In this document: positions 1 through 64,000 of the stretch, piece by piece
Position numbering within the stretch: the stretch's first letter is position 1
How the letters are laid out: each line of letters opens with the position of its first letter
From: Methylacidiphilum caldifontis
GTDB taxonomy: Bacteria > Verrucomicrobiota > Verrucomicrobiia > Methylacidiphilales > Methylacidiphilaceae
NCBI RefSeq assembly: GCF_017310505.1
Contig: NZ_CP065957.1
Location: 1,364,001 to 1,428,000 of the forward strand
Direction: 5' to 3'
Length of the DNA: 64,000 nucleotides
Made by a program: the position numbers and the translations under genes
The notes under the pieces: model-generated
Seen by the model: only the letters and a program-made list of their open reading frames with translations
What the model was told of the DNA's origin: nothing
Databases searched by the model: none

Positions 1-2
1 GT

Positions 3-170
3 TCGGTTGTTAAAATTAAGAAAACCTATTTGGGATGGTATATGATTGAATTTATCAATGGCCAGAAAGGTTGGATCAGATCCCAAAATGTTACCCTTTT
101 TTATAAGCCTCCTCAAGAATTAGCTCCACCTAAAGAAAAGCCTTTCTATCTTTCTATTTTTCCACCTTAA
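3..170 (+). CDS. C-terminal end of an SH3-like domain protein (partial)
   Basis: The first 56 codons of the window are open in one frame and end in TAA. The translation contains GWYMIEF...GQKGWIRSQNVTL, which has the alternating hydrophobic pattern and the GWI/GWV turn of bacterial SH3-like domains. A short proline-rich tail follows (KPPQELAPPKEKP). Such domains usually sit at the end of secreted or envelope proteins, where they bind peptidoglycan or partner proteins. The N-terminal part lies outside the window, so the full function cannot be read. The bases from 171 to 348 hold no gene that I can see. Confidence 0.6.
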   Translation, partial: SVVKIKKTYLGWYMIEFINGQKGWIRSQNVTLFYKPPQELAPPKEKPFYLSIFPP

Positions 171-348
171 GCACTTCAGAAGTTTCTCATTGCCTTCAAA
201 AAAATTTGTAATAATTTTCCCTCATAAATCATCCAAAGGATTTGCTCTGAGTATAAATGAGAAACTCACAAATCCAATAAAACTGATTTACTTTTAAAAC
301 TGAAGAAAAACAAAGCCTTAACCCTACCTATTCGATAAATAGGCAAAT

Positions 349-1509
349 TTAGTTCTTTTTTTCGTATTTTTCTAACTGCTCAACCACATTCCAAGCTACT
401 TTTTTACAGTCGAAAAGAGTTTCTGCTAGATGATGGGCTTTCATTGAATGGAAAGAATAATCTTGTTCAATTTTATTTATGGCTTCAATCGCCTCGTCTA
501 AAGAGTTAAATGAAAAAAGCCCTTCACCCGTGGGAATGATTTTTGACCATCCTGTATCTTGAATAACAGCAGGCTTTCCCATGGCCAGATAACACACGGT
601 GCGATCACTAAACCAACCACTTTCACTTTGCCTATAGCCACTTTTGACAACGGAAAATTCTCCACGAGACTGCCCAATAAAATTCCTGTATTTGTCGAAA
701 TCCGCAGCGATTGAAAAACTACTGATCATATCCCAATTTTTTGATAAAAACCGCTTGCGAATTTCATGATCATCTTGAAGATCAGAGGCGATTTGGAATC
801 GGCTTCTCCCCTTATACCTTAGGGGAAGATCTATAAACTTGTCAAACTCAGCGGCCTTGTTACCATAAGTTTTCCCAGCCCATTTTACTTCTGGATAACC
901 ACACCAATGAGTAATCGTTGACCATTCCATCCCTCCTTCTTTTTTAGGCCACCACTCCAAACAGACGGGAGGAAAAGTAGGATGCCATTTTATTCCTGTA
1001 AAAGGAACTTTTACATTGTCTTCTTTCAAGGTCAAACCCACAGAAAAATAAAGATCATGGCCTTCCAAATTCATATCGCATCCATACCCCTTGGCCCATA
1101 TCTGGGTAAAGCCCGGGTCCAAATCAAGATAAACCTTTTTTTTAAAAAGGGAGAGAAGAGAGCGGTTTCGTATCAATCCCGAAATATTTAAAAGAAAACG
1201 ACTCTCTTTAGCAAAAAGCAGGAATTTTTCTAAATGAGTTGTCGATCCATCAATAAATAGGGCAGAATGATCTTCAAAACCAAAACGGCAGAGAACACTT
1301 TCCCACTCTTTTAAACACAACTGAAGGGTCTGATCTCTTCCCAATGTTTTACTTTGGGGTAAGTCCTTAAGGGATAATTCTTCTAAAAGTCCGACCTCCC
1401 ATCCAAGCTTGCGAAATCCACATGCCCAATGGAGAAAAACAAAATGTATTCCGACAGAATAAAAAGGGTAACCTCCAATTCGACACCCCACTACAACTTT
1501 GTTTGCCAT
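349..1509 (-). CDS. Glycosyltransferase-like protein (GT-B/group 1 type), 386 aa
   Basis: The C-terminal third (about residues 290-375) reads like the donor-binding half of a GT-B glycosyltransferase. It has a surface-loop segment ending SGWFSDRT, then CYLAMGKPAVIQDTG, then an IPTGEGLFSF segment, and a helix-rich end with the 'DEAIEAINKIEQD' pattern typical of the region that closes over the nucleotide sugar. The N-terminal part starts VVVGCRIGGYPFYSVGIHFVFLHWACGFRKLGWEV, consistent with a first Rossmann half that lacks a clear glycine loop. No signal peptide is evident. It stands alone on the minus strand, so substrate and pathway are not indicated. It could also be a family of unknown function that shares only the GT-B fold. 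Confidence 0.55.
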   Translation of the reverse strand: MANKVVVGCRIGGYPFYSVGIHFVFLHWACGFRKLGWEVGLLEELSLKDLPQSKTLGRDQTLQLCLKEWESVLCRFGFEDHSALFIDGSTTHLEKFLLFAKESRFLLNISGLIRNRSLLSLFKKKVYLDLDPGFTQIWAKGYGCDMNLEGHDLYFSVGLTLKEDNVKVPFTGIKWHPTFPPVCLEWWPKKEGGMEWSTITHWCGYPEVKWAGKTYGNKAAEFDKFIDLPLRYKGRSRFQIASDLQDDHEIRKRFLSKNWDMISSFSIAADFDKYRNFIGQSRGEFSVVKSGYRQSESGWFSDRTVCYLAMGKPAVIQDTGWSKIIPTGEGLFSFNSLDEAIEAINKIEQDYSFHSMKAHHLAETLFDCKKVAWNVVEQLEKYEKKN

Positions 1510-1730
1510 GAATGATTTTAAGCTATTCTAGCCAATCTAACCGATTTAGCCTTTCCAATCCAGCTACTCAAACCGGGTTACCCCTTTATCATGATTCATC
1601 AAACTATAATAGCTTTTTTGTATATGTTATCTCGGCTCCATGCTAATAAGCTTTAAAAAAAATGCACAAAAGAAATAAATTTGATTCTTATCCAGATTAT
1701 TCAATTTTTAGCTATTTATCTTAATCCGCC

Positions 1731-2039
1731 TCAAACATCTAATTCAATATCATCTCCTGTTTTTGTACAGGGATAGGCCTTGACTCCTCTTGTCGCGGGC
1801 CCACAGAGTACTTCTCCGGTTTTAAGATTAAACCGAGCTCCATGCCACGGACATTCCACTTCGCCGTTTTCAATAAAACCCTCACTCAAGGGCCCTCCCT
1901 CATGAGGACAAGTATCATCCAAGGCAAAATATTCCCCTTTATAACAAAATAGGGCAATTTTTTTTCCTTGCAGATCAAAACACTTTCCTCCCCCTTCGGG
2001 TATTTCAGAAGCTTTAAAAGGACATTTGACTTTAGCCAT
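1731..2039 (-). CDS. Rieske-type [2Fe-2S] ferredoxin
   Basis: The 102-residue protein is a single Rieske domain. Both cluster-binding boxes are visible: C44-P-H46 within DTCPHEGGPLSEG, and C63-P-W-H66 within VECPWHGARFNLKTGEV. This matches the soluble ferredoxin / NirD-like group that passes electrons to oxygenases or reductases; membrane-bound bc1 Rieske proteins have a longer second box and an N-terminal anchor, and neither is present. An extra cysteine pair (C6, C20) near the N terminus is not part of the motif. The gene is monocistronic with no oxygenase next to it, so its partner cannot be named. It lies about 2.1 kb before the SUF genes on the opposite strand. Confidence 0.85.
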   Translation of the reverse strand: MAKVKCPFKASEIPEGGGKCFDLQGKKIALFCYKGEYFALDDTCPHEGGPLSEGFIENGEVECPWHGARFNLKTGEVLCGPATRGVKAYPCTKTGDDIELDV

Positions 2040-2156
2040 AGCGCTTTTTTAAGTTTTTAAAAACGAGTTGTCAACTAGATAGTCATGGAAAAAGCCGATT
2101 AATTTTGATTGCATACAATGTTTTGTTCCATAAAATGAATAAGAAAATCGGAATCC

Positions 2157-3200
2157 ATGCGTCTAAACCTTCTCTTTGTATCGGTCGTGCTAGTGGTTCT
2201 TAGTAGTGGCTGCGCTCTAAACAATAGACAAACAAGACAGGTTTCTTCGGCTTTGCCCTCTAATCTGATTCGAGTAAGCATCCATGATCAAAAGATGGAA
2301 TTAATTCAAGATGTGGGCAAAACAACTGAATCACACCATTTTTATCCCGTATCCACCTCTAAATATGGTATTGGAGATGAATGGAACAGTTACAAAACGC
2401 CTATAGGTCGTTTCATTATCGCCAAAAAAATTGGCGATGGGATACCTTTGGGAGGAAAATTTTACCATAGAAAATTTACAGGTGATGTGATCAAATTGGC
2501 TTCCTATGATCCCTCGAAACCCGCATTTAATCATGACAGTATATTAACAAGAATTTTGTGGCTTAAGGGATTGGATTCTCAGAACAAAAATTCATTTAAT
2601 AGAGGGATATTTATCCATGGAACAAATCAAGAAGCGCTTGTGGGACAACCTGTTAGCTATGGATGTATAAGAATGAAAAATAAGGATGTTGTTCAACTTT
2701 ATGATCTTGTCTCTGAATATACTCCAGTATACATCCAAAAAGAACCGCTTAAAAAACCCATACCGAAAGAAGTTCTTGCTAGTTTCCATTTCAATCATTC
2801 TCCAGTTTATTCCTCCACAAATCAATTTTCTTCACCGACTCTAGTTTTTAATGAATATTCCCCAAAGGCTATACCCCTTTCAACAACATCCCCCGTTTCT
2901 TTCAACTCTTCTCAAAAAACACCGACTACCAATGAACAAAAAGAAACAGTAATTAAAAAGGCTTCTTTGAGTCACTCACCCATAAAGAATTCCACTAAAG
3001 AAAGAGTATCAACTCAAATGACAAAAAGTGCTACTGAAAGAGCCATTCATTCTTCCACTGAATCAAAAACTTCTTTAACAAAATCCAGTTCCCACACAAA
3101 AAGAAACTCTAGATCTCATAAAACAGTCAGTCATTCAACTTCCGCTAAAAATATAACCTTTAATTCCTCTCAAATTAAAAAGAAAAAGAACCTTGAATAA
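2157..3200 (+). CDS. L,D-transpeptidase (YkuD) lipoprotein with long Ser/Thr/Lys-rich tail
   Basis: The N terminus is a lipoprotein signal (hydrophobic residues 4-17, then LSSGC with the lipidated Cys at 19). Residues about 40-185 form a YkuD domain. The catalytic signature is present as H154-G-T-N ... S-Y-G-C170-I-R172, giving the nucleophilic Cys and the supporting His and Arg. Enzymes of this family make 3-3 peptidoglycan cross-links or attach proteins to the wall. The last 150 or so residues are extremely rich in Ser, Thr, Lys and His with no domain I recognise. That tail is probably disordered and may bind wall or outer-membrane polymers (inference). The gene has its own position between a divergent Rieske gene and a non-coding stretch. 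Confidence 0.85.
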   Translation: MRLNLLFVSVVLVVLSSGCALNNRQTRQVSSALPSNLIRVSIHDQKMELIQDVGKTTESHHFYPVSTSKYGIGDEWNSYKTPIGRFIIAKKIGDGIPLGGKFYHRKFTGDVIKLASYDPSKPAFNHDSILTRILWLKGLDSQNKNSFNRGIFIHGTNQEALVGQPVSYGCIRMKNKDVVQLYDLVSEYTPVYIQKEPLKKPIPKEVLASFHFNHSPVYSSTNQFSSPTLVFNEYSPKAIPLSTTSPVSFNSSQKTPTTNEQKETVIKKASLSHSPIKNSTKERVSTQMTKSATERAIHSSTESKTSLTKSSSHTKRNSRSHKTVSHSTSAKNITFNSSQIKKKKNLE

Positions 3201-3732
3201 ATCGAAAAAAAGAGACTTTCTATTTTCAGGAAATCATTTCTGAAGGATATGTGAAACAAAATTATCTGCTCTGAAGGATAGGGACCCACTCCTTCGGCTC
3301 GCCACCTAAGGGCTGACAAAGTTCACAATATTTTCCCCTTTAATGATCAGCCACAAAATTCTTTTTCATTTAAGGGAACAAAAATTTATCTGTCTTGTCC
3401 TTCTGCAAATGGAAGAATTGCAGAAAGGCTTTTCCACCCACAATCGAGGCAGGCGAGCAAAAAATCCTTTCCCCCAGACTCGCTTTTCTTTTTGCCCGCC
3501 ATTCCCGCCTCAGTGTCGAGCCAATGATTTTTATTGATTCGGTTGGGTAGTCTTTGTAGCGGATGAAAGCATTTGTTGGGTTGAATATTTACCATCCTAA
3601 TCAATGCGGCTGCTTTTGTGTTTTCAAAGATTTTCCACACTTCTGTTTCGTCCAGTGTAAAAAGTAGGAAGCGAGCTTACTGGAAAGCAAGGTAAGTAGG
3701 CAAACTCTGCGTAAAACCCGTTAAGATTTATC
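3201..3732. other. Intergenic stretch without a recognisable gene
   Basis: About 530 bases separate the transpeptidase from tRNA-Pro. The part from about 3420 to 3720 is visibly richer in G and C than neighbouring spacers. It contains overlapping short open frames on both strands (for example 3386-3640 minus), but none resembles a family I know and none has a convincing ribosome site. An imperfect inverted repeat (TTCAGGAAAT / ATTTCTGAA) lies near 3224-3244, just after the transpeptidase gene, and may act as a weak terminator. The region could be a decayed gene, a repeat family member or an unrecognised small RNA. The sequence alone does not decide. Confidence 0.4.
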
Positions 3733-3810
3733 TGGTCGGGGCGACAGGATTTGAACCTGCGACTCCCTGCTCCCAAAGCAGGTGCTCTAGCCAGGCTGAG
3801 CTACGCCCCG
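3733..3810 (-). tRNA. tRNA-Pro (anticodon TGG)
   Basis: Read on the minus strand, this is a complete cloverleaf. The acceptor stem CGGGGCG pairs with CGCCCCG, the D arm contains AGCTCAG, and the anticodon stem-loop is CCTGC-TTTGGGA-GCAGG with anticodon TGG. The T arm contains GGTTCGAATCC. The 3' CCA is encoded (complement of TGG at 3733-3735). It decodes proline CCA/CCG codons. Confidence 0.95.
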
Positions 3811-3859
3811 CCAATACATGATCATAATAATGGATAAAGTATTAGTTCTGGAAACATAA

Positions 3860-3881
3860 CTCTGAAAATTTATTTTCAGAG
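3860..3881. promoter_or_regulatory. Perfect 9-bp inverted repeat with 4-nt loop upstream of the SUF operon
   Basis: CTCTGAAAA and TTTTCAGAG flank a TTTA loop. No T-run follows on either strand, so it is not a standard terminator. It lies between tRNA-Pro (pointing left) and sufC (pointing right), in a 386-base spacer (3811-4196). It could be a regulator-binding palindrome or an mRNA hairpin for either unit. The structure is seen directly; the role is inference. Confidence 0.35.
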
Positions 3882-3951
3882 GATATGGAATAAACAGGTA
3901 ATATCATCTCGTTACTATTTTAAATAAAATAACAATCGGCCGAACCCAGAA

Positions 3952-3966
3952 AAAATTTTTACAATG
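3952..3966 (+). repeat. Copy 1 of a 15-bp direct repeat upstream of sufC
   Basis: AAAATTTTTACAATG matches the element at 4072-4086 at 14 of 15 positions, 120 bases away in the same orientation. The first nine bases also form an A/T palindrome. Paired similar sites in front of an Fe-S assembly operon suggest a protein-binding site, but the sequence does not match any regulator consensus that I can identify with confidence. Confidence 0.4.
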
Positions 3967-4071
3967 AGCTAAGCATGCTTTATATCGTTTTGCCGTCAAG
4001 AAAAAAACCACTTGTTCTTTACAAAAAGGCTAACAAAGCCGAAATTTTTATTAAAAGAAATTGAATAAGCC

Positions 4072-4086
4072 AAAATTTTTGCAATG
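4072..4086 (+). repeat. Copy 2 of a 15-bp direct repeat upstream of sufC
   Basis: AAAATTTTTGCAATG differs from the copy at 3952-3966 by one base (G for A at position 10). It ends about 110 bases before the sufC start. A third, weaker relative (GAAATTTTTATTA) lies near 4041. The remainder of the 3811-4196 spacer is AT-rich and holds no gene. Confidence 0.4.
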
Positions 4087-4160
4087 TTATTTTCTGTACA
4101 GAATTGTAGCATTTCTCTCAATAATAATTAAGAAATTTCCCGAATATAGAGAGGAAAATG

Positions 4161-4187
4161 TTGGCATAGTTTTAGCTCTAGTATAAA
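4161..4187 (+). promoter_or_regulatory. Possible sigma-70 type promoter for sufC
   Basis: TTGGCA (4161-4166) and TATAAA (4182-4187) resemble -35 and -10 hexamers, with a short 15-base spacer. Transcription would begin within a few bases of the sufC ATG at 4197. Together with the absence of a purine-rich ribosome site there, this would imply a leaderless or nearly leaderless message. The spacer is shorter than the usual 17, so this is a weak prediction. Confidence 0.25.
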
Positions 4188-4196
4188 AATAAGATT

Positions 4197-4955
4197 ATGA
4201 GCTTAAAGATAGAAAATCTACATGGTGGAATAGGCGGAAAAGAGATTGTTCAGGGCATATCTTTGGAGATTAACCCTGGAGAGGTTCATGCCATAATGGG
4301 ACCTAATGGATCGGGGAAAAGTACGCTTTCAAAGTTACTTACGGGACATCCCGATTATGAAGTTTACTCTGGATCGGTATGGATGGATGGAGAGTCCATT
4401 CTAGAGATGGAACCAGACGAGAGGTCAAGAAAGGGGCTTTTCATGGCTTTTCAATATCCCTGTGAAATTCCAGGGGTGACTGTAGCTAATTTTCTTAGGG
4501 CAGCTTTGCAAGCTCGACTTCCAGAAGGCAAAACGATTAATGTCACGGATTTTTATAAAGAACTTTATGCCGCAATGGAAAAACTATCCATGGATAGGAA
4601 ATTTAGTTCTCGATATGTTAACGAAGGGTTTTCTGGCGGGGAGAAAAAAAGAAATGAAATCCTCCAGATGGCTGTATTAAAACCAAGGTATGCGATCCTT
4701 GATGAAACAGACAGTGGCTTAGATATAGATGCTTTAAAAATTGTTGCCAATGGTGTAAATGCCTTGAAAGGTCCTCATATGGGCATTTTACTTATTACTC
4801 ATTATCAAAGGCTGCTGAATTATATCATTCCTGATTATGTTCATGTGATGGTCAAAGGGAGGATAGTAGCCAGTGGAACAAAAGAGCTTGCATTAAGTTT
4901 GGAAGAAAAAGGATATAGCCAGTTTGAAGAAGAGTTTGTTGCTCAAACTCATTAA
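4197..4955 (+). CDS. sufC: SufC, Fe-S cluster assembly ATPase
   Basis: SufC is the soluble ABC-type ATPase of the SufBCD scaffold that builds Fe-S clusters in the cytoplasm. The Walker A loop GPNGSGKST is at residues 35-43. The SufC-specific signature [10 protein letters not shown] is near 145-154 and the Walker B segment [11 protein letters not shown] is near 166-176. The D-E-T-D-S-G-L-D form is characteristic of SufC and differs from transporter ATPases. Length (252 aa) is normal. It is the first gene of sufC-sufB-sufD-sufT, with a 55-base gap to sufB. There is no obvious ribosome site before the ATG. Confidence 0.95.
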
Positions 4956-5010
4956 AAGGGATATGCGGAGTAAAAAAAGATTGAACTTTTAACCCATTAA
5001 AAAGGGGATA

Positions 5011-6441
5011 ATGCCTATGCAGAGTGTAAAAGAAACCCATAAGGAAGATGTTATAAATATTAATTCCCTAGTTGAGGATTTTTTCTACGATGTAAACTAC
5101 ACCTATGACGCGGGGGTAGGGCTCAATGAAAAAACAATCGATTATATTTGCGATATAAAAAATGATCCAGATTGGATCCGTGCATTCCGGAAAAGAGCTC
5201 TGCAAATTTTTTTACAAAAACCCCTGCCTGTGCATTGGGCGAGTAAAGAACTTGAAAAGATCGACTTCGATAAAATCCGCTACTATTTAGCTTACGATAA
5301 GAAAGCCCAAAGGAGTTGGGACGAAGTCCCTGCGGAGATCAAGAAAACCTTTGAAAGATTGGGTATACCTGAACAGGAAAGAAAATTTCTTGCAGGAGTA
5401 GAAGCTCAATTTGATAGCGAGTCGGCCTATTCGAACATAAAAGAGTCCTTGAGTAAACAGGGAGTAATCTTTGTTGGAAGTACTGAAGGTCTTCATAAAT
5501 ACCCTGAGATTTTCCGCAAATGGTTTGCTAAAGTTATTCCTCCAGCTGACAACAAATTTGCTGCTTTAAATAGTGCAGTGTTTAGCGGGGGAAGCTTCAT
5601 TTATGTTCCTCCTGGGGTAAAAGTTCAGCAACCTCTCCAAGCCTATTTCAGAATAAATGCTGAAAGTTTTGGCCAATTTGAAAGAACACTGATTATCGCT
5701 GATGAAGGCTCCGAAGTGACCTACATGGAAGGTTGCACGGCTCCCCGTTTCGAAACTTCCACTTTACACAGTGCAGTAGTTGAGCTTGTTGCACTACCAG
5801 GAGCAAAAATTCAATACATTACTGTCCAAAATTGGAGTTCGAATGTTTTTAATCTGGTGACAAAAAGAGCTATCGCCATGGAAGAAGCGGAAGTGCGCTG
5901 GCTTGATTGCAATATTGGTTCAAGGCTGACCATGAAATATCCCGGAGTTATTCTCAAGGGTAGAAAGGCAAGGGGAGAGGTGCTTAGTATTGCTCTTGCC
6001 AACACGGGTCAACATCAGGATACAGGAGCAAAGATGTATCATGCTGCAGATGAAACATCAAGCAATATTATCTCTAAAAGCATTAGTATTGGATCGGGAA
6101 GAGCAAGCTACCGGGGACTTGTCAGCATACCTGACCACTTAAGAAATTGCAAAAACAATACCGAGTGTGATGCTTTGCTTATCAATTCCACTTCTCGAAC
6201 GGACACCTACCCCGCTATCACCGTTATGGGCAATCGGAATGCCACCCAACATGAAGCCAGTGTAAGTAAAATTAGTGCTGAACAACTTTTTTACATGCAA
6301 CAAAGAGGATTGCCTGAAGACGAAGCCATGAGTCTGTCAGTCAACGGTTTTATCAATGACCTAGTTAGAGAATTTCCCATGGAATATAGCGTGGAGTTAA
6401 AAAGACTTATCGATCTGGAGATGGAAGGTTCTGTGGGATAA
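5011..6441 (+). CDS. sufB: SufB, Fe-S cluster scaffold subunit
   Basis: SufB carries the nascent Fe-S cluster in the SufBC2D complex. The 476-residue sequence shows the expected blocks: the N-terminal [26 protein letters not shown] helix region, the central [17 protein letters not shown] segment, [23 protein letters not shown], the parallel beta-helix core with [10 protein letters not shown], and the C-terminal block with [13 protein letters not shown] and [21 protein letters not shown]. An AAGGGG ribosome site lies about six bases before the ATG at 5011; a second ATG at 5017 is possible. It is co-oriented with sufC and sufD (45-base gap), as in most SUF operons. Confidence 0.95.
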
Positions 6442-6486
6442 AGATCTTGAAGCTTTCAATTTCCCATAAACTAACAGGAGTTCCCC

Positions 6487-7779
6487 ATGCAACTCATACA
6501 AAACAACTCTGTAGTGCCAAAGGACATAGAAAGACCCTATCCGAATTGGTTTGAAAACAGACGCAAGCAGTCATTATTGGAATTTGAAAGTCTTCCCTTT
6601 CCCCAGAGAAAAAATGAAAAATGGAGGTTCTCCAGCCTAGAGAAAATAAAATGGGATGGTTATTCCTCCAAGGTCCAAGTTTCTCCTTTTGATATTGAAA
6701 AGTTAAGCTCGTTTTTCCCTTTTGAAAATTCCTTTGGGGCTATCGTCTATGGGAACAATGATCTTCTTTTTTATACCCCCATTCCAGAAAAACTCCAAAA
6801 ACTGGGGATTATCTTTAGCCCTTTAAATGAAGCCTTGGCTCTCTATCCTAATCTGTTAAGAGAGCATTTATTCAAGGAAACTCTCTGTATGGGCTCAGAG
6901 AAATTTGAAGCCCTTCATAGGTCGAAAACAGAGTCGGGAGCCGTGTTATATGTTCCGAAAAACATAGAAATCCAGGAGTTTTTAGAGCTAGGGTTTTGGA
7001 TAACTGAACCTTTCGCGGCGATTTATCCCCATATCCTTATTGTGCTTGAAGAAGGAAGCAAAGCTAAAATCCAACTTAATTTTAGATCACTCAATCCAAG
7101 GGGTGGTTTGAGTTGTTCAGCCATAGAAAGTTATCTCGGAAGATCCTCTTTTCTCGAACTTGTTTGCGTTCAACAATGGGCTGATGAAGTCAACTCTTTT
7201 ATGTTTAGTTCATCGACTGTCGGTCAAGATGCCCAATGTACCTCTCTTTATGTCAATGTTGGAGGTAGTTACAATCGATTCGAAGGCAAGACCCATCTGA
7301 GTGGTGCTGGAGCAAGTGCAGAAATACTCTCAGCAACTATTGCAAAAAATAGCCAGGAATTTGATCAAAGAACTCTACAGATCCATTCAGCTCCCTATAC
7401 GACCAGCGATCTTTTGTTTAAAAATGTTTTATTTGATTCAGCCAAAACGATTTTCTCAGGTATGATTGATGTATCTGCTGAAGCCCAAAAAACAGATGCC
7501 TACCAGAGCAACAGAAATTTAATTCTAGGAGAAAATGCGGAAGCAGACTCTTTACCCGGACTCGAAATTATGGCTGATGATGTCCGATGTACCCATGGTG
7601 CAACGACTGGAGGCATAGCTAAAGAAGAACTTTTTTACAGCCAACAACGAGGAATTCCTAAAGCGGTTTTTGAAAAACTTTATTCAATCGGTTTTCTTTC
7701 TGAGTGTATCCAACGAATAAAAAATCCTCAAGTCGTCGATCGACTTCTTGACTTTCTTGATACTTCACTGCAAATATAG
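6487..7779 (+). CDS. sufD: SufD, Fe-S cluster scaffold partner
   Basis: SufD pairs with SufB to form the cluster assembly site. The 430-residue protein shows the family's N-terminal region (PYPNWFENRRKQSLLEFESLPFPQRKNEKWRFSSL), a beta-helix middle and the conserved C-terminal block with SNRNLILGENAEADSLPGLEIMADDVRCTHGATTG followed by EELFYSQQRGIP. The conserved Cys-Thr-His in that block is retained. A purine-rich AACAGGAG site precedes the ATG. The gene lies 45 bases after sufB and 17 bases before sufT. Confidence 0.93.
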   Translation: MQLIQNNSVVPKDIERPYPNWFENRRKQSLLEFESLPFPQRKNEKWRFSSLEKIKWDGYSSKVQVSPFDIEKLSSFFPFENSFGAIVYGNNDLLFYTPIPEKLQKLGIIFSPLNEALALYPNLLREHLFKETLCMGSEKFEALHRSKTESGAVLYVPKNIEIQEFLELGFWITEPFAAIYPHILIVLEEGSKAKIQLNFRSLNPRGGLSCSAIESYLGRSSFLELVCVQQWADEVNSFMFSSSTVGQDAQCTSLYVNVGGSYNRFEGKTHLSGAGASAEILSATIAKNSQEFDQRTLQIHSAPYTTSDLLFKNVLFDSAKTIFSGMIDVSAEAQKTDAYQSNRNLILGENAEADSLPGLEIMADDVRCTHGATTGGIAKEELFYSQQRGIPKAVFEKLYSIGFLSECIQRIKNPQVVDRLLDFLDTSLQI

Positions 7780-7796
7780 GGAAAGCAAATATTTAT

Positions 7797-8357
7797 ATGA
7801 ATATGAAAGGAGAAGAGCCCCAATCTAAGTTAACAAGAGATGTTGAAGCTGTGCTCATTCCAAGTGGCGACAAAATACAGCTTGAAAAAGATAAACCTTT
7901 TCACATTACTCAATCGATGGGGGGTTCTTATACTCTTATTTATGATAACCGTGTGCTTGTCAGGGTTGATGCCAAAGATTGCGATGCCCTTGGGATTGAT
8001 ATAGGACCCGCTCTTCAAAAAGAGACTTTAAATCAAAATGAAGAAATTACCGAAGAAGTTATTTATAATCGACTAAAAGAAGTTTATGATCCAGAAATCC
8101 CCGTAAACATTGTTGATCTTGGATTAATTTATGATTGTCAAATAAACAGAAAAGAAGACGGCAGCTATGCTGTTGCTGTCAAGATGACCCTTACAGCTCC
8201 AGGTTGTGGAATGGGAACGATTTTGGCGCAAGATGCACAATCAAGAATCCTTGAAATTCCTTCTGTCTCTGAAGCTCAAGTCGATCTCGTTTGGGATCCC
8301 CCATGGAATCCGAGCATGATCAGCGAAGAAGGGAAAATGATTTTAGGATTGGTATAA
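7797..8357 (+). CDS. sufT: SufT-like Fe-S maturation protein (long form, DUF59/MIP18 domain)
   Basis: The C-terminal ~100 residues are a DUF59/MIP18 domain: VIYNRLKEVYDPEIPVNIVDLGLIYD, then KMTLTAPGCGMGTILAQDAQ with the conserved reactive cysteine, then VDLVWDPPWNPSMISEEGK. The N-terminal ~75 residues (VLIPSGDKIQLEKDKPFHITQSMGGSYTLIYD) match the extension of the 'long SufT' group that accompanies SUF operons. SufT helps mature Fe-S proteins and is needed when cluster demand is high in Staphylococcus. The start at 7797 has a second in-frame ATG six bases later. The gene ends 10 bases before a convergent amidase gene. Confidence 0.88.
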   Translation: MNMKGEEPQSKLTRDVEAVLIPSGDKIQLEKDKPFHITQSMGGSYTLIYDNRVLVRVDAKDCDALGIDIGPALQKETLNQNEEITEEVIYNRLKEVYDPEIPVNIVDLGLIYDCQINRKEDGSYAVAVKMTLTAPGCGMGTILAQDAQSRILEIPSVSEAQVDLVWDPPWNPSMISEEGKMILGLV

Positions 8358-8366
8358 AATAGTTTT

Positions 8367-9656
8367 TTATTGCTGGACGACTATTCCCTCTTTCGATGTA
8401 GCCCAAGATATTACTCCTTGGGTTATGATTTCAGCATATTCGACAAAAATACTTTTTAGAGATTTTCCGTTGATATTTTTGTTTCCATCATAATCCCCAG
8501 CAATAATCCGATCATAGGCATCAACAGCATTCATGTAAGGCCCCTCAACAAAAACGACTGGACAATGATATATGCGATTAGCCAACAAGTTTCTTGCAAA
8601 AACATAAGGGCTTTTGCCTATCTTATAGGCTGTAGACCAATTATTATAGTTTTCAGGAGGATAATTCCATACGACTTCCATTTCCTTTGATACGGCTTCG
8701 GAAACTTCTACTTCGGGGACCGAAGTCCGCGATAAAAGCTTATAGAGCAAATCCCATTTCTGATCATCAAAAACAAGTTCCTCTTCGGAATAATTCCCAT
8801 TGACAAAAATCACAAGCTTACTCTGTGGAACAAGCTCCTTGCGGGTTGGATGATCAGACCATTTATCAGCATTAAAATGTACACAGATCGTTAAATCTGG
8901 ATTTATTCGATTGACAATCTCGGCCCTTGCCCTAATTTCAGCGTTTCTATAAAAGAGCCTTTCGGCGGTTAATAAAATTTTTTTTTCGATTTCATCAGAG
9001 AATCGATCAGGAAGACTTTCTTGATTTTCAAAGGGGAAAAGAAGGGCCAAAGCATCAGCTCTTAAATTTGCAGGCCGCAGTTCAGTAACGGGTTCAAAAT
9101 TTTTCTTTGTCCAGACTACTTTTGCACCTGCATCTTCCAGAAAATGAGCTGCCCTTCGACATACATTCATATTTAGTTCAGCTTCGATCACTGGAGGATC
9201 AGAGCCTATTTGAAAATAACGTTCTTCCATTTTTGCCCATTGCCCTCCGATGTGACCTGGATCAAGACATATCAAAAATCCTTTAAGAGGTTTAGTCTCA
9301 GTAGGACCTTCGCCTCTGGTTTTGATGTTAGATATCCAGTTAGCCTTTAAGGGCACCTGCGATTCTGAATCTGGAGCAAGGCGTAACCGGTAGAGTAACT
9401 CATTATGTTCAATATCGGAATAAATAGTTACCTCATTCCCATTAATAATGGTGTAGCGCCAAAAAGATCCATTAGGTGAATAGATTGTATTGATTAATTG
9501 AACAAATTCATCTTTAGTGATGGTTTCCTGGAATTGATCGAGCTTTGACCAATCAGGAGGAGGAGCTAAAGGGGACAATTTTTGCATTGCAAAAAGACAG
9601 CTCAGGGAGACATTCAAGAAAAAAAAAAGGATCAGTAGGGAAAGCCCTTTTTGCAT
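8367..9656 (-). CDS. Secreted N-acetylmuramoyl-L-alanine amidase (Amidase_3)
   Basis: The protein should cleave the amide bond between MurNAc and the peptide stem in the periplasm. From the ATG at 9656 it begins with a clear signal peptide (hydrophobic LSLLILFFFLNVSLSCLFA). A longer TTG start at 9674 would add six residues before it and is less likely. The Amidase_3 zinc ligands are visible: H in CLDPGHIGG, E in VIEAELNMN and H in CVHFNADKW. The final conserved Glu is in VFVEGPYMN. Between the signal and the catalytic domain is a region of about 100 residues that I do not recognise. The 3' end is tail to tail with sufT. Confidence 0.85.
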   Translation of the reverse strand: MQKGLSLLILFFFLNVSLSCLFAMQKLSPLAPPPDWSKLDQFQETITKDEFVQLINTIYSPNGSFWRYTIINGNEVTIYSDIEHNELLYRLRLAPDSESQVPLKANWISNIKTRGEGPTETKPLKGFLICLDPGHIGGQWAKMEERYFQIGSDPPVIEAELNMNVCRRAAHFLEDAGAKVVWTKKNFEPVTELRPANLRADALALLFPFENQESLPDRFSDEIEKKILLTAERLFYRNAEIRARAEIVNRINPDLTICVHFNADKWSDHPTRKELVPQSKLVIFVNGNYSEEELVFDDQKWDLLYKLLSRTSVPEVEVSEAVSKEMEVVWNYPPENYNNWSTAYKIGKSPYVFARNLLANRIYHCPVVFVEGPYMNAVDAYDRIIAGDYDGNKNINGKSLKSIFVEYAEIITQGVISWATSKEGIVVQQ

Positions 9657-9683
9657 ATGTCTTTCAAATGTCAAAGCGTTTAA

Positions 9684-10262
9684 TTAATGTAAAACTTTAG
9701 AAAAATTAAGTTTCATTTTATAGACTCTTGCTGTTATTGCTCCGACCATGACATAACCAATAGAATGCTCAAATCCATTTTTATCCGCAAAAAAATCCAT
9801 AATCCAACACGGTTCTTCATATCCCTTTAGAGAAGCGAGACGAAAGGTTACGGTACTCAATTTAACCGTTCTAAACATTTCATTGGATTTAATGGCAATA
9901 TCTAAGGCCCTATTAGAATCAACTTTTAGTTTGGAGGGTTGTATAGTGTTTTCCTTTTTATAAGGCAATAGATGTAAGTTGCCAAGAGAAAAAAGCCCAT
10001 CTTTTATTTGTGTCACCTGTCCTCCCGCAACAGTAACCTGTTGAGAATGAGACCAAGTATGCGGATTCCAATAAATAAACTGCCAACTTACTGGAGTCAA
10101 TGTCGTAGGACTCCGTTCTCCAATTATTCCATAGAGGTATTGTTTGGATTCTGGATCGAGCTGTTTTTCAGCTACTTTGAGGGCTTCAAAAGCTGTAGGG
10201 GTTTTGGCGACGAGAAGACAGGGATAAAATAATAAAACAGATAGGAAAAAAAACCGAATCAT
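9684..10262 (-). CDS. Exported protein of unknown function
   Basis: The start at 10262 is preferred over a longer one at 10307 because a GGAAAG ribosome site precedes it by four bases and the protein then opens with a signal peptide (MIRFFFLSVLLFYPCLLVAK, cleavage after about residue 19). The mature part of about 170 residues alternates beta strands: YLYGIIGERSPTTLTPVSWQFIYWNP and CWIMDFFADKNGFEHSIGYVMVGAITARVYKM. This pattern resembles PepSY-like or lipocalin-like small periplasmic domains, but I cannot assign a family. It sits 27 bases upstream of the amidase on the same strand, so the two are probably co-transcribed. Confidence 0.65.
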   Translation of the reverse strand: MIRFFFLSVLLFYPCLLVAKTPTAFEALKVAEKQLDPESKQYLYGIIGERSPTTLTPVSWQFIYWNPHTWSHSQQVTVAGGQVTQIKDGLFSLGNLHLLPYKKENTIQPSKLKVDSNRALDIAIKSNEMFRTVKLSTVTFRLASLKGYEEPCWIMDFFADKNGFEHSIGYVMVGAITARVYKMKLNFSKVLH

Positions 10263-10454
10263 TCTACTTTCCTTACCAAAGGTTATGCCTTCTTTTTTTT
10301 CAATCATAGAAAAGAAAAAGGTCTAAAAAAGAAGGATAACCAAAAAATCTAAGGGAAGAAAAGTTTCTTTTTTATTCATTTTTTGATTTAAACTATTTTT
10401 ATCGATTCTCTGTCTTTTTTATAATTTTATCTTTTACATAAAATCTAGAATTGT

Positions 10455-11552
10455 ATGGCCACCATTCTTGTCTCTGGGGGTACCGGTTTCATAGGCAGAC
10501 ACATTATTCGGCTCCTTTGCCAGCTTGGCTATAGAGTAAGAGTAGCAAGCCGAAATCCTAATAAAGAGCGATTTATAAAAGGTTTTTGCCATGAATTTTT
10601 AACAGGAGATCTTTCAGATTTATCTTTTGCCCGGAAATGTTGTTCAGGAATAGATGCGGTCATCCATCTCATCGGTATCCTTGTCGAACAAGGACAGGAT
10701 ACCTTTAAAAAAGTCCATGTCCAAGTAACAAAAAACATGATTCAAGCTTCTAAAGAAAACGGAGTAAGCCGTTTCATTCACATGAGCTCGCTTGGAACAC
10801 GCCCTAACGCAAAAAGTCGCTACCATCAAACAAAATGGACAGCTGAAGAGATGGTGAGAAAGAGTGAATTAGATTGGACTATATTCCAACCCTCGGTGGT
10901 CTTTGGTATCGGAGATGATTTTACTAAAAGGCTGTATAAAATGTTTTTTATCAAAAACAACCCCTTACTACTTTTTCCTTTAATAGAAGGGGCTAAAAGT
11001 AAACTCCAACCTATTTTTGTAGAAAATGTGGCAGAGGCCTTCGTTCGAGCTATACCCAATCAAAAAACTTTTCATAAAACTTACCCCTTAACCGGTCCTG
11101 AAATATTTTCTTTAAAAGAAATAATCTTGCTTATTATGGAAGAAGCTCATTTGGCTTATAAAATTGAAGCTTTTCCTTTTCATGCCCTGCTAAGAACTGC
11201 TCTAGTTTTATTAAATTTTATAATTTACCCCTTTTTGGGTTTTAAGGCTATTGGCCAAAACAGCAATGGAGAGTTCTGGGCAATTTATTTTGTCTCATGG
11301 CTTTTCTTTCTCCAGCTCTTAAAAAAGGACATGAAAAGGAGGATCCTCTTTCATTTGCCCGTCTCTATCGCTACTCCTTTTATCGGTATAACAGAAAAAT
11401 GGATGAAAAATCCTCCTCTAACTCACGATATGCTTCTGATGATGCTCGAAGATAACATTGCTGACAGTTCTGAAGCCGTATCTGAGTTCGATCTCAAATT
11501 GGTTTCTTTAAAAAAGGTCCTTCCAGATATCCTTGAGTCCCTGCATTATTAA
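10455..11552 (+). CDS. NAD(P)-binding epimerase-like protein (NDUFA9-like SDR)
   Basis: The N terminus MATILVSGGTGFIGRHIIRLL is a Rossmann fold with the GxxGxxG motif of extended short-chain dehydrogenases. It is followed by DLSDLSFARKCCSGIDAVIHLIG, FIHMSSLG and a YHQTKWTAEE segment holding the Tyr-x3-Lys pair. This arrangement is typical of the NDUFA9/YbjT-like atypical SDR group, which tends to bind NAD(P)H without a known sugar substrate. The C-terminal half contains hydrophobic stretches near residues 245-280 that could be membrane-associated. It is a single gene, convergent with the nifS-like gene, and a hairpin covers the junction. Confidence 0.75.
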   Translation: MATILVSGGTGFIGRHIIRLLCQLGYRVRVASRNPNKERFIKGFCHEFLTGDLSDLSFARKCCSGIDAVIHLIGILVEQGQDTFKKVHVQVTKNMIQASKENGVSRFIHMSSLGTRPNAKSRYHQTKWTAEEMVRKSELDWTIFQPSVVFGIGDDFTKRLYKMFFIKNNPLLLFPLIEGAKSKLQPIFVENVAEAFVRAIPNQKTFHKTYPLTGPEIFSLKEIILLIMEEAHLAYKIEAFPFHALLRTALVLLNFIIYPFLGFKAIGQNSNGEFWAIYFVSWLFFLQLLKKDMKRRILFHLPVSIATPFIGITEKWMKNPPLTHDMLLMMLEDNIADSSEAVSEFDLKLVSLKKVLPDILESLHY

Positions 11553-11571
11553 TGATCGATCAGATCATTAA
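11549..11571. terminator. Hairpin between convergent genes
   Basis: TTAATGATC and GATCATTAA form a perfect 9-bp stem around the loop GATCA. The hairpin overlaps the stop of the epimerase-like gene on the plus strand and the final codons of the cysteine desulfurase on the minus strand. It is therefore placed to end both transcripts, but no long T-run follows on either strand, so it may be a weak or Rho-assisted terminator. Confidence 0.5.
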
Positions 11572-12705
11572 AGAAGAAATCTTCAGATGGTTATTTACCA
11601 CTTTTTTTATTCTTTGTGCCGCCTCATCAATTTCTTCTTCAGTTGTATATTTTCCGATAGAAAATCGAATCGATGATCCCGCTCTTTGACGATCATAGCC
11701 CATAGCCATAAGGACATGTGAAGGCTGGATTGTTCCAGACATGCAAGCTGAACCACTCGAAGCAGCAATTCCAGCAAGATCAAGACCTATAAGAAGATCG
11801 TGACCTTGGAGTGTTGAAAAGGTAACAAGAAGGGTATTAGGAACACGCCGTAGAGGATTACCCACGCGCTCGATACCAGGAAGATCAGCTATTTTATCCC
11901 AAAGTTTTTCAATCAGTTGAAACTGTCGTTGCCTTTGGTTATCCATATCAGAAAGTGAAATTTCAAGGGCTTTAGCAAGACCAACAATTCCAATAACATT
12001 TTCTGTCCCTCCACGTTTACCTTTTTCTTGACCACCTCCATAAATAACTCTTTCAAAAGGGATCCCATCCTTCACGTAAAGTATTCCCACTCCTTTTGGT
12101 CCATAAAATTTATGCGCTGAAAGACTTGCCAAAGAAAATTCTTTTATATCCAAAGGCACTTTGCCAACACTCTGGACTATATCGGAGTGAAAAAATATTC
12201 CCTTCTGCTTGCAGAGCTGAGCAATCTGTTCAACAGGTTGACATACCCCTGTTTCATTATTTGCAGACTGTACAGAAACAAGAAGAGTACGATCGGTAAG
12301 AGATGAAGTTATTTTTTCACAATCTATGATACCCTCTTTGGATGCAGGAACATAGGTGATTTCATAACCTCTTTTTTTTAGGGCAGCTGCAGTCTCCAAG
12401 ACTGCATGATGTTCCATGGCAGAAACGACAATATGAGTCCTTTTCTGGTTGTCTCCATAAACTAAACCCATCAAGGCAAGGGAGTCACTCTCCGATCCCC
12501 CAGAAGTAAAAACAATTTCTTTACTTTTAACTCCTAAAAGCTTTGCTACCTTTTCTCGAGATTGTTCGATAATAAATCTCAAATTTCTGCCTTCTTCATG
12601 AATGCTTGATGGATTCCCCCAAGTATCCATACAGCAGACCATTTCCTTGATAACTTCTGGATCCAAGGGGGTTGATGCATTGTAGTCAAGATAAATACGC
12701 TTCAT
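11560..12705 (-). CDS. Cysteine desulfurase, NifS/IscS type
   Basis: This PLP enzyme removes sulfur from cysteine, giving alanine and an enzyme persulfide for Fe-S clusters and thiolated tRNA. The PLP lysine is K199 in SLSAHKFYGPKG, and the stacking histidine lies in AMEHH (99-100). The reactive cysteine is C321 in SSGSACMSG, on the long loop that defines the NifS/IscS class rather than SufS. At 381 residues it lacks the longer C-terminal tail of E. coli IscS, as in many NifS-type enzymes. It is 11 bases after cysE on the same strand, so cysteine synthesis and its use as a sulfur donor are linked. The SUF operon in this window has no sufS, so this enzyme could supply it (inference). Confidence 0.92.
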   Translation of the reverse strand: MKRIYLDYNASTPLDPEVIKEMVCCMDTWGNPSSIHEEGRNLRFIIEQSREKVAKLLGVKSKEIVFTSGGSESDSLALMGLVYGDNQKRTHIVVSAMEHHAVLETAAALKKRGYEITYVPASKEGIIDCEKITSSLTDRTLLVSVQSANNETGVCQPVEQIAQLCKQKGIFFHSDIVQSVGKVPLDIKEFSLASLSAHKFYGPKGVGILYVKDGIPFERVIYGGGQEKGKRGGTENVIGIVGLAKALEISLSDMDNQRQRQFQLIEKLWDKIADLPGIERVGNPLRRVPNTLLVTFSTLQGHDLLIGLDLAGIAASSGSACMSGTIQPSHVLMAMGYDRQRAGSSIRFSIGKYTTEEEIDEAAQRIKKVVNNHLKISSLMI

Positions 12706-12716
12706 TATTCAAATTT

Positions 12717-13586
12717 CTATTCATTTTTTGTTCTTACTCGAATTTCTTGGTCTACAAGCGTAACAATGGAATTAGGAGGAACGGGATGAGTAAGCCAAAC
12801 ATTACCTCCAATCACACTGCCTGCGCCAATAACCGTTTCTCCTCCAAGAATGGTTGCTCCCGGATATATCGTTACATAGTCCTCAATAGTAGGATGTCTT
12901 TTCTGGCCCCTTAGTTTTCTTCCCCCACGAGTAGAACGAGCACCTAATGTTACTCCATGATAAATTTTAACATGATGACCAATTTTACAGGTTTCACCAA
13001 TCACAATTCCTGTTCCATGATCAATAAAAAAGTCTGAGCCAATTTCTGCTCCAGGATGAATATCAATTCCTGTTCTGGCATGAGCCCATTCGGTCATCAT
13101 TCTGGGAATCAAAGCCACGTTCTCCAAATAAAGGATATGGGCCAGTCTATAGACCGCAATGGCCTCTATTCCCGGATAAGCAAGAAGAACCTCTTCAATA
13201 CTTGCTGAGGCGGGATCTCCTTCAAATGTAGCTTTGAGATCTGTAGCCAAAATTTTTCTTGTCTCGGGAAGTTTAGACAAAAATGCTTGTCCAATGGAGA
13301 CCGCGGTCTTATCTTCAATTGGACAGAAAAGCAAACTTTTTTCTACTTCCTGAACTAAAGAATGATAGATTCTTTTTAAAACTTCCAAACAAAAGGAAGC
13401 CATTTTGTCCTGAGAAAGAGAGAGAGAAAAATAAAAGCCTGGAAAAATTAGGCTTAACAGATCCTCGGTTAATTTTGATACAGCTCTTTTTGAAGGAAGA
13501 TTGGTTCCATCTGAACAATTAATTGCTCCATCATGGTAATAGGAATCTAAAAGCTCATTAACAATAGAATCGAAAAAAAGATTCAT
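12717..13586 (-). CDS. cysE: Serine O-acetyltransferase
   Basis: CysE makes O-acetylserine from serine and acetyl-CoA, the first step of cysteine synthesis. The N-terminal helical region (about residues 1-130) precedes the left-handed beta helix built of hexapeptide repeats, seen in HARTGIDIHPGAEIGSDFFIDHGTGIVIGET and onwards. The catalytic Asp-His pairs are in DIHPGAEIG and IDHGTGIVIGE. The domain order and the IEAIAVYRLAH segment fit the EpsC/CysE type. Length is 289 aa. It is the first gene of the cysE-nifS pair. Confidence 0.92.
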   Translation of the reverse strand: MNLFFDSIVNELLDSYYHDGAINCSDGTNLPSKRAVSKLTEDLLSLIFPGFYFSLSLSQDKMASFCLEVLKRIYHSLVQEVEKSLLFCPIEDKTAVSIGQAFLSKLPETRKILATDLKATFEGDPASASIEEVLLAYPGIEAIAVYRLAHILYLENVALIPRMMTEWAHARTGIDIHPGAEIGSDFFIDHGTGIVIGETCKIGHHVKIYHGVTLGARSTRGGRKLRGQKRHPTIEDYVTIYPGATILGGETVIGAGSVIGGNVWLTHPVPPNSIVTLVDQEIRVRTKNE

Positions 13587-13758
13587 CTTTTAACCCTGAT
13601 TCATTTTTAACCCAACTTTTTTAATGAAAACTCACTTATTCTCGATTATCAAGTCCTTACTCATTATATTCAAATATAACTTTTATTTTGATTAAAGGTA
13701 AGTTGAGCTTACTTGGGCTTGTTTTGGCTCCCCAGCTTCTGCTGCTTGTGCGGCCTAG

Positions 13759-13977
13759 TTGGTGTTTAAAACAAGCTTAGAACTAATTGATCAGATAAAA
13801 GTATGGAGTCCCTCAAATGGTATAGAAATAGCTACCAGGGCAATGATCAAAAGAGCTACTATGGAACGACGAGAATCGGTATCGGACGAGAAGAAAGAAA
13901 CAAGCATGAGAATAGAAGAAAAGCCAATGCAGGCTTTTCAACTCAATCCTTTGAATGAGTTAGAACCTTTGCGATGA
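13759..13977 (+). CDS. Possible small protein overlapping aroE start (doubtful)
   Basis: A 72-codon frame ends in TGA at 13975-13977, overlapping the aroE ATG (13974) in the ATGA arrangement typical of translational coupling. Only TTG (13759) or GTG (13762) can start it, with no convincing ribosome site. The translation is charged (RAMIKRATMERRESVSDEKKETSMRIEE) and matches no family I know. It could be a real coupled leader gene, the remains of a longer gene, or chance. The bases 13587-13758 before it hold no gene. Confidence 0.3.
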   Translation: MVFKTSLELIDQIKVWSPSNGIEIATRAMIKRATMERRESVSDEKKETSMRIEEKPMQAFQLNPLNELEPLR

Positions 13978-14867
13978 ATATAAATAAAAAAAGTTTTTTT
14001 AGCCTCAAAGATCTTAGGGATTTTGAGCCCAATAAACCCAGTTATGCCGTTTTGGGTAAACCTATTGCCCATTCACTCTCACCCCTTTTTCAGAATGCGG
14101 CCTTTAAAAAATTATCTTTTGATGCGGTTTATATTCGGGTAGAAGTAGCAGAAGAAGAATTGGAGCAAGCGGTTAATCTCTTAGTTGAAAAAGGATTTTT
14201 GGGTTGGAATTGTACATCTCCCCTTAAAAAAAAGATGGCTTCTCTATGCAACGCTCTTGATAAGAGTGCTACCTTACTGGGCTCTGTAAATACTGTTTTA
14301 AGAAAACCAAATAATTTTCTAGTTGGATATAATACTGATGGCAGTGGATGGGCAATTGATGTAAAAAAAACATTTTCTATTGACTTCTCAAAGCTGACTA
14401 TCACTGTTCTTGGGACAGGAGGAGTAGGTGAAGCTATTGCCAAGCAATCAGCTTTAGAAGGTTCAAAAAAACTTATTTTACTCAATAGAACTTACGATAA
14501 CGCCTTAACTGTAGCACGGAACATAGAAAAAAATTTTAATGTTGAAGTCCAGGTTTTGTCTTTAACCGAACAAAATCTAAAAAATTCAATAATCAAAACT
14601 GACCTCTTCATCCAGTCTCTCCCTTTACTCCCATTCAAGTCTCTAAACTTTCAATGGGAAAAGATCTTACATCCTCACATCCTCATCTATGATCTTTTAT
14701 ATTTTCCAATGCCTACACCAATTGAGTCCATAGCTAAAAGGATCGGCTGTAAAGCCACCAATGGATTGGGAATGCTTATTGAACAAGGAGCTCTTTCTTT
14801 TTCAATTTGGACTGGTCTAAATGCTCCTATAGAAACAATGAGAAAATCAGTTTATTTAGAGTTCTAA
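13974..14867 (+). CDS. aroE: Shikimate dehydrogenase
   Basis: AroE reduces 3-dehydroshikimate with NADPH in aromatic amino acid synthesis. The shikimate pocket motif SLSP is at residues 34-37, and the catalytic pair is K85 (in NCTSPLKKKM) and D122 (in YNTDGSGW). The NADP-binding loop is VLGTGGVGEAI near 145-155. A Cys replaces the usual Val in the N-V-T-x-P-x-K motif (NCTSPLK), a mild variation. The length of 297 aa is slightly longer than E. coli AroE because of about 20 extra N-terminal residues. The gene lies directly upstream of the putative replication origin and dnaA. Confidence 0.92.
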   Translation: MNINKKSFFSLKDLRDFEPNKPSYAVLGKPIAHSLSPLFQNAAFKKLSFDAVYIRVEVAEEELEQAVNLLVEKGFLGWNCTSPLKKKMASLCNALDKSATLLGSVNTVLRKPNNFLVGYNTDGSGWAIDVKKTFSIDFSKLTITVLGTGGVGEAIAKQSALEGSKKLILLNRTYDNALTVARNIEKNFNVEVQVLSLTEQNLKNSIIKTDLFIQSLPLLPFKSLNFQWEKILHPHILIYDLLYFPMPTPIESIAKRIGCKATNGLGMLIEQGALSFSIWTGLNAPIETMRKSVYLEF

Positions 14868-14868
14868 T

Positions 14869-14903
14869 ATTAATTTTTTTTTTAGATTTAAAAAAAAATT
14901 AAT
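14869..14903. repeat. A/T palindrome just after aroE
   Basis: ATTAA plus nine to ten T residues is mirrored by A9-TTAAT around a short TAGATTT centre. As RNA it could form a hairpin ending in no T-run, so it could stop aroE transcription only weakly. As DNA it resembles an easily melted element, fitting the neighbouring origin region. Structure is seen; function is inferred. Confidence 0.45.
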
Positions 14904-15017
14904 GTCAATATTTTTTACATTTATTTTTTTAAATGATCAATTTGCTTGTTAGAAAAATAAAATTTTAAAAAAATAAGAACTTACATTGGATTACAAAAAT
15001 AAATGCAGCAAAACCTC

Positions 15018-15026
15018 TGTGAATAA
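15018..15026 (-). promoter_or_regulatory. DnaA box (TTATTCACA)
   Basis: The complement of TGTGAATAA reads TTATTCACA, one base from the E. coli consensus TTATCCACA and a common functional variant. It lies 144 bases before the dnaA start. Confidence 0.5.
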
Positions 15027-15168
15027 CTTTAAAAATAAAAGCCTTGGTTTTTCATAAAATAAGAATACAGCATTTGAATAAAATTATATTTATTTGATAT
15101 CCAATAACTTACAAAAGATTTTAAAAACAAGTAGATCTAAAAATAAATTTTAAGAGATGTTAATAACT

Positions 15169-15177
15169 TGTGAATAA
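15169..15177 (-). promoter_or_regulatory. DnaA box overlapping the dnaA start codon
   Basis: TGTGAATAA (complement TTATTCACA) covers the GTG start codon of dnaA at 15170. DnaA bound here could block its own transcription or translation initiation, giving autoregulation. The sequence match is exact to the copy at 15018; the role is inferred. Confidence 0.45.
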
Positions 15178-16537
15178 ATTGACAACAGAGCTTAATCTAG
15201 TCTGGAATAGTATCTGTTTAGAGCTTCAAAAAGTCATTTCTAAGGAAGCGATAGAAAAGTGGTTTATTCCTATTGAACTTGTTGATATAGAAAATGATCA
15301 TCTATTATTAAAAGCCCCCGATGCTATTTATCAATATTGGATTGAAGAAAATTATCTTAATCAGCTTATTGGAGCATCTTGTCGAATTTTGGGAAAAAAT
15401 CTTAAAATTGTTTTTTACACTGAATCCAATGGGGGAGAAGAAAACAAAGATTTAGAAAAAAAAATCAGGCAATCTAATAAAGAAGAAAAAATCGCTATTT
15501 TTGAATCTAAAGGGTTAAACGCTAAATTTTCGTTTGAAAATTTTGTTGTTGGTCCAAACTCCGAGTTTGCCGCCGCAGCAGCAAAAGCTGTTGCAGAGTC
15601 TCCTGCAAAAGCTTACAATCCCCTTTTTCTTTACGGGAAAGTCGGTTTGGGTAAGACCCATCTGATGCAAGCTATTGGCAATTATATCTTAGCAAAAAAC
15701 AAAAAGGTCCTTGTACAATATGTGACAACTGAACAATTCACTAACGATTTTATTGAAGCTGTGCAAAAGGGCAGTCTCATTCAATTCAGGAAAAAATACC
15801 GGCAAATAGACGTTCTTCTTATTGATGACATTCAATTCTTAGCAGGAAAAGAACGTTCTCAAGAAGAGTTTTTCCATACATTCAATTGTCTTTTTGATGG
15901 AAGCAAACAGATTGTTTTAAGTGGGGATGAAGCCCCAAGTGCACTCCAAAATCTAGAAAAAAGATTAATCTCCCGATTTGAATGGGGTCTTATTGCAGAG
16001 ATTCTGCCTCCTGGAATAGAAGTTAGGTTGGCTATTTTAAAAAACAAATTAAAAAATTATCCGATTTCTCTTGATGAAAAAATCCTCGAATACATTGCTG
16101 AAAAAGTAAAAACAAATGTAAGACAGTTAGAAGGAGCACTGAACAGGCTTTGTGCTTATGTCTCAATTCGACAGGACAAGACAATAACCCTGGAAGAAAC
16201 GCAAACTCTATTAAAAGATCTCGTTTCTCTGCAACCCTCAAAGACAATAACCATTGAAATGATTCAAAAAATGGTCTGTGAAGCCTATGATATTCGTTTT
16301 TCAGACATGGTTTCAAAAAGAAGGATATCGGCTATAGCTTTTCCTAGAATGGTTGCCATGTTTCTGGCAAGGAAGTTAACAAATTTTTCGTTATCACAGA
16401 TAGGTGAAAGTTTTGGAGGAAGAGATCATGGTACAGTCCTTCATGCTCAACGGACAATATTCGAAAAAATGTCCAAAGATCCTGATTTAGCTCAGTTGAT
16501 AAATAAAATTACCGAAAAGTTAACTTCTTCTCAATAA
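15170..16537 (+). CDS. dnaA: Chromosomal replication initiator DnaA
   Basis: DnaA binds origin boxes and melts oriC in its ATP form. Domain I is residues about 1-90 (LVWNSICLELQKVISKEAIEKWF), a short linker follows, the AAA+ domain starts near 125, and the DNA-binding domain occupies the last ~95 residues. Walker A is GKVGLGKTH (156-164) and Walker B is DVLLIDDIQFLAGKERSQEEFFHTFN; sensor II is in the region RQLEGALNRL. The helix-turn-helix signature reads FGGRDHGTVLHA, with Gly where most DnaA proteins have Ser or Thr. The GTG start is chosen because it gives the normal N terminus; no purine-rich ribosome site is visible. 455 aa is a typical length. Confidence 0.96.
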   Translation: MNKLTTELNLVWNSICLELQKVISKEAIEKWFIPIELVDIENDHLLLKAPDAIYQYWIEENYLNQLIGASCRILGKNLKIVFYTESNGGEENKDLEKKIRQSNKEEKIAIFESKGLNAKFSFENFVVGPNSEFAAAAAKAVAESPAKAYNPLFLYGKVGLGKTHLMQAIGNYILAKNKKVLVQYVTTEQFTNDFIEAVQKGSLIQFRKKYRQIDVLLIDDIQFLAGKERSQEEFFHTFNCLFDGSKQIVLSGDEAPSALQNLEKRLISRFEWGLIAEILPPGIEVRLAILKNKLKNYPISLDEKILEYIAEKVKTNVRQLEGALNRLCAYVSIRQDKTITLEETQTLLKDLVSLQPSKTITIEMIQKMVCEAYDIRFSDMVSKRRISAIAFPRMVAMFLARKLTNFSLSQIGESFGGRDHGTVLHAQRTIFEKMSKDPDLAQLINKITEKLTSSQ

Positions 16538-16742
16538 GTGGTGAAAAAAATGGAAAAAAGAGAGAAATATATATTTTATTTTGCTAAAACAATAAAATTA
16601 TTAACGATAGTTTCTAATTATTAAAAACTGGAGTGAAAAGAATATCTTCTTCCTTACAAAGAAGTTAAAAAGTTTTTCTCCAACTTATTCCATATGAATT
16701 TTACTGTTATGAAATAAGAAGCTTTATTATAAGATAAACATT

Positions 16743-17858
16743 ATGAGATATTCAGTGGAAAGGAAACAGTTTATTGATTATCTAACTCTTATCCAAAGCA
16801 TTATAAACCCAAGGTCTACTTTACCTATCCTTAGTCATGTACACTTAACAGCCCAAGTTCCTGACCAACTCGTGCTCTTTGCTACCGATCTTCAAACCAC
16901 ATTAAAAATTATTCTTCCTGCGACTGTGGAAGAAGGAGGAACAACAACTTTACCAGCTCGAAGGCTTTTAACTATTATTAGAGAACTTGATTCTGACCAC
17001 TTATTGTTAAAAACAGATAGTCGTCACCAAACAACTCTTTCTTCAGGGAAGGCTTTTTTTCAGTTAAACGGTTTACCCGACGATGATTATCCCAAGTTTA
17101 CAACAGAAAACGGGATAGAAGGCCTAACCCTATCTCAAGGAAAAGTTCGCAAAATGCTAAGAATGGTTCAATATGCTATGGCCGATGAGAGTAGACCTGC
17201 TTTGAATGGAGCTTGGTTTTCTATAAAATCTGGACGCTTCGAAGTTGCTGTTACAGATGGTAAAAGACTGGCCTATATTTTTGAAGAAATTGATAATGAA
17301 GGGATTGAAGCAGAAGGCATTGTTCCTGCAAAAGCTGTATTGGAAATTTCAAGAATCCTTGAGGGATCTGACAAAACCTTGAAGTTGTTTTTAGACTCGA
17401 ATAAAATATTTCTGCAGTTTGAAAATATTCTATTCTTTTCTAAACTTACTGAAGGAAAGTATCCAAATTTCAAACAGGTCATTCCCAAAACGACTACTCA
17501 AAAAGCGGTTATAGATCGTAATAGTTTTATCCATGCGATACGCAGGGTATCATCCATTGCCATAAGTGGTTCGAGCGCACCGCCTATCTTTTTAGACTTT
17601 TTAAAAACTCAAGAGTTGGTTCTTTCCTGTCAGGCTTCAGAGATTGGAAAGGCTCAAGAAACTCTTTCACTCAAGGCATTTGAAGGAGAACCTTTCTCTA
17701 TTCCTTTCAATCCCCTTTATTTAATTGAACCCTTGAGGGAGATGGAAAAAGAAGATGTTACTTTGCAATTTGTGAACCCAACAACAAAAGGTAATCCCTG
17801 TTTAATTACTGAAGGAACTAATTTTGTATATGTATTAATGCCTATTAAGAATCAATAA
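16743..17858 (+). CDS. dnaN: DNA polymerase III beta sliding clamp
   Basis: DnaN forms the ring that tethers the replicative polymerase. The N terminus RYSVERKQFIDYLTLIQSIINPRSTLPILSHV matches the first clamp domain, and the three repeated domains are seen at roughly 1-120, 130-245 and 250-371. Conserved segments include LPARRLLTIIRELDSD, DESRPALNGAWFSI and the C-terminal LYLIEPLREMEKEDVTLQF ending in YVLMPIKNQ (canonical ending M-P-x-R/K-x). The 205-base spacer from dnaA (16538-16742) is AT-rich and has no gene. Length 371 aa is normal. Confidence 0.96.
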   Translation: MRYSVERKQFIDYLTLIQSIINPRSTLPILSHVHLTAQVPDQLVLFATDLQTTLKIILPATVEEGGTTTLPARRLLTIIRELDSDHLLLKTDSRHQTTLSSGKAFFQLNGLPDDDYPKFTTENGIEGLTLSQGKVRKMLRMVQYAMADESRPALNGAWFSIKSGRFEVAVTDGKRLAYIFEEIDNEGIEAEGIVPAKAVLEISRILEGSDKTLKLFLDSNKIFLQFENILFFSKLTEGKYPNFKQVIPKTTTQKAVIDRNSFIHAIRRVSSIAISGSSAPPIFLDFLKTQELVLSCQASEIGKAQETLSLKAFEGEPFSIPFNPLYLIEPLREMEKEDVTLQFVNPTTKGNPCLITEGTNFVYVLMPIKNQ

Positions 17859-17870
17859 TTTTATTAAGTT

Positions 17871-18257
17871 ATGATACAACGGACTGGATATATTGGTGTT
17901 TTTTTGGAGCCCCTGACTAAAGAAGAAGTCGAAAAATTGGTTGTTCATTGGATCAATCGCTTTGATCGAGTCGAACAAGTTATCCCTGGACAAAATAATT
18001 ATACTTCGACCATGCTGATAGAAAAAATCGAAGATATTTTTTATGAAGAACATCCTCAATTTCGAGTTATTCAAGGAGATGATTTTAGCTGGGTGTATCT
18101 GTCTTATAATCGGCAGATTATCGAAACTTCTGGATTTTACTCTGACCAGATTCCATTAAGTCTAGAGGTTCTTTTAGAATTACCTAATCTTGTCGAAGTC
18201 GTTGAAGAAACAAACGAAAAAAGATTAAAGGAACTTGAAGATGAAGGGTTTTTTTAA
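17871..18257 (+). CDS. Conserved-looking small acidic protein, unknown function
   Basis: The gene starts 12 bases after dnaN and is probably in the same message. The 128-residue product begins MIQRTGYIGVFLEPLTKEEVEKLVVHW and contains a YTSTMLIEKIEDIFYEEHPQFRVIQGDDFSWVYLSY segment. It ends with a run of charged residues (EVVEETNEKRLKELEDEGFF). There is no signal peptide or membrane segment. The alternating strand and helix pattern suggests a compact cytoplasmic domain. I do not recognise the family. Its position between dnaN and lspA raises the possibility of a replication-linked role, but that is only context. Confidence 0.65.
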   Translation: MIQRTGYIGVFLEPLTKEEVEKLVVHWINRFDRVEQVIPGQNNYTSTMLIEKIEDIFYEEHPQFRVIQGDDFSWVYLSYNRQIIETSGFYSDQIPLSLEVLLELPNLVEVVEETNEKRLKELEDEGFF

Positions 18258-18348
18258 TCTTTTTTGTCATATATCTTTAGGTTTCTTTTTTTCCTTTATT
18301 CTTTCTAACATTTCATAGCAAAACAATTATTCATGCAGTTACTCCAAG

Positions 18349-18358
18349 TTTTTTTTTT
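18349..18358 (+). repeat. T10 homopolymer that breaks the lspA reading frame
   Basis: An ATG at 18333 opens a frame MQLLQVFF... that runs into this run of ten T residues and then stops at 18396-18398. With eleven T (or eight), the same frame continues directly into lspA, giving a hydrophobic start (MQLLQVFFFIIVVGFLLLLDFITK) that matches the first membrane segment of LspA. The tract may be a slippage site, a phase-variable repeat or a sequencing error. Confidence 0.6.
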
Positions 18359-18379
18359 ATTATCGTTGTTGGTTTTCTA

Positions 18380-18817
18380 TTGCTGCTTGACTTTATAACT
18401 AAATCCTGGATTTCTTCTCTTTTTGGAGCTTCTTACGACAAGACAATTATCCCCGACTTTTTAGATTTTGTTTATGTAGAAAATACGGGAATAGCTTTTG
18501 GGCTTTTTGCTGGAAATAATAGATTTTGGGAAATATTTACATTATTATTAATTTTGATAGGTTTTTTTGGTTTTAGAAAACAAATTTTTAAAACTTTTTT
18601 TAATAGGATAATTAGCGCAATGATTTTTGCTGGGGCTTTAGGAAATTGGTTAGATCGAATTATCCATGGGCATGTTATTGATTTTATTGATATTCATTTT
18701 TTTAAATACCATTGGCCCGCCTTTAATCTTGCTGATTGTTATTTGACCATCGGTTTTATTGGTGTCTTCTTACATTTAATAAAAGTTAAGCAAATTTCCC
18801 ATCAAAAGAATATTTAA
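18380..18817 (+). CDS. lspA: Lipoprotein signal peptidase (signal peptidase II), 5' end out of frame
   Basis: LspA cleaves the signal from prolipoproteins in the inner membrane. The catalytic aspartates are in GALGNWLDRIIHGHVIDF and AFNLADCYLTIG, and the conserved VENTGIAFGLFAGNN block is present. Four membrane segments are expected, but from the only in-frame start codon seen here (TTG, 18380) the first one is nearly lost: the protein would begin LLLDFITKSW. The missing segment is encoded immediately upstream in the same frame without a start codon, while the natural ATG (18333) is one base out of frame because of the T10 run at 18349-18358. The gene is therefore real but its start needs an explanation. 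At least one lipoprotein substrate (the transpeptidase at 2157) is encoded in the window. Confidence 0.85.
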   Translation: MLLDFITKSWISSLFGASYDKTIIPDFLDFVYVENTGIAFGLFAGNNRFWEIFTLLLILIGFFGFRKQIFKTFFNRIISAMIFAGALGNWLDRIIHGHVIDFIDIHFFKYHWPAFNLADCYLTIGFIGVFLHLIKVKQISHQKNI

Positions 18818-18835
18818 TCCGAAATAGGTTTAAAA

Positions 18836-19762
18836 ATGGGTATAGATGAAAAAAAAGAGAGGGTATTGAAACTTAAAAAAGAAAAAAATGCCCTTATTTT
18901 AGCTCATAATTATCAAGAAGCCGAGATCCAAGATATAGCTGATTATGTTGGGGACTCATTAGGGTTATCATTTAAGGCCAGAGAGGCTACGCAAGAAAGA
19001 ATTGTGTTTTGCGGCGTTCATTTTATGGCTGAAACTGCAAAAATCCTAAATCCTAACAGAAAGGTCCTTTTACCCGATCTGGAAGCGGGTTGTTCCCTGT
19101 CAGATTCCTGCAGTTATGAAGAGCTTCTTGAGTACAAAAGAAAAAATCCTGACACTTTCATCGTCACCTATGTAAATACTTCTGCAGCTGTAAAATCATT
19201 AAGTGATTGTATCTGTACTTCTGCCAATGCCCTAAAGATTGTACAAAAAGTTCCCTTGGACAGAAATATTCTTTTTGTACCTGATCAAAACTTAGGGGAG
19301 TGGGTACAAACTAAGACGGGAAGACAAATGGATTTATGGCCTGGTGAATGCTATGTTCATGTGGAGTTTACTTATCAATCTTTGCTGGAATTAAAAAACA
19401 AGTTTCCTGATGCTCCCATTGTTTCCCATCCTGAATGTGAAAGGGCGGTAAGAATGTTTTCGGATGTAGTCTGTTCAACCGAACAGATGATCGGATATTG
19501 TAAGGATCATCCTGCTCAGACATTTATAATCGTTACTGAGGCGGGAATGATAACCCGACTTAAAAGAGAAATTCCAAACAAAGAATTTATTCCAGCGACA
19601 ACAGCTAGGTGTGCTTGTGCCCAGTGCAAATTTATGAAAAAAATTACACTGGATAAGGTTATTTATTCCCTTGAATCTGATCAATATGAAATTGAGGTTC
19701 CACTTGAGATCTGCAAGAAGGCATTTATTCCTATTCAACAAATGTTAGAATGGAGTGTGTAA
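18836..19762 (+). CDS. nadA: Quinolinate synthase A
   Basis: NadA condenses iminoaspartate with dihydroxyacetone phosphate to quinolinate, the second step of de novo NAD synthesis, using a [4Fe-4S] cluster. Three conserved cysteine positions that hold the cluster are visible: C86 in DLEAGCSLSDSC, C172 in WPGECYVH, and one in the CACAQCKFM block near 259-264. The opening LAHNYQEAEIQDIADYVGDSLGLS is the family hallmark. At 308 aa it is the compact type found in thermophiles. NadB and NadC are not in the window. It begins 18 bases after lspA. Confidence 0.95.
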   Translation: MGIDEKKERVLKLKKEKNALILAHNYQEAEIQDIADYVGDSLGLSFKAREATQERIVFCGVHFMAETAKILNPNRKVLLPDLEAGCSLSDSCSYEELLEYKRKNPDTFIVTYVNTSAAVKSLSDCICTSANALKIVQKVPLDRNILFVPDQNLGEWVQTKTGRQMDLWPGECYVHVEFTYQSLLELKNKFPDAPIVSHPECERAVRMFSDVVCSTEQMIGYCKDHPAQTFIIVTEAGMITRLKREIPNKEFIPATTARCACAQCKFMKKITLDKVIYSLESDQYEIEVPLEICKKAFIPIQQMLEWSV

Positions 19763-19790
19763 AAGTAGCCGTTATGTAGTTTTTTAGAAT

Positions 19791-20399
19791 GTGAGAAAAT
19801 TTGTTTTAGATACGAGCGTTTTTACTAATCCAGATATATCTCAGCAATTTGGAGATGATGATAGTACCGTATTAAGTGGCTTTCTTTCTTTAGCATCCCA
19901 AGCAGATGCTCATTTCTATATGCCCTTGTCCGCTTATAAGGAACTTAAACAGATAAAAGGATCTGTTTTTTTTTCTGCTGATTTTGAATCAATTGTACAT
20001 ATCCGGTCACCAAGGAAATTTACACTTCTGATCCCTGGCTCTGTTCTTTATGATTTTATCGATGAAATAAGAAAAAGAATCGATCATGGATTAAGAATTG
20101 CTGAAGAACATCTAAAACTTGCTGGACCAAACGGAGAAAATCCAATTCCTTTTGATCAACTGGTAAATCGACTAAGAAATCGTTACCGTGAAGCTTTAAG
20201 GCAAGGCATATTAGATAGCAGGGAAGATGTTGATGTCATTCTTCTTGCTTACGAACTTGAAGCTGTTCTTGTAACTGCGGATGAAGGTATGAAAAAATGG
20301 GCTGATAAAATGGGCGTAGAAATATTAAACGCAAGTTATTTAAGAGACTGCTTGAAAAAACTAATCAAACCTGAGGGCTCCGGAGAGCCAGTTCCTTAA
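19791..20399 (+). CDS. RNA ligase partner protein (PIN-domain family, MJ_0950-like)
   Basis: The protein begins with a PIN-type nuclease pattern, [12 protein letters not shown] (D7 expected to bind metal). It ends with a second acidic cluster ([40 protein letters not shown]), the other half of a PIN active site. The whole layout, including [23 protein letters not shown] and [15 protein letters not shown], fits the family that in archaea and some thermophilic bacteria accompanies the Pab1020-type RNA ligase. Here the ligase gene is indeed the next gene, but in convergent orientation with a 39-base overlap of the coding ends. The GTG start at 19791 is used. Its biochemical role is unknown; RNA end processing before ligation is a reasonable inference. 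Confidence 0.85.
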
Positions 20400-21464
20400 A
20401 GAATCCCCTGTTGAAGGGTATATTTTTTCAAATTCTAAAATCCAGTACTCTTTATCTTTAAAAAAACCTTTTACTACGATGTGTTCTTCATGTCTAGGAA
20501 TATGCTTAAGATGATCGATGAAATGCTGAGCATTTTGAGGATTTCTGAATCGACAACGAAAGAGTCGGCTTGATTTGCCATTTTCTTTAAGGTAGTTTAA
20601 AACTTCTTTGATTGAAGATACGAAAGCCTTTCCTAATTTCTCCTCCCATCCGTTTTCTTCGATAATTCCCATATCGATCAAGAATAGAACATATCTTAAA
20701 ATTCTATCGATAAAATAGTTAGGACTAATATCCATGATCTTGCGAGAAAAAACAGCAATATCGTTTAAATCGGAATTAGCTGTCACATATTTTGCACGAC
20801 GTCCTGAAGGTTCTTCTTTGAATACCACTCCTTCTCTATATTCGTAATGGAGATTAAGGAGGATCTTTTTTATTTTCTCAAAATCTTCTTGCCGATTCTC
20901 AAATAGACCGAAGTTCTTGACTGAAGGAAGACCATAGCGATAAAGAAGCTCTTGTTTTTGTTGTTGAGGTAAAAACTCGAAGGTAGGCAGCTTAGCAATA
21001 TCGAAAATAAAAAGTTTTATATCTTCGTCCACTAATGGAGATGGTCCTTCAATATAGGGGTTTTCTGGACCTGTGATTTCTCCACATAAAACAAGTGTGG
21101 GATAGTCATTGAAAATGTCTGCTGACATAAGATCCATGATTCTATCCGTACTAAATGGACAGATAAAACCACCCCGAGTAGCACATAATATCTTCCCTTG
21201 ATAGTGGAAAATCCTAACGTTGTATCCGTCAACTTTTTCTTCCATCCAGAAAGAACAAGAAGCAAACTGTTTTTTAAGTCCAGACACAAGAGCGTTTATC
21301 CTCCCTATCTTAGGAAAGCCAGATACCGCTAAATCTTTAAGAAAAACCGTTCCTTCTGGCCATCCTCCATAAGCATGAGTCAACCTGAGATAAGTATGTT
21401 CCCAGAATTTTCCTAATACCCCTTTTTTTGAACGAAGAATTTCTTCGAAAAGCTCTTCATACAT
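20361..21464 (-). CDS. ATP-dependent RNA ligase, Pab1020 (Rnl3) family
   Basis: The ligase nucleotidylation motif KxDG is at K77 in [14 protein letters not shown]. Motif III-like [12 protein letters not shown], motif [10 protein letters not shown] and the motif V lysine in RRAKYVT are all present. The remainder is the C-terminal region of the archaeal homodimeric RNA ligase group typified by Pyrococcus abyssi Pab1020. These enzymes seal or circularise RNA in vitro. The RNA repair ligases Rnl1 and Rnl2 differ in the flanking domains. At 367 aa it is close to the family length. It overlaps the tail of the PIN partner gene and has no other neighbour on its strand. The family's rarity in bacteria suggests acquisition from a thermophilic archaeon or bacterium. 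Confidence 0.88.
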
Positions 21465-21738
21465 AAAAAATCATAAATATAGCTATTTGATTTTTAAAGA
21501 TAGAGCAAAGCCAAGAAGCTAAGAAAATAGAAAACTTTAATTGCAAAATCAAATGAGCATGAAAAATTTTAAAAGATTAAAATTGCAAGATTTTTAAAAA
21601 TAACTATATCGTTTTTTTGTTTTGTCCTCTACAAAAGATCAGAAAGTTTATCAAAAACCCATAAAGGTTTGTTCATTAAAGGAAACCTTAATATTTTAAG
21701 CAATTTGCCTTAAATAACTGTTATCGTATTGAAAAAAT

Positions 21739-23028
21739 ATGAAGATTGCAATTATTGGCTCGGGATATGTGGGATTAACTACTGGAGCATGTTTTGCTGA
21801 TGTCGGACATGAAGTCATTTGTGTTGATAATGATGCAAAAAAGATAAAAATGCTCAGGGAAGGTCAAATTCCCATTTACGAACCAGGTCTTGAGGAAATA
21901 GTTAAAAAAAATTTAGCAAGGGGCTTTCTCCATTTTACAGAAAGTATTGCAGAAGGCGTAGAAAAAAGCCTTGTCATTTTTATCGCTGTACCCACTCCTC
22001 CCCTAGAAGATGGCAGTGTAGACATGACTTATATTGAGAGGGTAGCAAGGCAAATAGCGGCGGTATTAAAAGAATACAGAGTCATTGTGGATAAAAGTAC
22101 TGTTCCGGTCAAAACTGGAGAAAAGGTATATCAAACCATTAAACGTTACAATAGTCACAATATTGATTTTGATGTGGTCAGTAATCCCGAATTTCTCAGA
22201 GAGGGGGTAGCTGTTCATGATTTGCTTCATCCAGATCGGGTAGTGATAGGCGCAACGAGCGACCGGGCGATTAATATAATGAAGGAGCTTTATTCTCCTT
22301 TTAAAGCACCGATCTTAATAACCGATCTTAATTCCGCTGAACTCATCAAACATGCTTCCAACAGCTTCTTAGCTTTAAAAATTTCTTACATTAATGCCTT
22401 GTCAAGAATATGTGAAGCGGCAGGGGCTAACGTTCAAATGGTAGCTGAAGGCATGGGGTTAGATCATAGAATTGGAAAACATTTTTTAAGAGCGGGCATC
22501 GGTTGGGGAGGATCATGTTTTCCCAAAGATGTTGCCGCTTTTATCAAGATCTCTCAGGAACTGGGCTACGATTTTAAACTGCTCAAAGAAGTTTCTCAAA
22601 TCAATGTCGACCAAAAAGAACATTTCTTGCGAAAAATAAAAAACGTTTTGTGGGTATTAAAGGAAAAAAGAATAGGCCTTTTAGGTTTAGCTTTTAAAAA
22701 TAACACCGATGACATTAGAAGTAGCGTAGCGATGGATCTTGCCACGGCTTTCTTAAAAGAAGGGGCAATAGTTCAGGCTTTTGATCCCAGGGCCATGGAA
22801 AAAGCAAAGGAAAAGCTCCCTTCAATCCATTATTGTTCATCGGCTCAAGAGGTAGCCAGGGATTCAGACTGTATAGTCATTGCTACCGAATGGGAAGAGT
22901 TTATAAATTTAGATTGGAAGTCGATGAAATCGGCAATGATTAGTCCCATCATTTTCGATGGGAGAAATCTCCTAGATAAGAAGAAGATGATTAATATGGG
23001 ATTTCATTATATTGGAATTGGAAATTGA
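21739..23028 (+). CDS. ugd: UDP-glucose 6-dehydrogenase
   Basis: Oxidises UDP-glucose twice to UDP-glucuronate for envelope or capsule polysaccharides. The NAD site is at the N terminus (KIAIIGSGYVGLTTGACFADVGHEV). A VDKSTVPVKTGE segment and SNPEFLREGVAVHDLLHPDRVVIG follow. The catalytic cysteine is in GGSCFPKDVAAF near residue 255. The C-terminal UDP-binding domain has LGLAFKNNTDDIRSS. 429 aa is typical. The 274-base spacer before it (21465-21738) is AT-rich and shows no gene. A close UDP-galacturonate or UDP-xylose pathway role is possible. Confidence 0.93.
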   Translation: MKIAIIGSGYVGLTTGACFADVGHEVICVDNDAKKIKMLREGQIPIYEPGLEEIVKKNLARGFLHFTESIAEGVEKSLVIFIAVPTPPLEDGSVDMTYIERVARQIAAVLKEYRVIVDKSTVPVKTGEKVYQTIKRYNSHNIDFDVVSNPEFLREGVAVHDLLHPDRVVIGATSDRAINIMKELYSPFKAPILITDLNSAELIKHASNSFLALKISYINALSRICEAAGANVQMVAEGMGLDHRIGKHFLRAGIGWGGSCFPKDVAAFIKISQELGYDFKLLKEVSQINVDQKEHFLRKIKNVLWVLKEKRIGLLGLAFKNNTDDIRSSVAMDLATAFLKEGAIVQAFDPRAMEKAKEKLPSIHYCSSAQEVARDSDCIVIATEWEEFINLDWKSMKSAMISPIIFDGRNLLDKKKMINMGFHYIGIGN

Positions 23029-23038
23029 AAGCTCGATT

Positions 23039-24307
23039 ATGAACTCTGTTCTTGTAGGTGCTCAATGGGGGGACGAAGGGAAAGGGAAAATTGTGGATTT
23101 TCTCACTCAAGACGTGGATGTCGTTGTGCGTTGTCAGGGAGGAGATAACGCAGGTCATACGGTTGAAGTTAACAATGAAAAGTTTGTTCTCCATCTCATT
23201 CCTTCGGGTATTTTATGGCCCGACAAGATCTGTTTGCTTGGAAGTGGAATGGTTATCGATCCTGTTTCATTGGTTGAAGAAATCAAGAATATAGAGAAGA
23301 AGGGAATAGAAATTCGCAACCGGCTTTTTATTTCTGAAACCGCACACATGGTTTTCCCCTACCATAGGATTATTGATGAGCTTCTTGAAAAAAAAAGAGG
23401 GAAAAGCCGCATTGGGACAACAAGAAAAGGAATAGGACCAGCTTACGCAGATAAAGTCAGTCGGACAGGGTTGCGTATTCTTGACCTACTCGACAGGAAA
23501 TGCTTCTTAGAAAAGCTTCAAGGGCTAATCGAAGAAAAAAATCGTTATATTCAATATTTAGGTGGAGAACCTCTCTTTTGGAAAGAAATTGCCGAGGCTT
23601 ATTTAAAGGCTGCCGAAGAGATTTCTTCGATGGTTGTCAATACTGCCGTTTGGCTTTATGAGGCTTTATCTTTAGGTAAAGATATTCTTTTTGAAAGTGC
23701 ACAAGGCACTTTCCTCGATATTGATTTTGGAACTTATCCTTTTGTAACCTCCTCGAATACAACAGCAGGGGGAGCCATTACGGGAAGCGGACTGCCTCCA
23801 CATAAAATCGACCGGGTCATTGGTTGCATGAAAGCTTATACAACACGGGTAGGGGAAGGTCCGTTTCCTGTAGAAAACAGTGAACTATCAGATATGCTTC
23901 ATGCCTCTGGCCGGGAATTTGGATCAACGACAGGAAGGGCAAGAAGATGCGGTTGGTTCGATGGTGTTTTGGCCAGATATGCTTCTTTGATTAACGGGTT
24001 TAATGAGGTTGCTGTGACCAATCTGGATGGCCTTGACTCCGTAGCAAAGATTCCTGTTTGTGTATCCTATGAATTAAAAGGCAAAATCCTTAATTATCCG
24101 CCTAACTCAGTCCAACAGCTAGCAGAATGTACACCTATTTATGAAGAATTACCTGGGTGGTTAGAGCCTACGGGAGGGATTCGCTCTTTTAAAAAACTTC
24201 CTAAGGCGGCTCAAAATTACTTGAATAAATTAGGCATGCTTGCTAGAGCTCCAGTGCGGATCGTTTCTGTTGGAGCTTCTAGGGATCAGACTTTTTTTGT
24301 TGATTGA
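23039..24307 (+). CDS. purA: Adenylosuccinate synthetase
   Basis: Catalyses the GTP-dependent condensation of IMP and aspartate on the way to AMP. The N terminus MNSVLVGAQWGDEGKGKIVDFL carries the P-loop-like GDEGKGK signature. GIGPAYADKVSRTGLRI, SAQGTFLDIDFGTYPFVTSSNTTAGG and GSTTGRARRCGWFD are all family blocks. I chose the ATG at 23039, 10 bases after ugd ends; an upstream in-frame ATG at 23012 would add nine residues and overlap ugd, and would put extra sequence before the conserved start. Length is then 422 aa. Confidence 0.95.
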   Translation: MNSVLVGAQWGDEGKGKIVDFLTQDVDVVVRCQGGDNAGHTVEVNNEKFVLHLIPSGILWPDKICLLGSGMVIDPVSLVEEIKNIEKKGIEIRNRLFISETAHMVFPYHRIIDELLEKKRGKSRIGTTRKGIGPAYADKVSRTGLRILDLLDRKCFLEKLQGLIEEKNRYIQYLGGEPLFWKEIAEAYLKAAEEISSMVVNTAVWLYEALSLGKDILFESAQGTFLDIDFGTYPFVTSSNTTAGGAITGSGLPPHKIDRVIGCMKAYTTRVGEGPFPVENSELSDMLHASGREFGSTTGRARRCGWFDGVLARYASLINGFNEVAVTNLDGLDSVAKIPVCVSYELKGKILNYPPNSVQQLAECTPIYEELPGWLEPTGGIRSFKKLPKAAQNYLNKLGMLARAPVRIVSVGASRDQTFFVD

Positions 24308-24469
24308 TTTCCTAACAAAATAACTGGATTTTATCTTTATGTATGGTTATAAAAAATTCTTCCTTTTTTTCTATTTTTTAATCCATTTTCTCATGTTTCA
24401 TTTTAATACCCACAATATAAATATGAGAATAGGGGAGTAATATTTAGGGTAAAATCAAGACAGTTTTAG

Positions 24470-25258
24470 ATGAATAATGACTTAGGACTTGAACAGCAAG
24501 GACAAAACGGGATTGCTGAATCCCCAAGTTTTTATTTTTTAGATAGGCGTAATATCCCTGAACATGTTGCAATAATTATGGATGGGAATGGTCGTTGGGC
24601 AGAAAAAAGAAGTTTACCTCGAATCGAAGGGCATAAGGAAGGGCTCAATGCTGCAAAAGAAGTTGTCCAAACAGCTTTGGAAGTGGGTATTCATTATTTA
24701 ACCCTTTATGTTTTCTCCATTGATAACTGGAAAAGGCCCTATTATGAAATAAAAGCTCTTATGGAGATGTTTGAAGATTTTTTAAGCAAGAATGAAAAAG
24801 AGTTAGTTGAAAGAGGGATAAAACTTCTAACTATAGGAAGAAGATCAGATCTACCAAGAGGACTTCAGAAGCAGTTGCTTTCTATCTGTAAAAAGACAGA
24901 ATCCAATTTTAAGCTGATTTTAACGTTGGCTTTAAGTTATGGGTCGCGACTTGATATCATTAATGGGGTGAAAGAAATTGTAAAAAAAGCTCTTTTAGGT
25001 CAGATTAAGATTTCAGATATAGACGAGAAACTTTTCAAATCCCATCTTTCAACTTCTTTTTCTCCTGATCCTGATTTATTAATAAGAACAAGTGGGGAGA
25101 TGCGTTTAAGTAATTTTCTTCTTTGGGAATCTTCTTATACAGAGTTTTATTTTACAAATACCTATTGGCCTGATTTCAGAAAGAAAGAATTTTTAGAAGC
25201 CCTATGCAACTTTTCTAAAAGGCAACGTAGATTTGGTCAAATTTTCGCAAAAAATTGA
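24470..25258 (+). CDS. uppS: Undecaprenyl (polyprenyl) diphosphate synthase
   Basis: Adds isopentenyl units in cis to farnesyl diphosphate, making the lipid carrier for peptidoglycan and polysaccharides. The catalytic Asp is D38 in IIMDGNGRWAEKR. YVFSIDNWKRP and the C-terminal RTSGEMRLSNFLLWESSYTEFYF are family signatures. An N-terminal extension of about 25 residues before the first motif is longer than in E. coli. It is the first gene of a run uppS-cdsA-psd-pssA (51-base gap to cdsA). Bases 24308-24469 hold no recognisable gene. Confidence 0.94.
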   Translation: MNNDLGLEQQGQNGIAESPSFYFLDRRNIPEHVAIIMDGNGRWAEKRSLPRIEGHKEGLNAAKEVVQTALEVGIHYLTLYVFSIDNWKRPYYEIKALMEMFEDFLSKNEKELVERGIKLLTIGRRSDLPRGLQKQLLSICKKTESNFKLILTLALSYGSRLDIINGVKEIVKKALLGQIKISDIDEKLFKSHLSTSFSPDPDLLIRTSGEMRLSNFLLWESSYTEFYFTNTYWPDFRKKEFLEALCNFSKRQRRFGQIFAKN

Positions 25259-25309
25259 TAACTCTTTTTTTTCTTTTTTTATTCTTTCTGTTTTAATCGA
25301 TTATAACAG

Positions 25310-26200
25310 ATGACCATTGAAATGTTAGAAAAAGAATCCAATTTTTATGCCCGCTTTTTTTCATCCCTCGTTCTGTGGGGTGTTCTCCTTTTTGTTATCT
25401 TATATGGTTTGAAAATCATCGAGATGATCATCTTTACTTTTTTTGGAGTATTGGCCTTGGAAGAGTTTTATCGGATGCAACAGGTCAAAGGCAATAGAGT
25501 ATTTCGAACTGCGGGACTGACTGCTGCCTTTTGTCTTTATATTGGTATTTGGTTTTTTTGGAATTTTCTACCTAACGGATCCACTTTATATTATTTTTTC
25601 GAACAGGTACTCTATTTTGCGTTTATAGCCAGCCTTTTTTCCCTTGTTATTTGGAACTGGGACATATTGGAAAATCCAGTATCATCAATAGCGTTGACTC
25701 TTTTAGGATTTTTTTATGTAGCCTTTCTTTTTAGTTTTCTTGAGCGGATTTCTTTTTGCAAGGGCCTTCCCTTTAATGCTGATGCAGCTCTTTTTTACGT
25801 TATAGCGGTGACAAAACTCAGCGATACAGGCGCTTTTCTAATAGGGAAAAACTTCGGACGACGGTTTCTACTTCCCCATATTAGTCCCAAAAAAACATGG
25901 GAAGGATTGGGCGGAGGCATTCTTTTTTCCTTTTTAGCTGGGATAATGTTACCCTTTGGATTTTCTAGTTTTTTTAAAGGGTTTCCCTATGCCGACTCTA
26001 TTTTATTAAGCGTGGTTATAGGTATAGTAGGAGCGATTGGAGATTTGGCTAAAAGCACTGTCAAAAGAGATGCTCATGTCAAGGATTCGGGTCATGTTAT
26101 TCCCGGGATTGGGGGGATATTAGACCTCATTGATAGTCTTCTTTTAAGTGCACCTTTGTTTTATTTTTATTGTATTTTGAGATACCACATATTGCCCTAA
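25310..26200 (+). CDS. cdsA: Phosphatidate cytidylyltransferase (CDP-diglyceride synthetase)
   Basis: Integral membrane enzyme that makes CDP-diacylglycerol from phosphatidic acid and CTP. Hydrophobic segments recur from about residue 18 to 165 and again near 205-240. The CTP/metal signature is complete: GDLAKSTVKRDAHVKDSGHVIPGIGGILDLIDS near 245-280. ISPKKTWEGLGGG precedes it. Its product is the substrate for PssA two genes downstream, so the order uppS-cdsA-psd-pssA groups the phosphatidylethanolamine route together. Confidence 0.94.
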   Translation: MTIEMLEKESNFYARFFSSLVLWGVLLFVILYGLKIIEMIIFTFFGVLALEEFYRMQQVKGNRVFRTAGLTAAFCLYIGIWFFWNFLPNGSTLYYFFEQVLYFAFIASLFSLVIWNWDILENPVSSIALTLLGFFYVAFLFSFLERISFCKGLPFNADAALFYVIAVTKLSDTGAFLIGKNFGRRFLLPHISPKKTWEGLGGGILFSFLAGIMLPFGFSSFFKGFPYADSILLSVVIGIVGAIGDLAKSTVKRDAHVKDSGHVIPGIGGILDLIDSLLLSAPLFYFYCILRYHILP

Positions 26201-26221
26201 TTTCTTTGTAAAAAGAAAAAA

Positions 26222-26869
26222 ATGAAACTACCCCTTCTTTTGCGTGAAGCCTCTTTTTTGGCTTTAATCCTAGCGGCTCTTTCTATTCTTTTTTTGATGT
26301 TGCCTTATAAATCTGCAAAAGTTATAGGATTTCTTTTCTTATTAAGTTTTTCTTTTCTTTTTTACTTCTTTAGAGATCCCCAAAGAGCTATTCCGACGAA
26401 CCCTCATTATATTTTAGCTCCTGCAGATGGTAAAATCGTAGAAGTCAAAATCGAAGAAAAGTCTCCTTTTTTTGAAGGCAAGGCAAAAAAGATCTCCATA
26501 TTTCTTTCAATTTTTGATGTTCATGTCAACCGTTCTCCTGTTAGGGGTAAGCTTATAAAGAAAGAGTACTCTAGGGGAACTTTTTTGGATGCTCGCAATC
26601 CTCTTTCATCTGAAAAGAATGAAAGACAAGATTGGTGGATAGAAACCCCAGAAGGCTATATTGTAGGAGTAAGGCAGATTGCAGGTTTTATTGCTAGGCG
26701 GTTGGTTTCTTGGAAAGAAATAGGACAAAGGGTTGATGCAGGAGAAAAAATAGGAATGATAAAGTTTGGTTCTAGAACGGAGCTCTATTTGCCTGATGTT
26801 TGTAGGCTAGAAGTAAAGATCGGGGATAGAGTGGAAGCAGGAAAATCAGTTGTAGCGAAATGGCCATGA
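26222..26869 (+). CDS. psd: Phosphatidylserine decarboxylase, short (archaeal-type) form
   Basis: Psd decarboxylates phosphatidylserine to phosphatidylethanolamine with a self-made pyruvoyl group. The proenzyme self-cleaves at Gly183-Ser184 within MIKFGSRTELYLP, which replaces the LGST motif of E. coli. The catalytic D69 (APADGKI) and H101 (FDVHVNR) are seen. Two hydrophobic N-terminal segments (about 9-27 and 33-50) anchor it. At 215 aa it belongs to the short Psd group common in archaea and many non-enteric bacteria. It follows cdsA by 21 bases and overlaps pssA by 10 bases, suggesting co-translation. Confidence 0.93.
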   Translation: MKLPLLLREASFLALILAALSILFLMLPYKSAKVIGFLFLLSFSFLFYFFRDPQRAIPTNPHYILAPADGKIVEVKIEEKSPFFEGKAKKISIFLSIFDVHVNRSPVRGKLIKKEYSRGTFLDARNPLSSEKNERQDWWIETPEGYIVGVRQIAGFIARRLVSWKEIGQRVDAGEKIGMIKFGSRTELYLPDVCRLEVKIGDRVEAGKSVVAKWP

Positions 26870-27747
26870 ACAATTGGGATCCTCAAAAAAATGAAAAAAT
26901 TTATCTTTTGCCTAATCTTTTGACAGCTGGAAACTTGATTTGCGGTTTTCTTGCTATTCTAAAAATCCTGGAAGGAAGCATTCTGAGGGATAGTGATTCG
27001 GCAGGTTGGATTCATACCTATGAAAACAGCCTTAATTTTATTTTAGCGGCCTTTGTCTTTGATGTTTTGGATGGTAGGCTCGCTCGGTTTGGCGGAAAAG
27101 AAAGCATGTTTGGTAGGGAATTTGATTCCTTAGCTGATCTGATCTCTTTTGGTGTTGCCCCCGCATTGCTTGTGTTTGAAATTGTGTTGTATCAATTTCC
27201 CCATAAGATAGGCTGGATTGTAGCTTCCATCTATCTTGTATGCGGTGCTTTAAGGCTGGCTCGATTCAATGTTCTTTCCACTCAATATAAGGGAACTAAC
27301 CTGGAATTTACAGGCTTTCCAATTCCTGCCGCAGCTGGTCTTGTCTGTTCAATCACTTTGCTTATGCTCTATTTTTATGAAACAGATAGGGAGCTTGAAA
27401 AAGGATGGGGAAAGTATATTTTGGTCATTTTGTTGCTTTTCCTATCAATGATGATGTTTAGCAAGAATCTCTATCCCAGTTTTAAAGGGATTACTTGGAA
27501 AACAAAATGGACAGTGCCCAAGTTTTTATTTGTGGTTTCCATTCTAGGATTGACGATAGTTTATTATAAATGGATGTTGGCGATTGATTTTTTAGGATAT
27601 CTTTTGTATGGCTTTTTTAGACCGTTTATTTCGAAACCCTTGAGAAAAGCTATCGAAGAGGAGGGGGAGGAAGAAGAAGAGGATGAAGAAAAGAGTGAGC
27701 CGAAAAAAACACTTGAAGTCGATTCAGAAAAAGGAAAATTCAGATAA
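26860..27747 (+). CDS. pssA: CDP-diacylglycerol-serine O-phosphatidyltransferase
   Basis: Membrane enzyme that joins serine to CDP-diacylglycerol, giving phosphatidylserine, the substrate of the overlapping psd. The CDP-alcohol phosphotransferase motif is complete: DVLDGRLARFGGKESMFGREFDSLAD (D-G-x2-A-R-x8-G-x3-D-x3-D). YLLPNLLTAGNLICGFLAI at the N terminus is typical for PssA. Eight or so hydrophobic segments are expected. The last ~35 residues are a striking acidic, lysine-flanked tail (EEEGEEEEEDEEKSEPKK) after the final membrane segment, not usual in the family. The gene ends 92 bases before tRNA-Tyr. Confidence 0.92.
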   Translation: MAMNNWDPQKNEKIYLLPNLLTAGNLICGFLAILKILEGSILRDSDSAGWIHTYENSLNFILAAFVFDVLDGRLARFGGKESMFGREFDSLADLISFGVAPALLVFEIVLYQFPHKIGWIVASIYLVCGALRLARFNVLSTQYKGTNLEFTGFPIPAAAGLVCSITLLMLYFYETDRELEKGWGKYILVILLLFLSMMMFSKNLYPSFKGITWKTKWTVPKFLFVVSILGLTIVYYKWMLAIDFLGYLLYGFFRPFISKPLRKAIEEEGEEEEEDEEKSEPKKTLEVDSEKGKFR

Positions 27748-27839
27748 AATTTGTTGTTTTTGATAGCCAAGAAATTTATGGTGTGACCTTTAATGAATTT
27801 TGAAAGAGAGCATAACGCTTTTTGTGAGTTTTTTAAGGT

Positions 27840-27923
27840 GGGCAGATACCCAAGTGGCCAACGGGGGCAGACTGTAAATCTGCTGGCTTTACGCCTTCGC
27901 TGGTTCGAATCCAGCTCTGCCCA
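27840..27923 (+). tRNA. tRNA-Tyr (anticodon GTA)
   Basis: GGGCAGA at 27840 pairs with TCTGCCC at 27916-27922, followed by discriminator A. The anticodon arm CAGACTGTAAATCTG has anticodon GTA. The long variable arm of a type II tRNA (GCTGGCTTTACGCCTTCG) is present, and the T arm contains GGTTCGAATCC. The 3' CCA is not encoded, in contrast to tRNA-Pro in this window. A T6 run follows directly and may help termination. Confidence 0.95.
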
Positions 27924-27996
27924 ATTTTTTAGACTCTCTTTATTGACATATACGGACATTTCCTTAAGCTAATAACAAAAAAATAAGGTAATTGCT

Positions 27997-29181
27997 TTGA
28001 GTGTTTCCCATCGAGATTTTGTTTCTCCAGGGAAAGGTTGTTGGGCATCAGTATCCGATAGGGATTGGAACGATTGGCATTGGCAGCTGAAAAACCGCAT
28101 ACATTCCCTTGATCAAATTAAAAAACTTCTATTTTTAAGTCCCGAAGAACGTCGCGGATTAATGTTCGCTGCAAAAGAAAAGCTCGCCTTTTCCCTTACT
28201 CCTTATTTTTTCAATCTTATTGATCCCCACAATCCCAACTGCCCGATCCGTCGTCAGGTTATACCCAGGTCCGAAGAATTAGTGAGTATGTCCTATGAAA
28301 TGATGGATCCCTGTGGTGAAGATAAAGACATGGTAGCTCCAGGGCTTGTGCATCGTTATCCAGATAGGGTTCTTCTTTTGGTTACGGATAGGTGTGCATC
28401 CTACTGTCGGTATTGTACCAGGAGCCGAATTGTCAGTGGAGTGGGAGGACAGAAACTTGAAACAGATGACAAATTGCCTTTCGATTATCTGAAAAATCAT
28501 CCAGAGATAAGAGATGTCCTCATTTCTGGTGGTGATCCCCTGCTTCTTTCGGATGCACGATTAGAAAGGATCCTCAGGCAGTTAAGAGAAATACCTCACA
28601 TTGAAATTGTCAGAATAGGCAGTCGCATCCCTATCTTTCTTCCGCAGAGGATAACCGATAATCTATGCAAAATTTTGAAAACTTATCATCCTTTATGGCT
28701 TAATATTCATTCCAATCATCCTAAGGAGTTGACTTTGGAAGCTAAAACTGCACTTGAAAAATTAGCTGATGCGGGAATCCCTCTAGGGAATCAATCGGTT
28801 CTTTTGAAAGGAGTCAATGATGACCATCAGGTCATTTTAGAACTGCTAACAAAACTTATCCGCTGTCGTGTAAGACCCTATTATCTCTATCAATGTGATC
28901 TTATCCAGGGAACACACCATTTTCGCGTTCCCATTAAAAGAGGTTTGGAGATAATGCAAAGACTTAGAGGTTTCACTACCGGTTTTGCCGTACCGCAATA
29001 TGTCGTAGATGGGCCAGGAGGAGGGGGAAAAATTCCGTTGAATCCCGACTATGTCATAGGATATTATGAGGATAAAGTGTTGTTACGTAATTATGAAGGC
29101 AAAATATTTTCCTATCCCGTGGGTCAAAATAATGCCAAAGGAGAGGAAAACTATGATAGGCAATCCGAAGCGGGGGTTTAA
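27997..29181 (+). CDS. KamA-family radical SAM aminomutase (lysine 2,3-aminomutase-like)
   Basis: The radical SAM cluster motif is CASYCRYCTRSR near residue 135. It is preceded by DRVLLLVTDR and followed by DVLISGGDPLLLSDARLERILRQLREIPHIEIVRIGSR, the SAM-binding GGDP block. N-terminal DWNDWHWQLKNRI is the KamA opening. YYLYQCDLIQGTHHFRV and VDGPGGGGKIPLNPDYVIGY, containing PLP-binding or substrate-loop segments, close the protein. Members convert alpha- to beta-lysine for osmolyte, antibiotic or elongation factor P use. Here no efp, epmA or beta-lysine acetyltransferase is next to it, so the role is open. The TTG start is supported by AAGG about ten bases before. Confidence 0.88.
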   Translation: MSVSHRDFVSPGKGCWASVSDRDWNDWHWQLKNRIHSLDQIKKLLFLSPEERRGLMFAAKEKLAFSLTPYFFNLIDPHNPNCPIRRQVIPRSEELVSMSYEMMDPCGEDKDMVAPGLVHRYPDRVLLLVTDRCASYCRYCTRSRIVSGVGGQKLETDDKLPFDYLKNHPEIRDVLISGGDPLLLSDARLERILRQLREIPHIEIVRIGSRIPIFLPQRITDNLCKILKTYHPLWLNIHSNHPKELTLEAKTALEKLADAGIPLGNQSVLLKGVNDDHQVILELLTKLIRCRVRPYYLYQCDLIQGTHHFRVPIKRGLEIMQRLRGFTTGFAVPQYVVDGPGGGGKIPLNPDYVIGYYEDKVLLRNYEGKIFSYPVGQNNAKGEENYDRQSEAGV

Positions 29182-29213
29182 AATCGTAAGTTATAGATCG
29201 GACTAGTTTTATC

Positions 29214-30413
29214 ATGTCTTTGGAGCCGACTCCTTTTGCTGGCAAAGTGTATTTATTAAAAGAGGGAAAGCACAGGATTTTAGAAGGTCATGTCTGGATA
29301 TATCGAACCGAGATTGATCATTACGATCGGCATATTAAAGATGGGGATGTCGTAGAGGTTATTTCTGCCAGCGGTCAGAGCTTGGGTGTGGGCATATGGA
29401 ATAGTCAATCCCAAATTTCTGTACGGATTTATGCTAGAGAAAGGCTTCCTTTAAATAAGGAGATTATCTATTCTTTTTTAACCAAGGCTTTTAGTTACAG
29501 AGAAAAGCTTTTTCAGGCTAAAGATAGAAATGCCTACAGGCTATTTTGGTCTGAATCGGATGGATTCCCCGGGTTAGTGATAGACAAATATGCGGATTGG
29601 TACGTCGTTCAATTGCTGACTTCTGGAGCTGATCTTAAACGCAATGAAGTCATAGAAGTCTTGAAAGAGATCACCAAAAGTTCAAATATAATCCTTCGCA
29701 ATGATGCTCCTGTAAGGCTTCTTGAAGGGTTGCCTTTGGGAAAAGAATGTTTGGGCAAAGACATTCCTGCTCTTTATTCGGTTTGTATTGAGGGGATTCC
29801 AATTTTAGTCGATCTTCTTAATGGGCAAAAAACGGGTTTATATTTAGACCAGGCTGCAAACTACAAACTCATTTCGCAGATAGCAAAGGGCAAAAGGGTG
29901 CTTGATTGTTTTTCTTATCAGGGATTATTTTCGATATTTTGTGCTCAACAAGGAGCACAAAGTTGTGTAGCAGTAGATCAGTCTAGAACAGCGGTCGATA
30001 TAGGGAAAGAAAATGCCTCTCGGCTTGGATTGAAAATTGAATGGGTCTGTGAAAATGCTTTCGATTGGCTTAGAAAAAAAGAAAGAGAAAGGGAAAAATT
30101 TGATTTGGTCATCCTTGATCCTCCCTCTTTTACAAAAACAAAAGCCCAAAAAGATTCGGCTTTCCGTGGATATCATGAAATTCATTTGCGTGCCTTAAGA
30201 TTACTCGACTCTGGAGGTTTTTTGGCTAGCTTTTGTTGTTCTCATCACATTACGATGGAAGAATGGAAGGAGTTAATCTCTAGAGCTTGTTGGGAAACAA
30301 GCTCAAGGCTTCGTTATTTGGGCTGTTTACCGCAAAGTCCAGATCATCCTATTCTTTTCAATATCCCTGAAACTGAGTATCTCAAAGGAGTTCTTGCTCA
30401 GAAAATCGATTAA
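29214..30413 (+). CDS. RlmI-like rRNA (cytosine-C5) methyltransferase
   Basis: Two regions are seen: an N-terminal PUA-type domain (VYLLKEGKHRILEGHVWIYRTEID, residues about 8-85), and a class I methyltransferase domain with LDCFSYQGLFSIFCAQQGA as the SAM loop near 230-250, ALDQSRTAV-like acidic strand AVDQSRTAV, and the catalytic VILDPPSFTKTK. The DPPSF motif and layout fit the RlmI/YccW group that makes m5C1962 in 23S rRNA. Final SFCCSHHIT contains the conserved Cys-Cys/Ser. Length 399 aa. It starts 32 bases after the KamA-like gene and may share its transcript. Confidence 0.88.
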   Translation: MSLEPTPFAGKVYLLKEGKHRILEGHVWIYRTEIDHYDRHIKDGDVVEVISASGQSLGVGIWNSQSQISVRIYARERLPLNKEIIYSFLTKAFSYREKLFQAKDRNAYRLFWSESDGFPGLVIDKYADWYVVQLLTSGADLKRNEVIEVLKEITKSSNIILRNDAPVRLLEGLPLGKECLGKDIPALYSVCIEGIPILVDLLNGQKTGLYLDQAANYKLISQIAKGKRVLDCFSYQGLFSIFCAQQGAQSCVAVDQSRTAVDIGKENASRLGLKIEWVCENAFDWLRKKEREREKFDLVILDPPSFTKTKAQKDSAFRGYHEIHLRALRLLDSGGFLASFCCSHHITMEEWKELISRACWETSSRLRYLGCLPQSPDHPILFNIPETEYLKGVLAQKID

Positions 30414-30632
30414 TACAGCTCTTGCAGATACAAAACTAAGATGGTCTAGGTCGGCTGAATTTTGACAAATCCATAATAGAATCCTTAGCCTTTTGTCTGT
30501 GTTATAGAATAATCCCTAAAGCCAGTTTAGAAAATAAACAGGTTGTTTTTGAAAAAAATAAAGCTTAGTATTAAAATACACAAGCCTATTTCTGGATTTC
30601 TTCAAACATTAAATCAACAAAAGAGGTTATCA

Positions 30633-33065
30633 ATGAATCTCATGTCTCATTCCTCTGATAAGCAAAACGCTTTGATACTGTGGTTTGATGAAATAACCCT
30701 TGAAGATGTTCCCCTTGTAGGGGGTAAAAATGCTTCTCTTGGAGAGATGTATTCCCGTCTTTCTTCTAAAGGTATAAAAGTTCCTCATGGTTTTGCTACA
30801 ACCACCAAGGCCTACCGGTTTTTCCTGTCTGAAAACAAGATTGAAGGAGAAATATCTCATATCCTTTCGGAATTAAATCCACACGACCTGGAGAGTTTAA
30901 GAGAGAAAGGAAGGAAAATCCGCTCTCTAATCATAGATTGTCCCTTACCCAAAGAGCTTGAAAAAGAAATATTGGATGCCTACTCGCAACTTAGCAAGGA
31001 AGCGAACCTCAAAGCCGTAGATGTAGCCGTACGTTCAAGTGCCACAGCTGAAGATCTTCCGGGTGCCAGTTTTGCTGGCCAGCAAGAGACTTATTTGAAT
31101 ATCAGGGGAAAAGATAACCTTTTGTATTCAATCAAAAAATGCTTTGCCTCCTTGTTCACCGATAGGGCTATTTCTTACAGGACAGATATGGGGTTTGAAC
31201 ATTCCAAAGTAGCTCTATCTGTGGGGGTACAGCGAATGGTTAGGTCGGATCTTGCTTGTTCAGGAGTGATGTTTTCGATAGACACTGAATCTGGATTTAG
31301 TAATGCCGTACTCATCAATGCTTCTTATGGATTGGGAGAAAATATCGTACAAGGAATTGTTAATCCTGACGAATACTATGTTTTCAAACCCACCTTGATG
31401 AAAGGATATAAGCCAATCTTACAGAAAAGGTTAGGCGGCAAGGAAATCAAACTTGTTTATGATATCGGGGGTGAAAAAATTGTAAAAAATGTCCCTGTTC
31501 CTCCTGAAGAAAGGAAAAAGTTTTCATTAACCGAGCAAGAAATTTTGACCCTTGCCCGGTGGGCCTGCATTGTTGAAGAACACTATTCGGAGCTCAAAGG
31601 AAGTTTTACACCCATGGATATGGAATGGGCAAAAGATGGATTAACAGGTGAGCTTTTCATGCTCCAAGCAAGGCCAGAAACAGTGTATAGGGGCCAGCTA
31701 CGCAATTATATTGAGTTTTACCGGCTAAAAGGCAAAGGTCGCGTTCTGGTCGAAGGAAGGAGTGTTGGAGATAAAATTGCTCATGGGAAAATAAAGGTAA
31801 TTAGGAATATTGGACAGATTGACCAGTTTAAAGAGGGAGAAATCCTTGTTACCGAAAAGACAGATCCTGATTGGGAGCCCATCATGAAAAAGGCAAAAGC
31901 GATTGTGACCAATCGTGGAGGCAGGACCTGTCATGCAGCGATTGTTAGCCGGGAATTAGGTGTTCCGGCTATCGTAGGGACCGAAAATGCAACAGAAATC
32001 CTCAAAGACGGTATGACTGTAACTGTTAGCTGTGCAGAAGGAGAGATTGGAAAAGTCTATGAGGATGAAATTCCTTTTGAGATCGAAAAGGTCAATCTTA
32101 AGGAAATTCCTCGCCCTCGAACAAAGATCATGATGAATGTAGGTAATCCTGAAGAGGCTTTTGAGCTTTCCTTTCTTCCCAATGATGGAGTGGGATTAGC
32201 TAGGGAAGAATTTATTTTAACCAATTATGTCAGAATCCATCCCATGGCGTTGGTCCATTTCGATAAACTCAGGGAAGGGGAAGATAAGGAAAAAATTAAA
32301 ACGATGACCGAAAATTATCCTCGCAAAACCGATTTTTTTGTAGAAAAGCTGGCCGAAGGCATAGGCATGATCGCGGCGGCATTTTATCCAAAAGATGTGA
32401 TTGTAAGACTTAGCGATTTTAAAACCAACGAATATGCCAACTTGATTGGAGGTGCGGATTTTGAGCCACAGGAACGTAATCCAATGATCGGTTTTAGAGG
32501 GGCATCCCGTTATTATAATCCAAGATATCAAGAAGGATTCGCTTTAGAGTGTCAGGCCATTAAAAAAGTAAGAGAAAGCTTCGGTCTTGTTAACCTTAAG
32601 GTTATGGTTCCTGTCGTGAGGACCGTAGAAGAAGCTAAAAAAGTCATTGCTGAAATGGAAAAAAACGGGCTCAAAAAAGGGGAAAATGGGCTTGAAATCT
32701 ACATGATGTGCGAAATCCCTAGCAATGTTATTCTTGCAGAAGAGTTTTGTGAACTATTCGATGGCTTTTCCATCGGTTCTAACGACTTGACACAATTAGT
32801 TCTTGGATTGGATAGGGATTCAGAAATTGTTGCTTATCTTTATGATGAGCGCAATGAAGCGGTAAAACGAATGATTTCTTCTGTAATTAAGACAGCTAAA
32901 ATGAAAAAAAGAAAAATCGGTATCTGTGGAGAGGCTCCAAGCAATTATCCTGAATTTGCTGAGTTCCTTGTCAAAGAAGGAATTGATAGCTTATCTTTGA
33001 GTGCCGATGCCATCATCAAGACAACTTTAAATATTTTGCAATTAGAAAAAACTCTTTTTGGATAA
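30633..33065 (+). CDS. ppsA: Phosphoenolpyruvate synthase
   Basis: PpsA converts pyruvate and ATP to PEP, AMP and phosphate, a gluconeogenic step. The ATP-grasp N-terminal domain includes LVGGKNASLGEMY and AVRSSATAEDLPGASFAGQQETYLN. The phospho-His domain has TNRGGRTCHAAIVSRELGVPAIVGT. The TIM-barrel PEP-binding domain includes GFRGASRYY, MVPVVRTVEEAKKV and GICGEAPSNYPEFAEFLVKEGIDSLSLS. I use the ATG at 30633 because AGAGG lies six bases before it; a frame open to 30543 would add 30 residues with no family counterpart. Length is then 810 aa. Confidence 0.94.
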   Translation: MNLMSHSSDKQNALILWFDEITLEDVPLVGGKNASLGEMYSRLSSKGIKVPHGFATTTKAYRFFLSENKIEGEISHILSELNPHDLESLREKGRKIRSLIIDCPLPKELEKEILDAYSQLSKEANLKAVDVAVRSSATAEDLPGASFAGQQETYLNIRGKDNLLYSIKKCFASLFTDRAISYRTDMGFEHSKVALSVGVQRMVRSDLACSGVMFSIDTESGFSNAVLINASYGLGENIVQGIVNPDEYYVFKPTLMKGYKPILQKRLGGKEIKLVYDIGGEKIVKNVPVPPEERKKFSLTEQEILTLARWACIVEEHYSELKGSFTPMDMEWAKDGLTGELFMLQARPETVYRGQLRNYIEFYRLKGKGRVLVEGRSVGDKIAHGKIKVIRNIGQIDQFKEGEILVTEKTDPDWEPIMKKAKAIVTNRGGRTCHAAIVSRELGVPAIVGTENATEILKDGMTVTVSCAEGEIGKVYEDEIPFEIEKVNLKEIPRPRTKIMMNVGNPEEAFELSFLPNDGVGLAREEFILTNYVRIHPMALVHFDKLREGEDKEKIKTMTENYPRKTDFFVEKLAEGIGMIAAAFYPKDVIVRLSDFKTNEYANLIGGADFEPQERNPMIGFRGASRYYNPRYQEGFALECQAIKKVRESFGLVNLKVMVPVVRTVEEAKKVIAEMEKNGLKKGENGLEIYMMCEIPSNVILAEEFCELFDGFSIGSNDLTQLVLGLDRDSEIVAYLYDERNEAVKRMISSVIKTAKMKKRKIGICGEAPSNYPEFAEFLVKEGIDSLSLSADAIIKTTLNILQLEKTLFG

Positions 33066-33092
33066 TCAGTTGGTCCAACAATACTTCTGCTG

Positions 33093-35813
33093 ATGAGATT
33101 AAGTTCTAAGCTTGTTAGGGGAACTTATGGGTTAAGAAATTTTCTTCCTCCCCAGCGTGTTGCCCTTGTGGGAGCATCGGAAAAACCTGCAAGCGTAGGA
33201 AGAGCTGTAATGGAGAATTTGATCAAATGGGGGGGTGTTTTTTATCCTGTTAATCCCTATCATAGTGAAATCTTTGGTAGAAAATCTTACCCCAATATTG
33301 AGAGCTTACCAGAATCTGTCGATTTAGCTATTATAGCGACTCCTGCCTCAACGGTCCCAGCCGTCATAGAAGATTGTGTTCGTGCCTCGGTTAAAGGGGC
33401 AGTGGTGTTATCAGCTGGTTTCAAGGAAATTGGAGAATCTGGAAGGATATTGGAAGAAAAAGTAGTGGCAATAGCCAAACAGGGAGGATTAAGGTTAATT
33501 GGTCCTAACTGCATCGGCCTTATTTTACCTCATGCTCGGTTTAATGGCACTTTTTTAACGGGAATGCCCAAAGCGGGTCATATTGCTTTTTTAAGTCAGA
33601 GTGGAGCACTTGGGGCCGCTGTTTTAGATTGGAGTTTTAGCAAAAATATCGGTTTTAGTGCTTTTGTTTCACTTGGATCTATGGCTGATGTGGATTGGGG
33701 GGATATCCTTTTTTTCCTCGCTGAGGATTCCCTGACCCGAGTAATCCTTATTTACATGGAGTCTATAGGCGATCCTTCCTCTTTTCTTTCCGCAGCAAGG
33801 CAGGTTAACTTTCAGAAGCCCATTTTAGTCTTGAAAGCCGGTAGATCAAAAGAAGGCAGTCGAGCAGCGTTGTCTCATACAGGATCGATGACGGGAAGTG
33901 ACGAGGTCTTAGATGCGGCATTTTTGAGGACAGGTGTTTTGAGAGTAGCTTCTTTTTCTGAGTTTTTTTCCTTGGCTTCTTTTTTTAGTCAAAGACCTCT
34001 TCCAGCGGGCCCTCGACTGGTCATTTTAACCAATGCAGGGGGGGCGGGTGTGCTTGCGACGGACAGGTTAGTAATCACTGGAGGCGAACTAGCCAATCTT
34101 TCAGAAACGACTATTCAAAATTTAAATGAATTTCTTCCTCAGGCTTGGAGTCATGGGAATCCGGTTGATATTATAGGGGATGCTGATGCCCAGCGTTATC
34201 ATAGGGCTTTGGACATTTTATCTAAGGAAAAAAATACAGATGGCATTCTGGTTATCCTTACCAAGCAGGCCATGACCGATCCTGAAGAGACGGCTAAGCA
34301 AGTTGTTCTTTTTGCTAAGAACTACCCTAAGCCTATTCTATGCTGTTGGATGGGGGGAGAGTCTGTTCATAAAGGAAGGGTCATACTTGAAAAAGAAGCA
34401 ATACCTACGTTTGAGTTCCCTGAAGAAGCTGCAGAGGCTTTTTCTTTTGGTTGGCTTCATAGAAAAAGCTTCTCAGCGCTCTACGAGACTCCCATGCCTG
34501 TGGGAGAGACTGATGAACTGATTAAAGCTAAAGAAAACTCCTCAGCTATTATTTATCAAGCAAAAGAAAAGAATCTAACCCTTTTAACCGAGTATGAATC
34601 TAAAAAGATTCTGCGTTTTTATGGCATTGATGTGAATGAGACCTTTTTGGCTAAAGATTCGGAAGAAGCCATTTCGATTGCAGAAGAAATTGGCTATCCG
34701 GTCGTCGCCAAACTCAATTCGACTCAGGTTACCCATAAAAGTGATATTGGAGGAGTAATCCTTGGAATATCGGATAAGGATTCCCTAAAGAGAGCGTTTG
34801 AAAAGATTAGACAGAACACCATAAAGCGGTTTTCAGAACATGCATTTGGGGGAATAACGATTCAAAAAATGATAACCGAAAAAGGGATAGAGTTGATTTT
34901 AGGGGGAAGTGTAGATCCCCAATTTGGTCCAGTTATGCTATTTGGCTCAGGGGGTGTATTTGTAGAAATTTATAAAGATAGAGCTCTTGCTTTGCCTCCT
35001 CTTACAACGGTTCTTTCTTCGATTCTTATCGGACAGACCAAAATAGCCAAGGCTTTGGATGGTTTTCGAGGAGTACCCCCCATAGATAGACAAAAACTCA
35101 ATCAGACCTTGGTGCGCTTCAGTGAGTTGCTGGTAAACGAGCGAAGGATAAAAGAAATCGATGTTAATCCCCTGTTTGTTCATGGAGAGAAGGTTATAGC
35201 TTTGGATGCAAGGATAATTCTTCATCCTTTTTCTCTGGAGGACAACTCTATTCCTTCTGCCTCTATTAGGCCCTATCCCCTGGAATATATCTGGAAGGAG
35301 ATCCTTCTAGACGGAACCAAAGTCTTGATTCGGCCCATCAAACCGGAAGACGAACCTCTCATGAGGGAATTTCATAAAGGTCTTTCCCAGGAGTCTGTTT
35401 ATTATCGTTATTTTCAAAATCTATCTTTAGAAGAACGAATTGATCACCAAAGACTTTCTCGAATATGCTTTTCGGATTACAGCATTGAAATTGTGCTAGT
35501 CGTCCAGGTTCTTTCAGCAGATCAGCCGGCTGAAATAATTGGGGTAGGCAGGCTAGGAAAATATCATGGGTTTGAAGGGGCTGAATTTGCTCTGATTATA
35601 CAAGACCGTTGGCAAAATAAGGGTCTTGGGACTCTTCTTGTTCGCAAACTCAAGGAAATAGGAAGAAAAGAAAAATTATCTTGGATTATTGGCAGAATGC
35701 TGCCTTTGAATGAATCGATGAAAAAGATCGCCGATAAAGAAGGCTTTAGTTTATATTTCGATGAATCTGCCCATGAATATATTGCAGAGCTGGATTTGAG
35801 AAAAGAACTATGA
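33093..35813 (+). CDS. ADP-forming acyl-CoA synthetase fused to a GNAT acetyltransferase (Pat/Pka-like)
   Basis: Residues about 15-460 form the CoA-binding/CoA-ligase alpha part (VALVGASEKPASVGRAVMENL, LIGPNCIGLI, LSQSGALGAAVLDW). Residues about 500-710 form the ATP-grasp beta part (LTEYESKKILRFYGIDVNETF, GYPVVAKLNSTQVTHKSDIGGVILG). The last ~165 residues are a GNAT domain (GRLGKYHGFEGAEFALIIQDRWQNKGLGTLLVRKL; acetyl-CoA loop QNKGLG). The same fusion is found in Pat/Pka protein lysine acetyltransferases, where the synthetase part is normally inactive. Here the phosphorylatable His of active acetyl-CoA synthetases is kept (H262 in SHTGSMTGSD), so synthetase activity may survive. It is 27 bases after ppsA, suggesting a shared transcript linking pyruvate/acetyl-CoA metabolism. 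Confidence 0.85.
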   Translation: MRLSSKLVRGTYGLRNFLPPQRVALVGASEKPASVGRAVMENLIKWGGVFYPVNPYHSEIFGRKSYPNIESLPESVDLAIIATPASTVPAVIEDCVRASVKGAVVLSAGFKEIGESGRILEEKVVAIAKQGGLRLIGPNCIGLILPHARFNGTFLTGMPKAGHIAFLSQSGALGAAVLDWSFSKNIGFSAFVSLGSMADVDWGDILFFLAEDSLTRVILIYMESIGDPSSFLSAARQVNFQKPILVLKAGRSKEGSRAALSHTGSMTGSDEVLDAAFLRTGVLRVASFSEFFSLASFFSQRPLPAGPRLVILTNAGGAGVLATDRLVITGGELANLSETTIQNLNEFLPQAWSHGNPVDIIGDADAQRYHRALDILSKEKNTDGILVILTKQAMTDPEETAKQVVLFAKNYPKPILCCWMGGESVHKGRVILEKEAIPTFEFPEEAAEAFSFGWLHRKSFSALYETPMPVGETDELIKAKENSSAIIYQAKEKNLTLLTEYESKKILRFYGIDVNETFLAKDSEEAISIAEEIGYPVVAKLNSTQVTHKSDIGGVILGISDKDSLKRAFEKIRQNTIKRFSEHAFGGITIQKMITEKGIELILGGSVDPQFGPVMLFGSGGVFVEIYKDRALALPPLTTVLSSILIGQTKIAKALDGFRGVPPIDRQKLNQTLVRFSELLVNERRIKEIDVNPLFVHGEKVIALDARIILHPFSLEDNSIPSASIRPYPLEYIWKEILLDGTKVLIRPIKPEDEPLMREFHKGLSQESVYYRYFQNLSLEERIDHQRLSRICFSDYSIEIVLVVQVLSADQPAEIIGVGRLGKYHGFEGAEFALIIQDRWQNKGLGTLLVRKLKEIGRKEKLSWIIGRMLPLNESMKKIADKEGFSLYFDESAHEYIAELDLRKEL

Positions 35814-35844
35814 TTGCTTGTGAAAAACCAAGGACTAACTGGCC

Positions 35845-35916
35845 TGCGCGGTACAGGGATTGAACCTGTGACCTCTCGCGTGTGAAGCGAGCGCTCTCCC
35901 ACTAAGCTAACCGCGC
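35845..35916 (-). tRNA. tRNA-Val (anticodon CAC)
   Basis: On the minus strand GCGCGGT pairs with ACCGCGC, with discriminator A. The D arm is TAGCTTAGTGGGAGAGC, the anticodon arm CTCGC-TTCACAC-GCGAG has anticodon CAC, and the T arm contains GGTTCAATCCC. The CCA end is not encoded at the expected place. It should decode GTG valine codons. Confidence 0.93.
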
Positions 35917-36057
35917 TATGGCTGGAGAAAAAATAAATATTTAACTCATTGTAGTAGATTAAAGTTTGTCTTTCAAAAGAATTGTCTTTTTCACTAAAGA
36001 AAATTCTTTTTGATTTCTCTTTTGTTGAAGTCAACATAGTAGTAACAAAAAAAGAGT

Positions 36058-36930
36058 ATGTCTAAAAGAAGCCTTGGAAAAGGTCTTAGTGATTTGATTA
36101 ATCCTAAATCTCTCTTTTCATCTCAGCCTAGCGAAGAATTAGGAGAAAAAATAAGCATGTTAAAGCTGCAAAGTATCCTCCCTAATCCTTATCAACCTAG
36201 AAAAGAGATCCATGAAGAAGAATTGGAGGAGTTGGTTCAATCCATAAAGGAAAAAGGCGTACTCCAACCTATAATTGTCAGGCAACTCAAAGAAGATTGT
36301 TTTGAGTTGATCGCTGGAGAAAGAAGATGGAGATCGGCAAGAAAAGCTGGACTTGAAGTTATCCCTGCGATTGTAAGAAAAGTTTCTGACAGCGATCTCA
36401 TAGAGCTGGCTTTGGTAGAAAACCTTCAGCGGAGCGATCTTAACCCCATTGAAGAGGCCAGAGGTTATGCCCTGATGATCGAAAAATTTGGGTTGACCCA
36501 GGAAGCTGTAGCCCACAGGCTTGGGAAAAATAGAGTAACGGTAGCTAATTCTCTAAGGCTATTGAGCCTTTCGCAACCTGTACAAGAGCTTATTGAAAAG
36601 GGTATTCTCAGTCAAGGTCATGGAAAAGTTTTACTCGGTATTGTTGATCAAAAGCTGCAGGAGAAAATCGCTCAAAAAATAGTTAAAGAAGGCTGGTCGG
36701 TAAGGAAAACTGAGCAATTTGTTGGTAGCTATGAGAGCAGAAGAAAAAAACATGACCAAGTCAAAGAGAATCAATCAGTTCCATTTAAAACTATTGAAAC
36801 AGAGCTCTGTTCAAAATTAGGTTCAAAAGTGAAAATCAGAGGAGATAAAAATTCAGGAAAAATTGAGATTGCTTTCAATTCTCTTCAGGATCTTCAGCGG
36901 GTTCTTTCTTTCCTTGGAATAACTTTTTAA
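36058..36930 (+). CDS. parB: ParB/Spo0J chromosome partitioning protein
   Basis: ParB binds parS sites, loads SMC and works with ParA to segregate the origin region. The N-terminal nuclease/CTPase-like domain contains LQSILPNPYQPRK and LIAGERRWRSARKAGLEVIPAIVRK. ELALVENLQRSDLNPIEEARGYALM is the ENLQR box, and the helix-turn-helix is at RLGKNRVTVANSLRLLSL. The C-terminal dimerisation part is short. It opens with SKRSLGKGLSDLI, the ParA-interacting motif. No parA gene lies in the window, and I saw no obvious parS site. The 3' end overlaps the convergent CAP gene by 56 bases. Confidence 0.93.
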   Translation: MSKRSLGKGLSDLINPKSLFSSQPSEELGEKISMLKLQSILPNPYQPRKEIHEEELEELVQSIKEKGVLQPIIVRQLKEDCFELIAGERRWRSARKAGLEVIPAIVRKVSDSDLIELALVENLQRSDLNPIEEARGYALMIEKFGLTQEAVAHRLGKNRVTVANSLRLLSLSQPVQELIEKGILSQGHGKVLLGIVDQKLQEKIAQKIVKEGWSVRKTEQFVGSYESRRKKHDQVKENQSVPFKTIETELCSKLGSKVKIRGDKNSGKIEIAFNSLQDLQRVLSFLGITF

Positions 36931-37471
36931 AAAAAAGAGGCAATCGAGCTGAAGAAGAATTTTCTCTACTTATAACTGATGCTCCGTTAAAAACGACGTA
37001 ACCGGTCCTTCCATTTTCTGCTGCGCCTATGCCTGCTATTTGAATGCTTTCATCCAGTAAATTTTTTCTATGACCAGGACTTTTTTGCCATGCCCTGACC
37101 GTTTCCTCTGGATCGAGACCTTCGGTTGAATAATGAAGGTTTTCATTGATTGAACCCCATCCTTCCTCTTGGACAATTTCTTTTAAAGAGCTCAAGGAAC
37201 GATGCACAAGTTTTTTTTCCTGAGCGATATGTTCTGCCCACTGTTGGCTGATTTTATCAAGAGCAGGATTAGAAGCCAGGGAATGGAGGTTATGCTCCTG
37301 GCGGAATTGGTTAATGAGAAGGAGGGTTTTATGCCTAAATTCTTCCAAATTAAAGGATGAAGAAGGACTATTTTCCGAGGTCATTTGTCCACATACACAA
37401 AAAGGAAAAAGAAAAATAGACCAAAATATTTTATAGCTTACCGTCCTAAATCGTGTTTTCTTTTCATTCAT
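36875..37471 (-). CDS. Secreted CAP/SCP-domain protein
   Basis: From the ATG at 37471 the protein begins with an export signal (about residues 10-26; SIFLFPFCVCG could also be a lipobox-like Cys). The earlier in-frame start at 37510 would add 13 residues before it. The CAP domain is recognised by LINQFRQEHNLHSLASNPALDKISQQWAEHIA, HRSLSS, ENLHYST and HRKNLLDESIQIAGIGAAENG. The conserved His and Glu residues of the CAP cavity (H in VHRS, E in NENLH, H in PGHRKN) are present. Such proteins may bind sterol or lipid or act in the wall; the role here is unknown. It overlaps parB at the tail. Confidence 0.85.
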   Translation of the reverse strand: MNEKKTRFRTVSYKIFWSIFLFPFCVCGQMTSENSPSSSFNLEEFRHKTLLLINQFRQEHNLHSLASNPALDKISQQWAEHIAQEKKLVHRSLSSLKEIVQEEGWGSINENLHYSTEGLDPEETVRAWQKSPGHRKNLLDESIQIAGIGAAENGRTGYVVFNGASVISRENSSSARLPLFFKKLFQGKKEPAEDPEEN

Positions 37472-37560
37472 AGAGCAGTAACTATGATGAGGGAAATTGA
37501 GGGTCATCACAAGACCAGAAAATGCATTAAAATTTGTAGAAAAGAAAAAATGGGTAAAAG

Positions 37561-39348
37561 ATGGGAAGAAAAATTCACATCTTGGCAGAAGATGTAGTGA
37601 ATCAAATCGCTGCGGGGGAAATCATCGAAAGACCCGCTTCGATTTTAAAAGAACTCTTAGAAAATTCAATAGATGCTGGGGCAACCCAAATCGATGTTGA
37701 AACTCGTTCTGGAGGTATATCCTGGATCAAGGTCAAGGATGATGGGTGTGGAATGAACAAAGAAGATGCTTTTCTCTCGTTAGAAAGGCATGCAACAAGC
37801 AAGCTTTACAGTTTGAATGACTTCTCAAATCTTATGACTTATGGATTTCGTGGAGAAGCACTTCCGGCCATTGCATCAGTCACCAAATTTACGTTAGCTA
37901 CCCAAGAAAAAGATAGTCCAGAAGGAGTGATTATTGAAGTCCATGGGGGGAAAATTGTTCGGGTGGAGCAAACTGCTGGATTAGCAGGAACTTCAGTTAC
38001 GGCTAGTTCTCTTTTTTATAATTTGCCTCCTCGGCTCAAGTTTTTGAAATCTCCTCAAACCGAGCTTTTGCATCTTCAAAGGCAGCTTATTTTAGCAGCT
38101 CTCTCTCATCCTGAGATTGGCATTCGATACAGCCATAGCCCAGGAGGTAAAGGACAATGGGAAAAAGGCGAAGATCTTTGGACAAGAATCAGTTCTGTTT
38201 TAGGAGAGGAATGGGCAAAAGAACTTTGCTGGATTGATAAGGAAGGGGAAGGATTTAGGATTTATGGGGCTGTGAGTAAACCTGGTGTAGGAAGACCTTC
38301 TCGAGAAGATATGTTCTTTTTTGTTAATAAAAGGGCAATAGAATCAAGAAGTTTTTATCTGGGAGTAATCGATGCTTATCGCAACTCTTTAATGAAAGGA
38401 CTCTATCCTCTTTGTGCTCTTTATGTAGAAGTCAATCCCGATGAGATCGACATCAACGTGCATCCCACAAAAAAGGAGGTCCGTTTTAAAAGGGAATATG
38501 CTTTTAGAGATTTTGTATACAAAGCTATTTTAGAAAAACTTTCCACAGCTAAGCTCTTTTCGAATCAGGTTGTTGAAGAACAAATCGATGAAAAAATGCT
38601 CCCAGAGAATTCAAAAGGCTTTACTCAATTACATCCTTGTATAACGGCGAAAGCCGAGAACGAAAAGCTCTTTGATAGGGAACACCGCTTTCATGCCAGG
38701 GCTATTGAAGATAACCAAGGGAAAGAAAACAGTGTTGAATACAAGGTTATCGGTCTTTTTTGCTCCCTTTACATTGCTATCGAAACCATTGATGGGATTA
38801 TATTGATTGACCAGCATGCCGCACACGAAAGGGTATTGTTTGAAAAAATGCTTTTGGAGTTTGAATCTTTTAAAAAACAGTCACAAAAGTTACTTGCCCC
38901 CTGTCTTTTAAAGCTTTCTTCAGCTGAGGCTGAGGTGCTATCAAATTGTCTTAGCTGGTTTGAGAAGCTTGGTTTTGAGATCCGTCCCTTCGGGCTTTGT
39001 ACTTTTCTTTTGGAATCCATCCCTAGTGGAATAAAAAGAACCGACTATGAACAGTTTTTTCGAGAAGTTATCGCAGAGTTAGTGGAAACAGACAGGCAAA
39101 ATAAAACGGCCCGTTTTTTTTGGCATAGAGACATTGCCCTAGCTGTGTGTCGACAAGCCATAAAATCGGGAGATCCATTGACTAAAGAAGAACAAGAAGA
39201 GTTAGTTAAAAGCCTTTTTTCTTGTCAATTTCCCAACACCTGTCCTCATGGAAGACCAACTTGGATAAAAATCAACTACAAAGAAATTGAAAGCCGTTTT
39301 GGACGATCTGGTCCCTCAGGCTGTGCAATGAAGGGACAACTTCTATAA
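37561..39348 (+). CDS. mutL: DNA mismatch repair protein MutL
   Basis: The N-terminal GHKL ATPase has RKIHILAEDVVNQIAAGEIIERPASILKELLENSIDAGA, DDGCGMNKED and GFRGEALPAIASV, the ATP-lid motifs. The C-terminal endonuclease motif DQHAAHERVLFE is present, together with CPHGRPTW near the end, so it belongs to the nicking-type MutL found in bacteria that lack MutH. The ATG at 37561 begins right at the conserved start. MutS is not in the window. Length 595 aa is normal. It ends five bases before the convergent ychF. Confidence 0.95.
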   Translation: MGRKIHILAEDVVNQIAAGEIIERPASILKELLENSIDAGATQIDVETRSGGISWIKVKDDGCGMNKEDAFLSLERHATSKLYSLNDFSNLMTYGFRGEALPAIASVTKFTLATQEKDSPEGVIIEVHGGKIVRVEQTAGLAGTSVTASSLFYNLPPRLKFLKSPQTELLHLQRQLILAALSHPEIGIRYSHSPGGKGQWEKGEDLWTRISSVLGEEWAKELCWIDKEGEGFRIYGAVSKPGVGRPSREDMFFFVNKRAIESRSFYLGVIDAYRNSLMKGLYPLCALYVEVNPDEIDINVHPTKKEVRFKREYAFRDFVYKAILEKLSTAKLFSNQVVEEQIDEKMLPENSKGFTQLHPCITAKAENEKLFDREHRFHARAIEDNQGKENSVEYKVIGLFCSLYIAIETIDGIILIDQHAAHERVLFEKMLLEFESFKKQSQKLLAPCLLKLSSAEAEVLSNCLSWFEKLGFEIRPFGLCTFLLESIPSGIKRTDYEQFFREVIAELVETDRQNKTARFFWHRDIALAVCRQAIKSGDPLTKEEQEELVKSLFSCQFPNTCPHGRPTWIKINYKEIESRFGRSGPSGCAMKGQLL

Positions 39349-39352
39349 AGGT

Positions 39353-40453
39353 TTAAACATTAAAACGAAACTCGATAATTTCTCCATCACCCACGATATA
39401 ATCCCTGCCTTCAATCCTTATCTTTCCCGCTTCCCTAGCTTTAGCAAAAGAGCCATACTTAATAAAATCTTCATAGTAAAGACATTCAGCAGCAATGAAA
39501 CCTCTTTCAAAATCAGAATGAATGACCCCAGCTGCCTTAGATGCCGTATCACCTGCACGTATCGTCCATGCACGGGTTTCTTTGGGCCCTGTTGTAAAAA
39601 ATGTTCTTAATCCCAACAGCTTGTATACCCTCTGTATAAGATTATCACATCCGGAATCCGTGAGGCCTAAAGAAGCCAGGTATTCTTTTTTTTCTTGGAT
39701 TTCAAGTTCGTTGAGTTCTGCTTCAAGTTGAGCAGAAAGAATGACATATTCATAGAAGGGATTTTTTCCCACATAATCGATAACCTTCTTTACAAATGGA
39801 TTGTTTTCTCCCAGCTGAAGTTCGGTTTCATGAACATTGCAAACTAATAGAACAGGCTTAGCTGTCAACAGGCAAAGACTTTTTATTTGGCTCAACTCTT
39901 CAGCCTTTAAACCTATAGAAAAGACAGGTGTTCCTTGAGCCAGAAAAAAGGATAGTTTTTCCAGAAGAGAAAGATCGCAAAGTACCTTCCCCTTGGAAAG
40001 ACTCCCTTTTTTGGCTTTCTCCAGCTGTTTTTCTACGCTTGCATAATCAGCAAGCGAAAGCTCAGTAAGGATAATGTCAAGATCCTCTACTGGATCTATG
40101 TTTCCTGAGACATGATGAATTTCGCTACCCCCAAAACAGCGAAGCATCAAAAGAATCGCATCGACTTCCCGAATATGACTCAAGAATTGATTGCCTAAAC
40201 CTTCTCCCTGACTTGCTCCTTTTACAAGTCCTGCAATATCAACAACCTTAATTGCAGCGGCAATGATATTTGCTGATTTTGAAAGCTGAGCCAGTTCTTC
40301 AAGCCTATTATCCGCAACTGTAACAATGCCAACATTAGGGTTAATTGTACAAAAAGGATAATTGGCGGCTTCAGCTTTTTTGCTCTTTGTAAGGGCATTA
40401 AAAAGAGTGCTTTTACCCACATTAGGTAATCCGACAAGGCCTGCTTGTAACAT
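39353..40453 (-). CDS. ychF: Ribosome-binding ATPase YchF (Obg-family GTPase-like)
   Basis: The G1 loop is GLPNVGKSTLFNALTKS near residue 8, G3 is DIAGLVKGASQGEGLGNQFL, and the G4 position reads NVHETE rather than NKxD, as expected for YchF, which prefers ATP over GTP. The C-terminal TGS domain (TFFTTGPKETRAWTIRAGDTASKAAGVIHSDFERGFIAAECLYYEDF) is complete. It binds the ribosome and modulates translation under stress. It stands alone, tail to tail with mutL. Confidence 0.95.
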   Translation of the reverse strand: MLQAGLVGLPNVGKSTLFNALTKSKKAEAANYPFCTINPNVGIVTVADNRLEELAQLSKSANIIAAAIKVVDIAGLVKGASQGEGLGNQFLSHIREVDAILLMLRCFGGSEIHHVSGNIDPVEDLDIILTELSLADYASVEKQLEKAKKGSLSKGKVLCDLSLLEKLSFFLAQGTPVFSIGLKAEELSQIKSLCLLTAKPVLLVCNVHETELQLGENNPFVKKVIDYVGKNPFYEYVILSAQLEAELNELEIQEKKEYLASLGLTDSGCDNLIQRVYKLLGLRTFFTTGPKETRAWTIRAGDTASKAAGVIHSDFERGFIAAECLYYEDFIKYGSFAKAREAGKIRIEGRDYIVGDGEIIEFRFNV

Positions 40454-40582
40454 ATTGTAGTTTGGTTATCAATGAATTAAAATCTAGGTGAAGTTATTTT
40501 TAGAAAGTTAGAGAACTTTTTAAATCCATTATCGAATAAACAGAAAACATTCTATATTATAACTTAAATTTTGAAAATTACC

Positions 40583-41140
40583 ATGGAGAAAAGATGGTCT
40601 GAGGAATCTTTGTGGTACTGTCTTTCTATACATCCCAAAAAAGAAAAAATTGCGGTGGAAAATTTAAAAAAAGAAAATATTGAAATCTATTTTCCTCAAC
40701 TCTGTTATAGTAAAACAAGGGGTGGAAAGGTTTCTAGGGTATTGGAACCCTTGTTTCCGGGCTATCTTTTTGCTAAATTTAATCTTTACTCCAAGCTTAT
40801 TTTGGTTCGTTCTACAAAAGGGATAAAAACAGTCGTTCATTTTGGTTTCAATTATCCCATCATTCCCGAGTGTTTTATCCATGAGTTAAAAATGCATTTT
40901 GGGGCTGAGGGAATCAAGACAGTTCAGAAAAGGATTGAAGTTGGTTCAACGATTACTATCGCTAAGGGTCCTTTTCAAGGTTTTCCGGGTATTGTGCAGG
41001 GATATGTTCCAGCAAAAGAGCGAGTCAGAGTGCTTCTTGAATGGTTGGGAAGAACTGTCCAAACAGAAATCGGGATAAAAGAAATTGAGCTCAATGACTT
41101 GACCCTTTTCAAGAAGGATTTAGGGCCTTCAGATCACTAA
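40583..41140 (+). CDS. NusG-family specialised antiterminator (RfaH/UpxY-like)
   Basis: The N-terminal NGN domain starts with LWYCLSIHPKKEKIAVENLKKENIEIYFPQL, has the basic loop YSKTRGGKVSRVLEPLFPGYLFAKF, and is followed by a short linker and a KOW domain (GSTITIAKGPFQGFPGIVQGYVPAKERVRVLLEW). The protein-partner features match specialised NusG paralogues that help RNA polymerase traverse long polysaccharide operons. Housekeeping NusG sits with ribosomal protein genes, so this is a paralogue. It is followed at 41244 by two sugar-nucleotide genes, which are plausible targets. I prefer the ATG at 40583; a TTG at 40571 would add four residues. Confidence 0.8.
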   Translation: MEKRWSEESLWYCLSIHPKKEKIAVENLKKENIEIYFPQLCYSKTRGGKVSRVLEPLFPGYLFAKFNLYSKLILVRSTKGIKTVVHFGFNYPIIPECFIHELKMHFGAEGIKTVQKRIEVGSTITIAKGPFQGFPGIVQGYVPAKERVRVLLEWLGRTVQTEIGIKEIELNDLTLFKKDLGPSDH

Positions 41141-41243
41141 ATCTTTTACCAGGGCTATAGATCTAATAAGGCTTTTTTCTGTTGTCTTGATAATGGCGTA
41201 CAATGCACTTGAAAGGGCATAGAGATTGTTATACAGAAAAATA

Positions 41244-42137
41244 ATGATTGTTTTGTTTGGATCAACGGGATATGTCGGAGGATTTTTTAAAAAACTGCTT
41301 CAATCAAAAAACATTGATTTTGTTGCACCTTCCCACAAGGAAATAGACCTGCTTAATGAACGACAACTTTTAGATTTTTTCGATCGGCTTTCCGTTGATT
41401 TTATCATCAATGCTGTCGGTTATACAGGAAAGCCCAATGTCGATGCTTGCGAAGACAACAAGTTAGATTGCCTTTTAGGCAATGTTGTTATTCCTGGAAT
41501 TCTTGCAAAAATTTGTAGTCAAAAAAATATTGCCTTTGGTCATGTGTCATCGGGCTGTGTATACCAAGGGGATAAGGGAACAGGGCTTGATGGCTCAATA
41601 ATAGGGTTTCAAGAAAACGACCCTCCCAATTTTTCTTTTAGAACCTCAAACTCTAGTTTCTATAGCGGATGTAAGGCACTGGGAGAGGAAATGTTGACAG
41701 CTAGTCGTTGTTACATATGGAGATTGAGAATGCCTTTTCACTGGCAAGACCATCCTAAGAATTACATTTCAAAACTGCTCTTTTATCAACGTCTTCTTGA
41801 TGCACGCAATTCACTCTCGGAAGTTGAGGAATTTGTTAGAGCTGCTTTCGAATGTTGGGAGAAAAGATTGCCATACGGTATTTATCATATAACCAACACT
41901 GGATCGATCACGACAAGACAGATTGTAGAAAAAATTCTTGGTTCTCCCCTTGGAGCTCAACTGAAGGAGAAGGGAAAAAAGTTTCTTTTTTTTGGTAACG
42001 AAGAAGAGTTTTTAAAGCATGTTAAGGCTCCCCGGTCAAACTGTGTCCTGGATAACACAAAGTTACTGAGCAAGGGTATTCATATTAGGCATGTCGAAGA
42101 AGCTATAGAAGAAGATCTCAAGCGATGGCAATCTTGA
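41244..42137 (+). CDS. NAD(P)-dependent sugar epimerase/reductase (RmlD-like SDR)
   Basis: MIVLFGSTGYVGGFFKKLL holds the GxxGxxG loop of extended SDRs. DFIINAVGYTGKPNVDACE resembles the RmlD substrate loop (N-A-A-A-Y-T-x-V-D-x-A-E). The Ser-Tyr-Lys core is around GHVSSGCVYQGDK and SFYSGCKALGEEM. The ATG at 41244 is chosen because it opens directly with the nucleotide-binding strand; a TTG at 41226 would add six residues. It follows the antiterminator gene by about 100 bases and precedes a DegT-type gene by 40, so it probably makes a deoxy- or amino-sugar precursor. The exact product is not determined. Confidence 0.8.
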   Translation: MIVLFGSTGYVGGFFKKLLQSKNIDFVAPSHKEIDLLNERQLLDFFDRLSVDFIINAVGYTGKPNVDACEDNKLDCLLGNVVIPGILAKICSQKNIAFGHVSSGCVYQGDKGTGLDGSIIGFQENDPPNFSFRTSNSSFYSGCKALGEEMLTASRCYIWRLRMPFHWQDHPKNYISKLLFYQRLLDARNSLSEVEEFVRAAFECWEKRLPYGIYHITNTGSITTRQIVEKILGSPLGAQLKEKGKKFLFFGNEEEFLKHVKAPRSNCVLDNTKLLSKGIHIRHVEEAIEEDLKRWQS

Positions 42138-42177
42138 AGGAACAGATCTCATAAGGATATTTCCTGGAGGATACAAA

Positions 42178-43407
42178 GTGGAAGAAAAAAAGCTATTAGC
42201 CGTTCCCTTTATGGATTTGAAAAGGGTTTTAGATTTTGAAAAAAAAAACTTACAAGAAGCGTTTAACCGAGTCCTTGAAAGTGGACGATACATTCTTAGC
42301 CAGGAGGTAGCAAGCTTTGAACAATCGCTTTCAGCTTATCTGAATATAAGACATTGTATCGGAGTTTCTTCTGGAAGTGATGCCCTTTTACTTTCTTTCT
42401 TAGCTTTGGGAATAAAACCAGCTGAAAAAGTAATATGTCCTACATTTACCTTTTTTGCTACTGCAGGTTCCATTGCACGGATTGGAGCTAGACCCGTTTT
42501 TGCTGATAGTTGTCCAGGTTGTTTTCAACTCCCTCCTTTTGAAGCTCAATCCAGAATCGATTCAGAAACTCGAGGAATAGTTCCAGTTCATCTTTTTGGA
42601 CAATGTGCGGATATGGATGGCTTTAAGGCAATTCAACAAAAAAAGGATATTTTTATTATTGAAGACAGTGCACAGGCTTTTGGAGCATCGCTAGGGGACA
42701 AAAAAGCGGGTGTTCTTGGGGATGTGGGTTGTTTTTCGTTTTTCCCAACAAAAAATTTAGCCGCCCTCGGTGAAGCGGGACTTGTTGTGACAGCTTCAGA
42801 TGAAATCGCTTATAAATTAAAAGCTTTAAGGGTACATGGGTCGTTTAGGCAGAAATATATCCATGAATTAATTGGAGGGAACTTTCGCATGGATGAAATG
42901 CAAGCGGCTTTCCTTCACGTTCGATTAAATGCTGTTGATAAACTGATCGAACAAAGAATAAAAAACGCTCTGCTTTATGAACAAGCTTTCCTTTCTTCGG
43001 GTATCGCTATACTATGCCCTGATCCTTGCTTATGCCAGACTAAAAAATATGAGGGACTAAGCCATTGGGACAAAGATAACTATTATCCTATCTATCTTCC
43101 TCGATCGGTTAGAGGAAGGCATACCTTTAATCAATATGTAATTAGAATAAAAAAAGAAAGAGATAAGCTTAGGGATTATCTTAAAGATCGGGGTATCCAG
43201 ACCGAGATCTATTATCCCATGCCTTTGCATCTACAACCTTGTTTTTCTTCCTTGGGTTATCAAAAGGGTGATTTCCCCATTGCTGAAAAGCTTTCTCAGG
43301 AAGTTATGGCCCTCCCTATTTTCCCTGGACTGACAGAGGAGGAGATCGAAAGGGTTGTTAAGGTTATTTGTCAGTTTTTTGGCCATCCTTATAAAAGCTT
43401 ACCCTAG
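42178..43407 (+). CDS. DegT/DnrJ/EryC1-family PLP aminotransferase (sugar aminotransferase)
   Basis: The fold-type I aminotransferase is recognised by FMDLKRVLDFEKKNLQEAFNRVLESGRYILSQEVASFEQSLSAYL, the PLP phosphate loop SSGSDALLLSFLALG, and the catalytic Lys in CFSFFPTKNLAALGEAGLVV. EDSAQAFGAS supplies the PLP-contacting Asp. Such enzymes transfer an amino group to nucleotide-linked keto sugars in O-antigen, exopolysaccharide or glycan synthesis. An insertion near 290-315 (CPDPCLCQTKKYEGL) is unusual. The GTG start is supported by a GGAGG site. It forms a short module with the RmlD-like gene and the RfaH-like regulator. Confidence 0.87.
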   Translation: MEEKKLLAVPFMDLKRVLDFEKKNLQEAFNRVLESGRYILSQEVASFEQSLSAYLNIRHCIGVSSGSDALLLSFLALGIKPAEKVICPTFTFFATAGSIARIGARPVFADSCPGCFQLPPFEAQSRIDSETRGIVPVHLFGQCADMDGFKAIQQKKDIFIIEDSAQAFGASLGDKKAGVLGDVGCFSFFPTKNLAALGEAGLVVTASDEIAYKLKALRVHGSFRQKYIHELIGGNFRMDEMQAAFLHVRLNAVDKLIEQRIKNALLYEQAFLSSGIAILCPDPCLCQTKKYEGLSHWDKDNYYPIYLPRSVRGRHTFNQYVIRIKKERDKLRDYLKDRGIQTEIYYPMPLHLQPCFSSLGYQKGDFPIAEKLSQEVMALPIFPGLTEEEIERVVKVICQFFGHPYKSLP

Positions 43408-43486
43408 AGAAGCTTTTTGTTTGTCAATGAAATATTAGCTTGTAAACAACTTCATTTTATTTTTTACTTTTATATCTATTGCCCAT

Positions 43487-45982
43487 ATGTATTTGGCCGA
43501 TCTTCTCTTTAATCAAAAGGAATCCAGGGGCTGCAATTTCCTAAAAGGGCTATTTATTATTGTTTTTCTGATATTCTCTTTTTTTGTTTTTTCTATTGAG
43601 CTTTCAGCCCAAGACGATGAAGTAACTGAAGAACAAAATGTTCCTCCGGGACAAATGCCCATAGAAATTACTGCCGAAGAAACTCATTTCGTTGGCAATA
43701 TCGCTGTAGCTAGGGGTAATGCGGTGGCCCATTATGGAGAGACGGATATCTATGCCGATCAGATAAGCTATGATGCTCAAAAACGAGAAGTCATAGCTGA
43801 TGGTAATGCCCGAGTTTACACAGAAAAACGAGTCTTTAGAGCATCTCATATCGTGTATAACTTGGATACTAAGGCGATTACGGCTCAAAATTGGTCCCTT
43901 TTTGATACTCCTCTTTTATCCTCCGGTCAAACTTTAACCACCCCTGAAGAAGATCATTATCATATAGAAAATGGAATGTTTACTGTTGAGAATAGGGAAA
44001 ATCCTTATTTTCAAACTAAAGCTAAAACGATCGATATTTATGCCAATGACAAGATTGTCATGAAGAATGTTACCGTATACATGGGCAAGATTCCAATTCT
44101 TTGGCTTCCTGTTATTAGTCAACCTTTAAATAGTGAAGAAAGTACTTACAATGTGATTCCAGGAGAAAGGTCTTACTGGGGATGGTTTGTAACCTTTACT
44201 TATAACTATAAGTTTAGTGAAAAAGCGGCAGCTACTTTTCAACTTGACTACAGATCCTTGAGAGGTGCGGCAGGGGGGGCAATTCTAAAATTTATTCCTA
44301 GTGAGGGAGGTACCGGTTTTTTGAGAATGTATTATGCCAATGACTTGGATTACCAGCTTAATCCAACCTCTCTTCCTCGATTTGACGTTGGTCCCAACCG
44401 AGGAATGGTTAATCTGGCTCTGAAAATGCCTTTAACTCAAGAATTTACTCTTTCTACAGATATCAATTATTGGACTGATCCTTACATAATGGAGGATTTT
44501 CTTTGGAATACTTACATGTATAACCGGCAACCGGACAATGTGGCTTGGCTCAATTATTATAATCCGAATTTTACTGCCGATCTTTTGGTAAGGGATAATT
44601 TAATGCCTTTTTTCAATTCTATAAACAGGCTGCCTGAACTTTCCATTTTGACTAACCGTACCCGTATTTTCAATACCCCTATTGCTTATCAATCCCGCTA
44701 CAGCGTGGTTAATTTTGAAGAGCAATTTTCAAATCTCAATTTTACTCCTGGCAATATCTTTGGCCTTTTTTATCCCTGGCAACCTCTCAACCGTTTTGTT
44801 TTCCCTTTAGCTCGTACTCAAACCTTGACTCCAGCCCAGCTCCTTTCCTTGCCTCCTCCCTACTATCTAAGCAATTATGGGGGCTACAGGTGGGATACCT
44901 ACCAAGAACTGAGCTATCCTAAAGAATATTTCCATTGGTTATCGGTCACTCCTCGTATAGGATTTGAAGGCACATATTGGAGCGACCAAAATGTACTGAG
45001 TGCTGTCCCCACCGCTAGCCGATTGGATTTTAGTAGAGCCCTTTTTGTTGCTGGACTTGAAAGTTCGTTTAAGCTTTCGCATGTTTGGGAGAATGTCGAG
45101 CTATCTTCCTTGGGGATTCATGGGATAAGACATGTCGTTCAGCCTTTTATGAATTTTCAGTATATTCCTAATCCCTATGATAATCCTTACCAAGTTTTAG
45201 GATTTGATAACTTTATGCCCACGATTACCCCCCCTGTGATCAATCTTATGAATTATCCATCGATCGACTCGCTATTTGGGATGACTTATCTAAGGGCGGG
45301 AATAAAACAAAGGATTCAAACCAAAAGAAATGGAAGTACTTATAATCTTATCGAATTTACGGCCTTTGTTGACGCAAATTGGGATAGAAAATACAATCAG
45401 CTTCTCATTCCCATGAGTGATACAGTCGATGAGGTCTATGGGGTAGTAGATATTAATCCTGTACCCTGGTTAAGCTTGCATTCTGATATCGCTTTGCCGA
45501 CCTGTGATTTAGGATATACAAACTGGACTACCTCCATTGCTTATCAGTTTCATCGATCTAATGATGTTATGCTGGGATATTCCTATTTAAATAATGTTCA
45601 AGTGCCTATCAGCTTTCTTCCCATACCGCTTACCGCTGCGTTTCCTGCTGTTATCAATGGGGTCCCCAGTTTGAATGGATCGATACTCAGTGCCTATTCA
45701 CAGGCCTTTATTGGGCAGCAAAACACCGTTTTTGTATCCGATTTCTGGAGGATAAATAAGGATTGGCAGGTGATGGGCATGTTGACCTACCAAGGTACAG
45801 GAAGTTATATTCCTTTTGAAAACTTTACCATTTATAGAGATCTCCAGGATTGGGTCCTTTCTTTTAATTTTCAAAACATCATGTTTCCTGGTAGCCCCTC
45901 TATCCAAATGTATTATGTCGCTTTGACCTTGAAAGCATTCCCTTCTCTTAAGGTGGATTATGGTTGGGGAAGTGGAATGTGA
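43487..45982 (+). CDS. lptD: LPS-assembly protein LptD (OstA)
   Basis: This outer-membrane beta-barrel inserts lipopolysaccharide at the cell surface. After a signal peptide (hydrophobic residues 20-40, ending around SAQ), an OstA/LptA-like periplasmic domain follows (ITAEETHFVGNIAVARGNAVAHYGETDIYADQISYDAQKREVIADGNARVYTE). The rest is a long beta-rich barrel with alternating aromatic residues. The 831 aa length is normal. It supports a diderm envelope with LPS. It follows a DegT-type sugar gene. Its end overlaps the convergent PNPOx-like gene by 25 bases. Confidence 0.88.
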   Translation: MYLADLLFNQKESRGCNFLKGLFIIVFLIFSFFVFSIELSAQDDEVTEEQNVPPGQMPIEITAEETHFVGNIAVARGNAVAHYGETDIYADQISYDAQKREVIADGNARVYTEKRVFRASHIVYNLDTKAITAQNWSLFDTPLLSSGQTLTTPEEDHYHIENGMFTVENRENPYFQTKAKTIDIYANDKIVMKNVTVYMGKIPILWLPVISQPLNSEESTYNVIPGERSYWGWFVTFTYNYKFSEKAAATFQLDYRSLRGAAGGAILKFIPSEGGTGFLRMYYANDLDYQLNPTSLPRFDVGPNRGMVNLALKMPLTQEFTLSTDINYWTDPYIMEDFLWNTYMYNRQPDNVAWLNYYNPNFTADLLVRDNLMPFFNSINRLPELSILTNRTRIFNTPIAYQSRYSVVNFEEQFSNLNFTPGNIFGLFYPWQPLNRFVFPLARTQTLTPAQLLSLPPPYYLSNYGGYRWDTYQELSYPKEYFHWLSVTPRIGFEGTYWSDQNVLSAVPTASRLDFSRALFVAGLESSFKLSHVWENVELSSLGIHGIRHVVQPFMNFQYIPNPYDNPYQVLGFDNFMPTITPPVINLMNYPSIDSLFGMTYLRAGIKQRIQTKRNGSTYNLIEFTAFVDANWDRKYNQLLIPMSDTVDEVYGVVDINPVPWLSLHSDIALPTCDLGYTNWTTSIAYQFHRSNDVMLGYSYLNNVQVPISFLPIPLTAAFPAVINGVPSLNGSILSAYSQAFIGQQNTVFVSDFWRINKDWQVMGMLTYQGTGSYIPFENFTIYRDLQDWVLSFNFQNIMFPGSPSIQMYYVALTLKAFPSLKVDYGWGSGM

Positions 45983-46533
45983 GGATCTTTGGGGATAGAA
46001 AATTCTGTAGAGATACCATCAATACTGACTGCATTTTTTTGCTGCCAGTATTGCTGAATACCCTTTTCTCCCTTTTTGTTTGCCCAACGAATGAGATGTT
46101 CTCTATCTGCTTTGAATTGAAACAAAGGAACACCAAATCCACAGGAAGTCGATACGAGATCAACAATCATTTCTATGAGCTGTCTTGATCCTGGAAGAGA
46201 AGGGAAAAGCTTAATGAGCTCTTCCCACTTTTTTTCCCAGGGATGTATAGTCGTGCCTTTTCCGTAAAGCCTTAATATAAGAGGATCTCCTTCAAATGAA
46301 CAAAACATAAGGGTTATTCGTCCGTCAACTTTAAGATGCGCAGCCGTTTCGTTACCACTTCCTGTAAGATTAAGCCAAATGAGCCTTTGTGGACCTAAAA
46401 TGCGTAAAGTATCTAAGCCTTTAGGTGAGATATTAATTCGACTTGTAGCTGTTGCTGTGGCAACAAAAAATATTTTTTGCTGTTCAATAAAATCTTTAAG
46501 TTCTGGAGTAATTTCTCTGTATTTTTTCCCCAT
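45958..46533 (-). CDS. Pyridoxamine 5'-phosphate oxidase-like FMN-binding protein
   Basis: The opening MGKKYREITPELKDFIEQQKIFFVATATATSRINISPKGLDTLRILGPQRLIWLNLTGSGNETAAHLKVDGRITLMFCSFEGDPLILRLYGKGT matches the split-barrel flavin-binding family (PNPOx-like). The function is probably an FMN- or F420-type oxidoreductase or binding protein, not vitamin B6 synthesis, because the PNPOx catalytic C-terminal block is missing. It lies 11 bases downstream of kdpC on the same strand, so it may be co-transcribed with the kdp genes. Its tail overlaps lptD. Confidence 0.8.
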   Translation of the reverse strand: MGKKYREITPELKDFIEQQKIFFVATATATSRINISPKGLDTLRILGPQRLIWLNLTGSGNETAAHLKVDGRITLMFCSFEGDPLILRLYGKGTTIHPWEKKWEELIKLFPSLPGSRQLIEMIVDLVSTSCGFGVPLFQFKADREHLIRWANKKGEKGIQQYWQQKNAVSIDGISTEFSIPKDPHIPLPQP

Positions 46534-46544
46534 GGTTTAAAAGC

Positions 46545-47129
46545 CTATCTTCTTGGATACAACTTGTCGAGTTCAAGATTTAGTAAGAGCACGTTAACCA
46601 CCCGTTCACCGAATACCCCGGCGATGGGACCTTGAGTATATTTGAAAACGAGTTGTTCAATTGTTTTTATGTCCGCTTTCCTTTCATGGGATATTCGAGG
46701 AACTTGAAGGAGAGCATTTGCAAGGCTAATGTGGGGATCTAAGCCACTGGCTGATGCAAAGACCGCATCGGATGGAACAAGGGTTGTAGTGGACAAACTG
46801 TTTTCTTTTCTGTACCTTTGTATTCTTTCTTTAACCGTTTGCAGCAGTGTTAAGGAAGAAGGGGCAAGGTTTGAACCCCCGGAATTTAACCCATCATAAT
46901 CTGAAGCTGAAGGACGTGAATGAAAATACCAGGGAGATTCGAATTTTTGACCAATTAGAGCCGATCCCACTATTTTTCCGCTTGGATCTTTGATTAAACT
47001 CCCTTCAGATTGGTAAGGGAAAAGAATTTTTCCAATGATATAAATCATCAAAGGATAAAGGCCACCTAAAATGAGGGTTAATAGAAAAGTGATTTTTAAA
47101 GAGAGGATCAACGAAGACATGATTTTCAT
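46545..47129 (-). CDS. kdpC: Potassium-transporting ATPase KdpC subunit
   Basis: KdpC is the single-span accessory subunit of the high-affinity K+ pump. The N-terminal hydrophobic segment [31 protein letters not shown] and the soluble part with [25 protein letters not shown] and [19 protein letters not shown] are family hallmarks. I use the ATG at 47129, ten bases after kdpB ends; a TTG at 47147 would add six residues and overlap kdpB. About 194 aa. Confidence 0.92.
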
Positions 47130-47139
47130 GGCTGAAGGA

Positions 47140-49185
47140 TTAAACAAGATGCAGGAAAAATAAGAGTTCGTCTATGACTTTAATGCCAAGGAACGGGGCC
47201 ACAATCCCCCCTATTCCATAAATAAAGATGTTTTTAATCAATAAGGTTTCGGCAGAAGTCGTTTTTAATTTGACCCCTTTTAAGGCGATCGGAATAAGCA
47301 AAACGATGACGATGGCATTGAAAATGACTGCACTGAGAATCGCACTTTCAGGAGTCCGCAGTTGCATGATATTCAGGGGAGCGATTTCGGGAAAGGTAGA
47401 CATCAGCATGGCTGGTATGATAGCAAAATACTTGGCCACATCATTAGCTATGCTAAATGTGGTCAAAGCACCGCGAGTAATAAGAAGTTGTTTGCCGATT
47501 TCAACGATTTCGATCAGCTTTGTCGGATTACTGTCAAGATCGACCATGTTTCCAGCTTCTCTTGCCGCTTGCGTTCCCGTATTCATGGCTACTCCTACAT
47601 CGGCTTGAGCTAAAGCAGGAGCATCATTTGTTCCATCCCCTGCCATCGCAACGAGATGCCCAAGCGCCTGTTCTTGTCTAATCCTTTTAAGCTTTTGTTC
47701 AGGAGTAACCTGGGCCATAAAATCATCAACGCCCGCTTCTGCGGCTATAGCTGCTGCGGTAAGAGGGTTGTCTCCTGTAATCATGATAGTCTTTATTCCC
47801 ATTTTTCTCAGTCTTGCAAAACGTTCCTGGATTCCCCCTTTAACGATATCTTTAAGTTGAATGACCCCAAGAACCTCCTGGCCCTCTACAACAACCAAGG
47901 GAGTACCACCGGTTTTGGCCACACTGGCAACAATTTCTTTTACAGGTTGAGGAAAAGATCCACCTATTTCTTTCAAGTAATTTTCTATGGCATCCATGGC
48001 TCCTTTACGTATTTTCCTTTCACAGCAGGAACCGTCAGCTGAATAAAAATCGACGCCACTCATTCGGGTTTTTGCGGAGAAAGGGATAAATTTTGCTCGA
48101 TTGTCGAGCACTTCTCTTCCTCTCAATCCATATTTTTCTTTAGCCAAGATAACAATAGATCTTCCTTCAGGAGTTTCATCGGCAAGGCTTGCCAGCTGTG
48201 CGGCATCGACAAGTCTAAAGTGATCTATGCCTGGTGCGGGTATAAATTCGGTGGCCATTCGGTTTCCAAGGGTAATTGTGCCCGTTTTATCAAGAAGAAG
48301 AACATCTATATCACCAGCCGCTTCAACCGCTCGCCCACTTGTAGCTATGACATTATGTTGGACAAGCCTGTCGATCCCAGCTATGCCGATGGCGCTCAGA
48401 AGGCCACCAATAGTAGTTGGGATCAGGCAAACGGTTAGACTCGATAAGATTGGAATCGATACGGGAGCTTGGGAGTATTTTAATAAGGGCACAAGTGTGA
48501 CCACAACCAACAAGAATATGAAGGTTAAGGAAGCTAAGAGTATAGTTAAGGCAATTTCATTTGGTGTTTTCTGTCTTTTTGCTCCTTCAACCATGTCGAT
48601 CATCCTGTCTAAAAAAGTGTTGCCTGGCTCGGCCGTAATCCTTATAACAATCCTATCGCTGATGACTCTTGTACCCCCAGTCACAGCACTTCTGTCTCCT
48701 CCACTTTCTCGGATAACGGGAGCAGACTCTCCGGTAATGGCTGATTCGTCGACTGTAGCTGCCCCTTCAATGACCTCACCATCTGAGGGGATGGTATCAC
48801 CCGCAACGCAGACTACCAGATCACCTTTTTTTAATGCTCTGGCATTGACAATTTCTTCTTTTCCTTGAACAAGTTTTTTTGCTACGGTAATGGTTCTGCT
48901 TAATTTTAAGCTCTCTGCTTGGGCTTTCCCCCGGCTTTCAGCGATGGCCTCGGCAAAATTGGCAAAAAAAACGGTAAACCATAACCACAGACAGATCTGT
49001 ATGGTAAAAGGCAAGGGTTCAGAAGAATGGCCTATTTCTATTGTTGTGACTATTGCGCCAATTTCAGTCACGAAAATGACTGGATTTTTCCAAAGAGTAA
49101 GAGGATTGAGTTTAAGGAAAGCTTCTTTAATAGCTGAAATGATAAGAGAATAATTCCAGAAAGAAGGAGTTTTTAAAGTTTTCAT
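47140..49185 (-). CDS. kdpB: Potassium-transporting P-type ATPase KdpB
   Basis: KdpB is the ATP-hydrolysing P-type subunit of KdpFABC. The phosphorylation motif [11 protein letters not shown] is near residue 305, the actuator motif TGES is in [23 protein letters not shown], and the hinge [31 protein letters not shown] and [53 protein letters not shown] are complete. 681 aa is the normal length. It follows kdpA by three bases. Confidence 0.97.
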
Positions 49186-49188
49186 CGG

Positions 49189-50913
49189 TTAAAAGGTTTT
49201 TCCCATACCCATCATGAAATGTTCAAGGATAGGACCTAGTGTAAGGGAGGGGAAAAAGTTAAGGGCGCTGAGAAGAAAAATGGTTGAGCCCAAAACAAAA
49301 ACAAAGAGAAAGCCTGTGGTAGGAAAGACGGTTTGACTTGCATAACGTTTCTGGCACACTAGAGAACCCGCTATGGCAAGGATCGGAATAAGAACAAAAT
49401 ACCTTCCCAAAAACATGGCAACTCCAAGAAGAAGAGCATAGGGCATTGAGCTAGCATTTAGTCCTCCAAAAGCACTTCCATTGTTTTCAGAAGTCGAAGT
49501 AAAAGCATACAGAATTTCTGTCAGTCCATGAGGCCCTTTATTGCCTAAGGCTGAAACTCCCCATGAAGAATGTATAGCCAGAGCCGAAAAACCTAGTATG
49601 AGTACATATTGAATCATGAGAGCAAGGACGGCCATTTTAATCTCATAGCTACCGATTCTTTTCCCTAGATAGCCGGGGGTTCGGCCAATCATAAGCCCAA
49701 AAAGGAAAACCGTAAGAATAACAAAAAGAAGAATGCCGTATAAGCCTGATCCAACTCCTCCAAAAATGATTTCTCCAAGACTCATGTTAAAAAGGGGTAT
49801 CATTCCAGCCAAAGGCTGGAAAGAATCATGCATGGCGTTAACAGCGCCACAGGATGTGCTTGTCGTTATAGAAGCAAAAAGGCTGGATTCGAATATTCCA
49901 AAACGCATTTCTTTGCCTTCCATATTTAAAGGATTTTGTATACTCAGGGATTTAAAAAGGGGATTCGCTGATTGCTCAAAATAAAAGCAGCTTAGAACAA
50001 GGATGAGAAAAAGGATGACCATCGTCAGCCATATAGACCAGCCATGGCTAAGTTTTTTACAACTTAATCCAAAAAAATAGGTAAGTGCACTGGGAATGAG
50101 AAAAATGGCAAGCATTTCTACGAAGTTGGAAAGAGGGGTAGGATTTTCATAGGGATGAGCCGAATTGGCATTGAAAAAGCCTCCCCCGTTAGTCCCTAAA
50201 AGTTTGATCGCTTCTTGAGAGGCTATTGGACCTTGAGGAATTATGGAAAGACCGGTTTCGTTCTGTGCGCCATGATCAAGAGGGTTATATTTAACATAAG
50301 AATTGAAGTTTTGGGGAACTCCTTGAGAAATGAGAATCAAGGCTATTAAAAGGGAAAGGGGCAAAAGCAGATAGTAGTGTATGCGGATGAGATCGATCCA
50401 GCAGTTCCCTATGGTTTTCATTTCAGTTCGGACTATGCCTCGAACCAAAGCAGCGGCTGCAGCGACTCCGGTTGCAGCCGAAGTAAAGTTGGGTACAGCC
50501 AGTGCAAACATCTGGGAAAAATAGGATACGGCTTTTTCAGGGATGTACGATTGCCAGTTTGTATTGGTTCCAAAACTAATGGCTGTATTGAAGGCGATAG
50601 AAGGGGGCATCGCTCCAATTTTCTCGGGGTTAAGAGGAAGAATATGCTGAAGTCGTAAAATGAGGTAACTAAAGATTATACCAATAAAATTAAAAGCAAG
50701 AAGACCAAATGCATATTCAATCCAGCTTTGTTCTTTAGACTTGTCGATGGAACAAATTTTATAAGTAAAATTTTCCAAGGGTTTGAGCAAAGGATCGAAA
50801 AGCGTTTTTCCCTCTTTGTCGAGTACCCTAAAGATATGAATACCAAGGGGTTTGTTAAGTACTGCTAGCAAGGAAATAAAAAGGCCAAGTTCAATCCATA
50901 GGGAAGGTTTCAT
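49189..50913 (-). CDS. kdpA: Potassium-transporting ATPase KdpA, K+-channel-like subunit
   Basis: KdpA forms the K+ entry pore. The selectivity-filter repeats are seen in NTAISFGTNTNWQSYIPE, GTNGGGFFNANSAHPYENPTPLSNFVEM, SCGAVNAMHDSFQ and TSENNGSAFGGL. About ten or more membrane segments are visible across its 574 residues, a typical length. It is 16 bases after the tiny kdpF and just before kdpB. High-affinity K+ uptake fits a cell facing low K+ or acid stress (inference). No kdpDE regulator pair is in the window. Confidence 0.97.
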   Translation of the reverse strand: MKPSLWIELGLFISLLAVLNKPLGIHIFRVLDKEGKTLFDPLLKPLENFTYKICSIDKSKEQSWIEYAFGLLAFNFIGIIFSYLILRLQHILPLNPEKIGAMPPSIAFNTAISFGTNTNWQSYIPEKAVSYFSQMFALAVPNFTSAATGVAAAAALVRGIVRTEMKTIGNCWIDLIRIHYYLLLPLSLLIALILISQGVPQNFNSYVKYNPLDHGAQNETGLSIIPQGPIASQEAIKLLGTNGGGFFNANSAHPYENPTPLSNFVEMLAIFLIPSALTYFFGLSCKKLSHGWSIWLTMVILFLILVLSCFYFEQSANPLFKSLSIQNPLNMEGKEMRFGIFESSLFASITTSTSCGAVNAMHDSFQPLAGMIPLFNMSLGEIIFGGVGSGLYGILLFVILTVFLFGLMIGRTPGYLGKRIGSYEIKMAVLALMIQYVLILGFSALAIHSSWGVSALGNKGPHGLTEILYAFTSTSENNGSAFGGLNASSMPYALLLGVAMFLGRYFVLIPILAIAGSLVCQKRYASQTVFPTTGFLFVFVLGSTIFLLSALNFFPSLTLGPILEHFMMGMGKTF

Positions 50914-50929
50914 ATGTTTTTTAGTAACC

Positions 50930-51010
50930 TTAAAATTTCTCTGGCCAAAGGATTACCACAAGCAAATACAAGAGTAACAAAACAGAAAGACAAAGCAGAA
51001 AAATTAGCAT
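50930..51010 (-). CDS. kdpF: KdpF, small stabilising subunit of the Kdp pump
   Basis: A 26-residue frame from ATG at 51010 to TAA at 50930 begins MLIFLLCLSVLLLLYLL and ends VVILWPEKF. This is the KdpF pattern: one hydrophobic helix closed by the strongly conserved R/W-P-E-K-F tail. It is placed 16 bases before kdpA on the same strand, the usual kdpF position. It is far below normal gene-calling size and easily missed. KdpF sits between KdpA and KdpB and stabilises the complex. Confidence 0.88.
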   Translation of the reverse strand: MLIFLLCLSVLLLLYLLVVILWPEKF

Positions 51011-51037
51011 ATAGGCAATGGACTTTTCGTCATTTCT

Positions 51038-51121
51038 TTAAATTTTATCACATCCCATACAATAGAGTAGACTGCACGAAAAGAGCATAAAAATTAAAAA
51101 AATCATAAGGAGATCACTCAT
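51038..51121 (-). CDS. Second tiny membrane ORF upstream of kdpF (candidate)
   Basis: A 27-codon frame begins MSDLLMIFLIFMLFSCSLLYC and ends MGCDKI. It has a single predicted hydrophobic helix of 15-20 residues and a short charged tail. It lies 27 bases before kdpF on the same strand, so it is probably the first gene of the kdp message. I recall similar mini-ORFs ahead of kdpF in other bacteria that end in Y-x-x-G/A-C-D/E-K/R-L/I, but I cannot check this here. There is no clear ribosome site. It might be an accessory Kdp peptide or a leader peptide. Confidence 0.5.
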   Translation of the reverse strand: MSDLLMIFLIFMLFSCSLLYCMGCDKI

Positions 51122-51202
51122 AGTCCAATAGTAATTTTTTTTTGTAACATTGAGGAATTAAAAGATTAAGTGAAGATATTAAAATTCCATAAAAACTTTG
51201 TT

Positions 51203-53491
51203 TTATTTGAGTAGATCTTGAGGATCAATATCTACCCTAACGATGATACCCCACTTTTCTTCTCTATCTAAAATGATTTCTCTTAACTTTTGACTGACTT
51301 CCATAACCTTTAAGCAACGAAGAAAAAGCTGGTAATGATAATTTCCTTTGACCTTGGATAGGGGGGCTGGCGAGGGTGTGCCAACAAGGGTGAGAGAATT
51401 TTCAACCTTTTCTTTGATTTCTTTGGTTAAAGCATCAGCCACATATTTTACTTTTTCTTCGGGATGGCCTATAAAACGGATCATTATTGCCCTATAAAAA
51501 GGGGGATAAGAAAGGGTTTTCCTAAATTCCAACTCCTGATCAACAAAACCAAGATAATCATGATGTCTTGCAAATTGAATAGCGGGATGATAAGGAGTCC
51601 TTGTCTGTACATAAACCTCCCCTTCAATGCTCCCTCTTCCTGAGCGCCCTGATACCTGAAGAAGCTGTTGAAAACTTTTTTCCGAGGCTCGGAAGTCAGG
51701 AAGATGAAGAAGAGTATCGATGGAGACAATGCCGACGAGGCTAACATAGGGGAAATCCAATCCTTTAGCGACCATCTGGGTGCCAACTAGAATATCGAAA
51801 TTGCGCTGGCTGAAAGCCCTGAGAGCTTGTTCTAATGCTCCTTTTTTTCTCATTGTATCTGAGTCCATTCTTAAAATCCTGGCTGAAGGGAACAATTGGC
51901 TTAGGTATTCTTCTACTTTTTCCGTACCGCTCCCTAAAAACTTGAAATTTCGATCTTTACAAATGGGACATTGGATAGGGACTGAAGAGCTGTAATTGCA
52001 GAGATGACAGTTCAAAATAGCTGGAATTTTATGATAACTTAAGGATATCGAACAGTTTGGACAAGGGAGCACATACCCACAACTCGAACATTGAAGGGAA
52101 GAAGAATACCCCCTGTGGTTAATGTAGAGAATAATTTGTTCTTTTTTTCCTAACCTTTTTTCTATCGCTTCCTTAAGCTCGCTTGAGATTAACTCTTCGG
52201 TATTCAGGAAAGCATTTTTTGTTTCTTTTTCTGAAGAATTTTTTTTTCGTCTTCTTTGATCAATCACAGTGACTTGAGGCAGTCTTCTTGCTTCTACCCT
52301 TTTTTTTAGCTCTACAAGATTATATTTCGCATTCAGGATATTATAGTAAGATTCTAAGGAGGGGGTGGCCGAACCTAAAATAACAAGGGCTCCTTCAAGT
52401 CGACCGCGCATGACGGCTACATCTCTTCCATGGTATCTAGGGTTTTCTTCTTGTTTGAAGGAACTTTCATGTTCCTCATCGACGATTATTAAGCCAAGGG
52501 AACGGAAAGGGGCAAAAATTGCTGATCTTGTTCCAATGAGAATGTCGATCTTATCCGAGAGGATTTGATTCCAAAGATGGGCCTTTTCAGCACGAGATAT
52601 TCGGCTATGCCAACAACCTAATGTATAAGAAGAGTCAAATCTAGATTTAATTCTTTCCCAAAGCTGTGGCGTAAGGGCAATCTCGGGGACAAGAAGCAGA
52701 ACCTGTTTTTTTTGGGTTAAACATCTTTCCATCGCATGGATGTAAAGTTCTGTTTTGCCGCTGCCTGTCACTCCAAAAAGCAGAATAGGCTTAGGTTTGG
52801 GTTTCAGCATTTCTGTTTCAATGAACTGCAGAGCTTGGCTTTGTTCATCAGTAAGGTGTTGGGGTTGAGTTTGATTGGGAAAAATGGGTTGAGGAAGTGG
52901 GTTTTTTTTCTCAGTTAAAAGGCCTATCGCAAGTCCCTTACGCAGGAGCTTATTCCAGATGTTCCTTGGTATTCCAGTTTTTTGAGGGAGTTCTGAGAGT
53001 CGAGCGGGATGGTTTTTTTGAAGGTAAGCCAAAGCCTCTATTTCTTTTTTTGCTCTTTTATGCTCGTTTTGAAAAACCATGGGATTGAAATCAGTAGCCA
53101 AAGTAAGCAGCAGATCCTGCTTTGGTTTTATGTCTGATCTAACCGACTGGGGCAGAGCGGCTTGTAAGGCAGAGATAAGCGTGCAACAATAATAATCAGC
53201 TATCCATCGACAGAGTTTAAGAAGGTTGGGGGGGACCACAGGTTGCTGATTTTCAAGCCGTGTTATGATCTTAAGGCGATCCGATTGTTGTTTTTCAAGG
53301 ATTTCCACTACGATTCCTCTGCCAAATCCATGTTTGAAAGGGACGCGCACATAGGATCCAAGGGTAATCACTTGCTCAAGTTCTTCGGGAATAAAATAAT
53401 CGAGCAAAAAATCCCTTTTGTTATCCAGAAGGACTCTTGCTACGAAGAGCTGAGGCGAGGGGCAAGGAGGGAAAAAAAATTCCTGTTCCAT
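51203..53491 (-). CDS. priA: Primosomal protein N' (PriA helicase)
   Basis: PriA restarts stalled replication forks. The Walker A motif is LFGVTGSGKTELY, Walker B is the LIIVDEEHESSFKQE box, and motif III is LGSATPSLESY. The zinc-binding region lies in QCSSCGYVLPCPNCSISLSYHK and LNCHLCNYSSSVPIQCPICKD, with the eight cysteines of two zinc sites visible. VGTQMVAKGLDFPYVSLVGIV and QVSGRSGRG are late helicase motifs. 762 aa is normal. It is upstream of the kdp genes on the same strand (81-base gap). Confidence 0.95.
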   Translation of the reverse strand: MEQEFFFPPCPSPQLFVARVLLDNKRDFLLDYFIPEELEQVITLGSYVRVPFKHGFGRGIVVEILEKQQSDRLKIITRLENQQPVVPPNLLKLCRWIADYYCCTLISALQAALPQSVRSDIKPKQDLLLTLATDFNPMVFQNEHKRAKKEIEALAYLQKNHPARLSELPQKTGIPRNIWNKLLRKGLAIGLLTEKKNPLPQPIFPNQTQPQHLTDEQSQALQFIETEMLKPKPKPILLFGVTGSGKTELYIHAMERCLTQKKQVLLLVPEIALTPQLWERIKSRFDSSYTLGCWHSRISRAEKAHLWNQILSDKIDILIGTRSAIFAPFRSLGLIIVDEEHESSFKQEENPRYHGRDVAVMRGRLEGALVILGSATPSLESYYNILNAKYNLVELKKRVEARRLPQVTVIDQRRRKKNSSEKETKNAFLNTEELISSELKEAIEKRLGKKEQIILYINHRGYSSSLQCSSCGYVLPCPNCSISLSYHKIPAILNCHLCNYSSSVPIQCPICKDRNFKFLGSGTEKVEEYLSQLFPSARILRMDSDTMRKKGALEQALRAFSQRNFDILVGTQMVAKGLDFPYVSLVGIVSIDTLLHLPDFRASEKSFQQLLQVSGRSGRGSIEGEVYVQTRTPYHPAIQFARHHDYLGFVDQELEFRKTLSYPPFYRAIMIRFIGHPEEKVKYVADALTKEIKEKVENSLTLVGTPSPAPLSKVKGNYHYQLFLRCLKVMEVSQKLREIILDREEKWGIIVRVDIDPQDLLK

Positions 53492-53602
53492 TGAATAGGC
53501 TTTTTAAAATAAACAAAAGCGAAGAGAAAAAGAAAAGTTTAAAAAAAGAAAGCTTCTAGATTTGCTCCATATATTATAAGATCCTTGAGAAAGAGGAAAG
53601 TT

Positions 53603-53815
53603 ATGACATCAGACAAGATCTATAAAATTGTTCATGTAGTAGGCATTTCCAATGAAAGTATTCAGCAAGCGGTGCGCAACGCTATCGAAAGAGCGGGGAA
53701 AACTCTCCGTAACCTCGATTGGTTTGAGGTAAAAGAAATTCGAGGATCCATAAAAGATGGAGTGCCCACATTCCAGGTCGAGGTAAGAATTGGCTTTAGA
53801 TTAGAAGACTCATAA
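53603..53815 (+). CDS. Dodecin family flavin-binding protein
   Basis: From the ATG at 53603 (with AAGAGGAAAG just before it) the product is about 70 residues: KIYKIVHVVGISNESIQQAVRNAIERAGKTLRNLDWFEVKEIRGSIKDGVPTFQVEVRIGFRLE. This matches dodecins, dodecameric hollow shells that store or buffer flavins, including the conserved Trp that stacks on the flavin and the Gly-Val-Gly region. A start at 53585 would add six basic residues. It is a single gene, divergent from priA and convergent with the deaminase gene. Confidence 0.9.
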   Translation: MTSDKIYKIVHVVGISNESIQQAVRNAIERAGKTLRNLDWFEVKEIRGSIKDGVPTFQVEVRIGFRLEDS

Positions 53816-53864
53816 TGGCTATTATTTTGAGCAAATAAAGGGGGGGAAACGGGATAAGCAGGGT

Positions 53865-54380
53865 TTAGTAAATCACTTTTAGAGGAGATTTTTCCCAGTT
53901 TTTAAGGATAGAAAGGCCTTCTTCTCTCAAAAGCTGAATAGTTTGGAGCTTTCTTTGTTGAGGGGGTTTTTTTAGTTCTTCATAGAGCAAAGCGTCTTGG
54001 AAACCAATTTCTTGGGCATCTTCCTTGCAGCAAGCATAGTAAACCTTGCTTATGTGGGCCCAGTAAATCGCAGAAAAACACATAGGGCAAGGTTCACAGC
54101 TTGTGTATATAATTGATCTTTCCAAGTCAAAGGAAGAAAGCTTTTTTGCAGCTCTCCGAATAGCCAAAATTTCAGCATGAGCGGTAGGATCAAGGCTAGA
54201 TAGAACTTCGTTGTGAGCAAGTCCTATAGCTTCCCCATCTAAGACGACTACAGCTCCAAATGGCCCTCCTTCTCCTCGTTCTGAGCCATATTGGGCTAAT
54301 TTAAAAGCGAGTCTTAACCAGTAAAAGTGATCATCATTTCCTCTGATAGGGTTATCATCAATGTTATCCATAACGGGCAA
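53865..54380 (-). CDS. Guanine/nucleoside deaminase-like (CDA fold) enzyme
   Basis: The zinc deaminase motif is present as HAE in DPTAHAEILAIRRA and PCPMC in TSCEPCPMCFSAIYWAH, so it belongs to the cytidine/deoxycytidylate deaminase fold. YWAHISKVYYACCKEDAQEIGFQD and the closing LKNWEKSPLKVIY resemble guanine deaminases of the Bacillus GuaD type more than TadA, which lacks this end. Guanine to xanthine would be purine salvage. TadA (tRNA A34) remains an alternative. 171 aa. Confidence 0.82.
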   Translation of the reverse strand: MPVMDNIDDNPIRGNDDHFYWLRLAFKLAQYGSERGEGGPFGAVVVLDGEAIGLAHNEVLSSLDPTAHAEILAIRRAAKKLSSFDLERSIIYTSCEPCPMCFSAIYWAHISKVYYACCKEDAQEIGFQDALLYEELKKPPQQRKLQTIQLLREEGLSILKNWEKSPLKVIY

Positions 54381-54537
54381 AATTTAATCTTTTTAAGCTA
54401 AACATAAAAGGCAAAGCCTTATGAAAAAAACGATTAAAAAGTAATTCTTTTGTTTTTAAAATATCACTGAATGGATCTGTGCTTGAGGTTTGCATTCTTT
54501 AAAACAAATTCACACTTTTTTCTATCGATAAAAAAAA

Positions 54538-54599
54538 GAGCTGAGCTTTTCCCTTATTAGCGACTAAATTTAATCCCTCATCTCAGCTCGGAGCTTTTC
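54538..54599. promoter_or_regulatory. Inverted and direct repeats upstream of norC
   Basis: GAGCTGAG (54538-54545) is the exact reverse complement of CTCAGCTC (54582-54589), 36 bases apart. GAGCTTTTC occurs twice in direct orientation (54543-54551 and 54591-54599). The block lies 18 bases before norC. It may be an operator or leader structure. It does not match a dyad of the FNR/NnrR type (TTGAT-N4-ATCAA). The rest of the 54381-54616 spacer shows no gene. Confidence 0.4.
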
Positions 54600-54616
54600 A
54601 GGATTCTTTTTGTCAT

Positions 54617-55315
54617 TTGTATCAACTAAAATTCATTTACGTGAAGTTGGGATGGCTAGAAATCACTATTTTTTCCATTGTTCTCACTGTTGTGATTTCA
54701 GCCCTCTTTGTCCGTGGGAAAGACTGGCTTGATCCTGGGTTTTGGGCAGTTTTTGCTATCGTGGGTTCCCTGATCATGTTTAGCGTTCTTTGGTTCTTGA
54801 CTTTCGATACCTTAAAAAAGATGTCTTTGGGTTCTAAAAGAGTGCCTTCGCCGACTGTAATAAATCATAGGGTGGGATACGAATTTGATCCTGAAAGGAA
54901 AATTTATGTGCCTACGATAGGTGAAGAGGAGCCTTTTTTTGGTAAAAAATGGTCTGAAGACGAAGCTATTCAATTGATTACCAAGGGAAAACTAGCGATC
55001 CAGAGCAGAAATTGCATGGATTGCCATACTCTTTTAGGTAATGGTGCCTATTTTGCTCCTGATCTCACTAAGTCCTGGCTAGATCCAAAGTGGGAAACAA
55101 TGATCAAACCCATGGTTGGAGCGCAAACAAAAGAAGAAGCAATAGCCAAATGGATTCAAAATCCGCAGTATTATGCCACTTGGCAAAGAAGGATGCCTAA
55201 TCTGAAAATCAACGAAGAAGAGGCAAAGGCGATTGTTGGCTATCTCAAATTTATGTCTGCTATTGATACAAACGGTTTTCCGGATCATTTTGGAAAGTCT
55301 TCCTTAGCTTATTGA
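54617..55315 (+). CDS. norC: Nitric oxide reductase cytochrome c subunit (NorC-like)
   Basis: NorC passes electrons to NorB during NO reduction to N2O. A c-type heme site is CMDCH (residues 132-136), followed by TLLGNGAYFAPDLTK, the NorC hallmark. The Met axial ligand is in QRRMPNLKINEEEAKAIVGYLKFMSAIDTNGFP. Two membrane segments are seen at about 14-34 and 41-65, while typical NorC has one, so the N terminus is extended. The TTG start at 54617 is uncertain; GTG at 54641 is an alternative with eight fewer residues. It is 16 bases before norB. Confidence 0.87.
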   Translation: MYQLKFIYVKLGWLEITIFSIVLTVVISALFVRGKDWLDPGFWAVFAIVGSLIMFSVLWFLTFDTLKKMSLGSKRVPSPTVINHRVGYEFDPERKIYVPTIGEEEPFFGKKWSEDEAIQLITKGKLAIQSRNCMDCHTLLGNGAYFAPDLTKSWLDPKWETMIKPMVGAQTKEEAIAKWIQNPQYYATWQRRMPNLKINEEEAKAIVGYLKFMSAIDTNGFPDHFGKSSLAY

Positions 55316-55331
55316 TAGCCATATAGAATAG

Positions 55332-56729
55332 ATGAAAAACAAAAATTTTCTTTATGAGTCTCAAAAACTAGCTTTCTGGTACTGGACATTAGCCCTCATC
55401 CTTTTTGGCTTCCAGCTCGTCTTTGGGCTTATCATCGCCTATCAATATATTCAGCCTGAATTTCTGCATAAAATTTTAAATTTTTCTATAGGCCGACTCT
55501 TGCATCTCAATGCGATGATTCTTTGGCTGCTTTTTGGTTTTATAGGTGGAATCTATTGGTTTTTGCCCATGGAAACAGAAAGAGAAATCGTTGGCCTGTT
55601 CTGGGCTAAAGTTGCTTTTGGACTCATTGCGGTGGCCGTTGGAATTGTGGTTGCCGTTTTTCTGCTGGTTCAAATAGGAAAAGCAGATTGGGTAACCCTA
55701 TGGTTTATTACCGAGGGAAGAGAATATATTGAAGCACCCCGGTGGGCTGACATCGGGATAGTAGCTGTCTTTTCAATTATTTTTTTTAATGTATTTGCCA
55801 CAATCTGGAAAGCCAAAAAACTCAAAGGGATTCTTTGGGTTTTAGTTATCGATTTGCTGGCCATTATTGGATTTTATATCGCTGGAATGTTTTTCACCCC
55901 TAATATTTCGGTGGATCAATTTTGGTGGTGGTGGGTTGTTCATCTTTGGGTAGAAGCGACATGGGAGGTGCTTGTTGGGGTTCTTGTGGCTTGGATCCTT
56001 ATGTCTGTTTTAGGTACTCCAAGGAAAATCGTAGAGGGCTGGCTCTATTTAGAAGTTTTCCTTGTTTTTGGAACGGGGATATTGGGTCTGGGACATCATT
56101 ATTTCTGGATTGGAGCACCCGAATATTGGTTGGGTATTGGAGGGTTTTTTTCGGCACTTGAGCCTCTGCCCCTTGTGGCTATGGTTGTCCATGCGGTATA
56201 TGATGCTGGAGTTCATCGGTTAAAGACCGTCAATAAGCCTGCTTTTTTTTGGATAGTCTTCCAGTCTTTCGGTAATTTTGTGGGTGCTGGAGTATGGGGT
56301 TTTATGCACACGTTACCCCAAATCAATCTTTATAGTCATGGAACCCAGATTACAGCAGCTCATGGTCATCTTGCCTTTTTTGGAGCCTATGTGGCTACAA
56401 ACATAGCTATGATTTATACTGCTCTTCAGAAAGTTCGGCTAAATGAAGGACAAATTCTTGATGGGGGGTTATGGAAATGGGCTTTTGTGAGTTTGATCAT
56501 ATCCATATTTGGAATCACTGCTCCATTAACGGTAGCTGGTTTTGCACAAACTTTTATAGAAAGGGCTGTGGGAGGATCGAGCTGGCAGGCTTATATTAAT
56601 GGCCAGCTCCATCCATGGGTTAAAGAGTCTATGGTTTGGCGTTTTGGATTTGGTATAATGTTTTTTATTAGCTACTTGTTGCTTGTAATCGATCTTTTAA
56701 AAATTGGCAAGAAGCCAGCTATTGCCTAA
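55332..56729 (+). CDS. norB: Nitric oxide reductase catalytic subunit NorB
   Basis: Member of the heme-copper oxidase superfamily with heme b, heme b3 and a non-heme FeB site. The heme/FeB ligands are visible: RLLHLNAMILW, VHLWVEATWEVLVG (His plus the NOR-specific Glu), GLGHHYFWIG, and AAHGHLAFFGAY (two His). FSALEPLPLVAMVVHA contains the Glu used in proton supply. Twelve or so membrane segments span 465 residues. It detoxifies or respires NO; no nirK/nirS or NO regulator is in the window. Confidence 0.94.
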   Translation: MKNKNFLYESQKLAFWYWTLALILFGFQLVFGLIIAYQYIQPEFLHKILNFSIGRLLHLNAMILWLLFGFIGGIYWFLPMETEREIVGLFWAKVAFGLIAVAVGIVVAVFLLVQIGKADWVTLWFITEGREYIEAPRWADIGIVAVFSIIFFNVFATIWKAKKLKGILWVLVIDLLAIIGFYIAGMFFTPNISVDQFWWWWVVHLWVEATWEVLVGVLVAWILMSVLGTPRKIVEGWLYLEVFLVFGTGILGLGHHYFWIGAPEYWLGIGGFFSALEPLPLVAMVVHAVYDAGVHRLKTVNKPAFFWIVFQSFGNFVGAGVWGFMHTLPQINLYSHGTQITAAHGHLAFFGAYVATNIAMIYTALQKVRLNEGQILDGGLWKWAFVSLIISIFGITAPLTVAGFAQTFIERAVGGSSWQAYINGQLHPWVKESMVWRFGFGIMFFISYLLLVIDLLKIGKKPAIA

Positions 56730-56750
56730 GAAAGCTGTCTAGTTGCATCG

Positions 56751-57041
56751 ATGAATGCTGAAACTATACTTAAAATGCTGATTGCAGGTTTTTCTTTTAC
56801 CTTATCCGCCGGTTTATATGCATTTTTTTATGCCTTAGGTAGATTGAGCAATTCCTTTTTGTTGGAACTCTTTTCGTTTGTTTTTGCTTTCTTAATGATT
56901 CTCAGCGGGTTTTTTTTGGTCGTTTGTCCTGTTTTTACCCTTTTTTGGAAGCTCCTTTTGGTGTTTTCGATTTTTGCCTATTTAATTATACCCAAGGGAA
57001 TGCTCTGGATTGTCAAAAAACTTCATCAAAAAGAAAAATAA
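56751..57041 (+). CDS. Small membrane protein downstream of norB
   Basis: The 96-residue protein has about three hydrophobic segments (near 8-30, 38-60 and 65-86) and a short basic end (VKKLHQKEK). It begins 21 bases after norB and is probably in the same operon. The family is not recognised. Its position suggests assembly or stability of the NO reductase, but this is only inference. The following 190 bases (57042-57231) contain no gene. Confidence 0.6.
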   Translation: MNAETILKMLIAGFSFTLSAGLYAFFYALGRLSNSFLLELFSFVFAFLMILSGFFLVVCPVFTLFWKLLLVFSIFAYLIIPKGMLWIVKKLHQKEK

Positions 57042-57231
57042 ATGCAGTCTCCCTTATCCAGACCTTAGCTGCAGGCTAGGCTACACAATCTCATCGTGGC
57101 CTTTTGAGCTGAATTGTTTCAAAGCAGCCGCTCAAAGCATCTTATCCAACAATTTGGATGGAGGTTCTCTCATAGAAGGAAATTAAAAAAAGAGGTTTTA
57201 TTTTGTTTGTTAAAGTTTTAATATTTTTTGC

Positions 57232-57738
57232 ATGGCAGATATGACTTTGACAGCTGTATATCCTTCTATCGAAGTGGCCGAGGAGGCGGTAAAACTTCTT
57301 GAGGAAAACCATTTTCCGGTCGAGAGGGTTTCAATTTTAGCTCAGGATCTTTCGAGTGAAAAAAAAGTCCATGGATATGTGAAAGCCGGAGACATAGCCA
57401 AATCGGGAGCTACAATTGGGGGATGGGTTGGCGGTCTTTTTGGAATACTGGTAGGAGCGGCGTTCATTTGGGTGCCAGGATTTGGACCTCTTATTGTTGC
57501 TGGGCCTCTTTCAGCCGCTTTACTTGGGGGCCTTGAAGGAGTGGTTGCAGGAAGTATAGCGGGAGCAACACTAGGATTTTTATCTGGATTAGGAATCGAA
57601 AAAAAACATATCTTGAAATTTGAAGAACATCTCAAGGCGGGTAAATACCTTTTGGTGGTTCAAGGGAGCCAAGAAGAAATAGAAAGAATCAAAAAAATTC
57701 TCGATGATACTCATCCCGTAGAAATTCAAGTTCATTAG
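57232..57738 (+). CDS. Stress-type protein with Gly-rich hydrophobic core (GSP17M/DUF1269-like)
   Basis: The first 50 residues (MTLTAVYPSIEVAEEAVKLLEENHFPVERVSILAQDL) match the 'general stress protein 17M' type of ferredoxin-like domain. The middle (about residues 60-120) is rich in glycine and alanine, alternating with hydrophobic residues (GATIGGWVGGLFGILVGAAF), likely a membrane-inserted glycine-zipper pair of helices. A second small alpha/beta segment follows (HILKFEEHLKAGKYLLVVQGSQEEIERIKKIL). Role unknown; possibly envelope stress. It is a single gene. Confidence 0.7.
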   Translation: MADMTLTAVYPSIEVAEEAVKLLEENHFPVERVSILAQDLSSEKKVHGYVKAGDIAKSGATIGGWVGGLFGILVGAAFIWVPGFGPLIVAGPLSAALLGGLEGVVAGSIAGATLGFLSGLGIEKKHILKFEEHLKAGKYLLVVQGSQEEIERIKKILDDTHPVEIQVH

Positions 57739-57894
57739 CTTGTCGGGTCTAATTACCCTTTTTGCGATCACCCGTTTATTGTATTTGTCCAATAATTATT
57801 GACTGATTAGGGATGCAATGAATTTCATTTCAACTATGCGAGTTTGTTAAGCCTTTTTAAGAATTTTAAATTTTTACGAAATCATAATTAAATT

Positions 57895-58695
57895 TTATGG
57901 TTTTTTACAGATGACTGTCACTACGCTATGTTTTCGCTCAATGCCTTTAGGAGTTCTTAGTCTTTCAAGCCCCTTTTTAATCTCTTCGGTAATTTGAGGT
58001 TTATACTCTTGAGGGATTTGAGAAAGAAAATTGCCGAAGCTACTTGAAAGAAAAAATTCCAGAATCTGTTCAGCAGAATCAGAATAAAAAGAATCTTCGT
58101 TTATCTGGAACAGGGTTATGGACAAACCGCTTCTTTCAATTGTTCTTTTTATGTCCTGGGAACTTAAGGAAAATGGAGAAAAGACTTCTTCTTGAGGCTT
58201 ATATCCAAGAATTTTTATGATTGCATTTTCGATGATTAAACGGATTGGATTTTTTTGATCTTTATCTCCGGTAGTCAGGCCAAGTTTTCCATTTTTTTTA
58301 AGAATCCTTTTTATTTCTCTCAGTGTATCTTCTTTTTTTTCAATCCAATGGAAAACACTATTGAGATAAACACAATCAAAAGATTGATCAGCAAATCTAT
58401 ACAGGTCATCTGACCCCCCGACCTCAAAAAAAAGGTTTGCTTTTGCTCTTTTTTTTGCAATTTCTATCCGACTTGCAAGAGGATCTATGCCTATGACCTT
58501 TCCTTTTGGCCCCGTTATATCCGAGACATACGAGGTCAGTTTACCGGTGCCACAACCAATGTCTAATACACAGTCAGCTGGCTTAATTCCTAATAGCTCG
58601 ATCATTCTTAGACCATGGGCAAATTGTGAATCACTCAACTGGTCATATCTTTGAGCTAGCTCTTTTGTATCCTTATCCAAATAAACAATTTTCAT
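57895..58695 (-). CDS. Class I SAM-dependent methyltransferase
   Basis: The SAM loop is VLDIGCGTGKLTSYVSDITG near residue 40, followed by KVIGIDPLASRIEIAKKRA (acidic strand II) and SFDCVYLNSVFHWIEKKEDTLREIKRILKKNGKLGLTT. The pattern resembles trans-aconitate and ubiquinone/tocopherol-type methyltransferases, but the substrate cannot be read from the sequence. I use the ATG at 58695; a TTG at 58710 adds five residues. It is monocistronic between a stress-type gene and the superoxide dismutase. Confidence 0.75.
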   Translation of the reverse strand: MKIVYLDKDTKELAQRYDQLSDSQFAHGLRMIELLGIKPADCVLDIGCGTGKLTSYVSDITGPKGKVIGIDPLASRIEIAKKRAKANLFFEVGGSDDLYRFADQSFDCVYLNSVFHWIEKKEDTLREIKRILKKNGKLGLTTGDKDQKNPIRLIIENAIIKILGYKPQEEVFSPFSLSSQDIKRTIERSGLSITLFQINEDSFYSDSAEQILEFFLSSSFGNFLSQIPQEYKPQITEEIKKGLERLRTPKGIERKHSVVTVICKKP

Positions 58696-58834
58696 ATCTT
58701 CATTACTCAAAAAATAAATAACCTCATGCCTGAATAGGTTTCGATGGAGGATAATCTCTTGGAGTTGGTCTAGAACAAGTTTAACAAGTCTAAACAGCTA
58801 AATCGCTCTTTTTTCAAAAAAACGAATCAAAGCT

Positions 58835-59467
58835 TTACATTATGGGTAGATTTTTTTCTATTTCTTCCCAATCAATCACGTTAAAAAATTCTTCAATGTA
58901 GCCTTCTTTATCTTGACCAAAGTCTGGTTCATAAGCATGTTCGGCAAGATCAATAGCTATGAGGGTGCTCATTCCTGAAAAAGGGAAAGCATCTTCTCTG
59001 TTAGCCGGAATATTAAAAATTTTACCCGAATAGTGATCTAAAACTGTCCAAACCCATCCTGAAGCATGCAAGGCTTTGAGTTTAATGTCTAATTTGAAGT
59101 TTTGGATTGAACCAAAGTTTGCTTCTATGAGTTCCTTTATTTTTCCTTCGCAACTGCCATTTTTACGCAAGCAATTAAAATAGAGCTCATGGCTAGCAAT
59201 CCTTCCGTAGAGTGAGAACCATTCTCCAATGTTGGAGATGATATTCTCGTTTTTGGAAAGTTCTTCAGCGGGTGCAGAAGATAGCCATCGACCCATGTAT
59301 TGGGTGTATTCCTTTGCCAACGTATTGGCTTCTTCTAGAAGATTTTTGTATAAACTGACGTGGTTTGCCAAAGTCTTTGAGGATAGTTTACCAATACCGC
59401 TTTCAAACTTTTTTAAAAACGTATCGGATTGATCAACTATGAGTTTTAAGGATAAATGCTCAGCCAT
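58835..59467 (-). CDS. Divergent Fe/Mn superoxide dismutase
   Basis: The C-terminal half is clearly SOD: ASGWVWTVLDHYSG, then LIAIDLAEHAYEPDFGQDKEGYIEEFFNVIDWEEIEKNL with the D-x3-H metal ligands. A His in the N-terminal helix (LANHVSLYKNLL) and another in ASHELYFNCL take the other two ligand places. However, the usual HHxKHH-type N-terminal helix and its gateway Tyr are not preserved, and DVWEHAYY is changed to DLAEHAYE. It may still be active, may use a different metal, or may be a stress-binding homologue. Length 210 aa is slightly longer than usual. Confidence 0.82.
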   Translation of the reverse strand: MAEHLSLKLIVDQSDTFLKKFESGIGKLSSKTLANHVSLYKNLLEEANTLAKEYTQYMGRWLSSAPAEELSKNENIISNIGEWFSLYGRIASHELYFNCLRKNGSCEGKIKELIEANFGSIQNFKLDIKLKALHASGWVWTVLDHYSGKIFNIPANREDAFPFSGMSTLIAIDLAEHAYEPDFGQDKEGYIEEFFNVIDWEEIEKNLPIM

Positions 59468-59558
59468 TTTTAAATTATATGAGCAAAAAAAAATTCTGCC
59501 TAGAAAAAAACCTTTCCTTCAAAGGGGTATTGTAAAGATGTTTTAAATCTGTTAATCG

Positions 59559-61232
59559 TCAATTTTCTTTTGTAGCAGACAGCAACAGTCTTTGGGCAAG
59601 CCTAACCGACTCCTCGTTTACTCCACCCAGCATTCTTGCTATTTCTCTTAAACGATCTTCAGCCACAATTTCCTTGAGGAGGACTCGAGTGGATTTTTCA
59701 TCTTGTTCTTTTAGCACTTTAAAATGGGCATTGCCTCCGGCAGCCATAGAAGGAAGGTGGGTAATACAAAGGATTTGATGCCGTGCTGACAGTTCCCTTA
59801 ATAAGGCGCTTACATTCCAGGCTATTTCTCCTCCAATGTTAGCATCGATTTCATCAAAAACAAGAATTGGAATGGGATCAACGGTAGCCAGAACAGTTTT
59901 GAGGGCCAGCATTACTCTGGCTGCTTCGCCACTGGATGCAATTTCTTTAAGAGGTTTAAGAGGCATACCCGGGTTAGGGGAAAAAAGAAATTCGATATCA
60001 TCTTGACCAGAGGGACTTATTTTATCTTTTTTTTCAAAACTGATTGAAAAATCCGATTGTGCAAATCCCAGGGATTTAAGGACCTTTTGGATAGAAGATG
60101 TGAGTGTTTGAGCTGTTTTTTTACGCATCATGCTTAAAAGCGAAGCTTCTTTTAAAAGATTCTCTTTGGCTAGATTTTCTTCTTGGTTAAGGGATTGGAT
60201 AAGCTTTTCTTCTTTTTCAGCTTGTGCGATTTCATCAATAATCTGGTTTTTCAACTGAATAATTTCTTCGATGCTTAAAGCAAATTTCCTTTTCAAATTT
60301 TGTAGAAAATTTTTCCTCTGTTCGAGTTTTTCCAGTTCATCGGGATCGATTTCAATTCTAGAAAAATAATCTTCAACGAGTCTATCGAGCTCTAATAAAT
60401 CCCGGTTGGCGGACTGTTCTAAAGATATGGCTTGGGATCCGAATTGGGGATCAATTTTTTCAACAGTACAAAGCAGCTTATGGAGAGTAGATAGGGATGA
60501 TAGAATTGAAGGATTGTTCTGAGAAAGGATAGAACGCAACTGCGTAATACAATCACACAGTTTCCAACCGGCCCTCGCTAAGTTTAATTTGTTGTCAATC
60601 TCATTTTCCTCTCCGCAAACAAGATTTGCGGCATTAATTTCAAAAAGTTTACGGTTTAGATCCTGCTTTTTTTTAAGCAGCTCTTCCAAAGAAAATGATT
60701 CCTTTTTCTTTAATAGTTTTTGGTAATTTTCATAGGCATTTTTTACTCGCAAAACATGCTGCTCTAAACCCCCAAAACTATCGAGCAGTTTGAGTTGGAT
60801 TTTTTTATCAAACAGGGATTGGTGGTCATGAGGACCAAGAACATCAATGAGGTTTTCGCCAATCTCTTTTAAAAGCGAAAGGGGGATAAGAGCTCCATTT
60901 ATAAATTGACGAGTTGATCCTGTGGGACGGATTTCCCTTCTAAGAACAAAAAAAGGGTTATCAACTTCTTCAATTCCTCTTTCTTGGCATAAGCTCGACA
61001 CTCTTTCCCAACATTCCCCGGATAATTGGAATTCTCCTTCGACCAAGCCTGTTTTTTCTTTATTTTTAAGGAATGAAAGAAGAGACTTCTCTCCTGTTAA
61101 TAACTTCAAGCAATCAATGATGATGGATTTTCCTGCCCCTGTTTCTCCTGTTAAAACATTAAGTCCAGGAGCAACAGACCATTCAAGCTCATCAATAAGG
61201 GCTAGATTTTCGATCCTTAGTTTGAGCAACAT
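59559..61232 (-). CDS. recN: DNA repair protein RecN
   Basis: SMC-like ATPase of double-strand-break repair. The N-terminal Walker A is NVLTGETGAGKSIIIDCLKLLTGEK, the middle is a long coiled coil with a short hinge (about residues 180-400), and the C-terminal signature and Walker B are EIASSGEAARVMLALKTVLA and ILVFDEIDANIGGEIAWNVSALLRELS. ITHLPSMAAGGNAHFKV closes the ATPase. 557 aa is normal. It lies just after prfB (33-base gap) on the same strand. Confidence 0.95.
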   Translation of the reverse strand: MLLKLRIENLALIDELEWSVAPGLNVLTGETGAGKSIIIDCLKLLTGEKSLLSFLKNKEKTGLVEGEFQLSGECWERVSSLCQERGIEEVDNPFFVLRREIRPTGSTRQFINGALIPLSLLKEIGENLIDVLGPHDHQSLFDKKIQLKLLDSFGGLEQHVLRVKNAYENYQKLLKKKESFSLEELLKKKQDLNRKLFEINAANLVCGEENEIDNKLNLARAGWKLCDCITQLRSILSQNNPSILSSLSTLHKLLCTVEKIDPQFGSQAISLEQSANRDLLELDRLVEDYFSRIEIDPDELEKLEQRKNFLQNLKRKFALSIEEIIQLKNQIIDEIAQAEKEEKLIQSLNQEENLAKENLLKEASLLSMMRKKTAQTLTSSIQKVLKSLGFAQSDFSISFEKKDKISPSGQDDIEFLFSPNPGMPLKPLKEIASSGEAARVMLALKTVLATVDPIPILVFDEIDANIGGEIAWNVSALLRELSARHQILCITHLPSMAAGGNAHFKVLKEQDEKSTRVLLKEIVAEDRLREIARMLGGVNEESVRLAQRLLLSATKEN

Positions 61233-61265
61233 GTAAGTGTCATATTAAAAAAAAAGGATCTTCGT

Positions 61266-62400
61266 TCAAGTTTCCTGTAATTCAGGGGATGGATCTCCTT
61301 TCTTTTTGCCGAGCAAATAAGACCAGATGAAAGAATCGAGATCCCCATCAAGAACTTCTTCAACCTGGGATTGGGTTAGCCCTGTTCTCAAGTCCTTAAC
61401 CATCTTATACGGTTGTAAGACATAGGAACGAATTTGTCTTCCCCAGCCAATTTCTCCTTTTTGGCCATAGATTCTTTCCATTTCTGCTCTTTTTTTGTCT
61501 TTTTCTAGTTCATAAAGCCGTGAGCGCAGTATCTTCATTGCTGTTGCCTTGTTCTGGATTTGGCTTCTTTCATTTTGGCAAACAACGACTATACCGGTGG
61601 GTAAATGGGTAATGCGCACTGCAGAATCCGTGGTATTAACTCCTTGGCCCCCATGGCCTCCAGATCGAAAGACATCTATGCGTAGATCACTATCTTTAAT
61701 ATCAATTTCAATGCTTTCGTCCACTTCAGCTACAACATCAACAGAAGCAAAAGAAGTCTGTCTTTTGCCTTGTGCATTAAAAGGTGAAATTCTGACCAGG
61801 CGGTGGACACCCCGCTCTGCTTTGAGATAACCATAGGCATAACTTCCAGATACAAGAATAGAAGCTGATTTAATGCCCGCTTCTTCCCCAGGAAGAATGT
61901 CAATCAGGCTGACTTTATAACCATGTCTTTCAGCATATCTTTGGTACATCCGTAAAAGCATGGCAGCCCAATCACAGGCTTCGGTTCCTCCTGCCCCAGA
62001 ATGAATTGATAAAATCGCATTTTTCTGATCCATTGGGTCGGAAAGAACAAGTCTGACCTCTAGACTTTCGAGAAGCCTAGAATAATCATTGATTTCTTTT
62101 TCTAGCTCTATTTCTAGAGAGGGATCTTCACTTTCTTTTAAGAGATCAAAAAGAGCTTCTATATCTTTTAGCCGGCTATAGACAGTTTGGTAATCGGTCA
62201 GTTTGGCTTTGAGTTCTTTTGCTCTGGATAAGGCTTTTTCAGCTTTTTCAGGTGCCTGCCAAAAACCAGGATCTGTCATCTGCTTTTCTAAGTGCTGGAG
62301 TTCTTTTTCAATCTGTTGAGGGTCAAAGAAACCCCCTTAAGACAACAACCCTTTGATTCAGTTCAGAAAGTTTATCGGCGATAAGTTTAAGGTCTATCAT
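61266..62400 (-). CDS. prfB: Peptide chain release factor 2, with programmed +1 frameshift
   Basis: RF2 ends translation at UGA and UAA. The main frame contains the peptidyl-tRNA hydrolysis motif GGQ (SGGHGGQGVNTTDSAVRITHLPTG) and the codon-reading SPF motif (RISPFNAQGKRQTSFA). The gene begins with a 25-codon zero frame from ATG at 62400 that stops at TGA (62323-62325). Just before the stop is the classic slippery site: AGGGGG (62332-62337, a Shine-Dalgarno-like stimulator), then CTT-TGA-C. A +1 shift there enters the main frame (LDPQQIEKEL). Total about 377 residues. The arrangement is self-regulating: low RF2 causes more shifting. Confidence 0.95.
62323..62337 (-). promoter_or_regulatory. 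prfB programmed +1 frameshift signal
   Basis: On the minus strand the order is AGGGGG, TTT, CTT, TGA, then C. This is the same as the E. coli prfB signal (AGGGGG-TAT-CTT-TGA-C) apart from TTT for TAT. The poor termination context TGA-C and the internal Shine-Dalgarno element are both kept. Confidence 0.93.
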
Positions 62401-62439
62401 GGATTAAACCTATCTTATTCAAATCCTAAAGACAACTGC

Positions 62440-63084
62440 TTAAGAACCTTTGGTTTTTAAAAAATCTTCCTTATTTAAATTGACTGAAGGATGGGAGTCT
62501 CTTTTTTCTCTAGTGAGCTTCTGAATGGCCTTGTGAATCCTTTTTAGAGTAAAATCGACGTTATCAAGATTTTTTTCTACCTGGTAGAGATTTCCAGACT
62601 TGTCATAAATTAAAATCTGGGTGGTGTTCTTGGGCACACCGAAGTCTTGGCTTAGCTTGCCGTTATAGTCCAGGACAGGAAAGGGCCTGGAGTGATCATT
62701 AAAATGCTTTTTAATATGGGAAAGAGCCATGGCTTTAAAAAAACCGGCGTGAGCTATATCTTCGACTAAAATAAGGGCAACGTTATTGGGAAGTTTTGAC
62801 TGTGGGTCTTCTGCCAGAAGCTTTGCCCATTTTTCCTGTTTTCTGCCTTGACTCATGTTAGGTACCGAAACGATAAAAACAGAAACTTTTCCAGAAAACT
62901 GTTCTTTGGAATGTTTCTTGCCCATGGGATCGATTAAGGTTGTAAAAGGAAGATGGCGGGCATATCCATCGTAATAAGTTGGGCTATGCAAAGAAGACCT
63001 CTCCGTTGCCATAAGGGAAACAATGGGTATAAGAAAACAAAGAAAGACTAAGCTATAATTTTCAAAATTAAAACTGTTTCTCAT
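62440..63084 (-). CDS. Exported thioredoxin-fold protein (YtfJ-like)
   Basis: After a hydrophobic N-terminal signal (SLVFLCFLIPIVSLMA), the protein has a thioredoxin-like fold: TTLIDPMGKKHSKEQFSGKVSVFIVSVPNMS, NNVALILVEDIAHAGFFKAMALSHIKKHF, PFPVLDYNGKLSQDFGVPKNTTQILIYDKSGNLY. There is no CxxC active site, so it is not a disulfide oxidoreductase. It resembles the YtfJ/peroxiredoxin-like group of unknown role. It lies 39 bases from the start of prfB on the same strand and may share its transcript. Confidence 0.65.
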   Translation of the reverse strand: MRNSFNFENYSLVFLCFLIPIVSLMATERSSLHSPTYYDGYARHLPFTTLIDPMGKKHSKEQFSGKVSVFIVSVPNMSQGRKQEKWAKLLAEDPQSKLPNNVALILVEDIAHAGFFKAMALSHIKKHFNDHSRPFPVLDYNGKLSQDFGVPKNTTQILIYDKSGNLYQVEKNLDNVDFTLKRIHKAIQKLTREKRDSHPSVNLNKEDFLKTKGS

Positions 63085-63273
63085 GGGTAAGGCAACTGCT
63101 TTTCTGCTGATTGGCTAAATTACTCTTAAGGGTATTCTTCAAGGTTATAAACGAGACTAAAGAGTCCATGGAAGGAAAAATAAAGCTTTCTTTTTGAAAA
63201 AAACAAATTCTGTTTGTTTTGTTGTGGAAAAGTCTTAGCTTAATTAGTTTTTTTGAAAAGCTATTTCGTTTTT

Positions 63274-63747
63274 ATGGAGCTAGATTATACAAAAAACGAA
63301 GAACCCCACTTTTCCCATCTTTCTTCTTCGGGTGAAGCAAGAATGGTTAAAGTGTCTGAAAAACCAGAACAAAAAAGGACCGCTATTGCTGAAGGGTTTA
63401 TAGCTCTTTCGCAACGAACCCTTGAACTGTTAAAAGCAAAAGCTATTCCTAAAGGAGATGTTTTAACCGTTTCTAAAATTGCTTCAATCATGGCTGCAAA
63501 GAAGACGGCGGAATTTATTCCTTTGGCGCATCCTATTGGACTGACTTTCGCGGATACCACTTTTGAAATTGAAGATAAGGGAATAAAAGTGGTTGCGACG
63601 GCTGAGTCTGTTTCCAAGACAGGGGTAGAGTTAGAAGCTTTAGTAATGGTTTCTATAGCTCTCTTGACTCTTTATGACATGTGTAAGGCGGTTGATAAAT
63701 CGATGATTATTGGGCCTATCAAGCTTGTAGAGAAAAAGAAGGAATGA
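63274..63747 (+). CDS. moaC: Cyclic pyranopterin monophosphate synthase (MoaC)
   Basis: MoaC, with MoaA, makes cPMP, the first molybdenum-cofactor intermediate. The conserved segment HPIGLTFADTTFEIEDKGIKVVATAESVSKTGVELEALVMVSIALLTLYDMCKAVDK covers the active-site His, Lys and Asp region. IASIMAAKKTAEFIPLAHPI matches the family. I use the ATG at 63274, after TTTGAAAAGC...; a start at 63253 would add seven residues. It overlaps the next gene by the ATGA arrangement. Molybdopterin genes imply at least one molybdoenzyme in this organism. Confidence 0.93.
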   Translation: MELDYTKNEEPHFSHLSSSGEARMVKVSEKPEQKRTAIAEGFIALSQRTLELLKAKAIPKGDVLTVSKIASIMAAKKTAEFIPLAHPIGLTFADTTFEIEDKGIKVVATAESVSKTGVELEALVMVSIALLTLYDMCKAVDKSMIIGPIKLVEKKKE

Positions 63748-64000
63748 AAATTGGACGCATAACGCTGAGTGATCGCGCTTCTGCAGGGATATATAAGGAT
63801 AAAAGTGGACCTGAAATAGAAAGAGTTATCAAAAATCTCTTTGCAGAACCTCTTGAGTTTGTATCCGTATTGATCCCTGATGATAAAGATCAGATCGTTT
63901 CTGAATTAAGCCGGCTTGTAGACGAACTGGATTGTCCTCTTGTTTTGACTACAGGGGGTACGGGGCCCAGTTTGAGGGATGTGACCCCTGAAGCGACAAA
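63744..64000 (+). CDS. mogA: Molybdopterin adenylyltransferase/MogA-like (partial, cut by window end)
   Basis: The frame starts with ATG at 63744 and overlaps the moaC stop (63745-63747). The translation begins MKIGRITLSDRASAGIYKDKSGPEIERV and reaches PLVLTTGGTGPSLRDVTPEAT. The TTGGTGPxxRDVTPEAT block is the MPT-binding signature of MogA/MoaB. MogA adenylates molybdopterin before metal insertion. The C-terminal half lies beyond 64000. Confidence 0.92.
   Translation, partial: MKIGRITLSDRASAGIYKDKSGPEIERVIKNLFAEPLEFVSVLIPDDKDQIVSELSRLVDELDCPLVLTTGGTGPSLRDVTPEAT

What the first reader, a model, noticed from the sequence alone, without database searches (positions are those of the whole stretch)
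19791..21464. RNA ligase (Pab1020/Rnl3) and its PIN 'partner' encoded tail to tail in a bacterium
The ligase keeps all nucleotidyltransferase motifs (KVDG with K77, [15 protein letters not shown]). The neighbour has a PIN-type layout with acidic residues near both ends. In archaea the two families are neighbours, but their joint task is not known. A nuclease that prepares ends plus a ligase that seals or circularises would be a compact RNA repair, processing or circular-RNA system. Here the genes are convergent with a 39-base overlap, so the pair is not simply an operon; antisense coupling is possible.
Basis: partly seen in the sequence, partly recalled or inferred. Interest (0 to 1): 0.65.

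Follow-up and report, generated by a model that had tools for sequence, protein, structure and literature searches.

The report
HARP nuclease–RNA ligase convergent gene pair
A Methylacidiphilum-type bacterium carries, tail to tail, a protein-only RNase P-like nuclease (HARP) and an RNA-sealing enzyme (Rnl3); the partnership was reported in 2025, but this lineage has it family-wide, with an overlap shared across several phyla and no obvious tRNA or guide-RNA job.

Summary
19791-20399(+) encodes a 202-aa PIN nuclease and 20361-21464(-) a 367-aa Rnl3/Pab1020 RNA ligase; they are convergent and overlap by 39 bp. The PIN protein is HARP, the protein-only RNase P ("RNA ligase partner", TIGR03875), not VapC. 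All known catalytic and most tRNA-binding residues of HARP, and the ligase nucleotidyltransferase motifs, are intact.

The pair is not new: Seshadri & Gopalan (mBio 2025) reported HARP-Rnl3 co-occurrence and linkage. Added here: the pair is in all 13 Methylacidiphilaceae genomes searched and in no other genome of a 288-genome phylum sample. In 70/70 distinct bacterial loci with a nearby ligase it is convergent. 37 of 39 overlaps are codon-aligned, with shared anatomy in several phyla, so the junction is probably one ancient unit. Two haloarchaeal plasmids have the pair head to head.

This genome also has RNP RNase P (RNA and RnpA) and no fibrillarin, and the M. infernorum HARP is reported inactive on pre-tRNA. 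So neither housekeeping tRNA processing nor C/D-box maturation fits well here. Best guess: HARP makes 5'-P/3'-OH ends on an unidentified structured RNA and Rnl3 reseals or circularises it.

The parts
19791..20399 (+). HARP (homolog of Aquifex RNase P; TIGR03875/PF08745 PIN_5), 202 aa, GTG start 28 bp after nadA; catalytic D7, D142, D146, D164; RNA-binding/catalytic arginines R94, R102, R129, R133, R137
20361..21464 (-). Rnl3/Pab1020-type ATP-dependent RNA ligase (TIGR01209; PF09414 + PF18330), 367 aa; motif I E75-E76-K77-V-D79-G80, EGVVFK 211-216, RAKYVT 223-228
20361..20399 (.). 39-bp codon-aligned convergent overlap: ligase C-terminus ...[10 protein letters not shown] is antisense to HARP C-terminus ...[12 protein letters not shown]; the ligase stop codon (TAG on its own strand) is the complement of a HARP Leu codon (CTA)
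18836..19762 (+). nadA (quinolinate synthase), co-directional neighbour upstream of HARP; adjacent in all five Methylacidiphilum genomes sampled, so HARP probably sits at the end of this transcription unit
21465..21738 (.). 274-bp intergenic region between the divergent ligase and UDP-glucose dehydrogenase genes; presumed to hold the ligase promoter; only weak promoter-like matches (3 found, 7.6 expected in the scanned region)

Best explanation
The two genes encode an ancient RNA-processing pair. HARP, a homo-oligomeric PIN metallonuclease, cuts a structured RNA at a helix end and leaves 3'-OH and 5'-phosphate ends. The homodimeric Rnl3 ligase adenylates the 5'-phosphate with ATP and seals it to a 3'-OH held nearby, giving a circular or a rejoined RNA. 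Shown here: both proteins belong to their families with catalytic residues intact and under purifying selection; they are linked in all 13 family members searched; the convergent layout and, in most overlapping loci, the codon-aligned overlap are conserved over several phyla; the ligase stays in the genome in most cases even where linkage is not seen. Inferred from family knowledge: the end chemistry and the ligation step. Inferred and weakest: that both act on the same RNA, and what that RNA is. In this organism it is unlikely to be bulk pre-tRNA (RNP RNase P is encoded, and the M. infernorum HARP is reported not to cleave pre-tRNA) or C/D-box sRNA (no fibrillarin). A tRNA-like or stem-closed small RNA, or broken rRNA/tRNA, is the best guess.
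For: Family matches. Catalytic Asp D7/D142/D146/D164 (Aq880 D7/D138/D142/D161) and R94, R129, R133, R137 are invariant in 88/88 HARPs, R102 in 86/88; ligase motif residues conserved. dN/dS 0.04-0.20 for both genes (NG86, some dS saturated). HARP in 13/13 and ligase in 13/13 Methylacidiphilaceae, none in other genomes of the order tested, and no HARP elsewhere in a 288-genome sample of the phylum. 70/70 distinct bacterial loci with a nearby ligase are convergent; 37/39 overlaps are codon-aligned. Of 17 HARP loci without an adjacent ligase, 14 genomes hold a full-score ligase elsewhere. Trees of both proteins place Methylacidiphilaceae as one group beside Ectothiorhodospiraceae. In two archaeal plasmids the pair is divergent instead, so linkage is not only one inherited layout. 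Rnl3 circularises RNAs with closed terminal stems in archaea (PMC9014305). RNP RNase P RNA and RnpA present, fibrillarin absent above cut-off. M. infernorum HARP reported inactive on pre-tRNA (PMC12153264 citing Gossringer 2023).
Against: No shared substrate, complex or co-expression has been shown here or in the papers read. T. kodakarensis loses C/D-box circles but not growth without Rnl3 (PMC9014305), and HARP knock-outs in two archaea had no phenotype (PMC12153264). H. volcanii has HARP but no Rnl3, so HARP does not always need the ligase. A single ancestral junction carried along could account for the bacterial linkage without functional coupling. HARP in Aquificota acts as ordinary RNase P, yet those genomes keep the ligase too.
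Confidence: 0.5

Rival explanations
1. HARP is a spare pre-tRNA 5'-processing enzyme backing up RNP RNase P, and the ligase does independent RNA repair; the two are kept together only because both suit harsh, hot or saline habitats.
For: HARP keeps the known pre-tRNA-binding arginines. In Aquificota HARP occurs with no detectable RNase P RNA (0/27 genomes), so it is presumably the RNase P there. The authors of PMC12153264 keep this possibility open.
Against: M. infernorum HARP failed to cleave pre-tRNA (reported in PMC12153264). RNP RNase P RNA and RnpA are present here. Tight linkage in two layouts and retention of the ligase when unlinked are more than expected for independent genes.
Confidence: 0.22
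2. Neutral linkage: a single ancestral event joined the tails of the two genes; the codon-aligned overlap makes separation costly, so linkage persists and travels by horizontal transfer without joint function.
For: The overlap phase is the same and the ligase FD-stop is antisense to the HARP tail in the Verrucomicrobiota, Aquificota, Methylocaldum, Tectomicrobia and Spirochaetia loci inspected. Trees are broadly congruent.
Against: 31 of 70 linked loci have no overlap yet stay convergent and mostly close; 14 of 17 genomes without an adjacent ligase still keep a full-score one; two haloarchaeal plasmids have a divergent layout.
Confidence: 0.13
3. Toxin-antitoxin-like pair: HARP cuts RNA under stress and the ligase reverses or restrains it.
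For: HARP is a PIN-domain nuclease; adjacent genes; idea raised in PMC12153264.
Against: The ligase is a conserved enzyme with an intact active site, not a small labile antitoxin; genes are convergent rather than co-transcribed; the pair is fixed across the whole family instead of patchy; HARP occurs without ligase in H. volcanii; ligase knock-out in T. kodakarensis was not lethal (PMC9014305).
Confidence: 0.07
4. HARP matures, and Rnl3 circularises, C/D-box guide RNAs (published archaeal hypothesis).
For: Rnl3 is needed for C/D-box circularisation in T. kodakarensis (PMC9014305); hypothesis stated in PMC12153264.
Against: No fibrillarin over cut-off in this genome; four weak hits (19-22 bits against a cut-off of 27) fit generic methyltransferases. 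C/D guide machinery is otherwise archaeal/eukaryotic. It cannot be the general explanation for bacteria.
Confidence: 0.03

Closest known systems
HARP-Rnl3 gene pairs of Aquificota, Ectothiorhodospiraceae and Methylococcales (Seshadri & Gopalan 2025, PMC12153264)
   Same: Same two families, adjacent, on opposite strands; HARP about 50-60% identical outside the family; codon-aligned overlap in several groups.
   Different: Verrucomicrobiota lineage that encodes both RNP RNase P and HARP; overlap 39 bp in Methylacidiphilum (27-30 in Aquificota, 42 in Methylocaldum, none in Thioalkalivibrio).
Aquifex aeolicus HARP (Aq880) and Halorhodospira halophila Hhal2243
   Same: All four active-site aspartates and the key arginines; about 51-54% identity.
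   Different: Aq880 is the sole RNase P of its host and active on pre-tRNA; the M. infernorum HARP and the H. halophila one are reported inactive on pre-tRNA (PMC12153264).
Pyrococcus abyssi Pab1020 / Thermococcus kodakarensis TK1545 Rnl3
   Same: Nucleotidyltransferase motifs plus Lig_C (PF18330) domain; E 1.6e-62 to PAB1020.
   Different: Archaeal ligases circularise C/D-box sRNAs, which this bacterium is not expected to have.

Membership tests
HARP (TIGR03875 / PF08745 PIN_5) | Full-length match above curated cut-off | tested here: met
   204.2 bits vs cut-off 95.3; PF08745 201.1 vs 27
HARP (TIGR03875 / PF08745 PIN_5) | Catalytic aspartates (Aq880 D7, D138, D142, D161) | tested here: met
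   D7, D142, D146, D164 invariant in 88/88 (residues from PMC8266387)
HARP (TIGR03875 / PF08745 PIN_5) | Arginines needed for pre-tRNA cleavage (Aq880 R125, R129; PbHARP R108, R116, R146) | tested here: met
   R129, R133 (by alignment to Aq880) and R94, R102, R137 (by spacing from PbHARP numbering, not by direct alignment) present (PMC8266387, PMC9051087)
HARP (TIGR03875 / PF08745 PIN_5) | Pre-tRNA 5' cleavage activity | not testable with these tools
   Reported negative for the M. infernorum HARP (PMC12153264, citing Gossringer 2023, which was not held)
Rnl3 / Pab1020 RNA ligase (TIGR01209) | Full-length match above cut-off, with ligase core plus Lig_C domain | tested here: met
   309.2 vs 136.9 bits; PF09414 72-227, PF18330 243-362
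Rnl3 / Pab1020 RNA ligase (TIGR01209) | Nucleotidyltransferase motifs intact | tested here: met
   EEK77VDGYN, E129xxGP, FD155, EGVVFK, K225 conserved
Rnl3 / Pab1020 RNA ligase (TIGR01209) | RNA circularisation/ligation activity, homodimer | not testable with these tools
   Shown in the literature for archaeal members only
VapBC toxin-antitoxin | PIN protein matches VapC families; small antitoxin gene upstream | tested here: not met
   Best families are HARP/PIN_5; only VapC-named PDB hit E 0.54; the upstream gene is nadA, 28 bp away

The most novel reading that the evidence does not exclude
HARP and Rnl3 form a dedicated bacterial RNA cut-and-circularise (or cut-and-rejoin) system with a substrate class that is neither pre-tRNA nor C/D-box RNA, ancestral to the bacterial HARPs and later co-opted as sole RNase P in Aquificota.
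Probability: 0.25. Interest if true: 0.85.

Novelty: new member of a known kind. Interest (0 to 1): 0.4.

Why it matters
Why some bacteria keep a protein-only RNase P beside the ribonucleoprotein enzyme is an open question. Methylacidiphilaceae give a clean case: both RNase P types, no sign of C/D-box guide machinery, a HARP whose M. infernorum version is reported inactive on pre-tRNA although no known catalytic residue is missing in this genus, and an invariably linked RNA ligase. That narrows the search to a non-tRNA, non-C/D substrate, and circRNA-seq plus 5'-end mapping would test it directly.

Tried and rejected
1) VapC toxin reading: rejected by family and PDB matches. 2) Xenologous replacement of the ligase: a first survey seemed to show 74% identity of the window ligase to Aquificota ligases; this came from taking the better of two query sequences (the second was PDB 3qwu), and the tree shows no replacement. 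3) A conserved third partner gene: a first clustering was confounded by antisense ORFs; a cleaner one found only sigma-54 activators beside the pair in some Aquificota and Thioalkalivibrio, with different sensor domains (REC vs PAS), so probably chance neighbours. 4) Sigma-54 promoter pattern in the window: no excess over chance (232 vs 219 expected). 5) Promoter/terminator scan of the junction: nothing above chance. 6) HARP in viral contigs: none found. 7) CCA-encoding of tRNAs: about 14 of 30 tRNAs examined appear to encode CCA (approximate ends), so no clear statement about HARP substrate preference.

Full report
WHAT IS THERE. They converge and overlap by 39 bases counting both stop codons. 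The first matches TIGR03875 'RNA ligase partner protein' (204 bits, cut-off 95), NF003344 and PF08745 PIN_5. The second matches TIGR01209 (309 bits, cut-off 137), PF09414 RNA_ligase and PF18330 Lig_C, the Pab1020 C-terminal domain. By sequence the nearest solved structures are seven 'RNA-free ribonuclease P' chains (E 1e-38 to 9e-64) for the PIN protein, and 3qwu (5.6e-85), the 8uce-8ucg chains and PAB1020 2vug (1.6e-62) for the ligase. So the 'partner' is HARP, the homolog of Aquifex RNase P.

ORGANISM. The same-genus genome G001 has a 74,068-base contig carrying the pair, the same length and layout as the Methylacidiphilum sp. Yel contig found by name. G002 is 2,287,145 bases, the size I remember for M. 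infernorum V4 (memory, not tested). The window is therefore Methylacidiphilum or very near it. HARP stands 28 bp behind nadA in a run of + strand genes (a 371-aa gene that looks like dnaN from its sequence, an unassigned ORF, lspA, nadA). nadA is adjacent in all five Methylacidiphilum genomes sampled. The ligase starts 274 bp from the divergent UDP-glucose dehydrogenase gene.

ACTIVE SITES. In an alignment of 88 HARPs the four catalytic aspartates (window D7, D142, D146, D164 = Aq880 D7, D138, D142, D161) and R94, R129, R133, R137 are invariant; R102 is kept in 86. Functional roles of these residues are from PMC8266387 and PMC9051087; the correspondence of R94, R102 and R137 to PbHARP residues is by spacing, not by a direct alignment. 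Ligase motif residues K77, E129, D155, E211, K216 and K225 are conserved. Both genes evolve under purifying selection in the Methylacidiphilaceae (dN/dS 0.04-0.20, NG86, some dS saturated).

DISTRIBUTION. HARP occurs in 13 of 13 Methylacidiphilaceae genomes and in none of 27 others of the order; in 288 genomes across the phylum only members of this family have it. The ligase is in the same 13 and in none of eight other genomes of the order tested. In the family the pair is always convergent and overlapping: 39 bp in 5/5 Methylacidiphilum, 54 bp in 7/7 of a second genus, 42 bp in the third.

ACROSS BACTERIA. I surveyed 87 distinct HARP loci, from an 80-locus fetch plus the family genomes. In 70 a ligase lies in the locus, and in all 70 the genes are convergent. 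39 overlap; 37 of the overlaps are multiples of three (15 to 54) and two are 4 bases. In the 12 loci printed, the 10 codon-aligned overlaps have the same anatomy: the ligase's last residues and stop (FD*) are antisense to HARP's L-I/V-K/E, or S-V-K/E in the two shortest, so the ligase stop codon is read as a residue near the HARP C-terminus. They come from Verrucomicrobiota, Aquificota, Methylocaldum, other gammaproteobacteria, Tectomicrobia and Spirochaetia. I take this as one homologous ancestral junction. Of the 17 loci without an adjacent ligase, 14 genomes hold a full-score ligase elsewhere, one a fragment, two none; several of these contigs end near HARP, so some may be adjacent across a break. 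I did not find this overlap described in the papers read, but the supplementary tables of PMC12153264 were not open to me.

PHYLOGENY. Quick maximum-likelihood trees place Methylacidiphilaceae in one group in both proteins, next to Ectothiorhodospiraceae (ligase 98* for the family; HARP 86, with a weak deeper join). With HARP absent elsewhere in the phylum sample this fits a single gain of the pair by transfer into the family's ancestor. Long branches make the exact donor unsafe.

ARCHAEA. In two haloarchaeal plasmids (Halocatena, Natrinema) the pair is head to head, with 98 and 121 bp between the genes. Linkage therefore exists in two layouts, which argues for a functional tie. Only two archaeal examples were read.

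WHAT ELSE THE CELL HAS. This genome has RNase P RNA, RnpA, RtcB and 46 tRNA genes; fibrillarin has no hit over its cut-off. Over 50 HARP genomes, RNase P RNA was found in 0 of 27 Aquificota-type and 22 of 23 others (stricter filters). The ligase is in 48 of 50 (47 over cut-off). [quoted passage not shown]

PRIOR WORK. Seshadri & Gopalan 2025 (PMC12153264) reported Rnl3 in 89% of HARP genomes, linked in 80% of bacterial cases and 'typically bidirectional', and proposed C/D-box maturation, 5'-adenylate handling or a toxin-antitoxin role. They cite Gossringer 2023 for four bacterial HARPs, including M. infernorum, that did not cleave pre-tRNA. I could not open that paper. Archaeal Rnl3 is required for C/D-box circularisation and prefers closed terminal stems (PMC9014305).

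MECHANISM. My best reading is a cut-and-seal pair: HARP makes 5'-phosphate/3'-OH ends and Rnl3 joins such ends. The chemistry follows from the families; the shared substrate is inference. In this lineage bulk pre-tRNA and C/D RNAs are poor candidates. I put 0.5 on this reading, 0.22 on independent functions with HARP as spare RNase P, 0.13 on inherited linkage without joint function, 0.07 on a toxin-antitoxin-like role and 0.03 on C/D RNAs.

VERDICT. This is a new family-wide instance, with an overlap junction shared between phyla and a useful set of exclusions.

Noticed in passing
window 18836-19791: nadA lies 28 bp upstream of HARP on the same strand, and is adjacent in all five Methylacidiphilum genomes sampled; HARP is probably read from the upstream transcription unit, unlike the ligase.
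   Followed up: partly
L077:4565-5935 and other Aquificota loci; L092:7879-9222 and other Thioalkalivibrio loci: A sigma-54 activator (REC type) is divergent from HARP in many Aquificota, and a different one (PAS type) stands just upstream of the ligase in some Thioalkalivibrio. Sigma-54 activators also control RtcBA elsewhere (from memory), so this may be worth a look.
   Followed up: partly
G000:C1:1652609-1653904 (L143): The same genome also encodes RtcB, so it has ligases for both kinds of RNA ends (5'-OH and 5'-phosphate).
   Followed up: no
L144:1766-3666; L145:1725-3663: In two haloarchaeal megaplasmids the ligase and HARP genes are head to head with about 100-120 bp between them, opposite to the bacterial layout.
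   Followed up: partly
L106: A contig titled Acidobacteria bacterium J001 has HARP and ligase that fall with Aquificota in both trees and no RNase P RNA detected in its genome; likely a mislabelled bin or a transfer.
   Followed up: no
L063, L081: In two gammaproteobacterial bins the convergent pair is separated by 839 and 1070 bases; what lies between was not examined.
   Followed up: no
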